A model generated the notes under the pieces. The model was not told the origin of the DNA. It saw only the letters and a list, made by a program, of their open reading frames with translations, and searched no databases. The translations under genes and the position numbers were made by a program. A stretch of 64,000 nt of DNA from Geomonas azotofigens (lineage in GTDB: Bacteria; Desulfobacterota; Desulfuromonadia; Geobacterales; Geobacteraceae), in assembly GCF_018919395.1 (NCBI RefSeq), contig NZ_JAHLME010000001.1:248001-312000 (forward strand). Reading direction: 5' to 3'. Positions 1 to 64,000 of the stretch are shown here, one piece after another. Positions within the stretch are counted from its first letter, which is position 1. Every line of letters begins with the position of its first letter.

Positions 1-484
1 TTCACTGCACGTCGAGTTCACCGTCAGGGACGGCAACGGCAAGGCCGTCACGGGACTGACCCGCGACGACATCGCCGCGGTCTCATTCGGGCGTCTGGGT
101 TACGAGGACGAGGTCGGCCTGAGGACGGTGGTCGGTCAACCGGGCAAGATCTGGCTGAGCTACCTGGAGAAGCGCCGCGATGGGCAGGGCGTTGAGCGGA
201 ACCGGGGCGTGGTCGGACTTGGGGCGAAGGACCGCCTGACCGAGGTGGGGGACGGCGGTTACAGCCTCGAGGTCAAAAGGCCGGCGCGGCTGCTGACCAA
301 GTTCAGCTACCAGCCCGCGGCCGAAACCGGCGTGCTGCTGAGGATAACGAGGGAGGGGGGCGCGGAAGGGCGCGACTCCTATTTCTGGCGCCCGGCGCTG
401 GCGAAGAGGATTGAAGTTCCCAAGATGCTGGCGCGTGAAGAAGGCGGCCGCCCCCTAAGCAGCAAGCCGCGCGCCTGGAACTAG
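1..484 (+). CDS. C-terminal part of an unidentified protein (5' end outside the window)
   Basis: The open frame runs in from the left edge (frame 2) and stops with TAG at 482-484. The visible start reads like a beta-sandwich segment: a stretch resembling 'FTVRDGNGKAVTGLT', then 'KIWLSYLEK'. Segments of this style occur in the N-terminal domains of OmcA/MtrC-family extracellular multiheme cytochromes. No CXXCH motif is present in the 160 visible residues, so this is either a heme-free relative or a part without heme sites. The tail is basic and low in complexity (ends in KPRAWN). Family assignment is a guess from wording similarity only. Confidence 0.55.
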   Translation, partial: SLHVEFTVRDGNGKAVTGLTRDDIAAVSFGRLGYEDEVGLRTVVGQPGKIWLSYLEKRRDGQGVERNRGVVGLGAKDRLTEVGDGGYSLEVKRPARLLTKFSYQPAAETGVLLRITREGGAEGRDSYFWRPALAKRIEVPKMLAREEGGRPLSSKPRAWN

Positions 485-510
485 GCGCTTTCCACTTGCG
501 GGAGGTTCAT

Positions 511-546
511 AAGTCCCCCCTCTCCTCAAGGGAGGGGTGGACTGAG
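511..546. repeat. Dispersed palindrome, CCCCTCTCC/GGGAGGGG type
   Basis: An imperfect inverted repeat (CCCCCCTCTCC, short loop, GGGAGGGG) lies between the first gene and the radical SAM gene. Similar C-rich/G-rich palindromes lie near 10900-10980, 21973-22002 and 36757-36785, all between genes. Confidence 0.4.
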
Positions 547-592
547 GTCGGAGTTATTCGAGCCTCGCAAAGGGCAAAAGGGGACAGTCCCC

Positions 593-1510
593 TTACGGAG
601 CCAGTCCCCTTCCGGACCCCTGCCTGCTCTTTCTCCGCTCCAGCTCGTGATCGATGCAGTTCAGCACCTCGAACTTGGCGAGCGACCAAAGCGGCGCTAC
701 CAGGTCCTTCCTGTTGCCGTCTCCGGTCAACCGCTGCACCACGATCCTCGGGTCCAGCCGCTCGAGGAAGTCGCAGACCAGCCCGACGTAGCTGTCGCGG
801 TCCAATAGGGGCACCTCCCCGGCCTGGTACAGCTCGGCCAGGCGGGTGCCGCGCATCACGTGCAGGAGATGAACCTTCACCCCGTCCACGCCGGCCCGGT
901 TCAGAAAATCCGCGCCGGAAAGCATCTCCTCGCGGCTTTCCCCCGGCAAGCCCAGGATGATGTGGGCGCAGACCCGGATGCCGCGCTTTTGACACTCCCT
1001 GACGGCGGCGCTGAACGACGCGAGGTCGTGGCCGCGGTTGATGGCGGAGAGGGTGCGGTCCAGCGGCGACTGCAGGCCGAGTTCCAGCCAGAAGTAGCAG
1101 CGCCGCGCGTACTCGGCGAGGAGGTCGAGGGTTTCGGTCGGGAGGCAGTCGGGGCGGGTGCCGACGATGAGGCCGACGACGTCCGGCACCGAGAGTGCCT
1201 CGTCGTAGAGCCGGCGCAACTGTTGCACCGGGGCGTAGGTGTTGGAATAGGACTGGAAGTAGGCGATGAAGCGGGAGGCCTTGTACTTTCTTACCATGAC
1301 CTCCTTGGCGTGCTCCAGCTGCTCGGCAACGCCCACCCCCTGCAGGATGCCGTAGGAACCCGATCCCTTGCCGCCGCAGAAGATGCACCCATCCGTCCCG
1401 ACGCTGCCGTCGCGGTTCGGGCAGGTGAACCCCGCGTCCACCGAGAGCCGCTGCACCTTGCAGCCGAACACCCGCTTCAGCTCCTCAGAAAATGCGTTGT
1501 AGCGCTGCAT
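593..1510 (-). CDS. Radical SAM protein, TIGR01212/YhcC family
   Basis: A 305-residue cytosolic protein. The N-terminal 'FTCPNRDGSVGTDGCIFC' holds the wide cysteine spacing of the YhcC/TIGR01212 radical SAM family, a variant of the usual CX3CX2C cluster site. It is followed by radical SAM core features (GLQS, HIILGLPGES). The length matches the family (about 300). The substrate of this family is not settled, although tRNA or metabolic roles have been proposed. The start is supported by a GAGGAGA ribosome binding site just upstream of 1510. The gene stands alone and is transcribed away from the helicase gene at 1731. Confidence 0.85.
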   Translation of the reverse strand: MQRYNAFSEELKRVFGCKVQRLSVDAGFTCPNRDGSVGTDGCIFCGGKGSGSYGILQGVGVAEQLEHAKEVMVRKYKASRFIAYFQSYSNTYAPVQQLRRLYDEALSVPDVVGLIVGTRPDCLPTETLDLLAEYARRCYFWLELGLQSPLDRTLSAINRGHDLASFSAAVRECQKRGIRVCAHIILGLPGESREEMLSGADFLNRAGVDGVKVHLLHVMRGTRLAELYQAGEVPLLDRDSYVGLVCDFLERLDPRIVVQRLTGDGNRKDLVAPLWSLAKFEVLNCIDHELERRKSRQGSGRGLAP

Positions 1511-1610
1511 GAAATCTCCTCGGCTTCTCTTCTAACATAGAGGGGCAGGATGGATCAATGACGCTGCCACGGTTATCCAAATCTTGTTGGTGCCTGGACG
1601 ATCGCATGCT

Positions 1611-1635
1611 GTAGGGGCGAATAATCATTCGCCCG
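1611..1635. repeat. REP-like palindrome (GGGCGAATAATTATTCGCCC family), single copy
   Basis: Reads GTAGGGGCGAATAATCATTC then GCCCG. This is one of five copies in the window (others at 11004-11030, 11083-11111, 34902-34928 and 34952-34980). It lies in the 220 bp between the divergent radical SAM and helicase genes. Confidence 0.7.
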
Positions 1636-1730
1636 CCTCCGACGGTTGCCGGATTGCCAAAGGCGCCCTCCCCCCCGCCCCTGCTTTTGTGTTGCCTCCC
1701 CCACCCAAACCCTGTATCTTCAACCGGGTC

Positions 1731-4223
1731 ATGCAAAAGTACTTTTCAGCTCTCGCCATCGAGCAGCTCCGCAACGCAATCACCGAAGCAAACGGCAACG
1801 AAGTCTTCTTTTTGGGTCGCACCGACGAGGCGCGCATCGTCGTGACGGTGGAGCCGCTCGCCCGCGGCAACAAGGACGCCGTCCCCGCCATCATGATCGC
1901 CTGCTCCTTCGGCGACGTGGTCATCCACAACCACCCTTCCGGCAACCTCACCCCTTCGCAACCGGACATCGAGATCGCCTCGCTCCTGGGGAACCAGGGG
2001 GTCGGCTTCTACATCGTCAACAACGACGCCTCCCGCGCCAACCAGGTGGTCGCCCCCTTCGCCCGCAAGGTGGTGGAACGCCTCTCCTATCCCGAAGTCG
2101 AGCATTTCTACGCGCCCGACGGCGTACTGGCCCAGGCCCTCCCCGGCTACGAGCACCGCCCCGAGCAGAGCCGGATGGCGCTCAACCTCGCCGAAGCCTT
2201 CAACGAGGAGAAGGTCGCCATCGTCGAGGCCGGCACCGGCACCGGCAAGTCGCTCGCCTACCTCCTTCCCGCCGCCCTCTGGTCGGTGCGCAACAAGGAG
2301 CGGGTGGTGGTCTCCACCAACACCATCAACCTGCAGGAGCAGCTGATCCAGAAGGACATCCCGTTTCTGCAGCAGCACGCCGGGGTGCAGTTCCGGGCGG
2401 TGCTGGTCAAGGGACGGGGCAACTACCTCTGCCTGAGAAAGCTCCGGGTGAACGCCGCCGACGCCTCGCTCTTCAAGGACGAAACCGCCCAGGAACTGGA
2501 CGCCATCGTGGCATGGAGCAAGAAGACCGACGACGGCTGCCGCGGCGACCTGGCCTTCATACCCAAGGACGAGGTCTGGGAGGAGCTCTGCTGCGAGTCG
2601 GACCAGTGCGGCCGGGTAAAGTGCCCGGAATACCCGCGCTGCTTCTTCTATAAGGCCCGGCGCGAGGCGGCCGGCGCGGACCTCCTCGTGGTCAACCACG
2701 CCCTGCTTTTGGCCGACCTTTCGGTGCGCCAGGAAACCGGCTACGACGCCACCGCCATCCTCCCCCCCTTCACCCGGCTTATCTTCGACGAGGGGCATCA
2801 CCTCGAGGATGTCGCCACCAACTTCCTCTCCAGCCAGGTCAGCCGGCTGGGGCTGGTCAAGCTTCTGGGCAAACTGCAGCACCCCAGGAAAGCGCACCGC
2901 GGCGTGCTGCCGCAGCTTTCCACCCAGCTCTCCGCCGCCGTGCCGGAATCGCAGGACGACCTCTACCTGGAGATCGCGGAAGTCCTGGAAGGGCGCCTGA
3001 TCCCGAGGAGGGTCGCGGTGCTGGAGGCGGTGACCCGAGGCATGGACCAGATCGGCGAGGCGCTGTTCAGGAAGCTGAAGAAGGATGGAGTCGAACAGAA
3101 GCTGCGGGTGACGCCGGCCATTTACAACACTCCGCTCTGGCAGGAGGTGACGCCGCACATCGAGCACATGGCCAAGGAACTCTCGGACTACGCCCTTGCC
3201 ATGCAGGCGTTCCTGAAGGGGTGCGAGAAGCTTTCCGACAAGGTGCTGGAGAAGCTGTCCGGGCCGCTCACCGACCTTAGGGGGGTGAAAGGGAGGATCG
3301 AGTGCGCGGTCGACGCACTGAGGTTCTTCATGGCCCGCGAGGACGAGTTCTGCCGCTGGTTCGAGTTGAGAAAGGGCCCCCTGGTGAAGCTCTGCTGCTC
3401 ACCGCTGGAGGTGGCGGAGTCGATCAAGAAGGCGATTCTCGATCGCTTCAAGACCGTGGTGCTCACCTCGGCCACGCTGGCCATCGGGGAAAAGTTCGAC
3501 TTTTTGAAGCACCGCACCGGAATAGAGCTGCTCGCCAAGGATCGGGTCAGCGAGCTTTTGCTCCCCTCTCCCTTCGACTACGCGCACCAGGCGCTGGTGG
3601 CGGTCCCCGCCGACATGCCCGAGCCGACCTCTCCCATGTTCGAGGCCCGGCTGTGCAGCCACCTCTTGGACGCGCTCAAGATTTCCCAGGGGCGCGCCTT
3701 CGTGCTCTTCACTTCCTACGACCTGCTGGTCCGGGTCTTCAACCGCCTGGCCGAGCCGCTCAAGGCCGCCGGCCTCACCCCGATGCGCCAGGGGGAGACC
3801 AATCGCCACATGCTCCTCTCCAAGTTCCGCAACTCGCTCAACCCGGTGCTGTTCGGTACCGATTCCTTCTGGGAGGGGGTGGACGTGCAGGGGCGGGGAC
3901 TGGAACTGGTCGTGATCACCCGCCTCCCCTTCCGGGTCCCAACCGAGCCTATCCTGGAGGCGAGGAGCGAGCACATCACCGCCAAGGGGGGCGATCCCTT
4001 CATGAGCTACACGGTGCCCCAGGCGGTGATCAAGTTCAAGCAGGGCTTCGGGAGGCTGATCCGGAGCAAGGAGGACCGCGGGGCAGTATTGATCCTGGAC
4101 TCGAGGGTACTGACCAAGAACTACGGCAAGATATTCCTCACCGCGCTCCACGGGGTCACCGTCCTGAAAGCGCCGGAAGAAGAAATCTGTCGCCGGCTCG
4201 AATCCTTCTTCGCACCGAACTAG
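1731..4223 (+). CDS. DinG-family helicase with N-terminal JAMM (RadC/JAB-like) domain
   Basis: An 830-residue protein. Residues about 1-120 form a JAMM domain with the intact metalloprotease signature H66-N-H68, S76 and D79 (HNHPSG...SQPD). A DinG/XPD-like superfamily 2 helicase follows: Walker A GTGTGKS at about 168, a cysteine group at about 233-305 (CL..., CCESDQC, KCPEYPRC) that fits the 4Fe-4S cluster of XPD/DinG, a DEGH Walker B box near 353, and the C-terminal 'GTDSFWEGVDVQG' and 'FGRLIRS' motifs. The probable role is unwinding DNA in repair or at R-loops, and the JAMM domain's job is unknown. The start ATG 1731 is chosen because the upstream in-frame 49 codons run through a dispersed repeat and proline-rich junk. 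Confidence 0.85.
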   Translation: MQKYFSALAIEQLRNAITEANGNEVFFLGRTDEARIVVTVEPLARGNKDAVPAIMIACSFGDVVIHNHPSGNLTPSQPDIEIASLLGNQGVGFYIVNNDASRANQVVAPFARKVVERLSYPEVEHFYAPDGVLAQALPGYEHRPEQSRMALNLAEAFNEEKVAIVEAGTGTGKSLAYLLPAALWSVRNKERVVVSTNTINLQEQLIQKDIPFLQQHAGVQFRAVLVKGRGNYLCLRKLRVNAADASLFKDETAQELDAIVAWSKKTDDGCRGDLAFIPKDEVWEELCCESDQCGRVKCPEYPRCFFYKARREAAGADLLVVNHALLLADLSVRQETGYDATAILPPFTRLIFDEGHHLEDVATNFLSSQVSRLGLVKLLGKLQHPRKAHRGVLPQLSTQLSAAVPESQDDLYLEIAEVLEGRLIPRRVAVLEAVTRGMDQIGEALFRKLKKDGVEQKLRVTPAIYNTPLWQEVTPHIEHMAKELSDYALAMQAFLKGCEKLSDKVLEKLSGPLTDLRGVKGRIECAVDALRFFMAREDEFCRWFELRKGPLVKLCCSPLEVAESIKKAILDRFKTVVLTSATLAIGEKFDFLKHRTGIELLAKDRVSELLLPSPFDYAHQALVAVPADMPEPTSPMFEARLCSHLLDALKISQGRAFVLFTSYDLLVRVFNRLAEPLKAAGLTPMRQGETNRHMLLSKFRNSLNPVLFGTDSFWEGVDVQGRGLELVVITRLPFRVPTEPILEARSEHITAKGGDPFMSYTVPQAVIKFKQGFGRLIRSKEDRGAVLILDSRVLTKNYGKIFLTALHGVTVLKAPEEEICRRLESFFAPN

Positions 4224-4271
4224 GAAGTCCACTCCCTATCTGCAGTTCACGCAGCGGAACTGCGAGACCTC

Positions 4272-4376
4272 ACGTCCCCCCCTTTACGCAGAGGATACCA
4301 AGGGGTTTTGCGCTGAGGACCATGCTTCCAAATCCCCCCTGTCCCCCCTTCGCGAAGGGGGGACAGGGGGGATTTT
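4272..4376. repeat. Dispersed palindrome, CCCCCTGTCCCCCCTTCG type, plus partial copy
   Basis: The core at 4330-4376 is a near-perfect inverted repeat: CCCCCCTGTCCCCCCTTCGC pairs with its G-rich complement ending GGGGGGATTTT. A partial copy (ACGTCCCCCCCTTTACGCAG) precedes it at 4272. A related copy lies at 43443-43481. The core could also act as a hairpin in either transcript. Confidence 0.65.
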
Positions 4377-4393
4377 GCCCCACGTACCATCTC

Positions 4394-4432
4394 CAAAAAA
4401 ATGGGGCCGACTTCCCGGTCGGCCCCTTTATC
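4394..4432. terminator. Bidirectional intrinsic terminator between the helicase and the PPIase gene
   Basis: A GGGGCCGAC/GTCGGCCCC stem with a short loop. On the minus strand it is followed by ATTTTTTT, so it best terminates the cytochrome-PPIase operon. On the plus strand it ends CCCCTTTATC. Confidence 0.75.
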
Positions 4433-4489
4433 ACAACCTCCGCGTTGACCCATTCACAACGCGTCGAATAACAAATCCGCCAGGCGGAA

Positions 4490-5461
4490 CTACACCTTTT
4501 CGATCTTAGCCTTGCCACGCAACTCTTCGACGTAAGCCGCCAGCATGCCCCGGATCTTCTCGCGCTTTATGTTCCCGGCGATGGTGTTTTTGACATCTTC
4601 GTAGCGCTCCGTCGCCGGCGGCAGCTTCTGCTCCACCTTGATCACGTGATACCCGAGCGGAGTCTCCACCACGTCGCTAATCTCGCCGGCCTTGAGTGCA
4701 AAAGCCGCCTTCTCGAAAGGAGGCAGGCTTTGTCCCTTGCCGATAATGCCGAGGCTCCCCCCCTGCTCCTTGGTGGGCGAAGTCGACTCCTTCTTGGCCA
4801 CCAAGGCGAAGGCTTCGCCCCCCTTGACCCGCTTCAACACTGCCAGCGCCTTATCCTTAGCCTGCTGCTTGGCTTCCGCGTTGGCGCCCTTGGCAACCCC
4901 GATCAGGATGTGACTCACCTTGATCCGGTCCCCCTGGGTGAACTGTTTCAGCTTGTTGTCCTCGTAGTACTTGCGCACCTCTGCCTCAGACACATCCGTC
5001 TTGCCGGCAAATCGCTGCACAATCAGGTTGTTGATCACGATATCCTTGCGCGCCGCCTCCTCCAGTTCCTTTTGGGTCATCCCCACCGATTGCAGCGCCT
5101 TGTCGAACTCTGCCTGGGAAGGGTACTGGTACTTGCTCTGGACGATGCGGGTGGTCACCTGCTTGTCGAGGTCCTTGATCTCCAGCTTCATCCCCGCCTG
5201 GTAGAGCAACTCGGCAGCGGTCAACTGGTTCAGTGCCGCGTCGGTCGCCTTCTTGAGCTGGTCCGGCGGCAACTGTTTGGGATCGGCCTGCCCGACGAGG
5301 GCTTTGACGGTACGGTCCAGTTCCGCGCGGGTGATGGGGGCGCCGTTCACCTTCTCCACGGCGGCCTGGGGAGAGTTCTTGGCAGGCCCGCCGGTGCAGG
5401 CTGCCAGCGCCAGCAGCGACAGGGCTGCCGCCGAACGGGTCATCTTATGTAAAGAAAGCAT
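4490..5461 (-). CDS. Lipoprotein parvulin-type peptidyl-prolyl cis-trans isomerase
   Basis: A 323-residue protein. A lipoprotein signal peptide ends in the lipobox LAAC near residue 22. A SurA-like N-terminal chaperone domain follows (about 35-170, with 'VNGAPITRAELDRTVKAL'). The parvulin rotamase domain (about 180-275) carries the typical VSHILI, GGSLG and 'LGYHVIKV' stretches. It should help fold exported proteins at a periplasm-facing membrane. AAGGAG sits five bases before the ATG. It is the last gene of a minus-strand series behind the multiheme cytochrome (8133) and a prenyltransferase-repeat protein, so a role in maturation of that cytochrome is a reasonable inference. EpsD/PrsA-type naming is not justified from sequence alone. 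Confidence 0.85.
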   Translation of the reverse strand: MLSLHKMTRSAAALSLLALAACTGGPAKNSPQAAVEKVNGAPITRAELDRTVKALVGQADPKQLPPDQLKKATDAALNQLTAAELLYQAGMKLEIKDLDKQVTTRIVQSKYQYPSQAEFDKALQSVGMTQKELEEAARKDIVINNLIVQRFAGKTDVSEAEVRKYYEDNKLKQFTQGDRIKVSHILIGVAKGANAEAKQQAKDKALAVLKRVKGGEAFALVAKKESTSPTKEQGGSLGIIGKGQSLPPFEKAAFALKAGEISDVVETPLGYHVIKVEQKLPPATERYEDVKNTIAGNIKREKIRGMLAAYVEELRGKAKIEKV

Positions 5462-5466
5462 GTCAA

Positions 5467-5550
5467 CTCCTTTAAAAGCGAGGCTAAGATCGAGGTTAAG
5501 GTCAAGTGGAAAGCGTTTCCGTTCTCAACCTCACCCTTGACCTAACCTGC
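5467..5550. repeat. Dispersed imperfect inverted repeat (AGGTTAAGGTCAAG / CTTGACCTAACCT)
   Basis: The arms GAGGCTAAGATCGAGGTTAA and CTCAACCTCACCCTTGACCT face each other in the gap between the PPIase and the prenyltransferase-repeat gene. It is one of several distinct intergenic palindrome families in the window. Confidence 0.5.
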
Positions 5551-5565
5551 TTCTCAACTGTTTCT

Positions 5566-6555
5566 TTATCGCTTCGCCACCTGCACCTGCACACCCTTCA
5601 CCTTGCCGATCTCGCTCAGGATACGGAGCGCGGTCGTGGTGGAGTCGGGAGTGGAACCGTACCCTTCCAGGGGGCCAAACCCGCCGTTCACCTTGATGTA
5701 CAGCCGCTTCATGAAGTTGAAGGCCAGCGCCTTGTCGACGCGGTTACCTGCATTGATCTCCTTCAAGGCGCGGATGGTGTAGAGTTGCTCGTCGAGGTCC
5801 GGACGCTCCTTGCTCTTCTTGTCGAGATACGGTGTGCTCTCCAGGTACTGCAGCGCACTTTTGGCGGTCGGGGCATCCATGCCCGACAAGGCGTTGAGGA
5901 TGTACGCGGCCATGTAGGTGCTGCGTGCGTTGGGGCGGCCGGGACCCTTTTCCGGGCCGAAGCCTCCCTCCTTCTTGGCGAATCCTTTTACGTATTCAAG
6001 GGTCTTGCCCCGATCCACCGCATCCAGCCCGTTCACAGCCTTCAGCACGTGTAACGCGTAGTAGGTTGTCGCAAGCGAGGATTTCCTGGCATCAGTGGAA
6101 AAACCGAAGCCGCCGTCATGGTTTTTCAAGGAAGCGGCAAAGGCCTTGACCTTGTTGCGGTCGATGGCGTTGCCGGCGTCAAGCAGCGCCAGGGTTTCCA
6201 GGGCGATGTCGGTGTAGAGGATGGAGGAGGTCTTGCTGGACTTGTCCGGCGTGAAGCCGCCGTCTTTTTGCTGGGCAAGCTTGGCTGCCAGGATGATGGC
6301 ATTCTGCCTGCCGGTATCTATCTTCTCTCCCATGGCAAGGAGCGTGTAGACGTAATCGTTGGCGATCACAGTGGCGACCGGGAAATCCGGGCGTCCCTCC
6401 ATCTCGCGGATGAAGGCGTTGGTTTTCTTGAAGTCAAACTCGGCGCTTTTCGCTTTGGGCTGCCTCGCTTTTTCCTTGGCCAGGGCGGGAGCTGCCAAAG
6501 CGGCGACCACGGTAAGCGCGGCCGCTATGCGTAGGATGTTGTTGGCAATGTACAT
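5566..6555 (-). CDS. Exported prenyltransferase/squalene-cyclase-repeat protein
   Basis: A 329-residue protein with a signal peptide (residues 1-26, AALAAPALA) and then at least four repeats centred on DGGF/EGGFG/NGGFG. These repeats mark the alpha/alpha toroid fold of prenyltransferase beta subunits and terpene cyclases. I see neither the zinc ligands of a true protein prenyltransferase nor a DXDD cyclase motif, so an enzyme activity is not supported and a binding or scaffold role is as likely. It lies directly downstream of the multiheme cytochrome and upstream of a PPIase. A GC-rich hairpin at 6594-6621 separates it from the cytochrome and could lower its expression relative to that gene. 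Confidence 0.8.
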   Translation of the reverse strand: MYIANNILRIAAALTVVAALAAPALAKEKARQPKAKSAEFDFKKTNAFIREMEGRPDFPVATVIANDYVYTLLAMGEKIDTGRQNAIILAAKLAQQKDGGFTPDKSSKTSSILYTDIALETLALLDAGNAIDRNKVKAFAASLKNHDGGFGFSTDARKSSLATTYYALHVLKAVNGLDAVDRGKTLEYVKGFAKKEGGFGPEKGPGRPNARSTYMAAYILNALSGMDAPTAKSALQYLESTPYLDKKSKERPDLDEQLYTIRALKEINAGNRVDKALAFNFMKRLYIKVNGGFGPLEGYGSTPDSTTTALRILSEIGKVKGVQVQVAKR

Positions 6556-6593
6556 GGTCGTACTCCGTATGGATATGAATGGGCTTTTTGGGG

Positions 6594-6621
6594 AAAGGGG
6601 GGAGGATTTCCTCCCCCCCGG
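6594..6621. terminator. Intergenic hairpin after the cytochrome gene
   Basis: A perfect GGGGGGAGGA/TCCTCCCCCC stem with a two-base loop. The minus-strand U-tract is weak (TTT), so partial termination or 3'-end protection of the cytochrome message is more likely than full termination. Confidence 0.55.
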
Positions 6622-6639
6622 AATTGCAATTACGTTGTC

Positions 6640-8133
6640 TTACTGATGCGGCGGAACGCCCCAGGTCGAGGTTTTGCCCGAGTGGCAGAAGACGCAGACG
6701 CCAAGAGCGTAGGTCTTGTCTTTGCCGGCGGGGAAGCTGTAGCTGGTGCTACCCTGCAGGGTGGACAGCTGGGTGTTGTCCAGGGTCATGGTCGACGGAG
6801 CCTCGGCATGAGCGGAGCCGTGGCAGGTCTGGCACTTGATGCTCCCTTTGTGACCCCGGCCGTTGATGAACTTGCCGAACAGGGTCGGGCTGGTCGGGTA
6901 CACGGTGCCACCCACGATGTTGGTGGCGTGGCAGGCGAAGGCCGGGGTGGCCCCGGCACTTGCCGAGGTGCAGGACGGCAGGGTGGAGGCTTTCCACGGT
7001 TGGGTCAGCTGGCCGGCAGCGGTACGCTGGTTCAGGTTGCCATGGCAGTCGACACACCAGAGGGTTGTCTTGGCCTTGTGGGAACCGCGGTAGCAGTTGA
7101 CGTTGTTGCCCGGGTGGCAGTCGTAGCAGTTGGTGGCAACGTTGGCGTCGTACTGGGTCAGAACCTTGCTGCTCTGGCTGTGGAAGCGGTGCAGAACGTC
7201 GGAGAAGGAATACTGGGAAACCTTGACGTCAGCCTTGGTGAAGGTGGCGCCCGCCATGATCACGTAGTTGGGCCATACGTTGGCGAGGCCCGGTGCTGCG
7301 CTCTCGCCCATCGCCGGATCCCAGTGGCACCAGGAGCAGCGGATCGGGCCAGAAGTGCCGTCGCCGGTCGGGTCAAGGTAGTTGAAGTCGATCTTGCTGG
7401 AGTTCATGCCGTGCATCTTGCCGAGATAGGCGAAGGAGCCGGTCGGGGTTGCCGGGTAGCCGTTGGCGGAAGCAAGCGACAGGTGGCAGGAGCAGCAGCC
7501 GCCGAAGGCAACCGGGGTCACGGTGCTGGTCTGTGCCAGGATGGTGCCGGAGCTGTTCTTCACGTACACGTTGGTCATCGGGTACGGGTTGCGGTTCGCG
7601 CCGCCAAGAGGGTCGGTCATGACATTTTTCGCGGAGTTGGCGTCAACCAGCGGGTACGCCGGAATGCCGACCGCGGTCCAGTCCTTCAGGTTGCTGTCGT
7701 AGGCCATGTTGCCGGAGATGCCGTTGCCGGCGATGCCCTGAACTTTGCCGCCGACGACCGGCACAAAGCCCGGGAACAGCTTCGGCGAATAGGTGATCCA
7801 CTGCTGGAAGTAGGAGTCAGCCTGCAGGGTGGACTCGGTATTGTCGGCCATGCCGTAGCTTACCGTGACACCGTAGGTGCCGGCGTTGGTCGAATCGATG
7901 ATGACGGGGTCATTGCCGCCGTACCCCAGGACCTGGGCCCTTACCGTGTTGAACGGGGGGAGGAGCAGGAACCCGGCAAAAGTCGGGCAGGCGCAATGCA
8001 TACCAAGATCATTCCACGCAACGACCTTGTAGGAGCTAGGGGCTCCGGTCTTGCCTGCAAATGCCGGAGCGACGACAACCGTCAGGGCTGCTGCGGTAAG
8101 GGCCAGCGCGGGTACAAGTTTTTTCAATCTCAT
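6640..8133 (-). CDS. Exported seven-heme c-type cytochrome, OmcZ-like candidate
   Basis: A 497-residue protein with a signal peptide (1-26, ending VVVAPAFA). There are six canonical CXXCH sites (about 213 CCSCH, 263 CSWCH, 335 CYDCH, 357 CVDCH, 431 CQTCH, 478 CVFCH) and one stretched CX12CH near 386-400. The mature protein has 15 histidines, enough for seven bis-histidine hemes. The N-terminal 'YKVVAWNDLGMHC' is a segment I associate with Geobacter extracellular cytochromes. OmcZ of G. sulfurreducens is known for an unusual CX14CH site among eight hemes and for filament formation. The stretched site and similar length suggest kinship, but identity is inferred. AGGAGG lies 11 bases before the ATG. 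A sigma-54 promoter lies at 8274-8289. Confidence 0.8.
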   Translation of the reverse strand: MRLKKLVPALALTAAALTVVVAPAFAGKTGAPSSYKVVAWNDLGMHCACPTFAGFLLLPPFNTVRAQVLGYGGNDPVIIDSTNAGTYGVTVSYGMADNTESTLQADSYFQQWITYSPKLFPGFVPVVGGKVQGIAGNGISGNMAYDSNLKDWTAVGIPAYPLVDANSAKNVMTDPLGGANRNPYPMTNVYVKNSSGTILAQTSTVTPVAFGGCCSCHLSLASANGYPATPTGSFAYLGKMHGMNSSKIDFNYLDPTGDGTSGPIRCSWCHWDPAMGESAAPGLANVWPNYVIMAGATFTKADVKVSQYSFSDVLHRFHSQSSKVLTQYDANVATNCYDCHPGNNVNCYRGSHKAKTTLWCVDCHGNLNQRTAAGQLTQPWKASTLPSCTSASAGATPAFACHATNIVGGTVYPTSPTLFGKFINGRGHKGSIKCQTCHGSAHAEAPSTMTLDNTQLSTLQGSTSYSFPAGKDKTYALGVCVFCHSGKTSTWGVPPHQ

Positions 8134-8273
8134 GCCTTGTGTTACCTCCTTTTTCGTGTAAAACCATTTTTCCCTCTAGGGGGAACTCCCGGCTTGGCCT
8201 AGGGTGGGTACCTCACTCGGCGTAACCGGTTGCTTCCGTTGTCCGCACCCGGTATGCGGACGGCGCTGATATT

Positions 8274-8289
8274 AGCAGGGAGCATGCCA
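8274..8289 (-). promoter_or_regulatory. Sigma-54 promoter for the cytochrome operon
   Basis: On the minus strand it reads TGGCATGCTCCCTGCT. The GG and GC dinucleotides are ten bases apart and 11 consensus bases are kept (consensus TGGCAC-N5-TTGCW, one change in each half). The predicted transcript start is near 8262, at the edge of the 8241-8261 hairpin, giving a leader of about 129 nt. Confidence 0.6.
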
Positions 8290-8572
8290 GCATCAAAAAG
8301 GCTTCTAACCCCGTGTATAATTGACCACCGAGCGTTTCGGGTATCGTTCATTAATGTGGGGCATAGCACCCATTCCCCACGCCCCCGCACCCATCCAGAG
8401 CCATTTCTCCCAGAGCATAACCACCCAGCCCGGTGAGGCTTTACCCCTAACAGCCTGTACCGGCACCCTCAAAGCGAGGGGTACCGCCAGAGGGCGGGTG
8501 ATGACATAAAGGTTTGATTACGAGGGAAGATCTCATGCAAATGGCCGGGCAGGCGATTTGCTGGTGGTTCTT

Positions 8573-8588
8573 TGGCACCCCTTGTGCT
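8573..8588 (+). promoter_or_regulatory. Sigma-54 promoter for the DUF2845 gene
   Basis: Reads TGGCACCCCTTGTGCT. The -24 box is perfect, the GG-GC spacing is ten bases, and there is one mismatch in the -12 box. The predicted start is near 8600, about 35 bases before the coding start. Confidence 0.7.
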
Positions 8589-8636
8589 ACTAGATGGCGG
8601 CGATGATAGTCCGGAGGTGATGGTTCAGGAGTGAAA

Positions 8637-9236
8637 ATGCTTGGTTCGGCAGGGTTGAAGCTTTGGGTCGTAGTGGCGACCCTGGGGGTGTGCTCATCGT
8701 TCACCGTGCCTGCTCATGGGGCGGCTTGCAGAGAGGAGGTCGTAATCGGTCAGCCGATGGCCGAGGTTGCGGCCCAGTGTCCGCAGCCGACACTGAAGGA
8801 GCACCGCGACCTTTTGGAAGAGCGGTTTGAGGGGAAAAAGACGACGCGCAGTACCACGTCCTACGACGAGTGGATTTTCGATACCGGGCCGCAGGAGTTC
8901 ATGCTGAGCCTGGTCTTTCTGAACGGGATACTGACGGAGGTACGCAACCTGGGCTACGGCAGCATGCGCGACCCGATGATGCCGGAATGCCGTAACGGCG
9001 AAGGATTGGCGCTGGGCGACACCATCGTCGATGCATACTTAAAGTGCGGGGAGCCCCTGGCGCGCGAAAAGCGCGGGGAGAAAGTGGCTGTTTCGGTGGA
9101 TGGGGAGGTGACCACGCGCACCTCGGTCGCCGTTGAGGAATGGACCTACCGCTACGGTCCCGACCTTCCCGGCTATACCCTCCGCTTCGAAAACGGTGTC
9201 GCCAAGGAGATCCGCCCGAGGGAGTTCGGCAAGTAG
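8637..9236 (+). CDS. Exported DUF2845-repeat protein
   Basis: A 199-residue protein with a signal peptide (ends near APAHG/AA) and two copies of a short domain. The first starts near 'CREEVVIGQPMAEVAAQCPQ' and the second near 'CRNGEGLALGDTIVDAYLKC'. Each has an early cysteine, a D/EW[IT]-type strand and a closing strand ending in 'NG'. This is the pattern of DUF2845, whose function is unknown. The paired cysteines in each copy could form disulfides in the periplasm. ATG 8637 is preferred because AGGAG lies five bases upstream. A GTG at 8631 would add two residues. The sigma-54 promoter at 8573 suggests control with, or opposite to, the divergent cytochrome. Confidence 0.75.
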   Translation: MLGSAGLKLWVVVATLGVCSSFTVPAHGAACREEVVIGQPMAEVAAQCPQPTLKEHRDLLEERFEGKKTTRSTTSYDEWIFDTGPQEFMLSLVFLNGILTEVRNLGYGSMRDPMMPECRNGEGLALGDTIVDAYLKCGEPLAREKRGEKVAVSVDGEVTTRTSVAVEEWTYRYGPDLPGYTLRFENGVAKEIRPREFGK

Positions 9237-9255
9237 CGGCCGATGGGGGATCGGT

Positions 9256-9993
9256 TCACCGCTGGATCCCCCGCGCCACCGTCACCGCCGCCACCCTGGC
9301 GACTTCCGCCTCGCGCAGCGCATCGACACAGGCCCCCAGCGTGCTCCCCGTGGTGAAGACGTCGTCCACCAACAGCACCCGCTTTCCCGCCAGCACCTTC
9401 GGGTCCCGCACCCCGAACGCCCCCTTCACGTTGGTCACCCTGTCCCCCGCGTCCAGTCCCGTCTGGGGCTCCGTCCAGCGCAGCCGGCGCAGATTTCCCA
9501 CCACTTGCGGTACCCGCAATTTCTTACCGAGCACCTCACCAATCAGCTGCGACTGGTTGTAGCCGCGCTGCCTGAGCCTTTTGCGATGCAGCGGTACCGG
9601 CACGACGCAGTCGGGCGCCGCCTCGCAAAGAAAGTCTTCCAGCCGTTGAAAAGCCAGCAGCGCCAGGGGCTCGCCCAGGTGCGTCTTGCCGCCGTACTTG
9701 AAGCGGTGGATCAGCTCCTGGAGCGGGCCACCGAGAACAGCCGCCGAGCGGCTGGTGTGAAAAGGCGGATGGGACAGGCAGGTGCCGCAGATGTGGTCGC
9801 TGCCATTTTCGGTGGCGAAGGGGGCCCCGCAGAGGGTGCACAAGGGAGAAGCGAGGAAGGCGATCTTGCCGAGGCAATCGGTGCAAATGAAGGGCTGGGG
9901 CGGAGTCTCCTCCGTCCCAGTTACGGGTATGGTCCCCTTGCAGGCGTGGCACAAAGGGGGAAACAGCAGATCGATCAGAGGGCGCAAGAGCAT
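9256..9993 (-). CDS. ComF family phosphoribosyltransferase-like protein
   Basis: A 245-residue protein. Residues about 10-75 hold paired zinc-type cysteines (CHAC, CTDC, CTLC, CGTC). The C-terminal half is a type I phosphoribosyltransferase domain with the PRPP loop 'VLLVDDVFTTGSTL' near 205. ComF proteins act in natural DNA uptake and, in some bacteria, primosome function or replication restart, and the catalytic substrate is unknown. No other competence gene is adjacent. The gene converges on the DUF2845 gene with a 19-base gap and no strong terminator. Confidence 0.85.
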   Translation of the reverse strand: MLLRPLIDLLFPPLCHACKGTIPVTGTEETPPQPFICTDCLGKIAFLASPLCTLCGAPFATENGSDHICGTCLSHPPFHTSRSAAVLGGPLQELIHRFKYGGKTHLGEPLALLAFQRLEDFLCEAAPDCVVPVPLHRKRLRQRGYNQSQLIGEVLGKKLRVPQVVGNLRRLRWTEPQTGLDAGDRVTNVKGAFGVRDPKVLAGKRVLLVDDVFTTGSTLGACVDALREAEVARVAAVTVARGIQR

Positions 9994-10010
9994 GTCAACC
10001 CCCGTAAAAC

Positions 10011-10139
10011 CTGTTCTACGTTCTATGTTCTACGTTCCAAGGTAGACTCAAACTTCCCCGACAGGGGTCTTCCATGTCTGGTTAACACGCAAGGCCTCAG
10101 GGTGAGGTTGCAACGCAGAACATAGAACGTAGAACGTTG
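10011..10139. repeat. Dispersed inverted repeat (GTTCTACGTTCTATGTTCTA)
   Basis: The left arm at 10011-10037 (CTGTTCTACGTTCTATGTTC...) and the right arm at 10116-10139 (AGAACATAGAACGTAGAACG) are complementary and about 80 bases apart. Each arm is also an internal tandem of a roughly 11-base word. It fills the gap between comF and the LUD gene. Confidence 0.65.
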
Positions 10140-10155
10140 AGCGGGTTTTGCTTCT

Positions 10156-10809
10156 TTACAGTCCCATGTCCTCGTTGACGACCAGCACCCGGATGTCCGT
10201 GTTTCTCGGCTTCTTCTCGATGATGGTGGTCACGCGGCAGATGCGCTGCGGCGAGTTGCAGTCGGAGCAAAAACCGGTCGTCGTGCAGGGGGTGGAGAGG
10301 TTGAGCCTCTTGGCGTTAGGGGGCGAGGCGTAGGTCCTGATGCGCTGCACCGCGTCCTCGATGCTGCCGTCCACCAGCTTGTTGCGACCCACCACCACGA
10401 TCACCTTCTGCGGCCCGAAGAACATGGCGGCGGCACGGTTGCCGTTGCCGTCGATGTTGACCAGGACACCGGAGAGGGTCACCGCGTTGCTGCCAGTCAG
10501 GAAAAGGTCGCAGGTAAGCTGCCGCCTGGTGATCGCCAACTTCTCCTCAGGGGAAAGGCCGGGCAGTCCGTGGTTCAGGATCTCCTTCCCCATCCCCTTC
10601 AGCTTCTCCGAAAGCTTCAGGTCCGCGATGGAAAGGGAGCCGCCGAAGCCGACGCTCTGTGCCTGGGTCGCTTCGTTGACGATGTAGTGGAACACCTCTT
10701 CGCCGTCATGGCAGTAGAGCGCGTCGAAGCCGTTCTTCTTCAGGTTCTCCACCGCTTTTTGGCATTTGTGCGCATAGGCCCAGTTGTTCAACTCTTCGGT
10801 ATTGCTCAT
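10156..10809 (-). CDS. LUD (LutC/DUF162) domain protein
   Basis: A 217-residue cytosolic protein. The LUD fold is indicated by 'VGFGGSLSIADLKL', 'DLFLTGSNAVTLSG', 'GNRAAAMFFGPQKVIVV' and a late cysteine group (CTTTGFCSDCNSPQRIC near 180-196) typical of stand-alone LUD proteins. Relatives include LutC of lactate utilisation, but the iron-sulfur partners LutA and LutB are not nearby, so the substrate is unknown. ATG 10809 is chosen over an upstream in-frame start at 10848 because AGGAG lies six bases before it. Confidence 0.8.
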   Translation of the reverse strand: MSNTEELNNWAYAHKCQKAVENLKKNGFDALYCHDGEEVFHYIVNEATQAQSVGFGGSLSIADLKLSEKLKGMGKEILNHGLPGLSPEEKLAITRRQLTCDLFLTGSNAVTLSGVLVNIDGNGNRAAAMFFGPQKVIVVVGRNKLVDGSIEDAVQRIRTYASPPNAKRLNLSTPCTTTGFCSDCNSPQRICRVTTIIEKKPRNTDIRVLVVNEDMGL

Positions 10810-10899
10810 GACGTCTCCTATGGACAGTTGAGAATGGATACTTGCCAACGCTCCAGCTTACGCTTCAGAGTAACGAATCCGAGCCTGCAACAGCGCAGC

Positions 10900-10980
10900 C
10901 TTCATCCGCCCCTGCGGGGCACCTTCTCCCGGGGGGAGAAGGCGGTTACCCCCCGCCCCACGGGAGAGGGGCAGGCGTGC
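10900..10980. repeat. Dispersed GC-rich palindrome
   Basis: Contains CCGCCCCTGCGGGGC, CCTTCTCCCGGGGGGAGAAG and CCCCGCCCCACGGGAGAGGG in series. This nested hairpin layout is typical of intergenic repeats in Geobacter-type genomes. Confidence 0.5.
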
Positions 10981-11003
10981 ACGCCGCGCCACACACCTAC
11001 GTC

Positions 11004-11111
11004 CTGTAGGGGCGAATAATTATTCGCCCGACCGCCGGTGCCCCGCCCGCGCCCTTGTCACCAGAGGGGAGGCGCGATTACGGGGGGCGAATGATTATTC
11101 GCCCCTACAGG
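11004..11111. repeat. REP-like palindromes in inverted pair (REPIN-like)
   Basis: Copy one (11004-11030, CTGTAGGGGCGAATAATTAT...) and copy two (11083-11111, ending TTCGCCCCTACAGG) are the same element in opposite orientation, 52 bases apart. The CTGTAGGGG end marks the orientation. Confidence 0.7.
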
Positions 11112-11203
11112 TGGAACGCTTTTACCAGGTGCATTCGTCGTAGGGGCGCCCAGTTCCCCTCGCCCTTCGGGCCAGGGGTGAGGGCCTGCCGAAGCTGGCC
11201 CGA

Positions 11204-11866
11204 CTACCTTTTCGCCAGGTACTCCTTCTCGTAGGGCCAGCACTCGCCCATGAAGCCGATCAGGTGGCTCATGCGCTCTTTGAAACCGAGGCGGAAGCCG
11301 TCCTGCTCCGGGAAGGAGCGCTTCTCGCGCACGCTGTCGCAAAGATCCTTGCCCAAGGCCCGCGCCTTCGCGAACAGCGCCTCCTGGTCCGGGAAGACGC
11401 GATGGCCGGCGCCGGGAGAGCCGATGCTGCCGACATTCTGGGCGCCCATGGCGTTCACAATGCGCTGCATGTACTCCAGCGGCTCCTCGTCGCCGCCACC
11501 GCCGGAGGTCTCGACCAGCGCCGAGTACTTCCCTTCCAGCGCGGTGAGGTGGATCAGGCCGTTGAGGCGATCCAGCAACGCCTTCAGTTGGGCGGTGATG
11601 CTCAAGAGATAGTTGGGGGTCGCCAGGATGAAGGCGTCGGCGGCCAGGAGCTTCTCCTTTATGGTCTCGTAGTCGTCCTTTACCGGGCAGATCCCCACCT
11701 TGTGGCAGGCGTCACAGGCGAGGCACGGCTTGATCGGGGTCTCGGAAAGCGAGACGATCTCGATGTCGGCGCCCGCCTGTACCGCTCCGGCCAGCACCTC
11801 TTCCAAAAGCCGTCCCGTGGTGCCGTTCATGCCGCGGGGGCTGCCGTTGATTGCAAGAATCTTCAT
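11204..11866 (-). CDS. Flavodoxin-fold NAD(P)H-dependent FMN reductase
   Basis: A 220-residue protein. The N-terminal FMN phosphate loop 'INGSPRGMNGTTGRLLEEV' and the central 'ATPNYLLSITAQLKALLDR' mark the NADPH-dependent FMN reductase/flavodoxin-like family. CLACDACHKVGIC (about 49-61) is the cysteine cluster seen in anaerobe members, which may bind iron-sulfur or act in redox chemistry. A C-terminal aromatic extension follows. The electron acceptor cannot be told from sequence. AAGGAGA before the ATG supports the start. Confidence 0.85.
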   Translation of the reverse strand: MKILAINGSPRGMNGTTGRLLEEVLAGAVQAGADIEIVSLSETPIKPCLACDACHKVGICPVKDDYETIKEKLLAADAFILATPNYLLSITAQLKALLDRLNGLIHLTALEGKYSALVETSGGGGDEEPLEYMQRIVNAMGAQNVGSIGSPGAGHRVFPDQEALFAKARALGKDLCDSVREKRSFPEQDGFRLGFKERMSHLIGFMGECWPYEKEYLAKR

Positions 11867-11916
11867 GGTTTTTCTCCTTCTCGTCCGACTAGTCAGACGG
11901 GTCAGGCGGTTACAAA

Positions 11917-13452
11917 CTATGCCAGCAAACTCTTCCCGGTCATCTCCGGCGGCTGCGGCAGGCCCAGCAGCTCCAGCATGGTCGGGGCAAGGTCGGCGAG
12001 GACACCGGTCCTCAGCTTGACGCCCTTCCTGGAGTCATCCACCAGCACCACCGGAGCCATGTCGCAGGTATGCGCCGTGTGCGGTCCACCCTGGTCGTCC
12101 TGCATCATCTCGGCGTTGCCGTGGTCGGCGGTGATGATGGTGGTGCCCCCCTTGGCGCGCACCGTCTCCACCAACTTCCCCACGCACTCGTCCACCGCCT
12201 CGACCGCCTTCACCGCTGCAGAGAAAATGCCGGTATGGCCGACCATGTCGGCATTGGCGAAGTTGAGGATGATGACGTCGTACTTGTCCTCGTCCAGCCG
12301 CTTCATGAGTTCCTCGGTGACCAGGTAGGCGCTCATCTCCGGCTTCTGGTCGTAGGTAGCGACCTCCTTGGGAGACGGGATCATGGCACGGTCCTCACCC
12401 GGGAACGCCTCCTCCCTGCCGCCGTTGAAGAAGAAGGTGACGTGGGCGTACTTCTCGGTCTCCGCGATCCTCAGCTGGGTCAGGCCGGCGTTGCTGATCA
12501 CTTCGGGGAAGATGTTGACCAGGTCCTCGGGACCGAAGGCGATTGGGAGGCCGAAGGTTTCGTCATACGAGGTCATGCAGACGTAGGCGGCGAGCTTGGG
12601 CCAGATTTCGCGCGGGAAGCCGTTGAACTGCGGATCGGTGAAGGCGCGGGTGATCTCGCGGGCGCGGTCGGAGCGGAAGTTGAAGAAGATGAAGCCGTCG
12701 CCGTCGGAAACCCTCCCGACGGGTTCGCCTCCCGCCATGATCACGCTCGGGAGCACGAATTCGTCGGTGACCCCGTCGGCATAGCTCTGCTTCATGGCGG
12801 CTTCCGCGCTGGCGTAGGGATTCCCCTCGCCGAGCACCATGGCGCGGTACGCCTTCTCCACGCGATCCCAGCGGTTGTCACGGTCCATGGCGTAGTAGCG
12901 CCCGATCACGGTGGCGACCTTGCCGAAACCGATCCGCGCGATCTCATTCTCCAGGTGCTGGATGTAGTCGGCGCCGCTCTGGGGCGGGGTGTCCCGACCG
13001 TCCATGAGGCAGTGGACGAAGACCTGCGAGACGCCCTGCTGCTTGGCCATCTCGATCAGTGCGTAGAGGTGGGTGTCGTGCGAGTGCACGCCGCCGTCGG
13101 AGAGAAGGCCCGCCAAGTGCAGCCTGCCGCTTCCTGCCTTCGCCTTGGCCATGCAGTCGAGCAGCGCCGGGTTGGTGAAGAAATCGCCGTCGTCGATCGA
13201 CTTGCTGATCCTGGTCAGGTCCTGGTAGACCACGCGACCAGCGCCGATGTTGGTGTGGCCGACCTCGGAGTTGCCCATCTGCCCGGAGGGGAGACCGACC
13301 GCGAGGCCGGACCCGTCGATCTGGCCGGAGGGGTATTCGGCGGAAAGCCGGTTCATGTTGGGTGTCTTTGCCTGGGCGACGGCGTTGGCTTCCTGTTCGG
13401 GGTTGATTCCCCAGCCGTCGAGGATCATCAAGAGCAGAGGCTTTTTCGGCAT
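11917..13452 (-). CDS. gpmI: 2,3-bisphosphoglycerate-independent phosphoglycerate mutase
   Basis: A 511-residue glycolytic/gluconeogenic enzyme that interconverts 3- and 2-phosphoglycerate using two manganese ions and a phosphoserine. It begins '[15 protein letters not shown]'. The serine nucleophile is in '[16 protein letters not shown]', and late metal ligands are in 'DHGNAEMM' and '[15 protein letters not shown]'. The length matches the family exactly. The start ATG 13452 is preferred over one 11 codons upstream because GGGAGA lies just before it. A terminator at 13488-13522 separates it from rlmH, so it has its own promoter or uses read-through. Confidence 0.95.
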
Positions 13453-13487
13453 GGCATTCTCCCTCATTAGAGTTATTAGATCCAATT

Positions 13488-13522
13488 AAAAAAGGTGAAG
13501 CGTAGCGTCTTCACCTTTAAAA
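13488..13522. terminator. Intrinsic terminator after rlmH
   Basis: A perfect AAAGGTGAAG/CTTCACCTTT stem with a seven-base loop. On the minus strand it is followed by TTTTAATT, ending the proB-to-rlmH transcript. Confidence 0.85.
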
Positions 13523-13534
13523 CAAGCAGTTACC

Positions 13535-13999
13535 TTACTCATGATGGTATGGCTCACCGTTAATGATGGTGAAGCCGCGGTAGATCTGTTCCAGCAGGAA
13601 GACCCGCACCATCTGGTGGGTGAGCGTCATGCGGGAGAGCGAAACGGTCTTGAATGCCTGGGCCCGGAAGCTGTCGGTGAAGCCGTAGGCCCCGCCGATG
13701 GCGAAGACCAGGTCCTGGGTCCCCTGGTCGCGGTTCCTGGACAGGAAGGTGGCGAGTTCAGGGGAACTCATCTGCTCCCCCCTCTCGTCCAGGAGCACCA
13801 GCTTCCCCCCCTTGGGGATCAGCTTGGCGAGGCGCTCGCATTCACGCTCCCGCATGGTGGCGGCTTGCGCCCCTTTTTCCTCGCGGGCCTCGAGGATCTC
13901 CAGCGGCGCGTAGCGCCTGACCCTCCCCGCGTACTCTTCGATGCCGGTGCGGACCCAGCTCTCCTGGGTCTTGCCGACCCAAAGGAGCTTCAGTCTCAT
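13535..13999 (-). CDS. rlmH: 23S rRNA pseudouridine-1915 N3-methyltransferase
   Basis: A 154-residue SPOUT-fold methyltransferase acting on assembled 70S ribosomes. The knotted SAM site is seen in 'DLVFAIGGAYGF', and the C-terminal 'LTHQMVRVFLLEQIYRGFTI' and 'GEPYHHE' are hallmark RlmH motifs. Its start overlaps the rsfS stop by four bases (ATGA), so the two are translationally coupled. This pairing is common in bacteria and places both proteins in ribosome function. Confidence 0.96.
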   Translation of the reverse strand: MRLKLLWVGKTQESWVRTGIEEYAGRVRRYAPLEILEAREEKGAQAATMRERECERLAKLIPKGGKLVLLDERGEQMSSPELATFLSRNRDQGTQDLVFAIGGAYGFTDSFRAQAFKTVSLSRMTLTHQMVRVFLLEQIYRGFTIINGEPYHHE

Positions 14000-14385
14000 T
14001 TCTCTTTATGCTCCCAGAGGTATTCCTCTGGGATCTCGATCCGCGGCGCCCGGCTCCAGAGCTCGTCCAGGTTATAGATCTTGCGCACCTCTTCCTGGAA
14101 CAGGTGCACGATCACGTCGCCGTAGTCGACCACGACCCAGCGCCCCTCGTCGTACCCCTCGGTGTCGATAGCCTTGTCGATCGGCTTGAGCCCCTGCTTG
14201 ACCGAATCGGCCATGGCCTGCACCTGGCGGTCGGAGCGCCCGGTGGCGAGCACCAGGTAATCGGCGATGCTGGAGATGTTCTTGATCTCGAGCACCTTGA
14301 CGTCGAGGCCCTTCTTGTCCAGGGCGAAAGCCGCACACTTCACGGCGCGTTCAACGGCCGGAATCATTACTTCATTATCTTGCAT
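13996..14385 (-). CDS. rsfS: Ribosomal silencing factor
   Basis: A 129-residue protein that binds L14 (uL14) on the 50S subunit and blocks subunit joining when nutrients are low. 'ISSIADYLVLATGRSDRQVQ', 'DYGDVIVHLFQEEVRKIYNL' and the ending 'LWSRAPRI' are diagnostic. ATG 14385 overlaps the end of nadD by about 11 bases. An in-frame ATG at 14367 is also possible. Its position between nadD and rlmH is the classical order. Confidence 0.95.
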   Translation of the reverse strand: MQDNEVMIPAVERAVKCAAFALDKKGLDVKVLEIKNISSIADYLVLATGRSDRQVQAMADSVKQGLKPIDKAIDTEGYDEGRWVVVDYGDVIVHLFQEEVRKIYNLDELWSRAPRIEIPEEYLWEHKEK

Positions 14386-15025
14386 CAACGTATAACCCTT
14401 GTTCCTTTATGTAGTGCTCGACCGCCTCCGGAAGGAGGTACCGGATCGAGCGACCGGCTTTCACGAGCTGCCGGATATGGCTTGATGAGATGTCGAGCAG
14501 CACCCCATCCAGCGCGTAGACACAATGGCCCGAGCTGTGGCTCAGGCGTTTAGCCGCCGAATCATAGCAGAACTCCCCACTTATGGCAACAGGGAGGGCC
14601 TGGGCGAGACTGGCGATGGTGGAACCGGGACGCTGCACGCTGACGATGTTGCACAGGCCGAAAATGGCCTGGTACTGGTGCCAGGTGGAGATGTCGTTGA
14701 AGGAGTCCGCCCCGACGATGAAGAAGAGCTCGTCCTCCGGCCGCTCTGCGTGCAACTGGCGCAGCGTATCCACCGAATAGGAGCGCCCGCCGCGCACCGC
14801 CTCCATGTCGGAAACCTCGAAGCAGGGGTTGCCGGCGACCGCCAGGCGCACCATTTCCAAGCGGCTGGCGAAGGAGAGTTCCCCCACCTGCGGCTTGTGC
14901 GGCGGCGTGGCGGCCGGGATGAAGACGACCCGGTCCAGTTGGAACAGGTCGCGCGCCTCCTCGGCGATGCGCAGGTGCGCGTTATGGATGGGGTTGAAGG
15001 TTCCCCCCAGAATCCCCGTTTTCAT
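14375..15025 (-). CDS. nadD: Nicotinate-nucleotide adenylyltransferase
   Basis: A 216-residue enzyme making deamido-NAD from nicotinate mononucleotide and ATP. The N-terminal 'GILGGTFNPIHNAHLRIA' holds the GxFxPxHxxH nucleotidyltransferase signature, and 'ISSSHIRQLVKAGRSIRYLL' is the C-terminal ISxxxIR motif. The chosen start (15025) has GGAG six bases upstream. An upstream start would add nine residues without a binding site. Confidence 0.95.
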   Translation of the reverse strand: MKTGILGGTFNPIHNAHLRIAEEARDLFQLDRVVFIPAATPPHKPQVGELSFASRLEMVRLAVAGNPCFEVSDMEAVRGGRSYSVDTLRQLHAERPEDELFFIVGADSFNDISTWHQYQAIFGLCNIVSVQRPGSTIASLAQALPVAISGEFCYDSAAKRLSHSSGHCVYALDGVLLDISSSHIRQLVKAGRSIRYLLPEAVEHYIKEQGLYVDAR

Positions 15026-15053
15026 TGACGCTCCGGTTGTGACGAAAACCAAC

Positions 15054-15154
15054 GGCCTAACGCAAAGCCGCCAAGGCGCAGAGGCGCAAGGATTTAAACC
15101 CGACTTCTTTTGGTTCTCTTCGCGCCTTCGCGGCTTTGCGCCTTTGCGTTAAGG
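15054..15154. repeat. Dispersed inverted repeat (TTAACGCAAAG / CTTTGCGTTAA)
   Basis: The left arm (CCTAACGCAAAGCCGCCAAG...) and the right arm (...GGCTTTGCGCCTTTGCGTTA) flank a roughly 40-base AT-richer centre. The right arm ends nine bases from the proA stop codon. Confidence 0.7.
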
Positions 15155-15162
15155 CTTTTGCC

Positions 15163-16419
15163 TTAAGGCCTTACCTGCCCGGCACCGTACACGATGAACT
15201 TGGTCGTGGTCAGGTCGGTGAGCCCCATCGGGCCGAAGGAGTGCAGTTTGGTGGTGGAGATGCCGATCTCGGCGCCCAGCCCCAGTTGGTTCCCGTCGGA
15301 GAAGCGGGTCGACGCGTTCACCATGACCACGCCGGAGTTGACCTCACGGATGAAGCGCTGCGCGTTGCCGTAGTCGCCGGTGATGATCGACTCGGTGTGC
15401 AGCGAGCAGTAGCGGTTGATGTGATCGATGGCCGCATCCAAGCCGTCCACCACGCGCGCGGCCAGGATCAGCTCCAGGTACTCGGCGTACCAGTCCTCCT
15501 CGGTGGCCGGCGCGGCCTTGGGAGCGAAGCGGCGGAAGGTCTCGTCGCCGCGCACTTCCACCTTCTGCTCGTCCAGGGCCTGATAGATGAAGGGGACGAA
15601 GCGCTCGGCGACGTCCTTGTGGATCAGCAGCGTCTCCAGGGCGTTGCAGACGCCGGGGCGCTGCACCTTGGCGTTGATGATGATGTCGCGCGCCATCTCG
15701 AAGTCGGCGGAGGCGTCCACGAAGATGTGGCAGACCCCCTTGTAGTGCTTGATGACCGGGATCTTAGAGTTCTCGACCACGAAGCGGATCAGGCTCTCGC
15801 CCCCCCTCGGGATGATCACGTCGATGAACTCTTCCTGCTTGAGCATCTCGGTGACCCCCTCGCGCTCGGTGAACGGGATCAGGGAGAGTGCCGCCGCCGG
15901 GATGTTGCGCTTGGCGAGTTCAGCCTTGAGGACGGTGGCGATGGCCAGGTTGGAGTGGATCGCTTCGGAACCGCCCCGCAGCACCACCGCGTTGCCGCTC
16001 TTAAGGCACAGGGCCGCCGCGTCGGAGGTGACGTTGGGGCGGGACTCGTAGATGATGCCGATAACGCCAAGCGGGATGCGCATCTTGCCCACCATGAGGT
16101 CGTTGGGGCGCTTCCACATGCCGGTCACCTCGCCTACCGGGTCCGGCAGCGCGGCGACCTCGCGGATGGCGTCGGCCATCCCCTTGATGCGCGCCTCGTT
16201 CAGCATGAGGCGGTCCAGCATCGCGGAGGAAAGCCCCCGCTCCTTGCCGGCCGCGAGGTCCTTCTTGTTCTCGGCGACGATCTCCTCGGCGTTATTGACC
16301 AGCCCCTGCGCCATGTCCAGGAGGAGCTCGTTCTTCACGGCGGAAGAGAGTTTCGCCATGGCGAAGGACGCCTGCCTGGCCTCGGCTGCGATGTTGCGGA
16401 TCTGTTCGGCGACTGACAT
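15163..16419 (-). CDS. proA: Gamma-glutamyl phosphate reductase
   Basis: A 418-residue NADPH enzyme of the aldehyde dehydrogenase fold, catalysing the second step of proline synthesis (glutamyl phosphate to glutamate semialdehyde). 'GVIGIIYESRPNVT', 'GNAVVLRGGSEAIHSN' and the catalytic cysteine in 'RPGVCNALETLL' are clear. The start has GGAGG eight bases upstream. It lies downstream of proB, separated by a 149 bp gap that is almost entirely a palindromic repeat, so the pair may be only partly co-transcribed. Confidence 0.96.
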   Translation of the reverse strand: MSVAEQIRNIAAEARQASFAMAKLSSAVKNELLLDMAQGLVNNAEEIVAENKKDLAAGKERGLSSAMLDRLMLNEARIKGMADAIREVAALPDPVGEVTGMWKRPNDLMVGKMRIPLGVIGIIYESRPNVTSDAAALCLKSGNAVVLRGGSEAIHSNLAIATVLKAELAKRNIPAAALSLIPFTEREGVTEMLKQEEFIDVIIPRGGESLIRFVVENSKIPVIKHYKGVCHIFVDASADFEMARDIIINAKVQRPGVCNALETLLIHKDVAERFVPFIYQALDEQKVEVRGDETFRRFAPKAAPATEEDWYAEYLELILAARVVDGLDAAIDHINRYCSLHTESIITGDYGNAQRFIREVNSGVVMVNASTRFSDGNQLGLGAEIGISTTKLHSFGPMGLTDLTTTKFIVYGAGQVRP

Positions 16420-16444
16420 AGGTACCTCCGATAAGGCAATTCAA

Positions 16445-16554
16445 ACAGGGATAAAGGGGATAAAAGGGATAAAGGAGTAAAAGCGGCGAAGGACGAGAGA
16501 ACCCGTCGTTAACCGTTTTAGGGGTTTTATCCCCTGGATCCCCTTTATCCCTGT
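16445..16554. repeat. Dispersed inverted repeat (ACAGGGATAAAGGGGAT / ATCCCCTTTATCCCTGT)
   Basis: Near-perfect complementary arms separated by about 60 bases lie between proB and proA. The arms contain tandem GGGATAAA units. Confidence 0.7.
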
Positions 16555-16568
16555 AAAAACGTCTTGTT

Positions 16569-17690
16569 TTACAACAGAACGAGATTGTCCCGGTGGATGA
16601 CGTCGTCGCCGTAGCGGAAACCGAGGATCTGCTCGATCTCGTTGCTCTTGTGGCGGCTGATCTTCTCGATCTCCTGGCTCGAGTAGTCCACGATGCCGCG
16701 TGCGAACTCGACCCCCTCCGGATCGAGGACCCTGACGCAGGCGCCGCGGTCGAAGCGCCCCTCCACCTTCGCGATCCCCGAGGGGAGCAGGCTCTTGCCA
16801 TGGGTGGCAAGAGCGCCGCGGGCGCCGGCATCGACGACGAGGCTCCCGGCGGGCTTGATGGTGAAGGCGATCCAGTGCTTGCGCCGGTTCAGCGACTCGC
16901 CGGCGGGCAGGAACAGGGTGCCGAGCAGCTCGCCGTTCATGACCCGGGACAGGTTACCCTCCCCCTTGCCGGCGAAGATGATGGCGGCCACGCCGGACTT
17001 CACCACCTTCTTGGCGGCGGCGAGTTTGGTCGCCATCCCCCCCGTGCCGACGTTGGTGCCGCTCCCACCGGCGCCGCGCTCCATCTCGCGGGTCACCGCT
17101 CCCACCTGGTGGATCAGCGTGGCGCTCGGGTCGGTGCGCGGGTCGGCGGTGTAGAGGCCGTCGATGTCGGTCATGATCAAAAGAAGCTGCGCCTCGACCA
17201 GGTTGGTGACCAGGGCGGAGAGGTTGTCGTTGTCCCCGAACTTCAGCTCGTCGACCACGACGGTGTCGTTCTCGTTGATGACCGGGACGATGCCGCAGGA
17301 GAGCAGGGTGTCCAGGGTGCCGCGGGCGTTCTGGAAACGGCGCCGGTTGGCGAGGTCGTCGCGGGTCAGCAGGATCTGGGCGACCTTGAGGTCATAGTCG
17401 GAGAAGGCTTCCTCGTAGGCGCGCATCAGGCGCGACTGGCCGATAGCCGCCGCCGCCTGCTTCTGCGGCAGGGTCCGCGGCCGGTCCGGCAGGCCGAGCG
17501 CCTGGCGCCCGGCGGCCACGGCGCCCGAGGAGACCACGACCACCTCGATGTCCCGACCGCGCAGCCCAGCGATCTGCGAGGCGAGCCCGTCGAGGAACGT
17601 CGGGTCGATGCCGTTCTCCTCGCTGGTCAGGACGCCGGAGCCGATCTTCACCACGATTCTCTTTACCTTCTTGAGCAGTTCCTTACGCAT
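16569..17690 (-). CDS. proB: Glutamate 5-kinase with PUA domain
   Basis: A 373-residue enzyme catalysing the first, proline-feedback-controlled step of proline synthesis. The amino-acid kinase domain runs to about 260 ('[10 protein letters not shown]', '[14 protein letters not shown]', '[18 protein letters not shown]', '[12 protein letters not shown]'). A PUA domain follows from about 280 to the end ('[13 protein letters not shown]...[13 protein letters not shown]'), which matches full-length bacterial ProB. The upstream 148 bp is free of genes. Confidence 0.96.
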
Positions 17691-17838
17691 GCCGCTTTCC
17701 GCCGATAATGTTTAGTAAAGGCAAGGATACTAACACGTTTCCCCACCCGTGGCAATTTTCTTAAGAAACAGCCGGGCTCAAACTCATTGACAAAGGCTGG
17801 TGCGGACTTTAGACTGAGCCCCAATTTCGAGGTGACTG

Positions 17839-18324
17839 TTGCTGAACAAAGAGCTCTGGAAAAAAAGGATCTACGGCATCCTATCGCTGGACAGCCATCC
17901 CGGGCACATCGCCGCCGGATTCGCGGTCGGCGTCTTCATCAGTTTCACCCCGTTCTTCGGCCTCCACACTCCTCTCGCCATCGCGGCAGCCTTTCTCCTG
18001 AGACTCAACAAACTGACCTGCATCACCGGAGCCTGGGTCAACACCCCCATCACCGTGGTCCCCATCCTCGGCGTGAGCTACAAGCTCGGGGCCTTCCTGC
18101 GCGGGCGCCCCATCAAGGACCTTCCCCTCGCCGGTGGGCTCGAGTGGCACAACCTCGAGCGCTACGCCAAGTCACTGATCCTCGGCTCCTCGATTCTCGG
18201 CTTCTTCGCCGCCATCATCGCCTACTTCCTCTGCTACTACCTCGTCATCCGCTTCCGCGCAAAGGACGCCGCCCAGGCCGAACTCGCCAAGGAGATGACC
18301 GAGGTGGGCGAAGAACTGGAGTAG
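17839..18324 (+). CDS. DUF2062 membrane protein
   Basis: A 161-residue protein with three hydrophobic stretches (about 22-50, 55-75, 108-135). 'PGHIAAGFAVGVFISFTPFFGLHT' and 'TGAWVNTPITVVP' are the signature of DUF2062 small inner-membrane proteins of unknown function, sometimes near lipid or glycan genes. It starts with TTG, supported by GAGGTGA just upstream, and no in-frame ATG is better placed. The C-terminus is an acidic soluble tail. Confidence 0.8.
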   Translation: MLNKELWKKRIYGILSLDSHPGHIAAGFAVGVFISFTPFFGLHTPLAIAAAFLLRLNKLTCITGAWVNTPITVVPILGVSYKLGAFLRGRPIKDLPLAGGLEWHNLERYAKSLILGSSILGFFAAIIAYFLCYYLVIRFRAKDAAQAELAKEMTEVGEELE

Positions 18325-18334
18325 CCAAAAAAAA

Positions 18335-18362
18335 TCGGGGGCAGTCCGCAGACCGCCCCCGA
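18335..18362. terminator. Bidirectional intrinsic terminator between the DUF2062 gene and pit
   Basis: A TCGGGGGC/GCCCCCGA stem. The minus strand continues with TTTTTTTT (complement of 18327-18334), giving a strong stop for the pit transcript. Confidence 0.85.
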
Positions 18363-18386
18363 CCTATTCCCGATGTCTCCCCCCCG

Positions 18387-19388
18387 TCACTTACCCAGGA
18401 ATGGCGACAACACGATGTAACTGACGAAGCCCACGAAGCCCGAAGCGGGGATGGTGATCACCCATGCCATGACGATGCGGTAGGCGACGCCCCAGTTGAC
18501 CGCCGAGATCCTCTTGGTCAGGCCGACCCCGAGGATGGACGAGGTGATCACGTGGGTGGTACTGGTGGGAAGCCCCATGGCCGAAGCGCCCAGGATGACC
18601 GCGGCCGACGCGGTCTCCACGCAGAAGCCGTGCACCGGCTGCAGTTTGACGAAGTCGTGCCCGACGGTCTTGATGATCCTCCAGCCGCCCGCCGCGGTGC
18701 CAAGACCCATGGCGATGGCGCAGGACATCTTGACCCAGTTGGGCACCTCGAAGGTGGCGATGGAGCCGTAGCTGACCAGGGCCATCGTGATGACGCCCAT
18801 CGACTTCTGGGCGTCGGCGGTGCCGTGGGAGAAGGCCATGACTGCGGCGGAAAGGATCTGCAGCTTACGGAACGCCTTGTTCAGGTTGTAGGGGGCCCTG
18901 TTCCTGAACGCCCACATCAAGCCGACCATGAACATGAATCCGAAGAAGGCGCCCACCACCGGAGAGATGACCAACACGGTGATGATCTTCTTGAGACCGG
19001 CCCAGTGCAGCGCTCCGCTGCCGGCGTGGGCCACCACCGACCCTACCAGGCCGCCGATGATGGCGTGCGAGGAGGACGAGGGAAGGCCGTAGTACCAGGT
19101 GACCAGGTTCCAGATGATGGCACCCAGGATACCGGCCAGCACCACCATCTGGGTGATGTTGTTGGCGTCGACGATCCCCTTGCCGATGGTCGCCGCGACC
19201 TTGGTGGAGATCATCGCACCAAGGAAGTTCAGGCCGGCGGCCATGAAGATCGCCGTCCTGACGGTGAGCGCGCGGGTGGAGACACAGGTGGCAATGGCGT
19301 TCGCGGTATCGTGGAAGCCGTTGATGTAGTCGAACAGCAGGGCCGCGCCGATGACGGCCACCAGCAGGACCAGTGTGACCTCAGGCAT
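18387..19388 (-). CDS. pit: PiT-family inorganic phosphate transporter
   Basis: A 333-residue integral membrane protein, probably a cation-coupled low-affinity phosphate importer. The duplicated family signature is present: 'FDYINGFHDTANAIAT' near the N-terminus, and 'GLPTSTTHVITSSILGVG' with 'VETASAAVILGAS' in the second half. 'GLPSSSSHAIIGGLVG' marks the first repeat. ATG 19388 overlaps the stop of the DUF47 gene by eight bases, which supports translational coupling. This two-gene layout is the standard bacterial DUF47-Pit pair. Confidence 0.92.
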   Translation of the reverse strand: MPEVTLVLLVAVIGAALLFDYINGFHDTANAIATCVSTRALTVRTAIFMAAGLNFLGAMISTKVAATIGKGIVDANNITQMVVLAGILGAIIWNLVTWYYGLPSSSSHAIIGGLVGSVVAHAGSGALHWAGLKKIITVLVISPVVGAFFGFMFMVGLMWAFRNRAPYNLNKAFRKLQILSAAVMAFSHGTADAQKSMGVITMALVSYGSIATFEVPNWVKMSCAIAMGLGTAAGGWRIIKTVGHDFVKLQPVHGFCVETASAAVILGASAMGLPTSTTHVITSSILGVGLTKRISAVNWGVAYRIVMAWVITIPASGFVGFVSYIVLSPFLGK

Positions 19389-19998
19389 TTTTAACCACCA
19401 CGCTTTCCAGGATGTTCGCGGCATCCTCGCACTTGTCGGTTGCGGTCTCCAGTGTCTCGTAGATCTCTTTCCACTTGATCAGCTGGATCGGGTCCTTCTC
19501 TTCGGCGAAGAGACGGCTGATCGCCTCGCGGCAGACGCGGTCCGCCTCGTTCTCCAGGGCGTTCACCTCGATGCAGTAGGCGCTGATCGGCTCGAGCTTG
19601 CCGCCCAGGACGGCGACGGTCTTGTCGATGGTCTGGCAGGATTTCAGGATCAGGAAGGCCAGTTCCTTGGATTCCGGCGTCGGCTTCTGCACGTTGTACA
19701 TGACGAAGCGCTGCGCGGAGGCGTCGATCAGGTCGAGAATGTCGTCCAGCGCGGCGGAGAGGGCGTAGATGTCCTCGCGGTCGAAGGGGGTGATGAAGCT
19801 CTTGTTCAGCTTCTTGATGATGTCGTGGGTGATGGTATCGCCCTTGTGCTCGACGTCCTTTATCTTGCGCTGGCTGGCCACAGGGTCGTCAAAGTTGTCC
19901 AGCATGTCCTTCAGGAGCTGGGCCCCTTCGATAATGTTGTGGGACATTTCCCTGAACATGGCGAAAAACTTTTCATCTTTTGGCATCAACCCAAACAT
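19381..19998 (-). CDS. DUF47/PhoU-like phosphate transport regulator
   Basis: A 205-residue, largely helical cytosolic protein of the DUF47 (YkaA, PhoU-related) family. 'DVEHKGDTITHDIIKKLNKSFITPFDREDIY' spans the conserved acidic E/DxxxD metal-binding repeats, and a second set is at 'ALENEADRV'. Members are thought to gate or modulate the adjacent Pit transporter. The genes overlap, so they act as one unit. Confidence 0.9.
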   Translation of the reverse strand: MFGLMPKDEKFFAMFREMSHNIIEGAQLLKDMLDNFDDPVASQRKIKDVEHKGDTITHDIIKKLNKSFITPFDREDIYALSAALDDILDLIDASAQRFVMYNVQKPTPESKELAFLILKSCQTIDKTVAVLGGKLEPISAYCIEVNALENEADRVCREAISRLFAEEKDPIQLIKWKEIYETLETATDKCEDAANILESVVVKNA

Positions 19999-20224
19999 TT
20001 AGTCCCTCCAAAGTCCCGGCCGCGGGCCGGCATCTAGTTGCAAACTGTGGAGATATAACATATCCCCGTGGAATATAAAACCATGAAATGAGTAATTCGT
20101 CCAAACTAATTAGGGAGATGCCGTTTACCACGAGGCCCCGTTTCCCTCTGGCCAAGCAGGCGCCCTCATGTATTATTTAGATTTAATTTTTTCACCACGA
20201 CACCTCCAGGACCGGGAGGCTTTC

Positions 20225-20920
20225 ATGAGCGGTGGAATCAAATGCTGGCCGGAAGCGGAACGTCCCCGTGAGAAGCTGATGCAGCGGGGCGCCTCGGCGC
20301 TCACCGAGGCGGAACTGCTGGCCCTCATTCTCGGCAGCGGTAACGGCGCCAGCGGCCGCAGCGCCCTCGACCTGGGGCGAGAGCTGATGCTCCGGTTCAA
20401 GTCCCTGCGCCGTCTGGCCGACGCCTCCTGGCGCGAGATCCAGCAGGTGAAGGGAATCGGGCCGGCCAAGGCCATCTGCATCCTGGCGGCGCTCGACCTG
20501 TCCCGGCGCATCCGGGAGAAGGAGCGGCGCCCCATCGAGTCCTTCGATCGTTTCACCTCCGCCGCCCAGGTCTTCGAACACCTGAATCACGAATACCGGG
20601 ACCGGCACACCGAGCAGTTCGTGGCGCTGCTTTTGGACGGCAAGAACCGGATCATCAGCCGGGCCCTCATCTCGGAGGGGTCGCTGAACCAAAGCATCGT
20701 GCACCCGCGCGAGGTGTTCAACGCGGCGGTGCGCCAGTCGGCGGCGGCCATGATCCTGTTGCACAACCATCCTACCGGCGACCCGACTCCCAGCCCGGAG
20801 GACCTCGAGGTGACGCGTCGCCTGTGCGACGCCGGGCACATCATGGGGATCAGGGTGCTGGACCACATCATCATCGGCGAGGACGAGTTTTACAGTTTCG
20901 CCGACCACGGCCAACTCTAG
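20225..20920 (+). CDS. radC: RadC/JAB-family DNA repair-associated protein
   Basis: A 231-residue protein with a helix-hairpin-helix DNA contact ('VKGIGPAKAICILAALDL', about 75-92) followed by a JAMM domain. 'EQFVALLLDGKNRII' is followed by 'HNHPTGDPTPSPEDLE', which keeps the HxH...S..D metal site. The role in repair is still uncertain in bacteria. ATG 20225 is preferred (GGGAGG six bases upstream) over a start 19 codons earlier. It is the second JAMM protein in the window, the first being fused to a DinG helicase at 1731. Confidence 0.9.
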   Translation: MSGGIKCWPEAERPREKLMQRGASALTEAELLALILGSGNGASGRSALDLGRELMLRFKSLRRLADASWREIQQVKGIGPAKAICILAALDLSRRIREKERRPIESFDRFTSAAQVFEHLNHEYRDRHTEQFVALLLDGKNRIISRALISEGSLNQSIVHPREVFNAAVRQSAAAMILLHNHPTGDPTPSPEDLEVTRRLCDAGHIMGIRVLDHIIIGEDEFYSFADHGQL

Positions 20921-20936
20921 CCGGGCCCGGGGCATC

Positions 20937-21083
20937 ATGACAACGACCGTTGCCCTGGTATAGTGGGCCTACTTCCTGGTAACCGGCATCTGGCCCATCT
21001 TCAGCGTCAGAACCTTCATGATGGTCACCGGCCCGAAGACCGACCTGTGGCTGGTGCAGACGGTCGGCGCGGTCCTGATTTAA
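20937..21083 (+). pseudogene. Decayed small membrane protein gene
   Basis: The frame begins ATG ACA ACG and hits an in-frame TAG at codon 9. It then continues with a sensible protein: W-A-Y-F-L-V-T-G-I-W-P-I-F-S..., 'MMVTGPKTDLWLVQTVGA', then TAA at 21081. The post-stop part resembles a family of short polytopic membrane proteins with a 'TGPKTD.WLV.TVG' motif. Those I recall are about 120 residues or more, so this is also cut short after about 48 codons. Confidence 0.5.
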
Positions 21084-21155
21084 ACACATCACCTCTACAG
21101 CCCTCCCCCCGGATCAGCCGGCAGGGGCGCCGCCACGGCGGAACAGGAGAACCAG

Positions 21156-21629
21156 ATGCGGAAAACGGTCGTCAAAAGCCAGATCCACCAGTACCACGAC
21201 AGCAGCGCGGAGTGGCTGGACCTCGACAGCATCGCGAAGGTCGAGATATCCTCGGAGGACCCCTCCCAGCCCATCGAATCGGCCCTGCAGCCGGTCGGCG
21301 CCCCAGGATGGCGGGCGGCGGAACCAGGACCGCAGATAATCCGCCTGCTGTTCGACACGCCGCAAAGCCTGAGGCGGATCTACCTGCTGATCAACGAGGA
21401 GGAGGTGGCGCGGACCCAGGAGTTCGTACTGCGCTACGCCCAGAACCACGGCCGGAACTTCCGGGAGATCGTGCGCCAGCAGTTCACCTTCGCCCCTCCC
21501 GGCACCACCACCGAACAGGAGGAGTACCAGGTGGACCTGGACGGGGTGACCACGCTGGAACTGGAGATCATGCCCGACGTCTCCGGCTCGGCGGCAAAGG
21601 CGTCGCTGGGAAGACTACTGCTGGCTTGA
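21156..21629 (+). CDS. Hypothetical protein, possible discoidin-like beta-sandwich
   Basis: A 157-residue protein with no signal peptide. The middle and end ('LRRIYLLINEEEVARTQEFV', 'FREIVRQQFTFAPPGTTTEQ', 'DGVTTLELEIMPD') have the strand pattern of F5/8 type C (galactose-binding-like) domains, though I cannot assign a ligand. GGAG precedes the ATG. It stands between a dead gene and a possible small membrane peptide gene whose putative start overlaps its stop. Confidence 0.65.
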   Translation: MRKTVVKSQIHQYHDSSAEWLDLDSIAKVEISSEDPSQPIESALQPVGAPGWRAAEPGPQIIRLLFDTPQSLRRIYLLINEEEVARTQEFVLRYAQNHGRNFREIVRQQFTFAPPGTTTEQEEYQVDLDGVTTLELEIMPDVSGSAAKASLGRLLLA

Positions 21630-21790
21630 CCAGGACAAAAAAAAGCGCCGAGAGGAAAGGAGGATCCATCATCGGCGCAAAAGTTGGTTTTCTGGCTAGC
21701 GGCATCTGCTGTGCCGCTTTGTCTTTCATTATTACAAGAGCGGTGCCAAACTCATGGATTGCTCAAAAAATTTTCAAGCTGCTGTTTTGA
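21626..21790 (+). CDS. Possible small membrane peptide (54 residues, TTG start)
   Basis: The TTG at 21626 overlaps the preceding stop (TTGA). The peptide has a positively charged start (TRTKKSAERK), one hydrophobic segment (GFLASGICCAALSFIITRAV) and a short basic tail. An internal GGAGG at 21658-21662 has no ATG/GTG/TTG after it, only ATC codons. An A8 run at 21637-21644 and a GCGCCGA/TCGGCGC palindrome lie inside. Base composition is AT-richer than the neighbours. It may be non-coding. Confidence 0.25.
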   Translation: MTRTKKSAERKGGSIIGAKVGFLASGICCAALSFIITRAVPNSWIAQKIFKLLF

Positions 21791-22074
21791 CGCTGTTTTT
21801 CCACACGCCCGATGACCGGTCCTGACATGTCGGCGCTCCAGCAACTGAACAGCCACGTCAGCCACCACACCTTGAAGACACCAAAAAGCCTTTACCTTCA
21901 AGCACTTTCACAAATTGAACAGCAGTTCAAACTTTGCACAGGCGTCAAAATCCCGTTATGCCTGTGTCAGCACGTCCCCCTCTCCCAGGGGGAGGGGGGA
22001 CCACCTACAAAAGAAAAGGCCGCGGGCGACCAGCCCCGCGGCCTTCATGTTCAGATATCCTCTGGCCCGCCAGG
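21791..22074. other. Gene-free AT-richer stretch with a terminator
   Basis: No supportable gene. It holds a CCCCCTCTCCC/GGGGGAGGGGG palindrome (about 21973-22002) and the terminator at 22016-22045. Confidence 0.6.
22016..22045 (-). terminator. Intrinsic terminator of the YdbH/YdbL-like operon
   Basis: An AAGGCCGCGGG/CCCGCGGCCTT stem followed on the minus strand by TTTTCTTTT. Confidence 0.85.
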
Positions 22075-22749
22075 TTATTTCTGCACCCACCGGTCGTTCG
22101 GCAATTGCACCCACCACCCCGGCTGGGCAGCTTCCCGCTTGGTCTCGGCGTAGGTGGCCGCCGCTTTACCCATCACCTGGTTGAGCACCTCCTTGCTCTC
22201 TTTTTGCTTCTGCAGCTTCAGGATAGCCTTGGCCATGCTGAGCACGACGGTCTTGCGGCTCTGGTTCTCGGCGGCCAGCAGGGCTTCATCCTGTGCCCCG
22301 AGTTTCCCCTTGGCGGAAGGAGGCGCGACCACGAGCCCCTGCTTCGAGAGCCCGACCGCACCGCTGGCGAAGAGCGCGTTCAGCCTGGGGAGCCGCTTGC
22401 TCATGTCGTCGTAGGCCTTCAAGACCTCCGGCATGCTGGAGAGCTCGACGGCCAGGGCGTCCGCGTCGGCATCGGTATCCGCGGCGTAGGCCTCCGAGAC
22501 CAGGGAGAACCGAGGCAGGCTGTCAAAAAGCCGACTCTGCGGTTTGTCCTGGGGCGCGGCCGGCGGCAGGCCGGGGGGAGGCGCCGGAGCGGCCGGTTTG
22601 TCGCCGCTCTTCAGGAGCATGTCGTCCAGCGACTTGTACGCCTCCTTGGCGGCCTTCTCGGGGAAGTAGACGTTGACCGTGATCACCGCGCAGGCGGCAA
22701 GGGAGAAACAGGCAAGGGCCAGCAGCAACTTGATCAATCTTCTGTTCAT
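22075..22749 (-). CDS. Lipoprotein with YnbE-like N-terminus fused to DUF1318 (YdbL-like) domain
   Basis: A 224-residue protein with a signal peptide and lipobox (SLAAC, Cys at about 20). Immediately after the cysteine comes 'AVITVNVYFPEKAAKEAY', resembling the short beta-strand of the E. coli lipoprotein YnbE. A proline-rich linker follows (about 50-75). Then comes a DUF1318/YdbL-like C-terminal domain ending 'QPGWWVQLPNDRWVQK', which parallels the 'PGEYVQ...GKW' ending of YdbL. In E. coli YdbH, YnbE and YdbL form an envelope-spanning phospholipid transport system. Here the large upstream gene is YdbH-like, so this protein probably combines the two small partners. Confidence 0.75.
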   Translation of the reverse strand: MNRRLIKLLLALACFSLAACAVITVNVYFPEKAAKEAYKSLDDMLLKSGDKPAAPAPPPGLPPAAPQDKPQSRLFDSLPRFSLVSEAYAADTDADADALAVELSSMPEVLKAYDDMSKRLPRLNALFASGAVGLSKQGLVVAPPSAKGKLGAQDEALLAAENQSRKTVVLSMAKAILKLQKQKESKEVLNQVMGKAAATYAETKREAAQPGWWVQLPNDRWVQK

Positions 22750-22816
22750 GGGATACCCCCGTCTCTATCGTTGGTCTTTTCCGGATATGGCACTTCACGA
22801 ATATAACACAGCGGGA

Positions 22817-25800
22817 TCACTCTTCCCACTTGAACTCCGGCACCGGCTCCGATTTCGCCGGCACCTTTCCGGCGGGCGGCTCACCGGTCGCGGGCTTGCC
22901 GCGCACGGCGGCCTCCTTGATCGACTCCAGCAGATGGTCCAGGGCGATCCGGTTCTGGGTCGGCGCGATGTTGACGTTCAGGTCCTTCACCCCGAAAAAG
23001 TTCGTGTTGACGATCTTCAGCGTGTTGAAGGTCAGGTCGCCCTCCTGCAGGGTCGCCTTGATCTCCGCCTCGTCGTAATCGCGGTCCCGGCTCAGGAAAA
23101 AGCCGCTCAGTTTCTGCTTGGCCAGGCGCTGCAGGAACTCCTTGCTGACCAGCATCTTCTCCCCTCCCCCCTCGCGGGCCCAGAGGTCGACGAACCCGGT
23201 CGTGCCCGCGACGCCGCCTCCCACGCCTTTGAAACTGATCACGCCGTCCACCCGCCCCGAGATGTACCCCTGAACGCCGGGGATGCTGCGGCAGAGCTGC
23301 TTCAGGCTGAGCCCGTTCACCAAGAGGTCGACGCGGTAGGTCGGCTTTTCCCTGACCGCCAGGTACCCGGTCCCGATAACTGCCCCGTCGTAGAGGGTCG
23401 TGCGCAGGGGAGCGATCTCCATGAGCCCCTGCGAGGCGCGCAATTGCAGGGTGAGTTTGCCGAGCTCCAGCGTCCCGAAGACGATTTTCCCCACCGTCAG
23501 CTGCTCACCTGCCGTCGGAACGGTGCGCAACTGGCCCAGCAGACGCGGGTAATTGGCCCTGCTGAACTCCCTGCTCTCCGTGGGCTGCGGCGCGCTCTTG
23601 CCGGAGAGGTCGAGGGAGACCGGGATCCTCCCCTCGACGCCGGTAACCGTCAGCTTCTGGGGCGCCGACTCCACGCTCCCCCCCTGCACGTCGATCCTTC
23701 CTTCCAGGAGTTGCCGGCCATCCCGAAACTCAAGGTTGCCGCTCGCGGTGATGGCCCCTTTCAGCGTCGCCTCCTGGATAGCCGTGGGCATCAGGTTGAC
23801 GGTGGCGTCGACCAGGGCATCGATGGGGGTGTCGGGGAGGGAAAGGCTGATGGTGCCACGACGTTTCGGGGAGAAGGCGGCCGCCACCTGGCCCCGCGCC
23901 CTCAGCGCGACCCCTTTGCCCGGCGAGAACAGCCCCTCACCGATGGAAAGGGTCCCCGCCGAGTAGCTCCCGGACAGGAACGACGAAGCGCCCGAGAGGG
24001 TGTTCTTGCCGTTTTTGGCCAAGGCCATGCTGCGCCCCTTGGTATCGAAGCGGCACTCGAGCCCCTTCTTTCCTGAATAGGTTCCGGAGCAGCGCAGCTC
24101 CAGATATCCTCCGGTGGGGCGAATGGTCGCGGTCTGGGGCAGGAAGGGCGCCAGTTGCCCCGCGCTTCCTTCCTGGAGCGAAGCCTTGAAACTGACCGCG
24201 GCATCAGGAGCAAAGGGACGCAAGGAGGCCTCCGCCGCCAGCTTCCCACCCAGCAACGAGCCGGTGAGTTCGGCGCGGCCGCCCGCCTTGGCGAAGTTGG
24301 CCTGGAGCACCGCTCCCCCTACCGGCCTACTCTTCATGGTGACGGCGCGGCAGGACAGCTCAGCGGCCCCCTCCAGCCATTTTTCCGTTCCCGCCGTGAC
24401 CACGCTTCCCCGGACCCGCCCCGACAGACCGGACAACTCGAGGTCGCCCTGGCGCAAGGCGCCCCCCTCCAGTTCCAGGAGGAGCGGGGTGCGCCCTGCC
24501 GCGGTCCCCGGAGGCGGCAGGCGACCGGCGATCCGGTTGGCAACAAGCCTTGCCGTCCCCAGCCGGGCCTGGACCCCATCGAGGGTGACCTTGTCGTCTT
24601 CAACGCGATAGCCGAAGCGGGCGTCGCCGTGCTGCGAGGCCAGGGTCAGCCCAGTTAGACGCGCCTCGCCAGAAGCCTGCCGGTGTCCCCCCTGCTGCCA
24701 CGCCTCGATGCTGACAGCGCCATCCTTGATGGCGATCGGCTCCTTGCCTCGCGTTCCCGAAAAATCGACGACGGCGATGCGGCCAGATAGCTTCAGGTCC
24801 TGCGCCCGCTTTCCGGTCAGCGCCACCGTCCCGGCCCCGGTGCCGGTGCTCGCCTGCAGGTTGTAGCGTTTCAGGAACGGGTTCAGCGAGGCGAGCTTTG
24901 TCTGCGCGATCCTCAGTGTGGCCGATAGCGGCTCCGGGCGTTGCAGATCGTAGGAGAGATCGCCGTCGACGGGGATGCCGAAAGCGCGGACGCTGAAGCC
25001 GCGGCTGTGCATCATCACCGGCTTCAAACGGGAGGAAAGGGCCACGTCGAACGGCAGGCGAAGGGCGTCGATGGCCGCCCCGCCCGCCCCGTGAGCGGCC
25101 GAGAGGGTCCCGACGGCGGCGACCCCGGTCCCTTTCCTGGACAGCGCGGCCTGTCCGGAGAGCCCTGCCACCAGCAGCTCACCCTTCCTGGAGAGCGAGC
25201 CATCCTGGAGCAGCAGATTCCCGGCGGCGCTTTCCACCCCGCCGGCACCGGTACCTTCCAGCCGCAGGGACTCGCAGCGCAGCTTCCCGGCAAGCAGCAG
25301 GCTGCGCCGGGCCTCGTCGGTGAGCAGCACGTTCAGCAGGGCGAGGTCCACCTGGTCCACCCCGAAGAGCAATGCGTAGCGCCGCTCCTTTCTCACCCCG
25401 GTCAGGCTCCCCTCGGCATGCAGCTGCGCCACGTTCTCGATCGCCAGGGTCGCTTCGTTCAGGTCCGCACGATCCTCGCCAAGGATGTAAGAGCCGTTGA
25501 ACTGCAGCGTTCCAGCGATGGGATAGCTGCCCCGGGCAGCCGGCAGCAGCACATCCCTGAACCGGAAGGTGCCCGAACTGCGCAGTTCCCCCTTGGCCAG
25601 CACCGCGTTCACGGTCAGCGATCCGCCGGCCTTATCCAGCGGCTGCGGGTTCTTCAGCTTCAGCAAAGCGGCGACCTTCCCTAGCGACAGGATGGGGGCG
25701 CTCAGGGTGAGGTCCACGGCGGCCTGGTCGCCCGGCCTGGCGGTCCCTTGCAACTGGTAGCGGTTTTGTCCCGCATCCTCGAAGGCAAGCTCCACCTGCG

Positions 25801-26371
25801 CGTTGCGCGAGCCGCCGCTGGTCAGGTTATAGAGCTTGAGATCGAGCCCGTGCACCCCCTCCCCCTGCACCGTCAGCGCGCCCTTTCGCACCAGCAACTT
25901 GGCGATGACCGTCTCGGGGGCGGGCTTGGCCGGCTTCCTTGCGGCCAGCCTGCGCTGCAGTTCGCTGAAATTCCAGGCACTCGACCCGTTTTTCAAAAGG
26001 TTGATGCTGCCGCCGTCGATGCCGATGAGGTCGAAGCGCCGCCTCCCCCGCAAGAGGGCGAGCCAGTGCGGCTTGACCGCCACGGTGTCGGCCGCGACGA
26101 GGTCTGGTCCGGCAAAGCCCTTTGGGTTCATCAGCCTGACCCGTCTGAGCACGAGGGTTCGGCCCGAAAGCGAGACGGACTGCACGGTGAATGGCTGGTT
26201 GAGCGCGGAGGTTACCAGGCGGGAGATTTGTCGGGCGGGGAGCGGCGTGGCGAGGTAGATCTCCAGGAGAACATAGACGAGCAGGCAGACGCCAAGCAGG
26301 CCGGCGCCAACGAACGCCAGGATCCTGACCGGCCCCTCCGGAATTAAGTTTCTGCCGCCGACCTCTCTCAT
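22817..26371 (-). CDS. AsmA-superfamily intermembrane lipid transport protein, YdbH-like
   Basis: An 1184-residue protein with one N-terminal membrane anchor (about 16-40), then a very long periplasmic part of repeating beta-strands with the alternating polarity of AsmA-like bridges. The AsmA N-terminal pattern is visible ('LPARQISRLVTSALNQPFTV', 'FDLIGIDGGSINLL'). The C-terminal region ('GYISGRVDGVISFKG', 'DLTFNTLKIVNTNFFGVKDL') has the layout of the YdbH/AsmA C-terminal domain. The likely role is carrying phospholipid between inner and outer membranes. It lies 67 bases upstream of the YnbE-YdbL-like gene in the same order as E. coli ydbH-ynbE-ydbL. It is longer than E. coli YdbH (879). Confidence 0.8.
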   Translation of the reverse strand: MREVGGRNLIPEGPVRILAFVGAGLLGVCLLVYVLLEIYLATPLPARQISRLVTSALNQPFTVQSVSLSGRTLVLRRVRLMNPKGFAGPDLVAADTVAVKPHWLALLRGRRRFDLIGIDGGSINLLKNGSSAWNFSELQRRLAARKPAKPAPETVIAKLLVRKGALTVQGEGVHGLDLKLYNLTSGGSRNAQVELAFEDAGQNRYQLQGTARPGDQAAVDLTLSAPILSLGKVAALLKLKNPQPLDKAGGSLTVNAVLAKGELRSSGTFRFRDVLLPAARGSYPIAGTLQFNGSYILGEDRADLNEATLAIENVAQLHAEGSLTGVRKERRYALLFGVDQVDLALLNVLLTDEARRSLLLAGKLRCESLRLEGTGAGGVESAAGNLLLQDGSLSRKGELLVAGLSGQAALSRKGTGVAAVGTLSAAHGAGGAAIDALRLPFDVALSSRLKPVMMHSRGFSVRAFGIPVDGDLSYDLQRPEPLSATLRIAQTKLASLNPFLKRYNLQASTGTGAGTVALTGKRAQDLKLSGRIAVVDFSGTRGKEPIAIKDGAVSIEAWQQGGHRQASGEARLTGLTLASQHGDARFGYRVEDDKVTLDGVQARLGTARLVANRIAGRLPPPGTAAGRTPLLLELEGGALRQGDLELSGLSGRVRGSVVTAGTEKWLEGAAELSCRAVTMKSRPVGGAVLQANFAKAGGRAELTGSLLGGKLAAEASLRPFAPDAAVSFKASLQEGSAGQLAPFLPQTATIRPTGGYLELRCSGTYSGKKGLECRFDTKGRSMALAKNGKNTLSGASSFLSGSYSAGTLSIGEGLFSPGKGVALRARGQVAAAFSPKRRGTISLSLPDTPIDALVDATVNLMPTAIQEATLKGAITASGNLEFRDGRQLLEGRIDVQGGSVESAPQKLTVTGVEGRIPVSLDLSGKSAPQPTESREFSRANYPRLLGQLRTVPTAGEQLTVGKIVFGTLELGKLTLQLRASQGLMEIAPLRTTLYDGAVIGTGYLAVREKPTYRVDLLVNGLSLKQLCRSIPGVQGYISGRVDGVISFKGVGGGVAGTTGFVDLWAREGGGEKMLVSKEFLQRLAKQKLSGFFLSRDRDYDEAEIKATLQEGDLTFNTLKIVNTNFFGVKDLNVNIAPTQNRIALDHLLESIKEAAVRGKPATGEPPAGKVPAKSEPVPEFKWEE

Positions 26372-26466
26372 GTGCCCCCTTCCTTCGCAGCGTGAACTTT
26401 ACCCTGCTTCGCCGCTGCGGGCAAGGGAAGCATCCGGAAGTGCCGCGCCTTGGTTGCCCCGAAACG

Positions 26467-26496
26467 AAAAGGGGCACCCTCGCGGATGCCCCTTTT
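26467..26496. terminator. Intrinsic terminator after the GAPDH gene
   Basis: An AAAAGGGGCA/TGCCCCTTTT stem with a ten-base loop and T-rich sequence on the minus-strand side. Confidence 0.8.
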
Positions 26497-26526
26497 CCTG
26501 TCCTTCTTATTTTTACCTGCGGGAAA

Positions 26527-27972
26527 CTAGGCCGGCAGCGCCGGGAGTTCCAGGCCCGCCATCTTCTGGACCATGCGCACGACCTGACAGCTGTAGCCGA
26601 ACTCGTTGTCGTACCAGACGTAGAGCACGCAGCGGTTCCCCTGGACGATGGTGGCCAGGGAATCGACTACGCCGGCGTGGCGCGAACCGACGAAGTCGCT
26701 GGAGACGACGTCCGGGGAGTTGGTGTAGTCGATCTGGTTCTGCAGCGGCGAATCGAGGGAGATGGCGCGCAGGTAGCTGTTCAGCGTTGCCACGTCGGTC
26801 TCGGTGCCAAGCTGCAGGTTCAGGATCGCCAGCGAGACGTTCGGAGTCGGCACGCGGATGGCGTTACCGGTCAGCTTGCCGGTCAGCTCCGGAAGCACCT
26901 TGGCCACGGCCTTGGCGGCGCCGGTCTCGGTGATAACCATGTTGAGCGGGGCGCTCCGCCCGCGGCGGTCGGCCTTGTGGTAGTTGTCGATCAGGTTCTG
27001 GTCGTTGGTGTAGGAGTGGCAGGTCTCGACGTGACCGCTCACGATGCCGAACTTGTCGCTGACCGCCTTCAGCACCGGGACGATGGCGTTGGTGGTGCAG
27101 CTCGCCGCGGAGAAGATGGTCTCTTCCGGGACGATCAGCTCGTTGTTGATGCCGGATACCACGTTGGGGATGTCACCCTTGCCGGGAGCGGTGAGGAGCA
27201 CCTGGGAGACGCCGGGGGACTTCAGGTGGCGGCCGAGCCCTTCACGGTCGCGCCACTTGCCGGTGTTGTCGATGACGATGGCGTTGTTGATGCCGTACTG
27301 GGTGTAGTCGACGTTTTCCGGGGCGTCCGAGTAGATGATGCGGATCATGTTGCCGTTGGCGATGATCGCGTTCTCTTCCTCGTCGATGGTGATGATGCCG
27401 TTGAAGGGGCCGTGCACGGAATCGCGGCGCAGCAGGCTCGCCCTCTTGACCAGGTCATCGGGGCCGCCCTTGCGCACGACGGCGGCGCGCAGACGGAGCT
27501 TCTCGCCGCTGCCTGACTTCTCGACCAGGATGCGGGCGAGCAGGCGGCCGATGCGGCCGAAACCGTAGAGGACGATGTCCTGCGGCTCGTCGAGCAGCGA
27601 GGTGCGGCCGGTGTTGACCGAAGCGAGTTCGCTGGCGACGAAGTCGTCGATGGAGACCTTGTCCCGCACCGCGTCATAGCGGACCGCGAGCTTGCCCAGG
27701 TCGATACGCGCCGGCGCCAGGTCCAGCTTGGCGAGGGCTTCCAGGACCGGGAACGTCTCCTGGACGGTCAGCTCGCCGTCGAGGATCAGACGAGCGAAAC
27801 GATGCGCCTTGAGGATCTCGATGGTCGGGCTGTTTACCAGGGAGCGGCCGTACACCGTGGTGACGATGTTGTTGTCGCGGTAAAGATGGCCGATGATCGC
27901 GAGCATGCGCTCGGCAAGCTCCTCATGGCCCTGCCATTCCTTCAAATAAGCTTCCTGTTTCTCAATCTTCAT
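26527..27972 (-). CDS. Glyceraldehyde-3-phosphate dehydrogenase, long form
   Basis: A 481-residue protein. An N-terminal helical extension (about 130 residues) precedes a complete GAPDH: the NAD-binding 'IVLYGFGRIGRLLARIL' at about 135-151, the catalytic cysteine C292 in 'SAASCTTNAIVP', and 'YDNEFGYSCQVVRM' near the end. This long form is known in several Proteobacteria and is longer than the usual 335. Whether it works in glycolysis, gluconeogenesis or as a GapB-type enzyme cannot be told. The start at 27972 has GGGACGGA before it. An in-frame start 33 codons upstream lacks support. Confidence 0.9.
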   Translation of the reverse strand: MKIEKQEAYLKEWQGHEELAERMLAIIGHLYRDNNIVTTVYGRSLVNSPTIEILKAHRFARLILDGELTVQETFPVLEALAKLDLAPARIDLGKLAVRYDAVRDKVSIDDFVASELASVNTGRTSLLDEPQDIVLYGFGRIGRLLARILVEKSGSGEKLRLRAAVVRKGGPDDLVKRASLLRRDSVHGPFNGIITIDEEENAIIANGNMIRIIYSDAPENVDYTQYGINNAIVIDNTGKWRDREGLGRHLKSPGVSQVLLTAPGKGDIPNVVSGINNELIVPEETIFSAASCTTNAIVPVLKAVSDKFGIVSGHVETCHSYTNDQNLIDNYHKADRRGRSAPLNMVITETGAAKAVAKVLPELTGKLTGNAIRVPTPNVSLAILNLQLGTETDVATLNSYLRAISLDSPLQNQIDYTNSPDVVSSDFVGSRHAGVVDSLATIVQGNRCVLYVWYDNEFGYSCQVVRMVQKMAGLELPALPA

Positions 27973-28414
27973 AGTTCCGTCCCTTCGCAGAAAATAACAC
28001 CGGACACTTCGAGGCGCCTCCGGCGCAAAACCCAGCGTACAAAACGGCCGACGCGCCACTGTCAATTGCACACCAAGGCATCGCCTAAGTACACCGAATC
28101 ATTTCGCGATTGACAGAACGACAGCAGCAGGAACGGCCAAAACGCCCGCATACTACAGTATTTTTGTGATGTAAACAATTGAAACTTCAAAGAGATGCAC
28201 AAGTAATGTTTTTGTTAATTATTACTGGCCAATAATACTCCAGCACATGCCGCGCTGGCATTTTGTGCGACCACAACCTTTGCGCCGGACGCCGTTATCG
28301 TGTTATCCTTGCCAGTCGCCGCTGCCGCCGCCGGTGCGCCCCCCATCCCGGCCCAGGTCCGCGGCGGGCACGACACCCCGGCGCAACGGGGTAAAATCCT
28401 TACTCGGAACCGCC
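27973..28414. other. Divergent promoter region, no gene seen
   Basis: An AT-rich centre (28130-28250). A minus-strand TTGACA (complement of 28058-28063) could serve the GAPDH gene. Plus-strand TTGCGC-N17-TTATCC (28278-28306) is a weak candidate for the DUF486 gene. No coding frame here looks real. Confidence 0.4.
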
Positions 28415-28744
28415 ATGAGAACCATCGTACTGTTGATCCTTTCCAACGTCTTCATGACCTTTGCCTGGTATGCCCACCTGAAGGACCTGCGCGGCGCGCC
28501 GGTCTACGTCGCCATCCTGGCGAGCTGGGGCATCGCCCTCTTCGAGTACATGCTCCAGGTGCCGGCGAACCGCGCCGGCTTCGGAACCTTTAGCCTGGGA
28601 CAATTAAAGATCATGCAGGAAGTGATCACCCTCTCGGTCTTCGTCCCCTTCGCCGTCTTTTACATGGGACAACCGCTCAAGCTGGACTATCTCTGGGCGG
28701 GCCTCTGCATGGCGGGGGCCGTCTTCTTCATCTTTCGCGGGTAA
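28415..28744 (+). CDS. DMT-superfamily small membrane protein (DUF486)
   Basis: A 109-residue protein with four hydrophobic helices. 'LLILSNVFMTFAWYAHLK', 'SWGIALFEYMLQVPANR' and 'LKIMQEVITLSVFVPFAVFY' are the conserved blocks of DUF486. The family resembles half-size drug/metabolite transporters and probably works as a dimer, with unknown substrate. The ATG at 28415 is the first with the conserved N-terminus. The gene is followed 14 bases later by another small membrane protein gene. Confidence 0.85.
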   Translation: MRTIVLLILSNVFMTFAWYAHLKDLRGAPVYVAILASWGIALFEYMLQVPANRAGFGTFSLGQLKIMQEVITLSVFVPFAVFYMGQPLKLDYLWAGLCMAGAVFFIFRG

Positions 28745-28758
28745 CGGAGGCGCTGCGG

Positions 28759-29235
28759 ATGGCGACAAGGGGAAAGACGAAGCGGGGAGGGCTGCACGTG
28801 GTGGCGCTCTTCGAGGCCTTGAAGGGGGCTGTGGTCCTTCTGGCCGGCTGCGGTGTGCTGACGCTGGTGCACAAGGACCTGCACGAGATCGCGGTGCGGC
28901 TGGTGCGGGTGCTGCACATGAACCCCGCACGGCGCTACCCGGGTATCTTCATCGACGCCGCCAACCGCGTCACCGATCTGCAGCTCTGGATGCTGGCGCT
29001 GTCCGCGTTGGCCTACGCGACGGTGCGCCTGGTGGAGGCGTACGGGCTGTGGCAGGGAAGAACGTGGGCCGAATGGTTCGGCTTTCTCTCCGGGGCGGTC
29101 TACCTGCCGCTGGAGCTGTTCGAGATCTGGCGCAAACCCGATTGGGCCCGCACCGTGGTGTTCCTGGTCAACCTGGGCGTGGTCAGCTACCTTGGCTACG
29201 TTCTGAAGCGCTCCGGCCGATCCCGCCGCGGCTAG
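28759..29235 (+). CDS. DUF2127 membrane protein
   Basis: A 158-residue protein with about four membrane helices (17-37, 74-96, 110-122, 132-150). 'ALFEALKGAVVLLAGCGVLT', 'HKDLHEIAVRLVRVLHMNP' and 'EAYGLWQGRTWAEWFGFLSG' match DUF2127, a family of unknown function. It probably forms a transcript with the DUF486 gene. Its end overlaps the convergent sugar isomerase gene by four bases, and no terminator lies between them. Confidence 0.82.
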   Translation: MATRGKTKRGGLHVVALFEALKGAVVLLAGCGVLTLVHKDLHEIAVRLVRVLHMNPARRYPGIFIDAANRVTDLQLWMLALSALAYATVRLVEAYGLWQGRTWAEWFGFLSGAVYLPLELFEIWRKPDWARTVVFLVNLGVVSYLGYVLKRSGRSRRG

Positions 29236-30002
29236 GCAAGGTAGGGCCCAAGGACCTGCAGCGAGCTCTCCAGGTGCGGCCTGCTGTGCGACTCGATGGT
29301 GTAGGCGGCGTCCGGCGCGTATTTCTCCATCAGCTTGAAGAACCGCGCGAAGTCGATGGCGCCTTCTCCCGGGGGTGCGTGGTCGTCCTTGGTGCCGCTG
29401 TTGTCATGGATATGCACCTCCCGGATCCACCCCCCCAGCGCCTCGAACCACTCTTCCATCCCCACCTGCTTGAACAGGTTCCAGTGTCCCACGTCGAAAC
29501 AGTGCCCGAAAGACTGATCCTGCACCGCCTCGAACAACGCCTTCAGGGTCGACGGCTCCTCCTCGAAGATGTTCTCCACCGCGACCACCGTCCCGATCGA
29601 CCGGGTCCGCTGCAAGACCTCGCGCCACGCGGCGACGCTCAGCTCGAGCCACTGTCCCTGCGCCTCGCCGTAGCGCCAGCGATCGAAACCGGGGTGGAAC
29701 ACCATGACCTCCGGGCGCAGGATCGCGGCGGCGTCCAGCACCTGCCCGAAGCGATGCATGGTCGCGTCGCGCAGCATCCGCTCCAGCGAACCGGGGTTCA
29801 GGTCCATGAACGGGGCGTGGATGGTGCAGGAAAGCCCCTCCCCGTTGAGCGCCCGGGCGGTTTCCGCCAACAGCGCCGGTGTGGCGGCGTCGAGCGCATC
29901 CGCGGAGAGATAGATCTCGGGGTTCAGCTTGCGCTCCAGGATGAACGGGAGATGCTCCTCGATCTGGCTGTACGGGACGTGAACGAAAACTCTTTTACTC
30001 AT
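29232..30002 (-). CDS. Sugar phosphate isomerase/epimerase-like TIM barrel protein
   Basis: A 256-residue xylose-isomerase-like TIM barrel (AP endonuclease 2 superfamily). Metal-ligand candidates are seen in 'MVFHPGFDRW', 'VVAVENIFEE', 'HCFDVGHWNLF' and 'EVHIHDNSG'. The substrate is unknown. It overlaps the K+ channel gene by eight bases, so it is probably translated from the same message, although a functional link is not obvious. Confidence 0.8.
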   Translation of the reverse strand: MSKRVFVHVPYSQIEEHLPFILERKLNPEIYLSADALDAATPALLAETARALNGEGLSCTIHAPFMDLNPGSLERMLRDATMHRFGQVLDAAAILRPEVMVFHPGFDRWRYGEAQGQWLELSVAAWREVLQRTRSIGTVVAVENIFEEEPSTLKALFEAVQDQSFGHCFDVGHWNLFKQVGMEEWFEALGGWIREVHIHDNSGTKDDHAPPGEGAIDFARFFKLMEKYAPDAAYTIESHSRPHLESSLQVLGPYLA

Positions 30003-31047
30003 CTTTTTTCCTGTGCTTTTTGATCAGTTCCTCGGCGCAGCTGTCGCAGCGGACCAGCTGGTCCAGCTTCTCTATCGCCGCCGGTTCTCCCAGCACGATC
30101 AGCGTGTCATGCCCCTCGATCTTGGTGTGGGATTCCGGATTGAAGACCATCTTGCCGCTCTGCTTTTTCACCCCGACGATGATCACGCCGGTCTCCTTAC
30201 GGAAGCCGGAGCTGGCCAGGGTCTCACCGATGAAACCGGTATGCGGAGGAATCAGGATCTCCTCCATCTGTAGTTCCATGTGCTCCCGGCCGGTGGCGAT
30301 CTCGATGAAATCCACGACAGTGGGGCGCAGGATCGCCTGGGCCATCCTGGAGCCGCCGATCAGGTAGGGCGACACCACCTTGTTGGCACCGGCCCGCTTC
30401 AGCTTGATCTCGCTCCCCTCCTCCCCGGCGCGCGCCAGTATGAAGAGGTCGGGGTTGAGCCCCCGCGCCGTCAGGGTGATGTAGACGTTCTCGGTATCGG
30501 AGGTGACCACCGAGATGAGACCCTTGGCCTTCTTGATGCCCGCCCTCAGGAGCACGTCGTCGATGGTGGCGTCCCCCGGCAGGAACAGGTAGCCGTGACC
30601 GTCCTGCTCCATCTGGGCGATCATCTCGATGTCCTTCTCCACCACCACGAAGGGAAGCGGTTTGGCCGCGAATTCCTTGCAGATCAGCGAGCCGATGCGC
30701 CCGAAACCGCAGATGATGTAGTGCCCGTCCAGGGCGGCAATCGCCTTTTCCACCTTTTTCCTCCCGATGATGCGCTGGAACTGCCCCTCGAACATGATCT
30801 GGGCCAGGCTGCCGACGATGTAGCCGATGACGCCGACCCCGAAGAAGATCAGCATCATGGTGAAGACCTTACCGACATGGCTCAAGTCATGGACTTCGCG
30901 GAATCCCACGGTGCCCAGGGTGATCACCGTCATGTACAGGGCGTCGAGCAGGCTCCACCCCTCGAGCGTCATGTACCCGCAGGTCCCGACGGTGAGCAGT
31001 AGCAGCAGCACACAAATTGAGATCTTGAAATGGCGTACCGGGTCCAT
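29995..31047 (-). CDS. Two-helix potassium channel with RCK (TrkA-N/TrkA-C) domains
   Basis: A 350-residue protein. TM1 is at about 7-27, a pore loop at 40-49, TM2 at about 62-85, then a TrkA-N Rossmann domain ('HYIICGFGRIGSLIC', about 109-123) and a TrkA-C domain (about 240-330). This is the MthK-type architecture of ligand-gated K+ channels. The selectivity filter reads T-L-G-T-V-G-F, not the common T-V-G-Y-G, though such variants occur in prokaryotic two-helix channels. An extra C-terminal pair of cysteines (CDSCAEEL) is present. GGGAG precedes the ATG. Confidence 0.88.
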   Translation of the reverse strand: MDPVRHFKISICVLLLLLTVGTCGYMTLEGWSLLDALYMTVITLGTVGFREVHDLSHVGKVFTMMLIFFGVGVIGYIVGSLAQIMFEGQFQRIIGRKKVEKAIAALDGHYIICGFGRIGSLICKEFAAKPLPFVVVEKDIEMIAQMEQDGHGYLFLPGDATIDDVLLRAGIKKAKGLISVVTSDTENVYITLTARGLNPDLFILARAGEEGSEIKLKRAGANKVVSPYLIGGSRMAQAILRPTVVDFIEIATGREHMELQMEEILIPPHTGFIGETLASSGFRKETGVIIVGVKKQSGKMVFNPESHTKIEGHDTLIVLGEPAAIEKLDQLVRCDSCAEELIKKHRKKDE

Positions 31048-31140
31048 AGCTAAACTCCCTCAGCGTCGCAACATACAGACCACAAAGGGAGATTACAAGC
31101 TTTTTCATGTGCAATCCCAGAATTTCAAAGAGGGAAGTTC

Positions 31141-31168
31141 TTGACAATCTTTGGATACTGTATACAAT
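31141..31168 (+). promoter_or_regulatory. Sigma-70 promoter and possible autoregulatory operator of the GntR gene
   Basis: TTGACA (31141-31146), 16-base spacer, TACAAT (31163-31168). A GTATAC-centred palindrome (ACTGTATACAAT) overlaps the -10 box and resembles operators of FCD-type GntR regulators, suggesting self-repression. Confidence 0.65.
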
Positions 31169-31192
31169 ACGGCGATCATTGAAGGGGGCCGC

Positions 31193-31885
31193 ATGAAGAA
31201 GAACGTTGAGAAGCACCTTACCCTTAGGGAACGGATACTTGAGACGATCCGTGACGCCATCATGTCGGGAGCCCTCAAGCCGGGAGAGAAGGTAGCTGAG
31301 CCCGAACTTGCAGCCCGCTTCGGCATCAGCCGCACCCCGATCCGGGAAGCATTCCGGCAGTTGGAATCCGAAGGGTACCTCTCCGTCATACCGCGCAAGG
31401 GAGCGCTGGTCGCCAGTTTCTCCGCGAAAGACGTTGAAGAGTTCTACGCCATCAAGAGCATCCTCGAAGGATACGCCGCCCGCAAGGCGTGCAGCCTGCT
31501 CAGCACCAGGGAAATCAACAAGCTGGAAGCGATCAACGAGAAGCTGCGCGAGATCGCGGCGGAAGGGGATGTGCGCCACTTCTTCAAGGTGCACAACAGC
31601 TTTCACGACCTGTTCATCAAGGGGGCCGGCAACGACAAGCTGCACGACATGATCGCCCAGTTGCTCAAGAAGTTCCAGCGGCTGCGCCTGGCCTCCCTCA
31701 TGAAGCCGGGCCGGATGCAGCTTTCGGTGGAGGAGCACGAGAAGATCATCGAGGCGTTCCGCAAGCGCGATCCGGTCATGGCCGAAATGCTGGTGCAGAA
31801 AAACGCCGAGTACGGCGGCAAGGTCCTCATCGAGGAAGACACCGCCGCTGCCGACGCCTGGACCAGCAAAGGTCTCGATCTCTGA
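31193..31885 (+). CDS. GntR-family transcriptional regulator, FCD type
   Basis: A 230-residue protein. An N-terminal winged helix-turn-helix (about 8-75, 'SRTPIREAFRQLESEGY') is followed by an all-helical FCD ligand domain with the metal-binding histidine pattern ('HNSFHDLF', 'EEHEKIIEAF'). FCD regulators usually respond to organic acids or sugar acids. No catabolic gene is adjacent, so its targets are unknown. ATG 31193 is chosen, with GAAGGGGG upstream; an ATG 14 codons earlier lies inside the -10/operator region. Confidence 0.88.
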   Translation: MKKNVEKHLTLRERILETIRDAIMSGALKPGEKVAEPELAARFGISRTPIREAFRQLESEGYLSVIPRKGALVASFSAKDVEEFYAIKSILEGYAARKACSLLSTREINKLEAINEKLREIAAEGDVRHFFKVHNSFHDLFIKGAGNDKLHDMIAQLLKKFQRLRLASLMKPGRMQLSVEEHEKIIEAFRKRDPVMAEMLVQKNAEYGGKVLIEEDTAAADAWTSKGLDL

Positions 31886-31892
31886 AAGTAAA

Positions 31893-31927
31893 AGAAGGCC
31901 TCGCGCCCCTCAGGGTGCGGGGCCTTT
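31893..31927 (+). terminator. Intrinsic terminator of the GntR gene
   Basis: AAGGCC...GGCCTTT stem with internal GC/GC and CCC/GGG pairing. The remaining 31928-32191 stretch up to selA holds nothing I can recognise. Confidence 0.75.
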
Positions 31928-32191
31928 CATTTCGGCCTCCTCCGGCTCGGACCCGCGCCGGCTTCGCCGCGCCGCTTCTGTTTTCACGCCTGCCCTCTCC
32001 TGCTCCCCCAGCCGTGCCCGCCATCCATCGTCAACTTGATGCAACCCGTTGCAGCGCCTTTCGTTGTCCATTGTCAATTGTCCATGGGCAACAGCCTCTT
32101 CATTCCCCCCTCAACCTGTGGTTTTTCTTTGCCTCATGGCTCACTTTGCGTTAAATTAGCCCGTTGCCATTTCATTGGACAGGGAGGCGCC

Positions 32192-33580
32192 GTGCAGCAG
32201 TTGAAAATGATCCCGAAAGTGGACCGGGTACTGGAATGGGAGGCGGTGCGTGCGCTCCTGGCCGGCCATCCGAGGGAGCTGGTCCTCAAGGCGGTCCGCC
32301 TGGTCCTCGATCAGCTTCGCGCTGGCGCTCGTGCCGGCGGCCTGAGCGACGCCGCCTTCGCCGAAACCGCGGTCTGCGCCGAGGTGGCGCGCGAGCTGCG
32401 GCTGTTGACCCAGCCGAGCCTGAAACGGGTGATCAACGGTTCCGGCATCGTGATTCACACCAACCTCGGGCGCTCCATCCTCCCCGAGGCGGCGCGCGAG
32501 GCGCTGAACACGATCGCCTTTTCCTACTCGAACCTTGAATTCAACCTCGACGAAGGAGTGCGCGGCAGCCGTTACAGCCATGTCGAGGACCTCTTGTGCG
32601 AACTGACCGGCGCCGAGGCCGCCATCGTGGTGAACAACAACGCCGCCGCGGTCCTCCTCACCCTGAGCGCCATGGCGGCCGGGCGCGAGGCCGTGGTGTC
32701 GCGCGGCGAACTGGTGGAGATCGGCGGTTCCTTCCGCATCCCCGAGGTCATGAAACTTTCCGGCGTGACCCTGAAGGAGGTCGGCACCACCAACCGTACC
32801 CATGCCAAGGATTACCTCGGCGCGGTCAACGAAAACACCGCCGTCTTCCTCAAGGTGCACTGCAGCAACTTCGCCGTGCTCGGCTTCACCAAGGAGGTCA
32901 CCGCCGAGGAGATGGTCGAACTCGGCAAGCAGGCGGGCGTGCCGGTGCTGGCCGACATGGGGAGCGGCAACCTGGTCGATCTTTCCAACCGCCTCCCCTG
33001 CCCCGAGCCCACGGTCCAGGATTTCGTCCGCGCCGGCGTCGACGTGATCACCTTCAGCGGCGACAAGCTCCTGGGCGGCCCGCAGGCGGGCATCATCGTG
33101 GGCAAGAAGCCGTTCATCGAGGCGATGAAGAAGCACCAGTTGCTGCGCGCGCTCAGGATGGACAAGCTCACCCTGGCCAGCCTGGAGGCGACGCTCGCCC
33201 TGTACCGCGACGAGATGGTGGCGCTCAAGGAAGTGCCGACGCTGCGCATGCTGACCGCGACCCTTCCCGAGCTCACCGCGCGGGCCAGGAAGATCGCCGG
33301 CAGGCTGCGGCGCCGCACGCCCGACGCCGTCAGCTTCAAACTGAGCGAGGGGTTCTCGCAGGCCGGCGGCGGGACGCTGCCGCTTTTGAACCTCCCCACC
33401 ATGCTGATCGAGGTCGCGGTCGAGGGTCTCAGCCCCAACGACATCGAGGCGAGGCTGCGCGGCATGGAGATTCCCGTCATCGGGCGCATCAACAAGAACG
33501 CTTTCCTGCTCGACCCGAGGACCCTGCAGGACGCCGACCTCGACGACCTGGCCGCCGCACTGAGCGCCCTGGCCGCCTGA
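32192..33580 (+). CDS. selA: L-seryl-tRNA(Sec) selenium transferase
   Basis: A 462-residue PLP enzyme converting Ser-tRNA(Sec) to Sec-tRNA(Sec) with selenophosphate. 'NGSGIVIHTNLGRSIL' and the PLP-lysine site 'TFSGDKLLGGPQAGIIVG' (K292) are diagnostic, and the length fits (about 460). It starts with GTG supported by GGGAGG. The open frame upstream to 32036 is non-coding in character. Its presence implies that the organism makes selenoproteins, but I saw no SelB, SelC or selenoprotein gene in the window. Confidence 0.95.
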   Translation: MQQLKMIPKVDRVLEWEAVRALLAGHPRELVLKAVRLVLDQLRAGARAGGLSDAAFAETAVCAEVARELRLLTQPSLKRVINGSGIVIHTNLGRSILPEAAREALNTIAFSYSNLEFNLDEGVRGSRYSHVEDLLCELTGAEAAIVVNNNAAAVLLTLSAMAAGREAVVSRGELVEIGGSFRIPEVMKLSGVTLKEVGTTNRTHAKDYLGAVNENTAVFLKVHCSNFAVLGFTKEVTAEEMVELGKQAGVPVLADMGSGNLVDLSNRLPCPEPTVQDFVRAGVDVITFSGDKLLGGPQAGIIVGKKPFIEAMKKHQLLRALRMDKLTLASLEATLALYRDEMVALKEVPTLRMLTATLPELTARARKIAGRLRRRTPDAVSFKLSEGFSQAGGGTLPLLNLPTMLIEVAVEGLSPNDIEARLRGMEIPVIGRINKNAFLLDPRTLQDADLDDLAAALSALAA

Positions 33581-33714
33581 CGCCTCCTTCTGTCTGACCG
33601 CCGAGCACATCGCGACAGCGCCAACTTTGGTGATATTTAACTGGTTTTTTCACAGCCAAACTGTATAATTCGGCGATTTCCCCCTTGGGGACGCCCGTTC
33701 TTTTAGAGGTGACT

Positions 33715-34410
33715 TTGGCCAGAACAATCGCGCTCATCCCCGCCGCCGGCATGGGCAAGAGGATGGGGGCAGGCTCCAACAAGCAGTACCTCATGCTCGA
33801 CGGCATGCCGATCCTCGCCCGCACCGTGCAGACCTTCCAGGAAGCCGACTGCATAGACGCGATCTATCTCGTTTCGCCTGAGCAGGAGATTCCCTTCTGC
33901 CGCAGCGAGGTGGTCGAGCGCTATGGCTTTTCCAAGGTGCGCGCCATCGTGCCGGGCGGCAGCGAGCGCCAGCACTCGGTGTACAACGGTCTGCGCGCCA
34001 TCGAAGGGATCGAACCGGACGACATCGTCCTGATCCACGACGGGGTGCGCCCCTTCGTCTCGGTGCGGATGCTCGAGGACGCCGCCGCGGCAGCCCGGGA
34101 GGGCGGCGCCTGCGTAGTCGCCGTTCCGGTGAAGGACACGGTCAAAGTGGTACGGGAAGGTGTGGTTACCGCAACGCCGCCGCGGGAAACGCTCTGGCTC
34201 GCCCAGACGCCGCAGGGCTTCCGCTACGAACTGATCCGCGCCGCCCACGACCAGGCCGCCGCCGCTGGCTTTCTGGGGACCGACGACGCCTCGCTCATGG
34301 AGTGGCAGGGGCAGCCGGTCCGGGTAGTGCAGGGCGACTACCGCAACATAAAGATCACCACGCCCGAGGACATGATCCTCGCCGAGGCGTTTTTGAAGGA
34401 GAACAGCTGA
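33715..34410 (+). CDS. ispD: 2-C-methyl-D-erythritol 4-phosphate cytidylyltransferase
   Basis: A 231-residue enzyme of the MEP isoprenoid pathway. '[20 protein letters not shown]' is the nucleotidyltransferase loop, with '[11 protein letters not shown]' and '[11 protein letters not shown]' as later family motifs. It probably starts with TTG at 33715, preceded by AGAGGTGA. GTG 33709 is an alternative. A -10-like TATAAT lies at 33664. It is followed one base later by ispF, the usual arrangement. Confidence 0.94.
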
Positions 34411-34411
34411 C

Positions 34412-34891
34412 ATGATGCGCATCGGACACGGCTACGACGTACACCGGCTTGTGGAGGGGCGCAAGCTGATCCTGGGAGGCGTGGAGGTCCCGTACGTGAA
34501 GGGGCTTCTGGGACACTCCGACGCGGACGTGCTTCTGCACGCCATCTCCGACGCCATCCTGGGCGCCATCGGCGAGGGGGACATAGGCAAGCACTTCCCC
34601 GACACCGATCCTGCCTACAAGGGCGCGGACAGCCGGAAGCTCCTGCGCCACGTGATGGATCTCGCGGAGCGCAAGGGGTACCGGATCGGCAACGTCGACG
34701 CCACCATCGTGGCGCAGCGCCCCAAGCTCGCACCCTTCATCCAGCAGATGAGGCAGAACATCGCCGAGACGCTGGGCACCGACGAGGATCGCGTCAACGT
34801 CAAGGCGACCACCACCGAAGAGCTCGGTTTCGCCGGCCGGGGCGAGGGGATCGCCGCGTATTCCGTGGCGCTTTTGGTTAAAAACGCGTAA
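34412..34891 (+). CDS. ispF: 2-C-methyl-D-erythritol 2,4-cyclodiphosphate synthase
   Basis: A 159-residue trimeric zinc enzyme making the cyclic diphosphate of the MEP pathway. '[14 protein letters not shown]' carries the D-x-H metal ligands, with '[20 protein letters not shown]' and '[13 protein letters not shown]' following, and the end '[17 protein letters not shown]' is typical. AAGGAG lies upstream. It starts ATG ATG, and either could serve. Confidence 0.96.
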
Positions 34892-34901
34892 AGGCAACGG
34901 C

Positions 34902-34980
34902 AGGGCGAATAATTATTCGCCCCTACAGTTCCACCCAAACGCACCGTTTTCCTGTAGGGGCGAATAAACATTCGCCCCCC
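34902..34980. repeat. REP-like palindromes in inverted pair (REPIN-like)
   Basis: Copy four (34902-34928, ending ATTCGCCCCTACAG) and copy five (34952-34980, starting CTGTAGGGGCGAATAA) face each other 23 bases apart between ispF and glnS. Confidence 0.7.
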
Positions 34981-35063
34981 ACATCCGCCTCCGCGAGACA
35001 GGTGCCATTTACCAATTACTCTACGCACGCCGACCTCACACCGGCTGCGGACAGGACATCCAT

Positions 35064-36752
35064 ATGACCACAGAAGAAACCCCGGTCGTCGAAAAGGCGG
35101 CCAACTTCATCCGGAACATCGTCACCGACGACCTGAAAAGCGGCAAGCACGACACCATCGTCACCCGCTTCCCGCCCGAGCCCAACGGTTACCTGCACAT
35201 CGGGCACGCGAAGTCGATCTGCCTCAACTTCGGCCTGGCCCGCGATTTCGGCGGACGCTGCCATCTCCGTTTCGACGACACCAACCCCACCAAGGAAGAC
35301 ATCGAGTACGAGGACTCCATCAAGGAGAACGTCAAGTGGCTCGGCTTCGAGTGGGGCCAGCACATGTACTACGCCTCGGACTACTTCGAGAAGTTCTACC
35401 AGTACGCGCTGATCCTCATCGAGAAGGGACTCGCCTACGTCGACAGCAGCTCCGCCGACGAGATCCGCGCCATGCGCGGCACGCTGAGCGAGCCGGGCAA
35501 GGAGAGCCCGTACCGCAACCGCAGCGTCGCCGAGAACGTCGACCTCTTCGCGCGCATGCGCGCCGGCGAGTTCGAGGACGGCAGCCAGGTGCTCCGCCTG
35601 AAGATCGACATGGCGTCGCCCAACATCAACCTGCGCGACCCGGTCATCTACCGCATCAAGAAGGTCGATCACCACCGAACCGGCGATGCCTGGTGCATCT
35701 ACCCGATGTACGACTACGCGCACTGCATCTCCGACGCGATCGAAGGGATCACCCACTCCATCTGCACCCTTGAGTTCGAGGATCACCGCCCGCTCTACGA
35801 CTGGGTGCTGGACCAACTCCCGGTCCCCTGCCATCCGCGCCAGATCGAGTTCGCGCGCCTGAACCTGAACTACACGGTGATGAGCAAAAGGAAGCTCCTG
35901 GAACTGGTCCAGGAGAAGCTGGTGGATGGCTGGGACGACCCGCGCATGCCGACCCTGGTCGGGATCAGACGCCGCGGCTTCACCCCCGAATCGATCCGCG
36001 CCTTCTGCGAGACCATCGGCGTGGGCAAGAGCGACAGCCTGATCGACATGAGCATCCTCGAGGACGCGGTGCGGGAGGACCTGAACCTGCGTGCCCCGCG
36101 CGCCATGGCGGTGCTGCGCCCCCTCAAGGTGGTCATCGAGGGATACCCGGAAGGACAGACCGAGGAGTTCGAGGCGGCCAACCACCCCAACAACCCGGAG
36201 ATGGGGAGCCGCATGGTCCCCTTCGGCAAGACGGTCTACATCGAGCGCGACGATTTCCAGGAGGAGCCGGCCAAGGGGTTCTTCCGCATGGCGCCGGGCA
36301 AGGAAGTGCGCCTGCGTTACGCCTACATCGTGAAGTGCGAGTCGGTGGTGAAGGACGAGAACGGCGAGGTGGTGGAGGTACGCTGCAGCTACGATCCCGG
36401 CTCCCGCGGCGGCAGCGCCCCGGACGGCCGCAAGATCAAGGGGACCATCCACTGGGTCAGCGCCGAGCACGCCGTCAGCGCCGAGGTGCGCCTCTACGAC
36501 CGGCTCTTCAGCACGCCTAACCCCGGCGGCAAGAATGAGCCCGACTACCGCACCTCGCTCAACCCCAATTCCATCGAGGTGCTCACCGACTGCAAGCTGG
36601 AGCCCTCGCTCGCCGCCGCGACGCAGGAGCATCGCTTCCAGTTCGAGCGCCTGGGCTACTTCTGCCCCGACATGAAGGATTCCCGCCCCGACGCGCTGGT
36701 CTTCAACCGGACCGCCACCCTGCGCGACTCCTGGAACGAAGGGAAGCGCTGA
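35064..36752 (+). CDS. glnS: Glutaminyl-tRNA synthetase
   Basis: A 562-residue class I synthetase. The HIGH motif is in '[16 protein letters not shown]', the KMSKS-type loop in '[13 protein letters not shown]', and the beta-barrel anticodon domain is complete to the end. Length and content match bacterial GlnRS (about 555). A direct GlnRS means Gln-tRNA need not be made by amidotransfer. A REPIN-like pair precedes it. cysS follows after 95 bases. Confidence 0.96.
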
Positions 36753-36847
36753 TCGTCCACGCTCCCCTTTCCCCGAGGAGAGGGGGCTGCAACTGCGAAC
36801 ATGAATCCGGCCGAAGGCCTTAACACTTTTTACAAAGAGGATCTGAC

Positions 36848-38290
<1,443 letters not shown>

Positions 38291-38330
38291 GAAAGAAGGT
38301 ATTAGGGAAACCGGAAACTGCAGCAGGAAT

Positions 38331-38361
38331 AAAAAAAGGCCGCTTAACGCGGCCGTTTTTT
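38331..38361. terminator. Bidirectional intrinsic terminator between cysS and the RHH gene
   Basis: An AAAAAAAGGCCGC/GCGGCCGTTTTTT stem with a five-base loop. It has T-runs on both strands and so serves both convergent genes. Confidence 0.9.
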
Positions 38362-38389
38362 ATGTTTCGGCGGGGTGATGCGAGGCGGC

Positions 38390-38569
38390 CTAGGCCGCCT
38401 TCTGGTTCAGTTCGGCGCTCCTTGCCTTCACGAGTTCCATCGCTTCCCTCATGATGTCGGAAACGCTCTTCTTGGTGGAGTCCATGATTGCTTCGAGGGT
38501 CTCACGCTCTGCGTCGCTGATCCTCATGGAAATGACATTGTACCTGGGGTTCTCTCTCATTCTGCCCAT
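38390..38569 (-). CDS. Small ribbon-helix-helix (CopG/Arc-type) DNA-binding protein
   Basis: A 59-residue protein. 'YNVISMRISDAERETLEAI' gives the beta-strand and first helix, and 'KKSVSDIMREAMELVKAR' the second helix, the standard ribbon-helix-helix layout with alternating residues on the strand. AAGGAG lies nine bases before the ATG. It probably acts as a dimeric repressor, and no toxin partner is next to it. A GTGTGCC-type palindrome at 38733-38752, shared with the promoter of the neighbouring sigma-54 regulator, lies in its upstream region. Confidence 0.75.
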   Translation of the reverse strand: MGRMRENPRYNVISMRISDAERETLEAIMDSTKKSVSDIMREAMELVKARSAELNQKAA

Positions 38570-38732
38570 CTGCTTCTTCTCCTTGTACTGCTCAAGATTG
38601 GTGACACGATGTCTACAATATTGCTATATGCGTGCCAACCTCAAAAAAGAGCAGCCCTGTTGCGTAACCCACTGTTTTCACGTATACCCTTAATTTTACG
38701 TTAGATATTTATAATCAAACTGTGTATACAAA

Positions 38733-38752
38733 GTGCGCCACTTTTGGCACAC
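38733..38752. promoter_or_regulatory. Operator-like palindrome, copy 2
   Basis: Reads GTGCGCCACTTTTGGCACAC. Its complement matches copy 1 (41164-41183) at 16 of 20 positions. It lies about 165 bases upstream of the RHH gene and just beyond the 3' end of the sigma-54 regulator. Confidence 0.5.
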
Positions 38753-38815
38753 GGTGCGTAATTGTGCCCATTTGTATCATTTTGGCCACGGCAGCGTAGC
38801 GCCCCGTGTGGCAAA

Positions 38816-41098
38816 TCACTCATCTTCATCCTCGCGAGCTCGAATTGTGCGTCCTTTCAACCCGTGCTTGGCCAAAAGACGATAAAACGTCCTTCTGGGG
38901 ATGTTGGCAAGTTGTGCCGCTTTTGACACATTGCCCCCGGCGTCGGCCAGGTAGCGCTGGATCAGCTTCTTCTCGACCCGCAGCACGTGCGGCTCCCGCT
39001 CCTTTTTGAAGGAGCGCAGGTCGATGACATCCTCCCCCTCGTCGGCATAGCTTTCGGCGAAGGCCAGCGGCAGGTTGCCCAGCTTGATGATGTCGTCATG
39101 GGTGAGGACCGCGGCGCGCTCGATGACGTTCTGCATCTCCCTGATGTTGCCCGGCCAGGGATACTTCACCATGGCGTTGATGGCGCGCTCCTCGATGCCG
39201 GTGATGTGCTTGTTCAGCTTGTTGCGGGCCTTCTCCAGGAAGTAGTGCGCGAGCTGCGGGATGGACTCGACCCGCTCCCGCAGCGGCGGCATGGTGATGG
39301 AGAAGACGTTGAGGCGGTAATAGAGGTCTTCGCGGAACCAGCCGTCGCGCACGCCGTCTTCCAGGGACTTGTTGGTGGCCGCGATGAGACGGACGTCGAC
39401 GCGGTGCGCCACGGTGCCCCCCACCGGCCGCACCTCGCCCAGGTCGAGCACACGCAACAACTCGGCCTGCAGCTTGGGGGTGATGTCACCGATCTCGTCC
39501 AGGAAGATGGTGCCGCCGTCGGCAGCCTCGAAAAGGCCTTTCTTCTCGGTGATGGCGCCGGTGAAGGAGCCCTTCTTGTGGCCGAACAGTTCGCTCTCCA
39601 GCAGCGAATCGGTGATAGTGGTGCAGTTCACCGTTACCAGCGGCTTGTCGTTTCTCTTGCTGTAGCGGTGGATGGCGCGCGCCGCCAGCTCCTTGCCGGT
39701 ACCGGATTCGCCGCGGATCAGGACCGTGGTCGGCGTCGGACCGACCTGCTTGATCTGGTCCAGGGCCTCGAGGGTGTTGCCGTCGCTCCCCACGATGAAC
39801 TCGTCGCCGTACTCGCGGTCCAACTCCCTCTTGGCCAGCTCGTACTTCTGGATCAGGCGCCCGCGCTCTTCTTCCAGCTGCTGCAGGTTGTGCGGCAGGC
39901 ACATCTCCAGGTCAGCGAGCCCCTGGAACACGGCGACGGCGTACTCGCGGCAGGTGCGGTAGCCGCAGGTGCGGCAGTTGAGCTCGTCCTTCTGGGTGAA
40001 CTTGTTGGTGGCTTGCAGGATCTTCTTGACGTCCCCACCCTTGGGCGTCGGGAGCTTGGCGTACTTGTCCGAGAAGGTGCGCGACAGGTTGATGTCCCAG
40101 TCCTTCTGGTAGTGCGGCGCCACGCGGTACGGGGTCTCGCCGCGGAAGTGGTTGATCACCATGTTGCGCCGGGAGAACTCGGTCAGTTCCTTGTTGCGAC
40201 CGGGGCCGCCGATGCAGCCGTCGTAGCAGAAGCGGAGATCGACGAGCTTCGGGCTGATGCGACCGGCGGCGAGGTCCTTGATGATCCCCATCACGTTCAC
40301 CTCACCCTCGGCGGTGACGATCTCGGTGTCGAGCGGGTTGGGGGTGATGCCGAAGGCCTGGAAGGAGCCCTGGGAGAGCGAGAAGACCCGCCCCATGTGG
40401 GGGGCCCTGCCGTCGAAGGGCTCCTCCTGCAGGGTCGCGAGGTCGATGCCGCGCTCCTTGAAGATCGATTCCAGCTCCCGGTAGGTGAGCAGCACGTCCA
40501 CGGCGCCCTTGGTCTGTTCGGCCTGCACCTCGAACTTCCCGGCGATGCAGGAGCTTATGTAGATGACCTTGACCTGCTCGCCCAGCACCTGCTTCAGGTA
40601 GCGCCCCATGGCGACCATGTGGGTGACCACGCCGACCAGGTTCTCGATCAACTGCGGGTAGTGCCGCTCCACGAGATCGACCACGGCCGGACAGTGGGAA
40701 GAGATCAGCGGCAGCTGCGCCTTCTCGATGGCGTTTCGGTACTCGCCGGCGATCAGTTCCACGCCGCGGGCCCCCTCGTGCACCTCTGCGAAACCGAGTT
40801 GGTGCAGACCGGCGGAAAGCTGACCGGGGGAGCAGTTGTGGAAGAAGGCGGGAAAGGAGCAGCCCAGGACGGCGACCACGGGGTCACCGGAGGTGAGCAG
40901 CGCCTCGGTCACCACCACGTTGTCCGAGATGACCTTGGCGTGCTGGGGGCAGTTGCTCAGGCAGTTGCCGCAGCCGATGCAGCGCTCGAAGATGATCTCG
41001 GTGTAGCTCTTCTCCACCTTGATCGCCTTGACCGGGCAACTGCGCACGCAGGAATAGCATTTTCGGCATTGGTCGGTAATGGTTACGATAGGATACAT
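38816..41098 (-). CDS. Sigma-54 activator with [FeFe]-hydrogenase-like sensory domain
   Basis: A 760-residue protein. Domains in order: two ferredoxin clusters (C11...C21, C40...C50), a [FeFe]-hydrogenase large-subunit-like domain (about 70-350), a CX2CX4C...C iron-sulfur segment (C375, C378, C383, C400), a coiled linker, an AAA+ domain (Walker A GESGTGKE at 463-470, GSFTGA loop, 'GTIFLDEIGDI') and a Fis-type HTH ('GGNVSKAAQLANIPRRTFYR'). Equivalents of the four H-cluster cysteine ligands appear kept: C136 (SSHCP), C184 (SSCIAGKFE), C291 and C295 (CYDGC). The proton-relay cysteine is replaced by H135. This points to a redox or H2 sensor rather than an enzyme. ATG 41098 has GAGGA upstream. Confidence 0.85.
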   Translation of the reverse strand: MYPIVTITDQCRKCYSCVRSCPVKAIKVEKSYTEIIFERCIGCGNCLSNCPQHAKVISDNVVVTEALLTSGDPVVAVLGCSFPAFFHNCSPGQLSAGLHQLGFAEVHEGARGVELIAGEYRNAIEKAQLPLISSHCPAVVDLVERHYPQLIENLVGVVTHMVAMGRYLKQVLGEQVKVIYISSCIAGKFEVQAEQTKGAVDVLLTYRELESIFKERGIDLATLQEEPFDGRAPHMGRVFSLSQGSFQAFGITPNPLDTEIVTAEGEVNVMGIIKDLAAGRISPKLVDLRFCYDGCIGGPGRNKELTEFSRRNMVINHFRGETPYRVAPHYQKDWDINLSRTFSDKYAKLPTPKGGDVKKILQATNKFTQKDELNCRTCGYRTCREYAVAVFQGLADLEMCLPHNLQQLEEERGRLIQKYELAKRELDREYGDEFIVGSDGNTLEALDQIKQVGPTPTTVLIRGESGTGKELAARAIHRYSKRNDKPLVTVNCTTITDSLLESELFGHKKGSFTGAITEKKGLFEAADGGTIFLDEIGDITPKLQAELLRVLDLGEVRPVGGTVAHRVDVRLIAATNKSLEDGVRDGWFREDLYYRLNVFSITMPPLRERVESIPQLAHYFLEKARNKLNKHITGIEERAINAMVKYPWPGNIREMQNVIERAAVLTHDDIIKLGNLPLAFAESYADEGEDVIDLRSFKKEREPHVLRVEKKLIQRYLADAGGNVSKAAQLANIPRRTFYRLLAKHGLKGRTIRAREDEDE

Positions 41099-41139
41099 CG
41101 GTCCTCGCTGGCACAGCCGGATGAAATTGCAGATCAGGT

Positions 41140-41184
41140 GGGATTGTATAGGAATCGGAAAAAGTGTGCAACAGTTGGCACACT
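41140..41184 (-). promoter_or_regulatory. Promoter of the hydrogenase-like sigma-54 regulator with overlapping operator
   Basis: On the minus strand TTGCAC is followed by a 17-base spacer and TACAAT (inside TATACAAT). A palindrome AGTGTGC-N8-GCACACT (41163-41184) covers the -35 box, a position that suggests repression, probably autoregulation or control by a neighbour. Confidence 0.65.
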
Positions 41185-41201
41185 TCAGATGCGGTAGGCA
41201 C

Positions 41202-41279
41202 AAAAAAAACCCTAGCGACTAGGAGGGCAAGTCGGCTAGGGGAAGGAGGATCCTACGATCCTCCGCAACTCTTATCTAT
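41202..41279 (-). ncRNA. Candidate small RNA with C-rich loop and intrinsic terminator
   Basis: The minus strand has a strong orphan promoter, TTGCAG (41309-41314), 17-base spacer, TATAAT (41286-41291). About 78 nt downstream of the predicted start there is a perfect terminator: CCCTAG-CGACT paired with AGTCG-CTAGGG (41210-41241), then T8. A first hairpin, GGAGGATC/GATCCTCC (41246-41265), precedes it. The terminator loop exposes TGCCCTCCT, which can pair with Shine-Dalgarno sequences. There is no open frame of note. Confidence 0.6.
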
Positions 41280-41410
41280 GAACACATTATACTGAGGCGT
41301 TCAAAAGACTGCAAGAACTTAACTGCAATTAATCAAAGAACTCTTTTTACGAGCAACCTCATGAGCTCGCCAGGCGCTGACTTTCATAAGAAAAAGAGGC
41401 GTTTGGCGCA

Positions 41411-41440
41411 TTGCACCCGGAGCAATTCATGTGGTATAAG
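41411..41440 (+). promoter_or_regulatory. Sigma-70 promoter of the transglutaminase gene
   Basis: TTGCAC, 18-base spacer, TATAAG, ending 29 bases before the ATG at 41470. Confidence 0.55.
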
Positions 41441-41469
41441 TTACCGCGAACTCAGCCCAGGAGGATGGC

Positions 41470-42912
41470 ATGACAACCACGGCACGCTTTCATTTCACAC
41501 TACGGCTCATGGCGGTACTGGCCCTGGTCCTGCTGCCGCTGCAGCTCCTCGCGGCCACCCCTCTTCCCAAGCTGGCCGCCCCGCCCGAGGGGGAGCGCTG
41601 GTTCAGCATCCTCATGGGTGACGAGCAGGTCGGCTTCGGCCAGACCACCGTCACCCGCACCGCAAACGGCTACCAGATCTCCTCGCGCGGCAGCGTCAAG
41701 ATGAAGGTCATGGGGTTTTCCCGGGAGGCCAGCTCCACCGAGTCGTACCAAGTGGCTCCCGACCTGACCCTGCGCTCGTTCCAGGTTCAAAACCGCATCG
41801 ACGGCAGCCCTGTCGATATCGACGGTGAAGTCACGCCCAAAGGCGTTACCGTGCACACCCATTCCGCCAACGGCAACAAGGACCGAACCCTGAAGGTGAA
41901 AGGAGCGGTATATCCGCCGCACGCCCTGAACCTGTACCCGCTCATGCAGGGGGCCGTGCCGGGCAAAACCTACAAGATCCAGTACCTCGATCCGGAAGCG
42001 GTGAAGGTGAAGCAGGCCAAGGTCGAGGTAGTAGGCACGGAAACGCTGGACGGCAAGCAGGTGGTGCACCTGAAAAACGATCTCTACACCATGGTGGACA
42101 ACGACATTTGGGTCGATCTCTCTGGAAATACCCTGAAGGAGTCGGTGCGGGACGGGCTGGTGGTCACGGTTGCGCGGGACGAGGCGACCGCGAGGGCCGA
42201 GCTCGCGGAAGCGGCCATGGACAAGAAAGACCTCGTCTACGATTTCAGTATGATCCGAGTGACGCCGCCCCTGGAGCACCCCGAGCGGCTGCAGAAACTG
42301 GTAGTGCAGATAACCGGAATACCGGCGCAACAGCGCCTGCTGCAGGGGACGTGGCAGAGTGCGGAGCGCCAGGCTGACGGAAGCGTGATCTTCGTACTCC
42401 CCCCCCCCGGCCTCCCCGCGGAAGAAGCGCCCACCCAGGCGGACCTGCAGCCCGGCGAGCGCACCCCCAGCGACAATCCCGAAATCCTGTCGCGCATGAA
42501 GGTGATCGTCGGGGACGAAAAGGATCCCGCCAAAAAGGTCGCCCGGCTGGCGGCGTGGGTTGCCGACAACATCAAGGCCGATGTGACCGATTCCCAGTCG
42601 CCGCTGGAGACGTTGCAGAGAGGACGCGGCAACTGCCAGAGCCACGCCCGCCTCTACGTCTCCTTGGCTCGCGCCGCCGGCATACCGACCCGATTCGTGT
42701 CCGGCCTGGTGTACCAGGGCAACGGGTTCCTGTACCACAGTTGGGCGGAAAGTTACCTGGAAGGGAAATGGGTCTCCGTCGATCCGACCTTCAACCAGGT
42801 CCCCGCCGATGTCACCCACATCAAGCTGGTGGAGGGAGAGTCGCTGGACGAGATGGGGAGCATCGCCGGCATGATCGGCCGGGCGCGGGCCAAGGTGGTC
42901 GAGAAGCGTTAG
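41470..42912 (+). CDS. Exported transglutaminase-like protein
   Basis: A 480-residue protein with a signal peptide (about 1-28, LLPLQLLAA). A long beta-rich N-terminal region (about 40-330) is followed by a transglutaminase core with the full catalytic triad: C389 in 'RGNCQSHARL', H423 in 'FLYHSWAESYL' and D438 in 'SVDPTFNQ'. Bacterial members of this fold are usually proteases or peptidoglycan/peptide-modifying enzymes in the periplasm. AGGAGG precedes the ATG. It is monocistronic between its own promoter and a perfect terminator. Confidence 0.85.
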   Translation: MTTTARFHFTLRLMAVLALVLLPLQLLAATPLPKLAAPPEGERWFSILMGDEQVGFGQTTVTRTANGYQISSRGSVKMKVMGFSREASSTESYQVAPDLTLRSFQVQNRIDGSPVDIDGEVTPKGVTVHTHSANGNKDRTLKVKGAVYPPHALNLYPLMQGAVPGKTYKIQYLDPEAVKVKQAKVEVVGTETLDGKQVVHLKNDLYTMVDNDIWVDLSGNTLKESVRDGLVVTVARDEATARAELAEAAMDKKDLVYDFSMIRVTPPLEHPERLQKLVVQITGIPAQQRLLQGTWQSAERQADGSVIFVLPPPGLPAEEAPTQADLQPGERTPSDNPEILSRMKVIVGDEKDPAKKVARLAAWVADNIKADVTDSQSPLETLQRGRGNCQSHARLYVSLARAAGIPTRFVSGLVYQGNGFLYHSWAESYLEGKWVSVDPTFNQVPADVTHIKLVEGESLDEMGSIAGMIGRARAKVVEKR

Positions 42913-42938
42913 CCAGCAGCCATGTCATCTACAAATGC

Positions 42939-42977
42939 AAAGCGGGGCGGATCAGTTGGATCCGCCCCGCTTTTTTT
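42939..42977 (+). terminator. Intrinsic terminator of the transglutaminase gene
   Basis: A perfect 15-base stem (AAAGCGGGGCGGATC and complement), five-base loop, then T7. Confidence 0.92.
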
Positions 42978-42995
42978 GTGCTGCCGGTCGTCCAT

Positions 42996-43133
42996 CTAGT
43001 GACAGGCTTGCGCCGCCACCACACCGACTCCGTGTTCTCTCGTCCCCTTTTTCAAGCTATTCCGGTAGCAGGCGATCTGCACCAGGATTGCCACTGCGTA
43101 CACCACCCCAACCGCAATAAAGAAACCACCCAT
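42996..43133 (-). CDS. Possible small single-span membrane protein (45 residues)
   Basis: The ATG (43131-43133) is preceded by GGGGTGA. The peptide begins MGGFF and has one hydrophobic segment (IAVGVVYAVAILVQIAC), a basic patch (YRNSLKKGTR) and a short tail. It fits positive-inside topology with an outward N-terminus. I know no family for it. It sits in an otherwise gene-free region. Confidence 0.4.
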   Translation of the reverse strand: MGGFFIAVGVVYAVAILVQIACYRNSLKKGTREHGVGVVAAQACH

Positions 43134-43542
43134 CTGTCACCCCATATCATTTGTATTCGCCGCGGAAGAGGTACGTCCTCGACTGCGGGTGCACCCTGTG
43201 ATGAGCACGATGCATGCCGCTTTGGGTCTAGCATGCGGGATGCATGGGGAAAGGTGGAGTTACGGCCTCGGGGGCGGATTGTCGGACCGAAAGATGTGCT
43301 AAAGTGGGACGGCAACTTGTCTCAATAGCTAACACCACCTGTGGAGTGTGTTCGAGGAGGGCTCATCGTTACAGGCCGCGGCCACGAAGCATCCGCGGCT
43401 TAAAGTCGGGGAGAGATAAAATCCGATGGGGCTCGGATAAGCAAATCCCCCTGTCCCCCCTTCGCAAAAAAAGGGGGGGGACGTGAGGGCTTGCGCAATG
43501 GTTTAATAGCAATATTTTTCTGGCTTCTGGGGACTGGCGCGG
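43134..43542. other. Gene-free stretch upstream of cbiO's end
   Basis: 409 bp with no supportable gene. It contains short direct GCATGC-type words at 43210-43245 and, at 43443-43481, a copy of the CCCCCTGTCCCCCCTTCGC palindrome family with an interrupted right arm. Confidence 0.55.
43443..43481. repeat. Dispersed palindrome, CCCCCTGTCCCCCCTTCG type
   Basis: The left arm is identical in core to the element at 4330-4376. The right arm is an imperfect G-run after an A-tract. Confidence 0.55.
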
Positions 43543-44403
43543 CTAGCGCTTCATGGCTTCTACCATTTCGCGGCGGGCTTCGCCGATGGTCAAGGGGAGA
43601 CGGGTGAAGGGAAGTCCCTCCTCGTGCTTCAACTGGTAGATCAGTTCCGCGATGTGGGGGAGGCGCAGTTTGACGTTGGCCAACTCCTCGGGGGCGGTGA
43701 AGACATCTTCGGGGGCGCCGCCGCGCACCAGGCGCCCCTTGCTCAGGATATGGAGCTGGTGCAGGAAGATGGGGACCAGGTCCACGCTGTGGGTGGCCAT
43801 GACGATGGTGACGCCGTGATCCCGGTTCAACCGGGTCAGAAGTTCCATCATCCGGTACTCGCCCATCGGGTCCAGCCCGGCGGTCGGCTCGTCCAGGAGC
43901 AGGATCTCGTGCCCCATGGCCAACAGGCCGGCGATGCAGACCCGCTTCTTCTGGCCGTAGCTCAGGTTGTGGATCCCCTTGGCGGCGAACTCGGACATAT
44001 CGACGCTCGCCAGCGCCGCTTCGACGCGACTTTTCACCTCGGGCTCGGCACACCCCATGTTGCGCGGACCGAAGGCGGCGTCCTCGAAGACGTTGCTGGC
44101 GAAGAGCTGGTCGTCCGGATTCTGGAACACGAGCCCGACCTTGCGGTAGATGTCGCGCGGGTGCAGGCGGAGCACGTTGTCGCCGTCCAGGAGTACCTCG
44201 CCGCGATACCCCTTGATCAGGCCGTCCATGATCTTGAGCAGCGTCGTCTTACCGGAACCGTTGGAACCGAGGATGCCGGCGAACTCGCCCCGGGCGATCT
44301 TGAGGTCGAGGTCCGCCAGCGCGACGGTACCGTCGGGATACTGGTAACTTTCCAGCTTTACCGAAATTCTGCTCTGATCCACGCAGGCTTCCTTTGTTCT
44401 CAT
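43543..44403 (-). CDS. cbiO: Cobalt ECF transporter ATPase
   Basis: A 286-residue ABC ATPase energising cobalt uptake. Walker A is 'GSNGSGKTTLL', the Q-loop 'VFQNPDDQLFASNV' is typical of ECF ATPases, the signature is 'LSYGQKKRV', and Walker B is 'EILLLDEPTAGLD'. It overlaps the cbiQ stop by four bases (ATGA). It is the last gene of the B12-riboswitch operon. Confidence 0.93.
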   Translation of the reverse strand: MRTKEACVDQSRISVKLESYQYPDGTVALADLDLKIARGEFAGILGSNGSGKTTLLKIMDGLIKGYRGEVLLDGDNVLRLHPRDIYRKVGLVFQNPDDQLFASNVFEDAAFGPRNMGCAEPEVKSRVEAALASVDMSEFAAKGIHNLSYGQKKRVCIAGLLAMGHEILLLDEPTAGLDPMGEYRMMELLTRLNRDHGVTIVMATHSVDLVPIFLHQLHILSKGRLVRGGAPEDVFTAPEELANVKLRLPHIAELIYQLKHEEGLPFTRLPLTIGEARREMVEAMKR

Positions 44404-45158
44404 AATGCCCTGATGGCGGCCATGGCGCCGACGAAGAGGAGCGCCGAGCCGACCTCAACCGCCCGCAGCGGCCGGTGCACGGAGGCGGGCATGACGCCGT
44501 CATAGCCGCGCTGCACCATCGCGGTGGTGATGCTCTGGCTGTTGTCGAAGGCCTTTATCACCAGTACGCCCGCCAGGGTTCCGAGCGAGGAGAGCGCACG
44601 CCGGCAACCGACGTAGCCGAGGCGGTTCTTCTGGGCGTTATAGACCACCTGGGCATCCTCAAGGAGCAGGAACAGGTAACGCCAGGCGAAGAGCGCGACG
44701 TCCACCAGCACTTGCGGCACCCTGAGCCAGGAGAGCGCGGCCATCAGTTCGGTGAAGGGGGTGGAGAAGCCGACCACGGCGAGCAGGGAGACCCCGCCCA
44801 GGATGCGCCCGGCGATAAGGAGCCCCGCCGCGAGACCATCACGGTGCCCGATCAACTCCCATCCGCCCAGGCCGATGCTGAACAGGGGAATGCTTCCGGA
44901 GAAGAAGGTTTTCAGCGCCAGCACCATGACCGCGATGAAGACTGGCTCGGAGAAACGCAGCGCGAGGATGCGCACCGGCGTACCGAGGTGCCGACAGAGG
45001 GCGAGCCCGAGCGCCGCAACTGCCAGGGGAAAGGCGATCCCCTGCGAGCTCAGCACCATGACCAGAAGGGCGAGTGCACTCACCAGCTTCACCCGCGCAT
45101 CGACCGAGGCGAGAGGATGAGCCGCATGGTGGCGGTATGCGTTGAAGTGATGGTGCAT
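44400..45158 (-). CDS. cbiQ: Cobalt ECF transporter transmembrane subunit
   Basis: A 252-residue protein with about five to six membrane helices and the histidine-rich start 'MHHHFNAYRHHAAHPLAS'. The coupling helices that contact CbiO are seen in 'ALSWLRVPQVLVDVALFAWR' and 'AMVQRGYDG'. The start ATG overlaps the preceding stop by one base (TGATG). A longer frame upstream runs out of frame through the cbiN-like gene and is not real. Confidence 0.92.
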   Translation of the reverse strand: MHHHFNAYRHHAAHPLASVDARVKLVSALALLVMVLSSQGIAFPLAVAALGLALCRHLGTPVRILALRFSEPVFIAVMVLALKTFFSGSIPLFSIGLGGWELIGHRDGLAAGLLIAGRILGGVSLLAVVGFSTPFTELMAALSWLRVPQVLVDVALFAWRYLFLLLEDAQVVYNAQKNRLGYVGCRRALSSLGTLAGVLVIKAFDNSQSITTAMVQRGYDGVMPASVHRPLRAVEVGSALLFVGAMAAIRAL

Positions 45159-45451
45159 CAACCTTCCTTGTGGTCCTTCCCGGTCAACTGGCGCCAATAA
45201 TACCCGGCGAGGAAGCCGCCGATGACGCCGGCACCCAGGAAAGCGAACAGGAGCAGATCGCCGGAACCGAGATCGATAATCGGCGCCTTGGCCTCCCGCC
45301 CGTGCTCCTTGGCGATCTTCTCCACCACGGCCTCGTCCACCCCCTGGTATGACTTCGGGGCCAGGGAGAAGAAGTAAAAGGCGAACAGCAGCGTCGGCAG
45401 CATTACCGTGTGTAGCAGCAGTACTTTCCACCTGCGTTTTCTATCAGGCAT
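45158..45451 (-). CDS. CbiN-like PDGLE-domain membrane protein
   Basis: A 97-residue protein with two membrane helices (about 9-30 and 65-88) flanking 'YQGVDEAVVEKIAKEHGRE'. The closing 'LLLFAFLGAGVIGGFLAGYYW' matches the PDGLE domain, which takes the place of CbiN in many cobalt/nickel ECF systems. It overlaps cbiM by eight bases and cbiQ by one. It should help the substrate subunit load metal. Confidence 0.85.
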   Translation of the reverse strand: MPDRKRRWKVLLLHTVMLPTLLFAFYFFSLAPKSYQGVDEAVVEKIAKEHGREAKAPIIDLGSGDLLLFAFLGAGVIGGFLAGYYWRQLTGKDHKEG

Positions 45452-46181
45452 TGCCGGCAGCCTCCTTTTCCGTGATGACCCTCATCTTCACGAGCAGGTC
45501 CGGACGCTTGCGGTACAAGAGCGTGACCATTCCCGCGGTGATGACCCCTTCCAGGATGCCCAAGGGCAGCTGGGTTGGAAGAAACGCCAGCACTATTTTC
45601 ACGAACAGCGGCCACAGCGGCGACTCCCCCCGGATGCCGAGGGCAAGCAGCAGCGACGTGGTGGCGTAGGTGGCCCAGTCTGCCACAAGCCCGGCGATAA
45701 ATCCAGCAACCGCCAAGCTCCCGCCTACTTTTCGCAACGCGCGGAAGGCGAACCAGCCGGCGAAGGAGCCGACCACCCCCATGGAGAGGGTGTTGGCACC
45801 CAGCGTCGATAGGCCGCCGTGGGCCAGGAACAGCGCCTGGATCAGGAGCGAGACCGCCGCGATGATCACGCTGACCAGCGGCCCCACCAGTATGGCGGAC
45901 ACCCCGGTGCCGCAGGGATGCGAGCAGGTCCCGGCGGTCGGCACCGGGATCGGCATGCAGGAGATAATGAAGACCACGGCGGTGAGCAGCCCGACCAGCG
46001 GCTTCATGGAGAGGTCCTCCCGCGCCAGGGCGTTCAACTGCCGGATGCCCATGGCCAAAAACGGCACCAGCACCAGGAACCAGGCGAGCGCCCACGGGAA
46101 GGGAAGGATCCCTTCGGAGATGTGCATGGCGAAGGCGGGGGAGGCGGAAAACAGACAGACAAGCGCGACCAAAGGCACCAT
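45444..46181 (-). CDS. cbiM: Cobalt transporter substrate-binding membrane subunit
   Basis: A 245-residue protein. A signal peptide (18 residues, SASPAFA) is followed by MHISEGILP, the mature N-terminus whose Met-His supplies metal ligands in CbiM/NikM. 'VPTAGTCSHPCGTGVSAILVG' and 'GGLSTLGANTLSMGVVGSFAG' are further family blocks. The neighbours (cob/cbi genes and B12 riboswitch) favour cobalt over nickel. The start at 46181 is set by the signal peptide and GGGAGCAGGGA upstream. Confidence 0.92.
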   Translation of the reverse strand: MVPLVALVCLFSASPAFAMHISEGILPFPWALAWFLVLVPFLAMGIRQLNALAREDLSMKPLVGLLTAVVFIISCMPIPVPTAGTCSHPCGTGVSAILVGPLVSVIIAAVSLLIQALFLAHGGLSTLGANTLSMGVVGSFAGWFAFRALRKVGGSLAVAGFIAGLVADWATYATTSLLLALGIRGESPLWPLFVKIVLAFLPTQLPLGILEGVITAGMVTLLYRKRPDLLVKMRVITEKEAAGNA

Positions 46182-46258
46182 CCCTGCTCCCACGATCCCT
46201 CTCCCTACCCCTCCCCCTCCGGGGGCGGGGACTCGAATCTTTTGCAACCTGCAGAGCT

Positions 46259-47566
46259 TCAAATCTTGTCCCCGCGCAGGTATTCGGCGAAGATCTTGCC
46301 GGCGCCGCGGGAGGCGCAGAAGTCGCCGCACATGGTGCAGGTCTGCTCGTCCTCGGGAACGCGGCTCTTCCTGATGGCGGCGGCGTCCTCGGGGAACAGC
46401 GCCAGCTCGAACTGGCGCTGCCAATTCAGATCGCGGCGCGCCTTGCTCATCTCCTTGTCGCGCTCCCGCCCGCGCTCGGGGTACTTATTCATGTCGCCGA
46501 TGTAGGCGGCGATCTTGGCCGCCTTCACCCCCATCTTGACGTCCTCCTCGTTGGGAAGCGCCAGGTGCTCGGCCGGGGTGATGTAGCAGATCAGGTCGGC
46601 GCCGTAGCGCGAGGACTGGGCGGCGCCGATGGCCGCGGTGATGTGGTCGAAGCCAGGGGCGACATCGGTGGCGATGGGGCCTAGCATATAATACGGGGCG
46701 CCGCCGCTCATCCTTTTTTGCAGCTTGATGTTCCCCTCGATCTCGTCCAGCGGCACGTGCCCAGGACCTTCCACCAGCATCTGGCATCCCATGTCGCGGC
46801 CGATCTCGGCCAGCTCGCAGTTGATCAAGAGTTCCTGGATCTGGGCGCGGTCGCTGGAGTCGTGGATGGCGCCGGCCCGGAGACCGTTACCGAGGGAGAG
46901 CACGGTGTCGTAGCGTTTCAGGATCTCCACGACGCGGTCGAATTTCTCGTAGAGCGGGTTCTCGCGCTTGTTGGCGATCATCCAGGCCGCCATGCTGACG
47001 CCCCCCTTGGAGACCAGGCCGCCGTAGCGGTATCCCTGCTTTCTCAGGCGCTCCAGGGTATAGAGGTTGATGCCGCAGTGCACCGCCATGAACGCCATGC
47101 CGTCGGCGCACTGGCGCTCGATGATGTCGAAAAGCATCTCCTCGTCCAGCTTGTTCGGGTCGCCGTACTTGCGCGCGGCCTCGCAGAAGGCCTGGTACAG
47201 CGGCACGTTCCCCACCGGCAGGTCGACCGCGGCGATCACCTCGCGCCGCACCCGGTCCAGGTCGCCGCCGACGGAAAGCTCCATCAGGGTATCCGCCCCC
47301 GCCTCCTGCGCCGCCTGCGCCTTGCGCACCTCGGCCGCGTAGTCGATGATGTCCGACGAGGTACCGATGGAGGCGTTCACCTTGGTGCGCAGCCCGGTGC
47401 CGATGCCGGCGACTTTGGGCTTCCTGACGTGGTTCCAGGGAATAACGATCTGCCCCGCCGCCACCTTGTCCCGGACGTACTCCGGCGTTACCTCTTCGTC
47501 AAAGGCCACCTGCTCCATCTGCGCGGTGATGATCCCCGCGCGTGCCGATTCGATCTGTGTTTTCAT
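46259..47566 (-). CDS. bzaF: ThiC-family radical SAM enzyme, probable 5-hydroxybenzimidazole synthase
   Basis: A 435-residue protein with the ThiC fold: '[18 protein letters not shown]', '[15 protein letters not shown]' and the C-terminal CX2CX4C cluster (CTMCGDFC, about 410-418). ThiC makes the thiamin pyrimidine. Its paralogue BzaF makes 5-hydroxybenzimidazole, the anaerobic precursor of the B12 lower ligand, and both start from aminoimidazole ribotide. Length alone does not separate them. The call rests on its place inside a B12-riboswitch operon, overlapping cbiA by four bases and upstream of the cobalt transporter genes, with no thiamin gene or TPP riboswitch nearby. Confidence 0.75.
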
Positions 47567-48966
47567 GTGAGACTCCTGGTCCGGTATGCCCTGCAGTGCC
47601 CCACGAAGTCCCGTGCGATACCCGGCGAGCTGCCGAAGTGTAAATGGATGTAGGAGGCCAGACAGTTCCGGTAGCGGAAACCTTCCGGCCCCAGGTCGGC
47701 GCCTTTCCTGCTGACCCGGTAGAGCCGCTCGATCCCTTCCGGCATCTCCTCCATCTCGGAATAATGAAATTCGTGTCCCCGGGCGATGACGCCCCTGGTG
47801 CCGATGACGGCGTCGGACGCCAGTTCGACCTCCCGGTACCCGAGCGCCTTGCGGCGCGGCAGCATCCGGGTCCGCACCGGGAAGACGCCGACAAACGGGG
47901 TCGTCCCCCCATCTTCGACAACCCCTTCGGTGAGGTAGATGAAGCCGCCGCACTCGGCGTAGACCGGCATGCCCGCCTCGACCGCCTGGCGGATCGCCCG
48001 CCGCATCGGCTCGTTGGCGGCAAGCTTGTCGGCGAAGAGCTCCGGATAGCCGCCGGGAAGGTAGATGCCGCCGATGGCATCCGGCAAGCCGGCGTGCTCC
48101 AACGGGGAGAAGCAGCAGATCTCGGCGCCCTGTTCGGCAAGGAGGCGCAGGTTGTCCGGATAGGCGAAGCAAAAGGCGGCATCGCGAGCCACGGCGATAC
48201 GCACCGGCTCGGCACCAGCCCCAGCGCTGCCAGCCCCGGCATCCGCTGCCGGAAACGGCGACGGCGCCGGCGCCAGGAGCTCCCGCGGATCCAATTCCAG
48301 GAGAGCGTCCAGGTCGAGGTGCCGCTCGACGACATCGACCAGGTGATCCAGAAACTCAGCCGAAAGCGGGTTGTCCTCCGCCGTGGTCAGCCCAAGGTGA
48401 CGCGACGGGATCGCGAGCGCCGCGTCCCGCGGCATGCACCCCAGCACCTTGACATCGGGAAGGTGAGCCGCCAGGGCCTCGCGCAGTATCCGCTCATGGT
48501 TCGCGCTCGCCACGTTGTTGAAGACGACCGCCGCGACCTTCACCCCGGGGTCGAAACCGGCGAAGCCGCTCACCAAGGCCGCCGCGCTACGGGCCTGGCT
48601 TTTGGCATCGACGACCAGGACGACCGGCGCCGCGAGCTCCTTGGCGATCTGGGCGGTGCTCCCGGCGTCGGAACTGCCGTCGATGCCGTCGAAGAGCCCC
48701 ATCACCCCCTCGATCACCGCGACATCGGCGGCGGCCGCATGCAGGGCGAAGGTGTCCCTGACGAACTCCAGCGGGCACATCCAGCCGTCCAGGTTGATGG
48801 ACGGGGCACCGGTCACCAGGGCGTGGTAGCCGGGATCAATGAAGTCAGGCCCGACCTTGAACGGCGCCACCTCGAGTCCGCGACGCTTGAGCGCGGCCAT
48901 GATGCCGAGGGTCACGGTGGTTTTCCCGGAGCCGCTGTGCGGCGCTGCGATGACCATGCGCTTCAT
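47563..48966 (-). CDS. cbiA: Cobyrinate a,c-diamide synthase
   Basis: A 467-residue enzyme adding two amide groups to cobyrinate with glutamine and ATP. The P-loop is '[16 protein letters not shown]', the synthase domain has '[12 protein letters not shown]', and the glutaminase domain has the catalytic cysteine in '[11 protein letters not shown]' and the late 'RGHEFHYSE'. It lies in the anaerobic (cbi) part of the pathway. The start at 48966 is chosen over one eight codons upstream. GGAG lies 11 bases before it. Confidence 0.93.
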
Positions 48967-48982
48967 GCCTTGTGAGTCTCCG

Positions 48983-49579
48983 TCAGCCATTGACCAATTG
49001 GACCACGGTGTTGCCGTCGGCCCAGTAGTCGATGATGTTCACCGCGCAGTACTGCTGGTCGATGCAGAAAAAGGAGCCCAGCGGCGCCTTGATCGCGTCC
49101 AGGAGGACGATGCGGTTCACGCCGCCGTGGGCCACCACCAGGACATCCTCGCCCCGGTGCCGCTCCACGATCTCCCTCAGGGCCGGCAGCACGCGCCCCG
49201 CCAACTCCCCCAGGCTCTCGCCGCCGGGGGCGCAGAAGTTCTCCAAGTCAGCCATGCGCGCCGCCCACTCGTCGGGGCGCTGCTCCTGGATCTGGGCCAC
49301 GGAGAGCCCTTCCCACACGCCGCAGTTCAGCTCGCGCAGGGCGGGCACCGTGACCGGCTCGACGCCGAGGTAGGGGCCCAGGATCTCGCCGCCGCGCACG
49401 GTGCGCTGCAGGTCACTGGTGTAGATGGCGCTGATCCGGTCCGGGTCCAGGCGCGGTTTCAGCTGGTGGTACATCTCCTCGCCGCGCGGGGTGAGACGGA
49501 CGTCGTAGTGACCGTTGTAGCAGTAGGTGCGCTCCACCTCGCCGTGGCGGATCAGGTGGATCCTGGTTCTTTCAATCAT
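48983..49579 (-). CDS. cobC: Alpha-ribazole phosphatase (histidine phosphatase)
   Basis: A 198-residue protein with the phosphohistidine signature 'LIRHGEVE', a second histidine in 'VVAHGGVNR' and the acid '[12 protein letters not shown]'. Taken alone it could be any phosphoglycerate-mutase-like phosphatase. Its place in the nucleotide-loop operon supports removal of phosphate from alpha-ribazole phosphate or cobalamin phosphate. AGGAG precedes the ATG. Confidence 0.85.
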
Positions 49580-49639
49580 GCGTTCTCCTAAATGCAGGCC
49601 CGGGAGAGGGGGGGACCGGCACCTTGCGGAGCCAATCCC

Positions 49640-50386
49640 CTACCCCATCTGGCGTAAAACGGCCAGCAGGAAGATTAGGCAAAAGATCTCGTTCAATTCG
49701 CTGGCGCAGCCGATGACGTCGCCGGTGACCCCGCCGAGCTTCCCGTGCGCCCACCCCTTGATGCCCCAAGTCAAAAAGAACAGGAGCAGCAGGGTGATGA
49801 GGCCTGCGAGGTGGAGCAGCGCCGCGCCGACCGCGACCGTGCAGACGCCGGCTAGGACCAGCTGCAGCGCCCCGGCCCCGCCGACGAAGGCGTGCCCCAA
49901 GCCGTCTTTCCTGGCCCGTTTGGCGCCGACGGTCATCTGCACCTGGGCGAAACGGGCGGCCATCGGGAAGAACAGCAGCGCTTCCCGCTTGTACTCGACA
50001 GGGAGCGCCAGGAGCGCCTGGTACTTGAGCATGAGCCCCAGCACCAGCCCCACCGCCCCCACCGCGCCGACCCGGGAGTCCTTCATGATCTCCAGGAAGC
50101 GCTCGCGAGAACCGCGCGCGGCGAGCCCGTCGCAGACGTCCGACAGGCCGTCCAGGTGCAGGGCGCCGGTGACCACGCTCAGGATGGCGACCAGCACCAG
50201 GTCGGCCACGGAGCGGGACAGAAGCGGCGCCAGCAGGAAGTCCGTCCCGGCCAGCAGCGCGCCAAGGGCCAACCCCACCAGCGGGAACAGCGCCATGGAG
50301 CGCCCCAGGTCCTTCTCCTCGCAGCGCACCGAGACCGGCAGCGGCACGATGGTCAGGAACTGGAACGCAATGATGAATAACCTCAT
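49640..50386 (-). CDS. cobS: Adenosylcobinamide-GDP ribazoletransferase (cobalamin synthase)
   Basis: A 248-residue membrane enzyme with about six helices that joins adenosylcobinamide-GDP to alpha-ribazole phosphate. 'FLTIVPLPV' and 'HLDGLSDVCDGLAA' (the DGxxDxxDG-type metal site) and 'MKDSRVGAVGAVGLVL' are the family hallmarks. It lies between cobT and cobC. Confidence 0.94.
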   Translation of the reverse strand: MRLFIIAFQFLTIVPLPVSVRCEEKDLGRSMALFPLVGLALGALLAGTDFLLAPLLSRSVADLVLVAILSVVTGALHLDGLSDVCDGLAARGSRERFLEIMKDSRVGAVGAVGLVLGLMLKYQALLALPVEYKREALLFFPMAARFAQVQMTVGAKRARKDGLGHAFVGGAGALQLVLAGVCTVAVGAALLHLAGLITLLLLFFLTWGIKGWAHGKLGGVTGDVIGCASELNEIFCLIFLLAVLRQMG

Positions 50387-50405
50387 GCGGTCACCTCGGC
50401 ACCGG

Positions 50406-51458
50406 CTAGGAGGAGGCCACCCCGGCCTCTTCGAAGGTTGCCATTTCCTTGAGTATCTTGACGCCGGCCTCGATGAGCCCCATGGCCAGCGCGGCGCCGG
50501 TCCCCTCGCCCAGGCGCAGCTGCAGGTCGAGCAGCGGCTTGACGCCGATGCGCTCCAGCATCATCTGGTGGCCGATCTCGACCGAAGTGTGAGCGGTGAA
50601 GATGTAGTCGCGCACGGCGGGGTGCATCTCGGAGGCGATCAGCGCGCCGGCGGTGGAGATGAAGCCGTCGACCACCACGGGGATCCGGTTGGCCGCGGCG
50701 CCGAGCACCAGCCCGGCGATGCCGGCGATCTCCAGCCCGCCGACCTTGGTGAGGACGTCCAGCGGATCCTGGGGCTCGGGGCGGTTCAGGTCGAGACCGG
50801 CCTGGATCACCTTGATCTTTTTTTCCAGGGCGTCGTCGCCGATGCCGGTGCCGCGGTGGGTCACCTCGCGTACGGTGCAGCCGGCAATAGCCGCGATGAT
50901 GGCGGAAGAGGGGCTGGTGTTGCCGATCCCCATCTCTCCGGTGCCGACCATGGCGACCCCTTCCTTCTTGGCCTCGTCGGCCAGCGCGATACCGACCTCG
51001 ATGGCGGCGACCGCCTCCTCGCGGGTCATGGCGCTACCCTTGGCGAAGTTGCGGGTTCCCTTGGCCACCTTGCGGATGATGAGTCCCGGCGCCGGCTCGA
51101 AGTCGTAGTCGACGCCCACGTCCACCACGCGCACCTCGGCGCCGCTGTGGCGGGCGAGCACGTTGACCCCGGCGCCGCCGCGCAGGAAGTTGAGCACCAT
51201 CTGCGGGGTGACTTCCTTGGGGAACAGGGAGACACCTTCCTCGACGATGCCGTGGTCGCCGGCGAAGGTGAAGATGACCTTCTTGGCGGTGTCGGGGGCG
51301 AGGTCGCCGGTGATGGCAGCGAAGCGGCGGCCGACCTCCTCCAGGCGTCCCAGCGAGCCGAGCGGCTTGGTCTTGTTATCGAGTTTGGCCTGGGCCTTGG
51401 CGAGCATCGCCTCGTCCACGGGCTGGATCTTGGCGAGGGTTGTTTCCAGAAGTTGCAT
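50406..51458 (-). CDS. cobT: Nicotinate-nucleotide-dimethylbenzimidazole phosphoribosyltransferase
   Basis: A 350-residue enzyme that activates the lower-ligand base to its alpha-riboside phosphate. '[13 protein letters not shown]', '[20 protein letters not shown]' and '[14 protein letters not shown]' are diagnostic, and the length is typical. With a probable 5-hydroxybenzimidazole synthase in the same operon it may use that base or a methylated product. The start at 51458 has GGAGGA upstream. Confidence 0.96.
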
Positions 51459-51503
51459 CGGTTCCTCCTTGAATTTCATGGCATTTCACATGTCATGGCA
51501 TTA

Positions 51504-52025
51504 TCACTTCAGCCTGAGCGGCAATCCTGAAATGGTGACGTAGACCTCGTCGGCGGCGGCGGCGATCAACTCGTTGGCTTCGCCGGCGAGATCCCGGAAG
51601 CTGCGGGAGAGAGGATGCTCGGGGACGATCCCCATCCCGACCTCGTTGGTGACGATGATGAGCGGGGTTTGGAGCGAGGCGAAGCTCCCGGCGAAACTTG
51701 CCACTTGGGCCAGGGCCTCGCCGGCCCCGCCCGGACACCGGAAGAGGAGGTTGGAGATCCAGAGGGTGACGCAGTCGAGCAGCATCACGTTAAAGCGCCC
51801 CTCGTGGCTGCGGATCGCCTCCGCCACCTCGAGCGGTTCCTCGACGGTCTGCCACTCCGGGCCGCGCCGCCCCTGGTGCCGGGCAATGCGGTCCGCCATC
51901 TCGGCGTCGCCAGGCTCGCCGGTGGCGAGGTAGCCCCGCAGCGGGGCGTATGCATCGGCCAGCCCCTCGGCGAAACGGCTCTTACCGCTGCGGGCACCAC
52001 CGGTGACCAGGACCACTTTGGACAT
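51504..52025 (-). CDS. cobU: Adenosylcobinamide kinase/guanylyltransferase
   Basis: A 173-residue enzyme with Walker A 'GGARSGKSRFAE' and 'VTNEVGMGIVPEHPLSR', the CobU signature. It phosphorylates and guanylates adenosylcobinamide for CobS. It is the first gene after the cobalamin riboswitch. Its ATG follows directly on the T-run of the leader terminator, so its ribosome binding site lies inside the terminator stem. Confidence 0.95.
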   Translation of the reverse strand: MSKVVLVTGGARSGKSRFAEGLADAYAPLRGYLATGEPGDAEMADRIARHQGRRGPEWQTVEEPLEVAEAIRSHEGRFNVMLLDCVTLWISNLLFRCPGGAGEALAQVASFAGSFASLQTPLIIVTNEVGMGIVPEHPLSRSFRDLAGEANELIAAAADEVYVTISGLPLRLK

Positions 52026-52059
52026 AAAAAAACCCCCCTTCCCATGACGGAAGGCGGGT
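52026..52059 (-). terminator. Riboswitch-controlled terminator before cobU
   Basis: On the minus strand CCGCCTTCC pairs with GGGAAGGGGGG, followed by T7 and then the cobU ATG. The G-rich arm doubles as the ribosome binding site, so folding could block both transcription and translation. Confidence 0.8.
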
Positions 52060-52127
52060 CAAAAACGCACTACAGGTGCGGTTCCGGCTTTAGCCCCTCT
52101 GCCACGGAGGTTCCAACAAGCTTCTCA

Positions 52128-52286
52128 TCCTGGCAGGTTTCCTGACTCACGGGTCGTCTTACTCGCCGCGCCTTCCCGATGCGATCAGTGGCGTTGTTGC
52201 GGCTTTCATCTCCGTTCACAGTTGCGGGACAGCGAGGGATTCACACCCTCTTCCCTTTTAACCCCTCTCGGGGCACCAAGACGAAC
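52128..52286 (-). promoter_or_regulatory. Cobalamin riboswitch
   Basis: The minus strand contains the B12 box AGTCAGGAAACCTGCCA (52131-52147) and, upstream, 'GGTGCCCC', 'GAATCCCTCGCTGTCCCGCA' and 'CAACTGTGAACGG', which match the conserved core of adenosylcobalamin riboswitches. It lies directly upstream of cobU and should shut off the whole operon when B12 is plentiful. Confidence 0.95.
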
Positions 52287-52338
52287 GTCTATATATTTTT
52301 TACAGCGACGTGTTTACTAACAGACGCCGCGGTGAAAG

Positions 52339-52974
52339 TCAATCACTAACGGGCGCCGCTTCCTCCGCAAATTCGCCGCTTTCCCCCTCCGCGGGGGCGA
52401 GGGCCGCGTCGATACGGGCCCAGACGGCGTCCTTTCCTTCCTTGTTGAGGGCGGAGAAAAAGGTGAGGTCCTGCTTGTCGACGGCCAGGGTGGCGCAGAT
52501 CACGGCGGTCTGCCGGGCGCGCTCGTTCTTGGAGAGCTTGTCGCACTTGGTGACCACGATGATGGGGGCGATGGAATAGGCACGCAGCCAGGCGAGCATC
52601 TGCAGGTCGTCGTCGTTGGGGACCCGGCGGATATCCAGGATCAGCACCACCCCGCGCAGGTTCTTCCTCTTGGCGAGGTAGGTCTCCATCATGGGGCGCC
52701 AGTCCTTCTTCACCGCCAGCGGCACCTTGGCGTAGCCGTAACCGGGGAGGTCGACCAGCATGAAGTCGTCGTTTACCTGGAAGAAGTTGATCAGCTGCGT
52801 GCGGCCGGGGGTGGAACTGGTGCGCACCAGGTTCTTCCGGTTCACCAGCACGTTGACCAATGAAGACTTGCCGACGTTTGAGCGCCCGGCGAAGGCGATC
52901 TCGGGGAGGTTCCCCTCCGGGTAGTGCGCCGGACGGGTCGCGCTTTTAATGAATTCCGTGTTCTTTACGATCAA
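52339..52974 (-). CDS. engB: Ribosome biogenesis GTPase
   Basis: A 211-residue GTPase (YsxC/YihA) needed for 50S assembly. G1 is '[16 protein letters not shown]', G2/G3 are '[14 protein letters not shown]' and '[10 protein letters not shown]', G4 is 'TKCDKLS', and G5 is 'SALNKEG'. The acidic alanine-rich tail is poorly conserved. It reads toward the riboswitch, and no obvious terminator separates them. Confidence 0.95.
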
Positions 52975-53047
52975 AGTGAAACCTTATTCCTTTTTTTCCG
53001 GGCAGTATAGACCGCGGCGAGCCCCCTTTCAATCATTAAATCCGAGC

Positions 53048-53075
53048 TTGCTTAAAGCTAACGTTTTGGTATATT
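53048..53075 (+). promoter_or_regulatory. Probable sigma-70 promoter of the HDOD gene
   Basis: TTGCTT, 16-base spacer, TATATT, 47 bases before the ATG at 53123. Confidence 0.5.
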
Positions 53076-53122
53076 TTTGAACCTGACCAGAACCGGCCTC
53101 AGCCAACGGAAGGATTCAAGGC

Positions 53123-53974
53123 ATGAATAAAGAACTCGAGACTGCGATCATGACCGCAGCGGACCTGCCCACCATTCCCATCGTTGCCATCAAGGTGATG
53201 CAGCTTATCGAAAGCGAGAATGCCACGGCCGAAGAACTGGCCAAGATCGTATCATCGGACCCGGCCGTCGCGGCGCGGGTGCTCAAGATATCCAACTCCT
53301 CCTTTTACGGCTGCCGCAGGCAGATCCAGACCCTCTCCAGCGCCATCGTCATCCTCGGTTTCAGCACCCTGAGAAGCCTCGTCGTCGCCGCATCGGTGAA
53401 GCAGGTGTACAAGCCCTACGGCCTCACGGAGAAGATGCTCTGGGAACACTCCTTCGCCGCCGGGCTCGCCGCCCGGATCATCGCCAGCCGCACCCGGGTC
53501 GCCAACGAGGAAGAGGCCTTCCTGGCCGGACTGTTCCACGACATCGGCAAGATCATCATGAACACCCTGGACCGGGACAAGTTCCAGGAGGTGATGCAGC
53601 ACTGTTATAACGAGGGGATTTCATTCGGGCAGGCGGAGAAGGGGGTCTATCCCTTCACCCATGACGAGGTGGGAGCGTACGTGATCAGGAAGTGGAACTT
53701 CCCGGAGATCCTTACCACAGCGATCCTGCAGCACCACCAGCTTGACTTCAGCGAGCTGGACGACCCCGCCCTGATCAACCTGACCGCGGTGACCTCGCTG
53801 GCCGACCAGTTCTGCTTGAAGCTCGGCATCGGGATCAGGGAGCCCCAGGAAGAGATAGACCTCGTCGCTTCCAAGGCGGGGCAGTTGCTGAAGCTCACCG
53901 AAGAGAACGCGGCCGAGATGCTGGAGGTCTTTGACAAGGCCTTCGCCGAGGACAAGGCCCTCTTCACCAGCTAA
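53123..53974 (+). CDS. HDOD domain signalling protein
   Basis: A 283-residue cytosolic protein. The HDOD fold is shown by 'DLPTIPIVAIKVMQLIES', 'KIVSSDPAVAARVLKISNSS', 'IVILGFSTLRSLVVAASVK' and 'FLAGLFHDIGKIIMN'. The HD pair (HDIGK) is present, although HDOD proteins usually lack phosphodiesterase activity and act as signalling scaffolds. The family is frequent in Geobacter. It has its own promoter and no linked kinase or cyclase. GGAAGGA precedes the ATG. Confidence 0.9.
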   Translation: MNKELETAIMTAADLPTIPIVAIKVMQLIESENATAEELAKIVSSDPAVAARVLKISNSSFYGCRRQIQTLSSAIVILGFSTLRSLVVAASVKQVYKPYGLTEKMLWEHSFAAGLAARIIASRTRVANEEEAFLAGLFHDIGKIIMNTLDRDKFQEVMQHCYNEGISFGQAEKGVYPFTHDEVGAYVIRKWNFPEILTTAILQHHQLDFSELDDPALINLTAVTSLADQFCLKLGIGIREPQEEIDLVASKAGQLLKLTEENAAEMLEVFDKAFAEDKALFTS

Positions 53975-53977
53975 AGG

Positions 53978-54160
53978 CTACTCGGAGGAGTCTTCGACCC
54001 CGGCCTTCTCGAGCAGTTTTTTGGCCTCATCAGAGATACTGACGCTGTCGGCCGGTTCCGACTTCTGGGCCGGCTTTCCCCGCCTGCGCTGATGCTCCTG
54101 CCCCCCGGCGTCCGGGTCGATCCTGAGCCCACCCGAAATCCTGTCGACGCTGTAGCTCAT
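53978..54160 (-). CDS. Small hypothetical protein
   Basis: 60 residues, hydrophilic and charged, starting MSYSVDRISGGLRID, with a basic middle (HQRRRGKPAQKSEP) and an acidic helix (DSVSISDEAKKLLEKAG). The wording is faintly like flagellar anti-sigma FlgM, but the match is too short to claim. GGGAGGAGG lies just before the ATG at 54160. It is convergent with the HDOD gene, with three bases between the stops. Confidence 0.6.
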   Translation of the reverse strand: MSYSVDRISGGLRIDPDAGGQEHQRRRGKPAQKSEPADSVSISDEAKKLLEKAGVEDSSE

Positions 54161-54272
54161 GCCTCCTCCCATCGCTCCTGGTCCTGGCGCGTATCAACGC
54201 CAGGCATCTTAACAGCAAGTCCAAGCTAATGGAAGCCAATTAATTCATCCGCCCGGCGCCCTTTAATCGGCC

Positions 54273-54301
54273 TTGTCTAGCCAGGGGCGCTGCTGTATAC
54301 T
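54273..54301 (+). promoter_or_regulatory. Sigma-70 promoter of the kinase-regulator-glgP set
   Basis: TTGTCT, 17-base spacer, TATACT, ending 40 bases before the ATG at 54341. Confidence 0.65.
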
Positions 54302-54340
54302 TGCGAGCTTAGTGAAAACTCATACATCGGAAAGAACGTC

Positions 54341-55786
54341 ATGAAACTGAACACGAAGCTGGTGATGATCATGCTCACCATGCTGGTAGTCGCCACGCTG
54401 ATCCTCTTCGTCTTGAACCAGTTCAGCCAGAACGACCTGGTGCAGGAGATCCAGGAGAGTTCCACCGTTGTTTCCAAGGCCATCCAGCTGAGCGTCGAGG
54501 ACCTGACCTCGGAAGAGGAATCCACCCGACTCTCGGAATACCTCAGCCAGGCCAAGAACAAGGGCGTCAACGAGATCAACATCATCAACAACGAAGGGGA
54601 GATCATCAACTCCTCCGACCCGGCACAGGTCGGCAAGAAGCGCGAGATCAAGAAACTGGAGAAGGGGCTCAAGCGCCGCGGCAGCGGCAGCGGCAGCTCG
54701 CTCAAGCCCTACGACCTGGTGGTGCCGGTCATCGTGGGCGACGAGCAGCTCGGGTACGTGCAGATCAACCTCCTTCTGGACAACATCCGCGATATCCAGC
54801 ACGCCAACTTCGTCCGCCGCCTCTCGGCCACGGTGCTGGTGTTCATGGGTGGCATGATACTGATCATCTTCCTCGCGCGCCGCTACACCAGCCCGATCCA
54901 CCGCCTGGCCACCGGGGTCAACAACGTCTCCGCCGGCGACCTGAGCGTCACCTTCGAGGTGGAAAGCGGCGACGAGATCGGCGAGCTCGCCGAGAACCTG
55001 AACGAGATGGTGAAGAAACTGAAGGAAAAAGAGCAGTTGGAGAAGCGGCTCTACGAGGCGGAACACCTCTCCAAGGTGGGACAGCTGGCGGCGGGGATCG
55101 CCCACGAGATCAGGAACCCGCTCAACTACATAAGCCTCGCCATCGACCACCTGAAAAGCGAGCTGCTCCCCTCCTGCCCCGAGAAGGGGGGCGAGCTCGA
55201 GTCCATCGCGGACAACATCAAGGAAGAGGTGCGCAAGGCCAACTACATGGTGCTCAACTTCATGAACTACGGCCGGCCGCTCAAGCTCAAACTGCAGCGG
55301 GTGAACTACGCCGACCTCCTCGACAAGGCGATCCACATCATGCAGGACCGGCTCACCGAGAGGAACATGAAGGTGGTGCGCGAGATCCCGGCCGACCTGC
55401 CGGCCATGCAGATCGACCCGGAGCTTATGCGCAACTGCCTGTGCAACTTCATCAGCAACAGCATGCAGGCGATGTCCGACGGCGGCACCATCACCCTCGG
55501 TGCAGCGGTCGACCCGGAAACCGGGGAGTGCCGGCTGAGCTTCAGCGACTGCGGCGTGGGCATCGACGAGCAGGACCTGGAAAAGGTGTTCCAGCCCTAC
55601 TTCACCACCCGCGAGGCGGGAATCGGGCTGGGACTGGCCATCACCGAGCGCATCGTCAAGGAGCACGGCGGGCGCATCTGCGTGGAAAGCCGCAAGGGGG
55701 AAGGAACCACCTTCATCGTGATTCTCCCCGCGGGCGCGATCGCGGCCGCGGCCGGCGAAGCCGACGGACGGCAGTTGGCGCTGTAA
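54341..55786 (+). CDS. Membrane sensor histidine kinase
   Basis: A 481-residue protein. TM1 is at about 7-28, a periplasmic sensor region at 29-163, TM2 at about 164-184, HAMP at about 185-240, a HisKA domain with the phospho-accepting H255 in 'GIAHEIRNPL', and an ATPase domain with N, G1 and G2 boxes ('NFISNSMQAM', 'DCGVGI', 'GIGLGLAITERI'). It should phosphorylate the NtrC-type regulator encoded 49 bases downstream. The stimulus cannot be told from the sensor region. Confidence 0.92.
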   Translation: MKLNTKLVMIMLTMLVVATLILFVLNQFSQNDLVQEIQESSTVVSKAIQLSVEDLTSEEESTRLSEYLSQAKNKGVNEINIINNEGEIINSSDPAQVGKKREIKKLEKGLKRRGSGSGSSLKPYDLVVPVIVGDEQLGYVQINLLLDNIRDIQHANFVRRLSATVLVFMGGMILIIFLARRYTSPIHRLATGVNNVSAGDLSVTFEVESGDEIGELAENLNEMVKKLKEKEQLEKRLYEAEHLSKVGQLAAGIAHEIRNPLNYISLAIDHLKSELLPSCPEKGGELESIADNIKEEVRKANYMVLNFMNYGRPLKLKLQRVNYADLLDKAIHIMQDRLTERNMKVVREIPADLPAMQIDPELMRNCLCNFISNSMQAMSDGGTITLGAAVDPETGECRLSFSDCGVGIDEQDLEKVFQPYFTTREAGIGLGLAITERIVKEHGGRICVESRKGEGTTFIVILPAGAIAAAAGEADGRQLAL

Positions 55787-55835
55787 ACCACGGCAAGCAA
55801 CGAAACAGCTAGACATTAAGGAACCTGGAGTGGCA

Positions 55836-57203
<1,368 letters not shown>

Positions 57204-57219
57204 GTAGCGAGGAGGCGGT

Positions 57220-59772
57220 ATGAACCTCTTCTCGACGCTGCACCGCTTCACCGTTGTCCCCTCGCTCCCCAGGGAGCTCTCCGGGCTGCAACGGATCGCA
57301 TACAACCTCTGGTGGACGTGGGAACCGGAGGCCATCGGACTTTTCAAGCGCCTCGACCCGGAACTCTGGCGGGCGACGCGCCACAACCCTCTGGAGATGC
57401 TGGGGTGCCTGCAACAGGCGACCTACGAGAGCCTGATGCTCGACGAGGGGTTCATGTCGCATCTCGCCCAGGTGGAGGAGCGGCTCAACGAGTACCTCTC
57501 GTCGCGCACCTGGTACGAGCGGCACGGCAATCCCCGAGCCCGGATCGCCTACTTCTCCATGGAATTCGGCCTGCACGAGTCGCTCCCCATCTACTCCGGG
57601 GGCCTGGGCATCCTGGCGGGCGATCACCTGAAATCCGCCAGCGACCTCGGGCTGCCGCTGGTCGGGTTGGGGCTCCTGTACCGCCAGGGGTACTTCCGGC
57701 AGCACCTGAACTTCGAGGGGTGGCAGCAGGAGATCTACCCGGAGAACGATTTCTACAACCTGCCGCTGCACCTGGAGCGCGACACCAACGGCGACCCGCT
57801 CACCCTGGAGCTGGAGTACCCCGGCAGGAACGTGCGGGTGCAGATCTGGCGGGTCCAGGTGGGACGGGTGCGCCTCTACCTGCTCGACAGCAACCTCGAG
57901 GATAACGCCCCGGCCGACCGCGAGATCACCACGAGGCTCTACGGCGGCGACCAGGAGATGCGCATCAGGCAGGAGATCCTGCTCGGGATCGGTGGCATCA
58001 GGGCGCTGCGCCTTTTGGGGGTCGAGCCCAACGTCTGCCACATGAACGAGGGGCACGCCGCCTTCCTCGCCCTGGAACGGGTCCGGGTCCTCATGGAGGA
58101 GCGCTCGCTCTCCTTCCAGGAGGCGATGGAGGCGGTCCGCGGCGGCAACGTCTTCACCACCCACACCCCGGTCGAGGCCGGTATCGACCACTTCCCGGCG
58201 GAGCTCATGGAGCGCTACCTGGGCTACTACTACCGCCACCTGGGGCTCTCCCGCGACCAGTTCCTCGCCCTGGGGATGCAGAACCACGGCCGCAGCAACG
58301 AGAGCTTCTGCATGGCGGTTCTGGCCATGAAGCTGTCGCTGCACTCAAACGGCGTCAGCGAGCTGCACGGCATGGTGTCGCGCCGCATGTGGGCCGACGT
58401 CTGGCCCGACCTTCCCGAAGAACAACTCCCCCTCACCTACGTCACCAACGGCGTGCACCAGAAGAGCTGGCTATCCGAGGAGATGAGCGGCCTTTTGATC
58501 CGCTACCTCGGCACGCGCTGGCTGGAGCAGAGCGACGAAGCGCTCTGGCGCAAGGTGTCCCGGATTCCCGACGCGGAGCTGTGGCGCACGCACCGCCGCG
58601 GCACCGAGCGCCTGGTGGACTACGCCCGACTGAGCCTCAGGGCGCAACTGCAAAAGCTCGACGCCGGCGCCAAGGAGATCGACCGCGCCACCGACGTGCT
58701 CGACCCGGAGATCCTCACCATCGGCTTCGCGCGCCGCTTCGCGACCTATAAGCGCGGCACCCTCCTGCTGCAGGACAAGGAGCGGCTGGAGCGGATCCTG
58801 AACCACCCAGAGCGTCCGGTGCAGATCGTCTTCGCCGGCAAGGCGCACCCCGCCGACCACCAGGGCAAGGAGCTGATCCGGCAGATCGTGCAGCTCGCGC
58901 AGCAGGAGAAGTTCCGGCGCCGCATCATCTTCCTCGAGGACTACGACATCTCCGTGGCTCGGCGCCTGGTGCAGGGGGTGGACGTCTGGCTCAACACGCC
59001 GCTGAGACCCCAGGAAGCCAGCGGCACCAGCGGCATGAAGGTCGCTTTCAACGGCGGGCTGAACCTGAGCATCCTGGACGGCTGGTGGTGCGAGGGGTAC
59101 CGTGGCAATAACGGCTGGGCCATCGGCAGGGGGGAGGTCTACGACGACCTCGCCTACCAGAACGAGGTGGAGAGCAGGGCCATCTACGACCTTTTGGAGA
59201 AGGAGATCGTCCCCCTGTTCTACAACCGCGGCAGCGACGGCGTGCCGCGCGGGTGGACCGCTTTCATGAAGACGTCGATGCAGACCCTCTGCCCGGTCTT
59301 CTCCACCGACCGCATGGTGCAGGAATACGCCCGGCGCTGCTACCTCCCCGCCTTCGAGAACTGGGAGCGGCTGACCCGTGACGACCTGAGGCTCGCGGTG
59401 GAACTTGCGCGCTGGAAGGAGCGGTTGCACGGCGTGTGGGGGGGGCTGGCCATCGTGGCGGTCCAGGCCCAATGCGAGCGGGAGGTGACCGTGGGGCAGA
59501 AGGTCCCCATCTCGGTGCAGATCACGCCGGGCGACGTGCCGCTCTCCGAGATCGCGGTCGAGGTCTACTTCGGGGTGCTCGATTCGCGCGGTTCCATCGT
59601 GGGTGGGGAGGTGGTGCCGCTGGACCCGGCCCCGGACCCCGACAAGGTGGGGCACTTCGGCGGCGAGCTGGAATGCCGCTTCTGCGGGCGGCACGGCTTT
59701 CTCTTGCGGGTCATGCCGCGGCACCCGGAGCTGGGCACGGTGTACGATCCGGGCCTGATCCTATGGGGATGA
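57220..59772 (+). CDS. glgP: Alpha-glucan (glycogen) phosphorylase
   Basis: An 850-residue PLP enzyme releasing glucose-1-phosphate from glycogen or maltodextrin. It begins with the DUF3417 segment ('[18 protein letters not shown]') that marks the bacterial/archaeal TIGR02094 type. '[20 protein letters not shown]' and '[16 protein letters not shown]' follow, and the PLP lysine K607 is in '[16 protein letters not shown]'. GAGGAGG precedes the ATG. Its close spacing to the two-component genes suggests one transcript, linking glycogen use to that signal. Confidence 0.93.
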
Positions 59773-59808
59773 GCCGTTAGAAGTGAAGGAGGGAGGTTGT
59801 AATCACGG

Positions 59809-59837
59809 GAGGTGAGGCGAAAGCCTCACCTCTTTTT
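59809..59837 (+). terminator. Intrinsic terminator of glgP
   Basis: A GAGGTGAGGC/GCCTCACCTC stem with a GAAA loop, then TTTTT. It overlaps the last codons and stop of the convergent flhB gene. Confidence 0.88.
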
Positions 59838-60884
59838 CAGGCTGTACACGTAGGCAAGGATCTCGGCGACGGCGGCGAAGAGCCCCTCCGGGATCTCGTA
59901 CCCCTCTTCCACCTGGGCGTAGAGCTCGCGGGCCAGGAAGCGGTTCTCCACCAGGGTCACGTTGTTTTCCCGCGCCACGATCTTCATCTGCAGCGCCATC
60001 TGGTCCACCCCCTTGAAGAGCACCACCGGAGCGGACATCTTGAAGCGGTCGTACTTGAGCGCCACGGCGTAGTGGGTCGGGTTGGTCACCACCACGTCCG
60101 CGGTAGGGATGATCTGGCGCATGCGCCGGCGCGCCATCTGGAAGGCCTTCTGGCGCTGCTTCCCCTTGATGGCCGGGTCCCCCTCGCTGTTCTTGTGCTC
60201 GTCCTTCACCTCCTGCTTGGTCATCTTCAGGTTGTCCAGGAAGCGCCACTTGACGAAGGCCAGGTCGAGCACCGCCAGGATGATCAGCACCCCGCAGGTA
60301 TGCAGCACGATCTTGAAGGCGATGTGGCCGATGAACTGCAGGATCCCCTGCAGGTCCTGGTCCACCAGGAAGATGATCCCCTCCATCTCCTCGGCGAGGA
60401 CCTTGTAAGCCATGTACCCCACAATCGCCATCTTGATGAAGGACTTGGCCACCTCGAAGAGGGAATCCTTGTTGAAGAGCCTCCCCACCCCCTGCACCGG
60501 GTTCAGGCGCCCCAGGTCGAACTTGAGCTTCTCGGAGCTGAGGTTGATCCCCCCCTGGCTGATCTCGACGCCGAGCCCCGCGATCAGGCAGACCAGCATG
60601 AACGGCGTCAGCATGATGCCCAGGTTGGCGAATTCCCTGGTCATCAGGTGGTGCACGCCGGCCGGGGTGATCTCGATGGTGGCCAGCCCGCCGAAGATGT
60701 CCCGCATGGTCCCCTGCAGGGTCTTCAGCATGATGCCGGAGCTGGCGTAGAGGGCCACCATGGCCGCGATCAGGGTCACCGCCGAGGTCATCTCGCGGCT
60801 GCGCGCTACGTTCCCCTTGCTCTTGGCATCGGAGATCTTTTTTCCGGTAGGTTTCTCTGTTTTTGAGTGTTTGTCGTCGGACAT
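59826..60884 (-). CDS. flhB: Flagellar type III export switch protein
   Basis: A 352-residue protein with four membrane helices and a cytoplasmic domain holding the self-cleavage site NPTH (about 264, in 'VVVTNPTHYAVALKY'). The N-terminus 'KTEKPTGKKISDAKSKGNVA' is typical. FlhB controls the switch from hook to filament export. It is the last gene of the fliM-to-flhB run. Confidence 0.96.
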   Translation of the reverse strand: MSDDKHSKTEKPTGKKISDAKSKGNVARSREMTSAVTLIAAMVALYASSGIMLKTLQGTMRDIFGGLATIEITPAGVHHLMTREFANLGIMLTPFMLVCLIAGLGVEISQGGINLSSEKLKFDLGRLNPVQGVGRLFNKDSLFEVAKSFIKMAIVGYMAYKVLAEEMEGIIFLVDQDLQGILQFIGHIAFKIVLHTCGVLIILAVLDLAFVKWRFLDNLKMTKQEVKDEHKNSEGDPAIKGKQRQKAFQMARRRMRQIIPTADVVVTNPTHYAVALKYDRFKMSAPVVLFKGVDQMALQMKIVARENNVTLVENRFLARELYAQVEEGYEIPEGLFAAVAEILAYVYSLKKR

Positions 60885-60893
60885 GGCGAAGGC

Positions 60894-61679
60894 CTAGGCG
60901 AGCAGCCTGAACAGGGCGTGCATCTGCTGCACGAAAGCGGCGAAGCTCCCGTTGAGGACGCGCAGGAACACCGGCAGCGTGAGGCCGAGGATCAGGAAGC
61001 CGATGCCGATGTTGAGCGGCATGCTGACCATGAAGACGTTCATGGCCGGGAAGCTGCGCGCCACGATGCCGAGCGCCACCGTGGTGGCCAGAAGCGCCAC
61101 CGAGACCGGGGCCGCCAGTTTGAGCGCGACGACGAAGATGCCGGTGCTGGTCTGAACCAGGAACTTCAAAAGGCCGCCGCTGACGTGCCAGGCCCCCAGC
61201 GGAATGAGCTGGTAGCTCTCCACGATCCCCTTGATGAAGAAGTGGTGCACGTCGAGCGCGAGGAAGATGAGGGTTGCCAGCACCCCCTCGAAGATGGCCA
61301 TGGTGGGGACGTTGTTCTGGGTGGTCGGGTCGAACTGGGCGGCGATGGAGATCCCCATCTGGGTCCCCACCAGCTGGCCGCTGAACTCGACCGCGGCGAA
61401 GACGAACTGGGAGATCGCCCCGAGCGTCAGGCCCACCAGCGTTTCGCGCAGCACCAGGAGCATCAGGGAGAGCGAGTCGGTCTCGACGGGGACGGCTTTC
61501 AGCCGGATGATGGGGAAGATGACCAGCGCCATGGCGAAGATGAGGACCACCTTGATGCGGTTGGGGACCAGGCGGGCGCCGAACATCGGGATGGCCATGA
61601 ACAGCGCCGCGACCCGGGCCAGGACCAGGGCGAAGGGGATCAGGTCGGCCAGGGCCTTGAGCGGGAGGGCGTCGAGCAC
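60894..61679 (-). CDS. fliR: Flagellar export gate protein
   Basis: A 261-residue protein with six hydrophobic helices. 'LARVAALFMAIPMFGARLVP', 'VGLTLGAISQFVFAAVEFSG' and 'QFDPTTQNNVPT' are FliR hallmarks. It starts with GTG at 61679, the base after the fliQ stop, so the two are coupled. It forms the export gate with FliP and FliQ. Confidence 0.96.
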   Translation of the reverse strand: MLDALPLKALADLIPFALVLARVAALFMAIPMFGARLVPNRIKVVLIFAMALVIFPIIRLKAVPVETDSLSLMLLVLRETLVGLTLGAISQFVFAAVEFSGQLVGTQMGISIAAQFDPTTQNNVPTMAIFEGVLATLIFLALDVHHFFIKGIVESYQLIPLGAWHVSGGLLKFLVQTSTGIFVVALKLAAPVSVALLATTVALGIVARSFPAMNVFMVSMPLNIGIGFLILGLTLPVFLRVLNGSFAAFVQQMHALFRLLA

Positions 61680-61949
61680 CTAGTGCCTCATGTTGGCGAT
61701 CATGCCGTAGATCTCGTGGGTGAAGTCGCTCATGTACATCATCATCCAGGGGAAGAAGACGACCATGGCCACCATGACCGCGATGATCTTGGGAGCGAAG
61801 GCGAGGGTCGCCTCGTTGATCGAGGTGACCGCCTGGAAAATGCTGATGAGCAGGCCCACCACCAGGGCGGTGATGAGCAAGGGAGCCGAGAGGAGGATTA
61901 CCGCCTCGAAGCTTCTCCTGCCGAGTTGGACTACCATTTCCGGGGTCAT
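61680..61949 (-). CDS. fliQ: Flagellar export gate protein
   Basis: An 89-residue protein with two membrane helices ('AVILLSAPLLITALVVGLLI' and 'IIAVMVAMVVFFPWMMMYM') and the conserved 'FQAVTSINEATLAFAPK'. Length and neighbours are exact for FliQ. Confidence 0.97.
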   Translation of the reverse strand: MTPEMVVQLGRRSFEAVILLSAPLLITALVVGLLISIFQAVTSINEATLAFAPKIIAVMVAMVVFFPWMMMYMSDFTHEIYGMIANMRH

Positions 61950-61958
61950 GCTAACTCC

Positions 61959-62717
61959 TTATCCGAAGCTCTTCACCAGCGACCCGATCACCAGCCCCCA
62001 CCCGTCCACCAGCACGAACAAAAGGATCTTGAAGGGGAGCGAGATCATGACTGGCGGCAGCATCATCATACCCATGGACATGAGCACCGAGGCGACCACC
62101 ATGTCCAGCACCAGGAACGGGATGAAGATCAAGAAGCCGATCTGGAACGCGGTCTTCAGCTCGCTCACCATGTAGGCCGGGATCAGCGTCATGGTCGGGA
62201 TGTCGTCGGCGTTGCGCGGCCTGGGGAGCTTGGAGAGGTTGATGAAGAGGGCCAGGTCCTTCTCGCGCACCTGCGAGAGCATGAACTTTCGCAGCGGCGC
62301 CACGCCGCGCTTGAGCGCCTCCTCCTGGGTGATGGTCTGCGCCTTGTACGGCTGCAGCGCCTGGGTGTTCACCTGCTGCCAGACCGGCGCCATGATGAAG
62401 AAGGTGAGAAACAGCGACAGCCCCACCACGATCTGGTTCGAGGGGGCCTGCTGGGTTCCCAGCGCCGACCGGAGAAAGGAGAGCACCACGACGATACGGG
62501 TGAAGGAGGTGGTCATCATCAAGAGGCTCGGCGCCAGCGAGATGATGGTCATCACGAAGAAGATCTGCAGCACCACGGAGACGTCGGCCGGCTTGCTCAC
62601 CTTGCCGACTCCAAGGCTCACCGTGGGAAGGGAAAGCGGTTCCGCGCCCGCGGTCGCCGCCAGTATCAGGGACAGAGCCACCAGGAGCAGCGCCCCCAGC
62701 ATCTTTTTATGTTTCAC
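61959..62717 (-). CDS. fliP: Flagellar export gate protein
   Basis: A 252-residue protein with a cleavable signal (about 1-25) and four membrane helices. 'LLMMTTSFTRIVVVLSFLRS' and 'GTQQAPSNQIVVGLSLFLTF' are the FliP signatures, and 'PFLVLDMVVASVLMSMGMMM' is the second. Five copies form the core of the export gate. Confidence 0.97.
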   Translation of the reverse strand: MKHKKMLGALLLVALSLILAATAGAEPLSLPTVSLGVGKVSKPADVSVVLQIFFVMTIISLAPSLLMMTTSFTRIVVVLSFLRSALGTQQAPSNQIVVGLSLFLTFFIMAPVWQQVNTQALQPYKAQTITQEEALKRGVAPLRKFMLSQVREKDLALFINLSKLPRPRNADDIPTMTLIPAYMVSELKTAFQIGFLIFIPFLVLDMVVASVLMSMGMMMLPPVMISLPFKILLFVLVDGWGLVIGSLVKSFG

Positions 62718-63184
62718 GCGAACCCACCGCTTTTGCCGAGTTGCCCAAGCGGCGCCTCCTTACGGGGGAGCCCGCCGGCCAGGGCCTCCAGCTTCTTCCT
62801 GAGCTGGCCCGGGATCAGCGCCGCGGCGCTTTTCTCCTCGACCACCTCGATCTCTTCCAGCATCTCCACCTGCTTGATCAGGCTCACCCCCTCGCCGCTG
62901 TTGGACAAAAGCAGGTACTCTCCCCCCACCTCCACCAGCATCAGCGACTTCTTGGGGGCCAGGTGCCTGGTCTCCACCACGCGGATGTACCCCGCCGACT
63001 TTCCCTGCGGGATCTTCATGAGCTTGTTGGCAAGGTAGTAGAGGATCAGGATGATGCCGATCACCAGGATCAGCGAACCGACCATCTGCGCCAGGCTCCC
63101 CAACAGGTCGGGGCCGCCGCTGTCGGCATGCGCCGCCGCCGGGAGGAGCAACGCCGCCGTTGTCACCGCCGCGAGCTTTCTCAT
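62714..63184 (-). CDS. fliO: Flagellar biosynthesis protein FliO
   Basis: A 156-residue protein with a signal-like N-terminus, one membrane helix (about 30-50, 'MVGSLILVIGIILILYYLAN') and a cytoplasmic domain with 'GYIRVVETRHLAPKKSLMLV'. The family is poorly conserved but helps FliP assemble. It overlaps fliP and fliN by four bases each. Confidence 0.92.
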   Translation of the reverse strand: MRKLAAVTTAALLLPAAAHADSGGPDLLGSLAQMVGSLILVIGIILILYYLANKLMKIPQGKSAGYIRVVETRHLAPKKSLMLVEVGGEYLLLSNSGEGVSLIKQVEMLEEIEVVEEKSAAALIPGQLRKKLEALAGGLPRKEAPLGQLGKSGGFA

Positions 63185-63486
63185 AGCACCTTGTCCACCC
63201 TCTCATTGGGGCTCACGATGTCGAGGAGCCGGATGCCGAACTTGTCGTTCACCACCACCGCCTCGCCGCGCGCCACCAGCTTGGAGTTCACGAAGACATC
63301 CAGCGGCTCGCCCGCGAGCTTGGTCAGCTCCACCACCGAGCCCTGGTTCAGCTGCAAGACGTCCCGCACCAGGAGCTTGGTCCGCCCCAGCTCCACGGTG
63401 AGCTGCAGCGGGATGTCCATGATGAAGTCCAGGTTCTTCGGCTGCGGAACGTCCTTCTGTTCGTCTAAAGCGAGTTTTTCGCTCAA
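63181..63486 (-). CDS. fliN: Flagellar motor switch protein
   Basis: A 101-residue C-ring protein. The SpoA domain is seen in 'DIPLQLTVELGRTKLLVRDV' and 'GSVVELTKLAGEPLDVFVN'. It starts with TTG (TTGA overlap with the fliM stop) behind a perfect AGGAGGTGA. With FliM it reverses or gates rotation. Confidence 0.96.
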   Translation of the reverse strand: MSEKLALDEQKDVPQPKNLDFIMDIPLQLTVELGRTKLLVRDVLQLNQGSVVELTKLAGEPLDVFVNSKLVARGEAVVVNDKFGIRLLDIVSPNERVDKVL

Positions 63487-64000
63487 TCTTCACCTCCTGT
63501 CAGGGTGCGGGTGATCTGTACCGCCTTGTTGCCGCCGCTTACCCCGGCAATGCCCATAAACTTCTTGGTCCCCCCCACCTTCACCACCAGTTCGTCCTTG
63601 CCGCTGGAGTCGAGCATGATCACGTCGCCCGGGGTGAGCCCCGTCAGGTCCGCCAGCGATATGGTCGCTCCCCCCATCTCCACCGACATGTCCATGGGCG
63701 CGCCCATGAGCTCCTCGGAGAGGCGGTAGGACCAGAGGGGATCCACCACCATCATGTCCATCTGCACGCCGCGCTTCAGCTTGTCGCGGATCGGCTCGAT
63801 GGTCAAAAACGGGATGGCGAGGATCATGCTCCCCACGGTCTCCTCGATCTGGATCTTCATGCTCATGGTGACCACCTGGTACTCGGGGGGGACGATGTTG
63901 ACCAGGCGAGGGTTCATCTCCAGGCGCAAAAGGTTCATGCTGGCCGGGCAAAGCGGCGCCCAGGCGCGCTCCAGGTCGGCCAGCGCGTCCTTGACGATCT
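63483..64000 (-). CDS. fliM: Flagellar motor switch protein, C-terminal part
   Basis: The frame is open to the right edge, so the N-terminus lies outside. The visible 170 residues hold 'NPRLVNIVPPEYQVVTMSM', the FliM middle-domain end, and a SpoA domain ('VEMGGATISLADLTGLTPGD'). FliM links CheY-P binding to rotor switching. Confidence 0.95.
   Translation of the reverse strand, partial: IVKDALADLERAWAPLCPASMNLLRLEMNPRLVNIVPPEYQVVTMSMKIQIEETVGSMILAIPFLTIEPIRDKLKRGVQMDMMVVDPLWSYRLSEELMGAPMDMSVEMGGATISLADLTGLTPGDVIMLDSSGKDELVVKVGGTKKFMGIAGVSGGNKAVQITRTLTGGED

Follow-up and report, generated by a model that had tools for sequence, protein, structure and literature searches.

A sigma-54 activator with a hydrogenase-derived sensor as a candidate redox regulator of hgtR in Geobacterales

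Sensory [FeFe]-hydrogenases of groups C and D, represented by TmHydS and TamHydS, carry two ferredoxin clusters, an H domain with its H-cluster, and a C-terminal Cx2Cx4Cx16C cluster, and those of group C add a PAS domain. The passages of PMC8163306 on these enzymes, whose numbering we follow for C299, M353, and M497, describe the relay cysteine C299 as missing in groups C and D and the two framing methionines, M353 and M497, as changed in TmHydS and TamHydS; in the active sensory enzymes named there, all three positions are altered, though not to Arg. For Clostridiales, PMC6615313 lists Fer4, Fe_hyd_lg_C, and FeS domains in the regulatory regions of sigma-54 activators; the passages concerned name the domains, without residues, targets, or maturases, and the likeness to the protein described here is one of Pfam domains.

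A third described system is the HgtR circuit of Geobacter. In G. sulfurreducens, hgtR is GSU3364; PMC7894505 reports that H2 induces it and that its product represses gltA, although HgtR itself went undetected in the proteomes of that study. In PMC7726332, atpG and nuoA are also named as HgtR targets, and HgtR is reported to be raised under Co(II) stress. Leang and others stated that GSU3364 carries a predicted RpoN promoter and has an activator gene upstream (PMC2725144). The passages of these accounts contain no description of the activator or of its type of sensor, nor do they settle by what sensing of H2 or of surplus electrons HgtR is induced in Geobacter.

The window analyzed here, a stretch of 64,000 nucleotides of Geomonas azotofigens (contig NZ_JAHLME010000001.1, positions 248,001 to 312,000), encodes a one-component sigma-54 activator, referred to as S54, whose sensor appears to descend from a HydS-type sensory [FeFe]-hydrogenase. 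Like TmHydS and TamHydS, S54 has two ferredoxin clusters, an H domain, and a C-terminal Cx2Cx4Cx16C cluster in the same order, with the relay cysteine and framing methionines altered. Unlike the group C and D enzymes, it has no di-iron Lys and an Arg at the M497 position, occurs mostly in maturase-free genomes, and carries its own sigma-54 AAA+ and helix-turn-helix domains. Its features are as follows.

38816..41098, minus strand: coding sequence of S54, the hydrogenase-derived sigma-54 activator, 760 aa, ATG at 41098 (open reading frame call and Pfam)
40928..41098, minus strand: two [4Fe-4S] ferredoxin motifs, residues about 1-57 (Pfam Fer4 and conserved Cys)
40202..40879, minus strand: [FeFe]-hydrogenase-like domain, PF02906, residues 74-299 (Pfam, E 3.6e-48)
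40694-40696, minus strand: H135 codon (this and the next six by codon mapping)
40691-40693, minus strand: C136 codon
40547-40549, minus strand: C184 codon
40538-40540, minus strand: G187 codon, position of the lost Lys
40232-40234, minus strand: R289 codon
40226-40228, minus strand: C291 codon
40214-40216, minus strand: C295 codon
39893..39982, minus strand: PF04060 Fe-S domain, residues 373-402, Cys-x2-Cys-x4-Cys-x16-Cys (Pfam, E 1.2e-10)
39038..39796, minus strand: sigma-54 AAA+ domain and lid, residues 435-687, with Walker A and a GSFTGA loop (Pfam and translation)
38867..38977, minus strand: Fis-type HTH_8 DNA-binding domain, residues 708-744 (Pfam)
41203..41293, minus strand: atoC RNA (RF01733), leader of S54 (covariance model, 73.1 bits compared to a gathering score of 50)

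The initial annotation had described a direct fusion of ferredoxin clusters, a hydrogenase-like domain, an Fe-S segment, an AAA+ domain, and a Fis-type DNA-binding domain, which would form a one-protein path to sigma-54 with no histidine kinase, phosphatase, or PAS module in between. Pfam bore out this architecture, with Sigma54_activat at residues 435-601 (E 1.1e-66) and the AAA lid at 607-687, and PAS, kinase, and phosphatase families were absent at E 0.001. Walker A, a GAFTGA-type loop, and the Fis-type HTH, as seen by Pfam and in the translation, identify S54 as a sigma-54 enhancer-binding protein; across 111 loci, the loop reads GAFTGA in 56, GSFTGA in 51, and neither in 4, shortened open reading frames being counted. 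Four [4Fe-4S] sites are predicted from Pfam and conserved cysteines. Of the 112 relatives, 110-112 keep each of the eight cysteines of the ferredoxin motifs, and unreadable residues account for the missing cases. S54 is the sole PF02906 match in its own genome, and its sensor is 97% identical to that of a Geomonas anaerohicana relative. AlphaFold modeled residues 1-430 with a pLDDT of 92.7 and a pTM of 0.90, and the 50 best-listed solved folds in the PDB for this model were [FeFe]-hydrogenases or enzymes containing one. The model further predicts a long helix (residues 401-429) that follows the PF04060 domain and runs into the AAA+ domain. The atoC RNA was also found in three of seven other loci searched.

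The sensor comparison covered 80 loci hand-picked from a survey of the order and 80 profile-found loci, two sets that overlap. Sorting of 169 ORFs by BLAST score yielded 134 of the sigma-54 type, reduced to 112 after removal of identical sensors, 12 of a kinase or related (sister) type, 9 HydS-like, 3 of a fourth type, and 11 HydA-like. In a profile alignment that included a CpI variant among other hydrogenases, ISSHCPAVV lined up with TSCCPGWV, SSCIAGKFE with MPCTSKKFE, and RFC..GCIGG with MACHGGCVNGG. C136, C184, C291, and C295 thereby fell on the H-cluster cubane positions and H135 on the relay cysteine C299, as had been proposed from the sequence of S54 alone, and the predicted structure has the hydrogenase fold. 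The four cysteines correspond to C300, C355, C499, and C503 of CpI. Each of them is present in 112/112 non-redundant relatives, and they are thus no chance feature.

At the position of K358 of CpI, presumably the Lys that holds the di-iron site, the 112 S54 sensors have Ala (65), Gly (45), Cys (1), or Ser (1), and none has Lys; Lys is found there in all 35 rows of the other four groups (12/12 sister-type, 9/9 HydS-like, 3/3 of the fourth type, and 11/11 HydA-like). The M497 position is Arg (R289) in 112/112 S54 sensors, the C299 position is His in 111 and Gln in one, and the M353 position is Ser in 111 and Cys in one. The S54 rows from the three order genomes that carry HydF have the K358 and M497 replacements alike. 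The initial annotation was right that sensory group C and D enzymes alter the relay position (PMC8163306). Because C299 and M353/M497 are altered in active TmHydS and TamHydS too, changes at these positions are no proof of di-iron loss, and the case for that loss is carried by the missing Lys, the gained Arg, and the maturase distribution. The lost Lys and the gained Arg are what distinguishes S54 from the sensory hydrogenases in these alignments. Such residue-level markers separate the two kinds of proteins, and labeling proteins of the S54 kind as hydrogenases or H2 sensors would mislead.

HydF was not found in the genome of the window, which is rated 100% complete and in which the best match reached 85.6 bits, over the GTPase part only, against a cut-off of 325.55; HydG was not found in it either. 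In the order survey of 141 genomes, PF02906 was present in 131 and HydF in 14. S54 was counted in 120 of these genomes from open-frame length and fetched loci, a number that takes in G139, truncated by the end of its contig, and some incomplete cases (G016, G049, and G137). HydF was found in 3 of the 120 compared to 11 of the 21 others (Fisher p 1.4e-8, which ignores kinship), and the 11 represent only three genera. Among 30 genomes from named loci outside the order, HydF was present in none of the 18 with S54 and in 10 of the 12 with the sister type. Co-occurrence with maturases had been set beforehand as the refuting test for the sensory H-cluster proposed in the initial annotation, and this HydF survey went against the H-cluster. 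Homologues are widespread in genomes that lack maturases, and at two positions of the di-iron site S54 shows constant replacements that the sister sensors do not have; a plain Fe-S redox sensor is the better reading. Domain order, kept cubane ligands, replaced di-iron residues, and the absence of HydF and HydG can all be read from sequence. Judged by the residues and the maturase absence, a complete H-cluster in S54 appears to be ruled out.

The closest relatives of S54 are kinase-fused sensors (L186, L188, L190-L194, and L196-L198) with the same four cluster sites. The sister type forms the closest clade for 11 of its 12 rows and shares 36-41% identity with S54 over the sensor, but it differs in having a histidine kinase output (judged by eye), in keeping the Lys, and in its HydF-carrying genomes. 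In a tree of 66 rows that included 31 of the 112 sigma-54 rows (30 taken at random and the window's own), all sigma-54 rows grouped in a single clade (100/100), and 11 of the 12 sister-type rows stood next to it (87/82); the program gave a long-branch warning. A HydA-like gene lies on the same stretch in 6 of the 12 sister-type loci. Two other sister-type rows end differently: L195 ends with its contig, and L189 has a PAS-like end.

The neighbors of S54 differ between families, except that in 85 of 111 non-redundant S54 loci the next gene downstream, in the same orientation, is a small one of ribbon-helix-helix (RHH)-like type. The features of this region, with the second palindrome copy, are as follows.

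38390..38569, minus strand: gene for a small RHH-like protein of 59 aa (ATG at 38569), interpreted as hgtR (gene order and literature match)
38622..38638, minus strand: sigma-54 -24/-12 box TTGGCACGCATATAGCA (box scoring)
38682..38687, no strand assigned: GTATAC box, putative HgtR operator (motif)
38724..38729, no strand assigned: GTATAC box, putative HgtR operator (motif)
38734..38751, minus strand: TGTGCCAAAAGTGGCGCA, candidate upstream activator site for hgtR, at a distance of 113 nt from the -24 element (palindrome match)
41165..41182, no strand assigned: second palindrome copy, upstream of S54 (palindrome match)

Every one of the 85 gaps before the hgtR-like gene contains a -24/-12 box with a score of 22.0 or more out of 25.3; the mean was 23.5, compared to a shuffled mean of 16.5 and a shuffled 99th percentile of 20.8. 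The palindrome TGTGCC-N6-GGCACA, with at most two mismatches, was found in 82/85 of these promoters (0.2% in simple letter shuffles), a count that is partly circular because the pattern was initially derived from these very promoters. Its spacing is about 100-116 nt upstream of the -24 element (either 100-104 or 110-116). At the same tolerance, the palindrome was present in the region from 250 nt upstream to 110 nt downstream of the S54 ORF start in 106/111 loci (shuffled 1.3%), which suggests that S54 may regulate its own gene through this copy. The DNA thus offers a palindrome and a -24/-12 promoter before the hgtR-like gene and a palindrome before S54, and the target of S54 can be read from it as the hgtR-like gene. 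In order genomes that have the hgtR-like gene without S54, 14 of 16 promoters were read; the box was found in 13/14 and the palindrome, with at most two mismatches, in 3/14. The sole promoter without a box, that of G071, belongs to a weaker hgtR-like match.

Other candidate targets found less favor. With at most one mismatch, the palindrome occurs at 17 places in the genome of the window compared to 14 in the control, which is no genome-wide enrichment, and three of the places are at the S54 locus. Among the 15 palindrome loci read of these 17, only the gap between S54 and hgtR pairs a palindrome with a strong box (23.8) outside coding sequence, and a broad direct S54 regulon is not supported by them. 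At L210, a box of 22.5 lies 118 nt from the palindrome, inside the start of a sensor-kinase-like ORF. A palindrome-like stretch at 38913-38930 falls inside the HTH-coding part of S54 and was taken as a coding chance. The divergent transglutaminase-like gene was also rejected as a target: no sigma-54 box was seen by eye before the gene, the best nearby box score (21.0) lies within its coding sequence, and this neighbor changes between families.

The small downstream gene is very probably hgtR. The identification with G. sulfurreducens HgtR is based on gene order, promoter, and target genes and not on the sequence of that protein. The gene matches the published setting of GSU3364 in adjoining a sigma-54 activator and having an RpoN-type promoter, and the two circuits are alike in their likely targets gltA and nuoA. 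The RHH_1 Pfam match of its product is below threshold (14.7 compared to 20.5 bits). An hgtR-like gene was present in 136 of the 141 order genomes, including all 120 with S54; since the other 16 lack S54, another activator can drive hgtR. Upstream of gltA in the genome of the window, GTATAC occurs three times within 34 nt. A genome-wide search for GTATAC pairs gave eight places compared to three in the control, namely, two that overlap in front of gltA, one at a gene of the nuoA type (Oxidored_q4 in Pfam), one at icd (monomeric isocitrate dehydrogenase), one before an aminotransferase gene, and three without an assigned gene. GTATAC is thus a putative HgtR operator, and the two single GTATAC boxes in the hgtR promoter point to possible autoregulation of hgtR.

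On balance, we consider it probable that S54 is a plain Fe-S redox sensor, derived from a HydS-type hydrogenase and independent of maturases, that switches on hgtR when low-potential electrons accumulate. The sensor would have kept the electron wiring of its ancestor (two ferredoxin clusters, the [4Fe-4S]H cubane, and the C-terminal [4Fe-4S] cluster) and lost the di-iron site made by HydEFG. When low-potential electrons accumulate, e.g., during growth on H2 via [NiFe]-hydrogenases, the clusters would become reduced, and this change would pass from the C-terminal cluster through the long helix to the AAA+ ring. S54 bound at TGTGCC-N6-GGCACA would then turn on hgtR, and HgtR would repress gltA, icd, and nuoA through GTATAC boxes, switching acetate oxidation off. 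Since the target is reportedly H2-induced and the protein is left with only redox clusters, the signal is most simply explained by low-potential electrons reducing the chain.

The conserved target promoter belongs to an hgtR-like gene, which connects S54 to H2 physiology. The initial proposal of a path from redox state or H2 to sigma-54 thus keeps its link to H2 physiology and loses direct H2 sensing by an H-cluster; a path from H2 would be plausible but indirect, via low-potential electrons. [NiFe]-hydrogenases were matched in 108 of the 120 order genomes with S54. Because the other 12, four of which are at least 98% complete, show no match, H2 cannot be the sole input.

The main rival of the redox reading is that the emptied di-iron pocket (H135, R289, H146, and often C80) now serves as a new binding site for a ligand or metal and reports a small molecule, a gas, or a metal. 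The residues found there instead are conserved as strictly as the cluster ligands (R289, H146, and G79 in 112/112, S182 and H135 in 111/112, and C80 in 94/112), and a vestigial pocket would be expected to drift. However, these residues may merely stabilize the bare cubane, no ligand is known, and the shared lining is deduced from alignment to hydrogenases, with H146 only presumed to belong to it. We regard this explanation as unlikely, though as deserving attention. Less likely still is that S54 senses oxidants or metal stress, with loss or damage of a cluster, and not its reduction, altering activity as in other Fe-S regulators. Its four predicted [4Fe-4S] sites and the rise of hgtR under Co(II) stress in G. 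sulfurreducens (PMC7726332) would suit such a role, but the H2 induction of hgtR reported in PMC7894505 is a non-oxidative condition, and the GTATAC pairs, where a gene was recognized, precede gltA, nuoA, icd, and an aminotransferase gene. A true H2 sensor, in which H2 binding to a complete H-cluster with its di-iron site itself switches the AAA+ domain, is very improbable: the four kept cubane ligands, the [FeFe]-hydrogenase fold, the altered relay Cys and methionines of sensory hydrogenases (PMC8163306), and the reported H2 induction of the target (PMC7894505) would fit it, but the own genome is without HydF and HydG, HydF accompanies S54 in just 3/120 order genomes, the Lys is gone and the M497 position is Arg in 112/112, the three HydF genomes included, and the sister sensors keep the Lys in 12/12, with HydF in 10/12 genomes.

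S54 is a candidate sensor for hgtR induction, with a DNA site and a mechanism class. Judged by its residues and the maturase distribution, it also gives a clear example of a hydrogenase scaffold that was put to regulatory use once the di-iron site had been lost. As to whether relatives had been described, which the initial annotation could not tell, the domain combination is already listed for Clostridiales activators in PMC6615313. A limited literature search found no description of the di-iron loss in S54, of the palindrome, or of the link between S54 and hgtR, and it gave no matches for GSU3363, for the atoC RNA, or for Geobacter combined with a hydrogenase domain.

Many families of the class outside Geobacterales also have this palindrome and box after S54, but there the two precede a small-RNA-like element instead of hgtR. 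Its transcript would be a non-coding stretch of about 100 nt that ends in a terminator hairpin whose loop is C/U-rich (17/17 loci read), and 5 of its 10 consensus pairs are changed on both sides in at least one sequence. Rfam gave no match in the five loci searched. From the loop, our guess is that the element acts as an anti-Shine-Dalgarno small RNA. The exchange of a protein repressor for a small RNA under one conserved promoter type makes a useful evolutionary case. Tentatively, and with more doubt than confidence, we suggest that in Desulfuromonadia a hydrogenase became a maturase-independent sensor of electron pressure with a pocket rebuilt as a new sensing site (His135, Arg289, and often Cys80), and that this sensor acts through one palindrome on two effectors, HgtR in Geobacterales and a conserved small RNA of anti-Shine-Dalgarno type in sister families, both of which would throttle central oxidation under electron excess. 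A model built from the 17 loci found, under strict filters, one match each in 89 of 277 genomes of the class; 141 of the 277 belong to the order, and all 89 are among the remaining 136. S54 played no part in this search of whole genomes, and the result therefore speaks for S54 and its site belonging together: in 30/30 of the best loci, which include genomes from which the model was made, the end of S54 lies just upstream, and the palindrome (at most two mismatches) and the box are present.

The small gene downstream of the hydrogenase-derived sigma-54 activator S54, an RHH-like gene that is probably hgtR, lacks a neighboring activator gene in several genera that possess true hydrogenases (HydF), as well as in family f2 (L222-L232 together). 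The sigma-54 box of hgtR is retained at L222-L232 despite the absence of an activator gene nearby, and therefore hgtR without an adjacent S54 gene must be served by another activator. In a closely related one-contig genome (L045, 8804-10048), the activator ORF stops early, at 414 aa, and hgtR is retained.

In Desulfuromonadia outside Geobacterales, the activator gene is directly followed by a sigma-54 promoter and a conserved small-RNA-like element, which is present in 89 of the 277 genomes of the class and, at the five loci searched, matched no Rfam family. This element and the other features are as follows.

L168 8491-8610: small-RNA-like element (also at 16 more loci among L164-L185)
L101 8313-10193, L108 8561-10444 and L110 6957-8840: PF02906 (hydrogenase-like domain) sensors with a chemoreceptor-like C-terminal half, the motif recognized by eye
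Window 41203-41293 (-): atoC RNA (RF01733), leader of the S54 gene
Window 52115-52295 (-): cobalamin riboswitch

The three chemoreceptor-like sensors retain the di-iron-site Lys. At the column of S54 C136 (C300 of CpI), Ser (TSCSPGW) is found in 5 of 11 HydA-like rows, those of ORFs from L186 and L190-L193.

The atoC RNA is listed as a candidate cis-regulatory RNA in Table 1 of PMC2864571. With the gathering score as cut-off, it was also found at L041, L049 and L071 and not at L048, L063, L083 or L115.

The cobalamin riboswitch lies approximately 6 kb from genes (window 43543-46172, minus strand) resembling a cobalt transport set.
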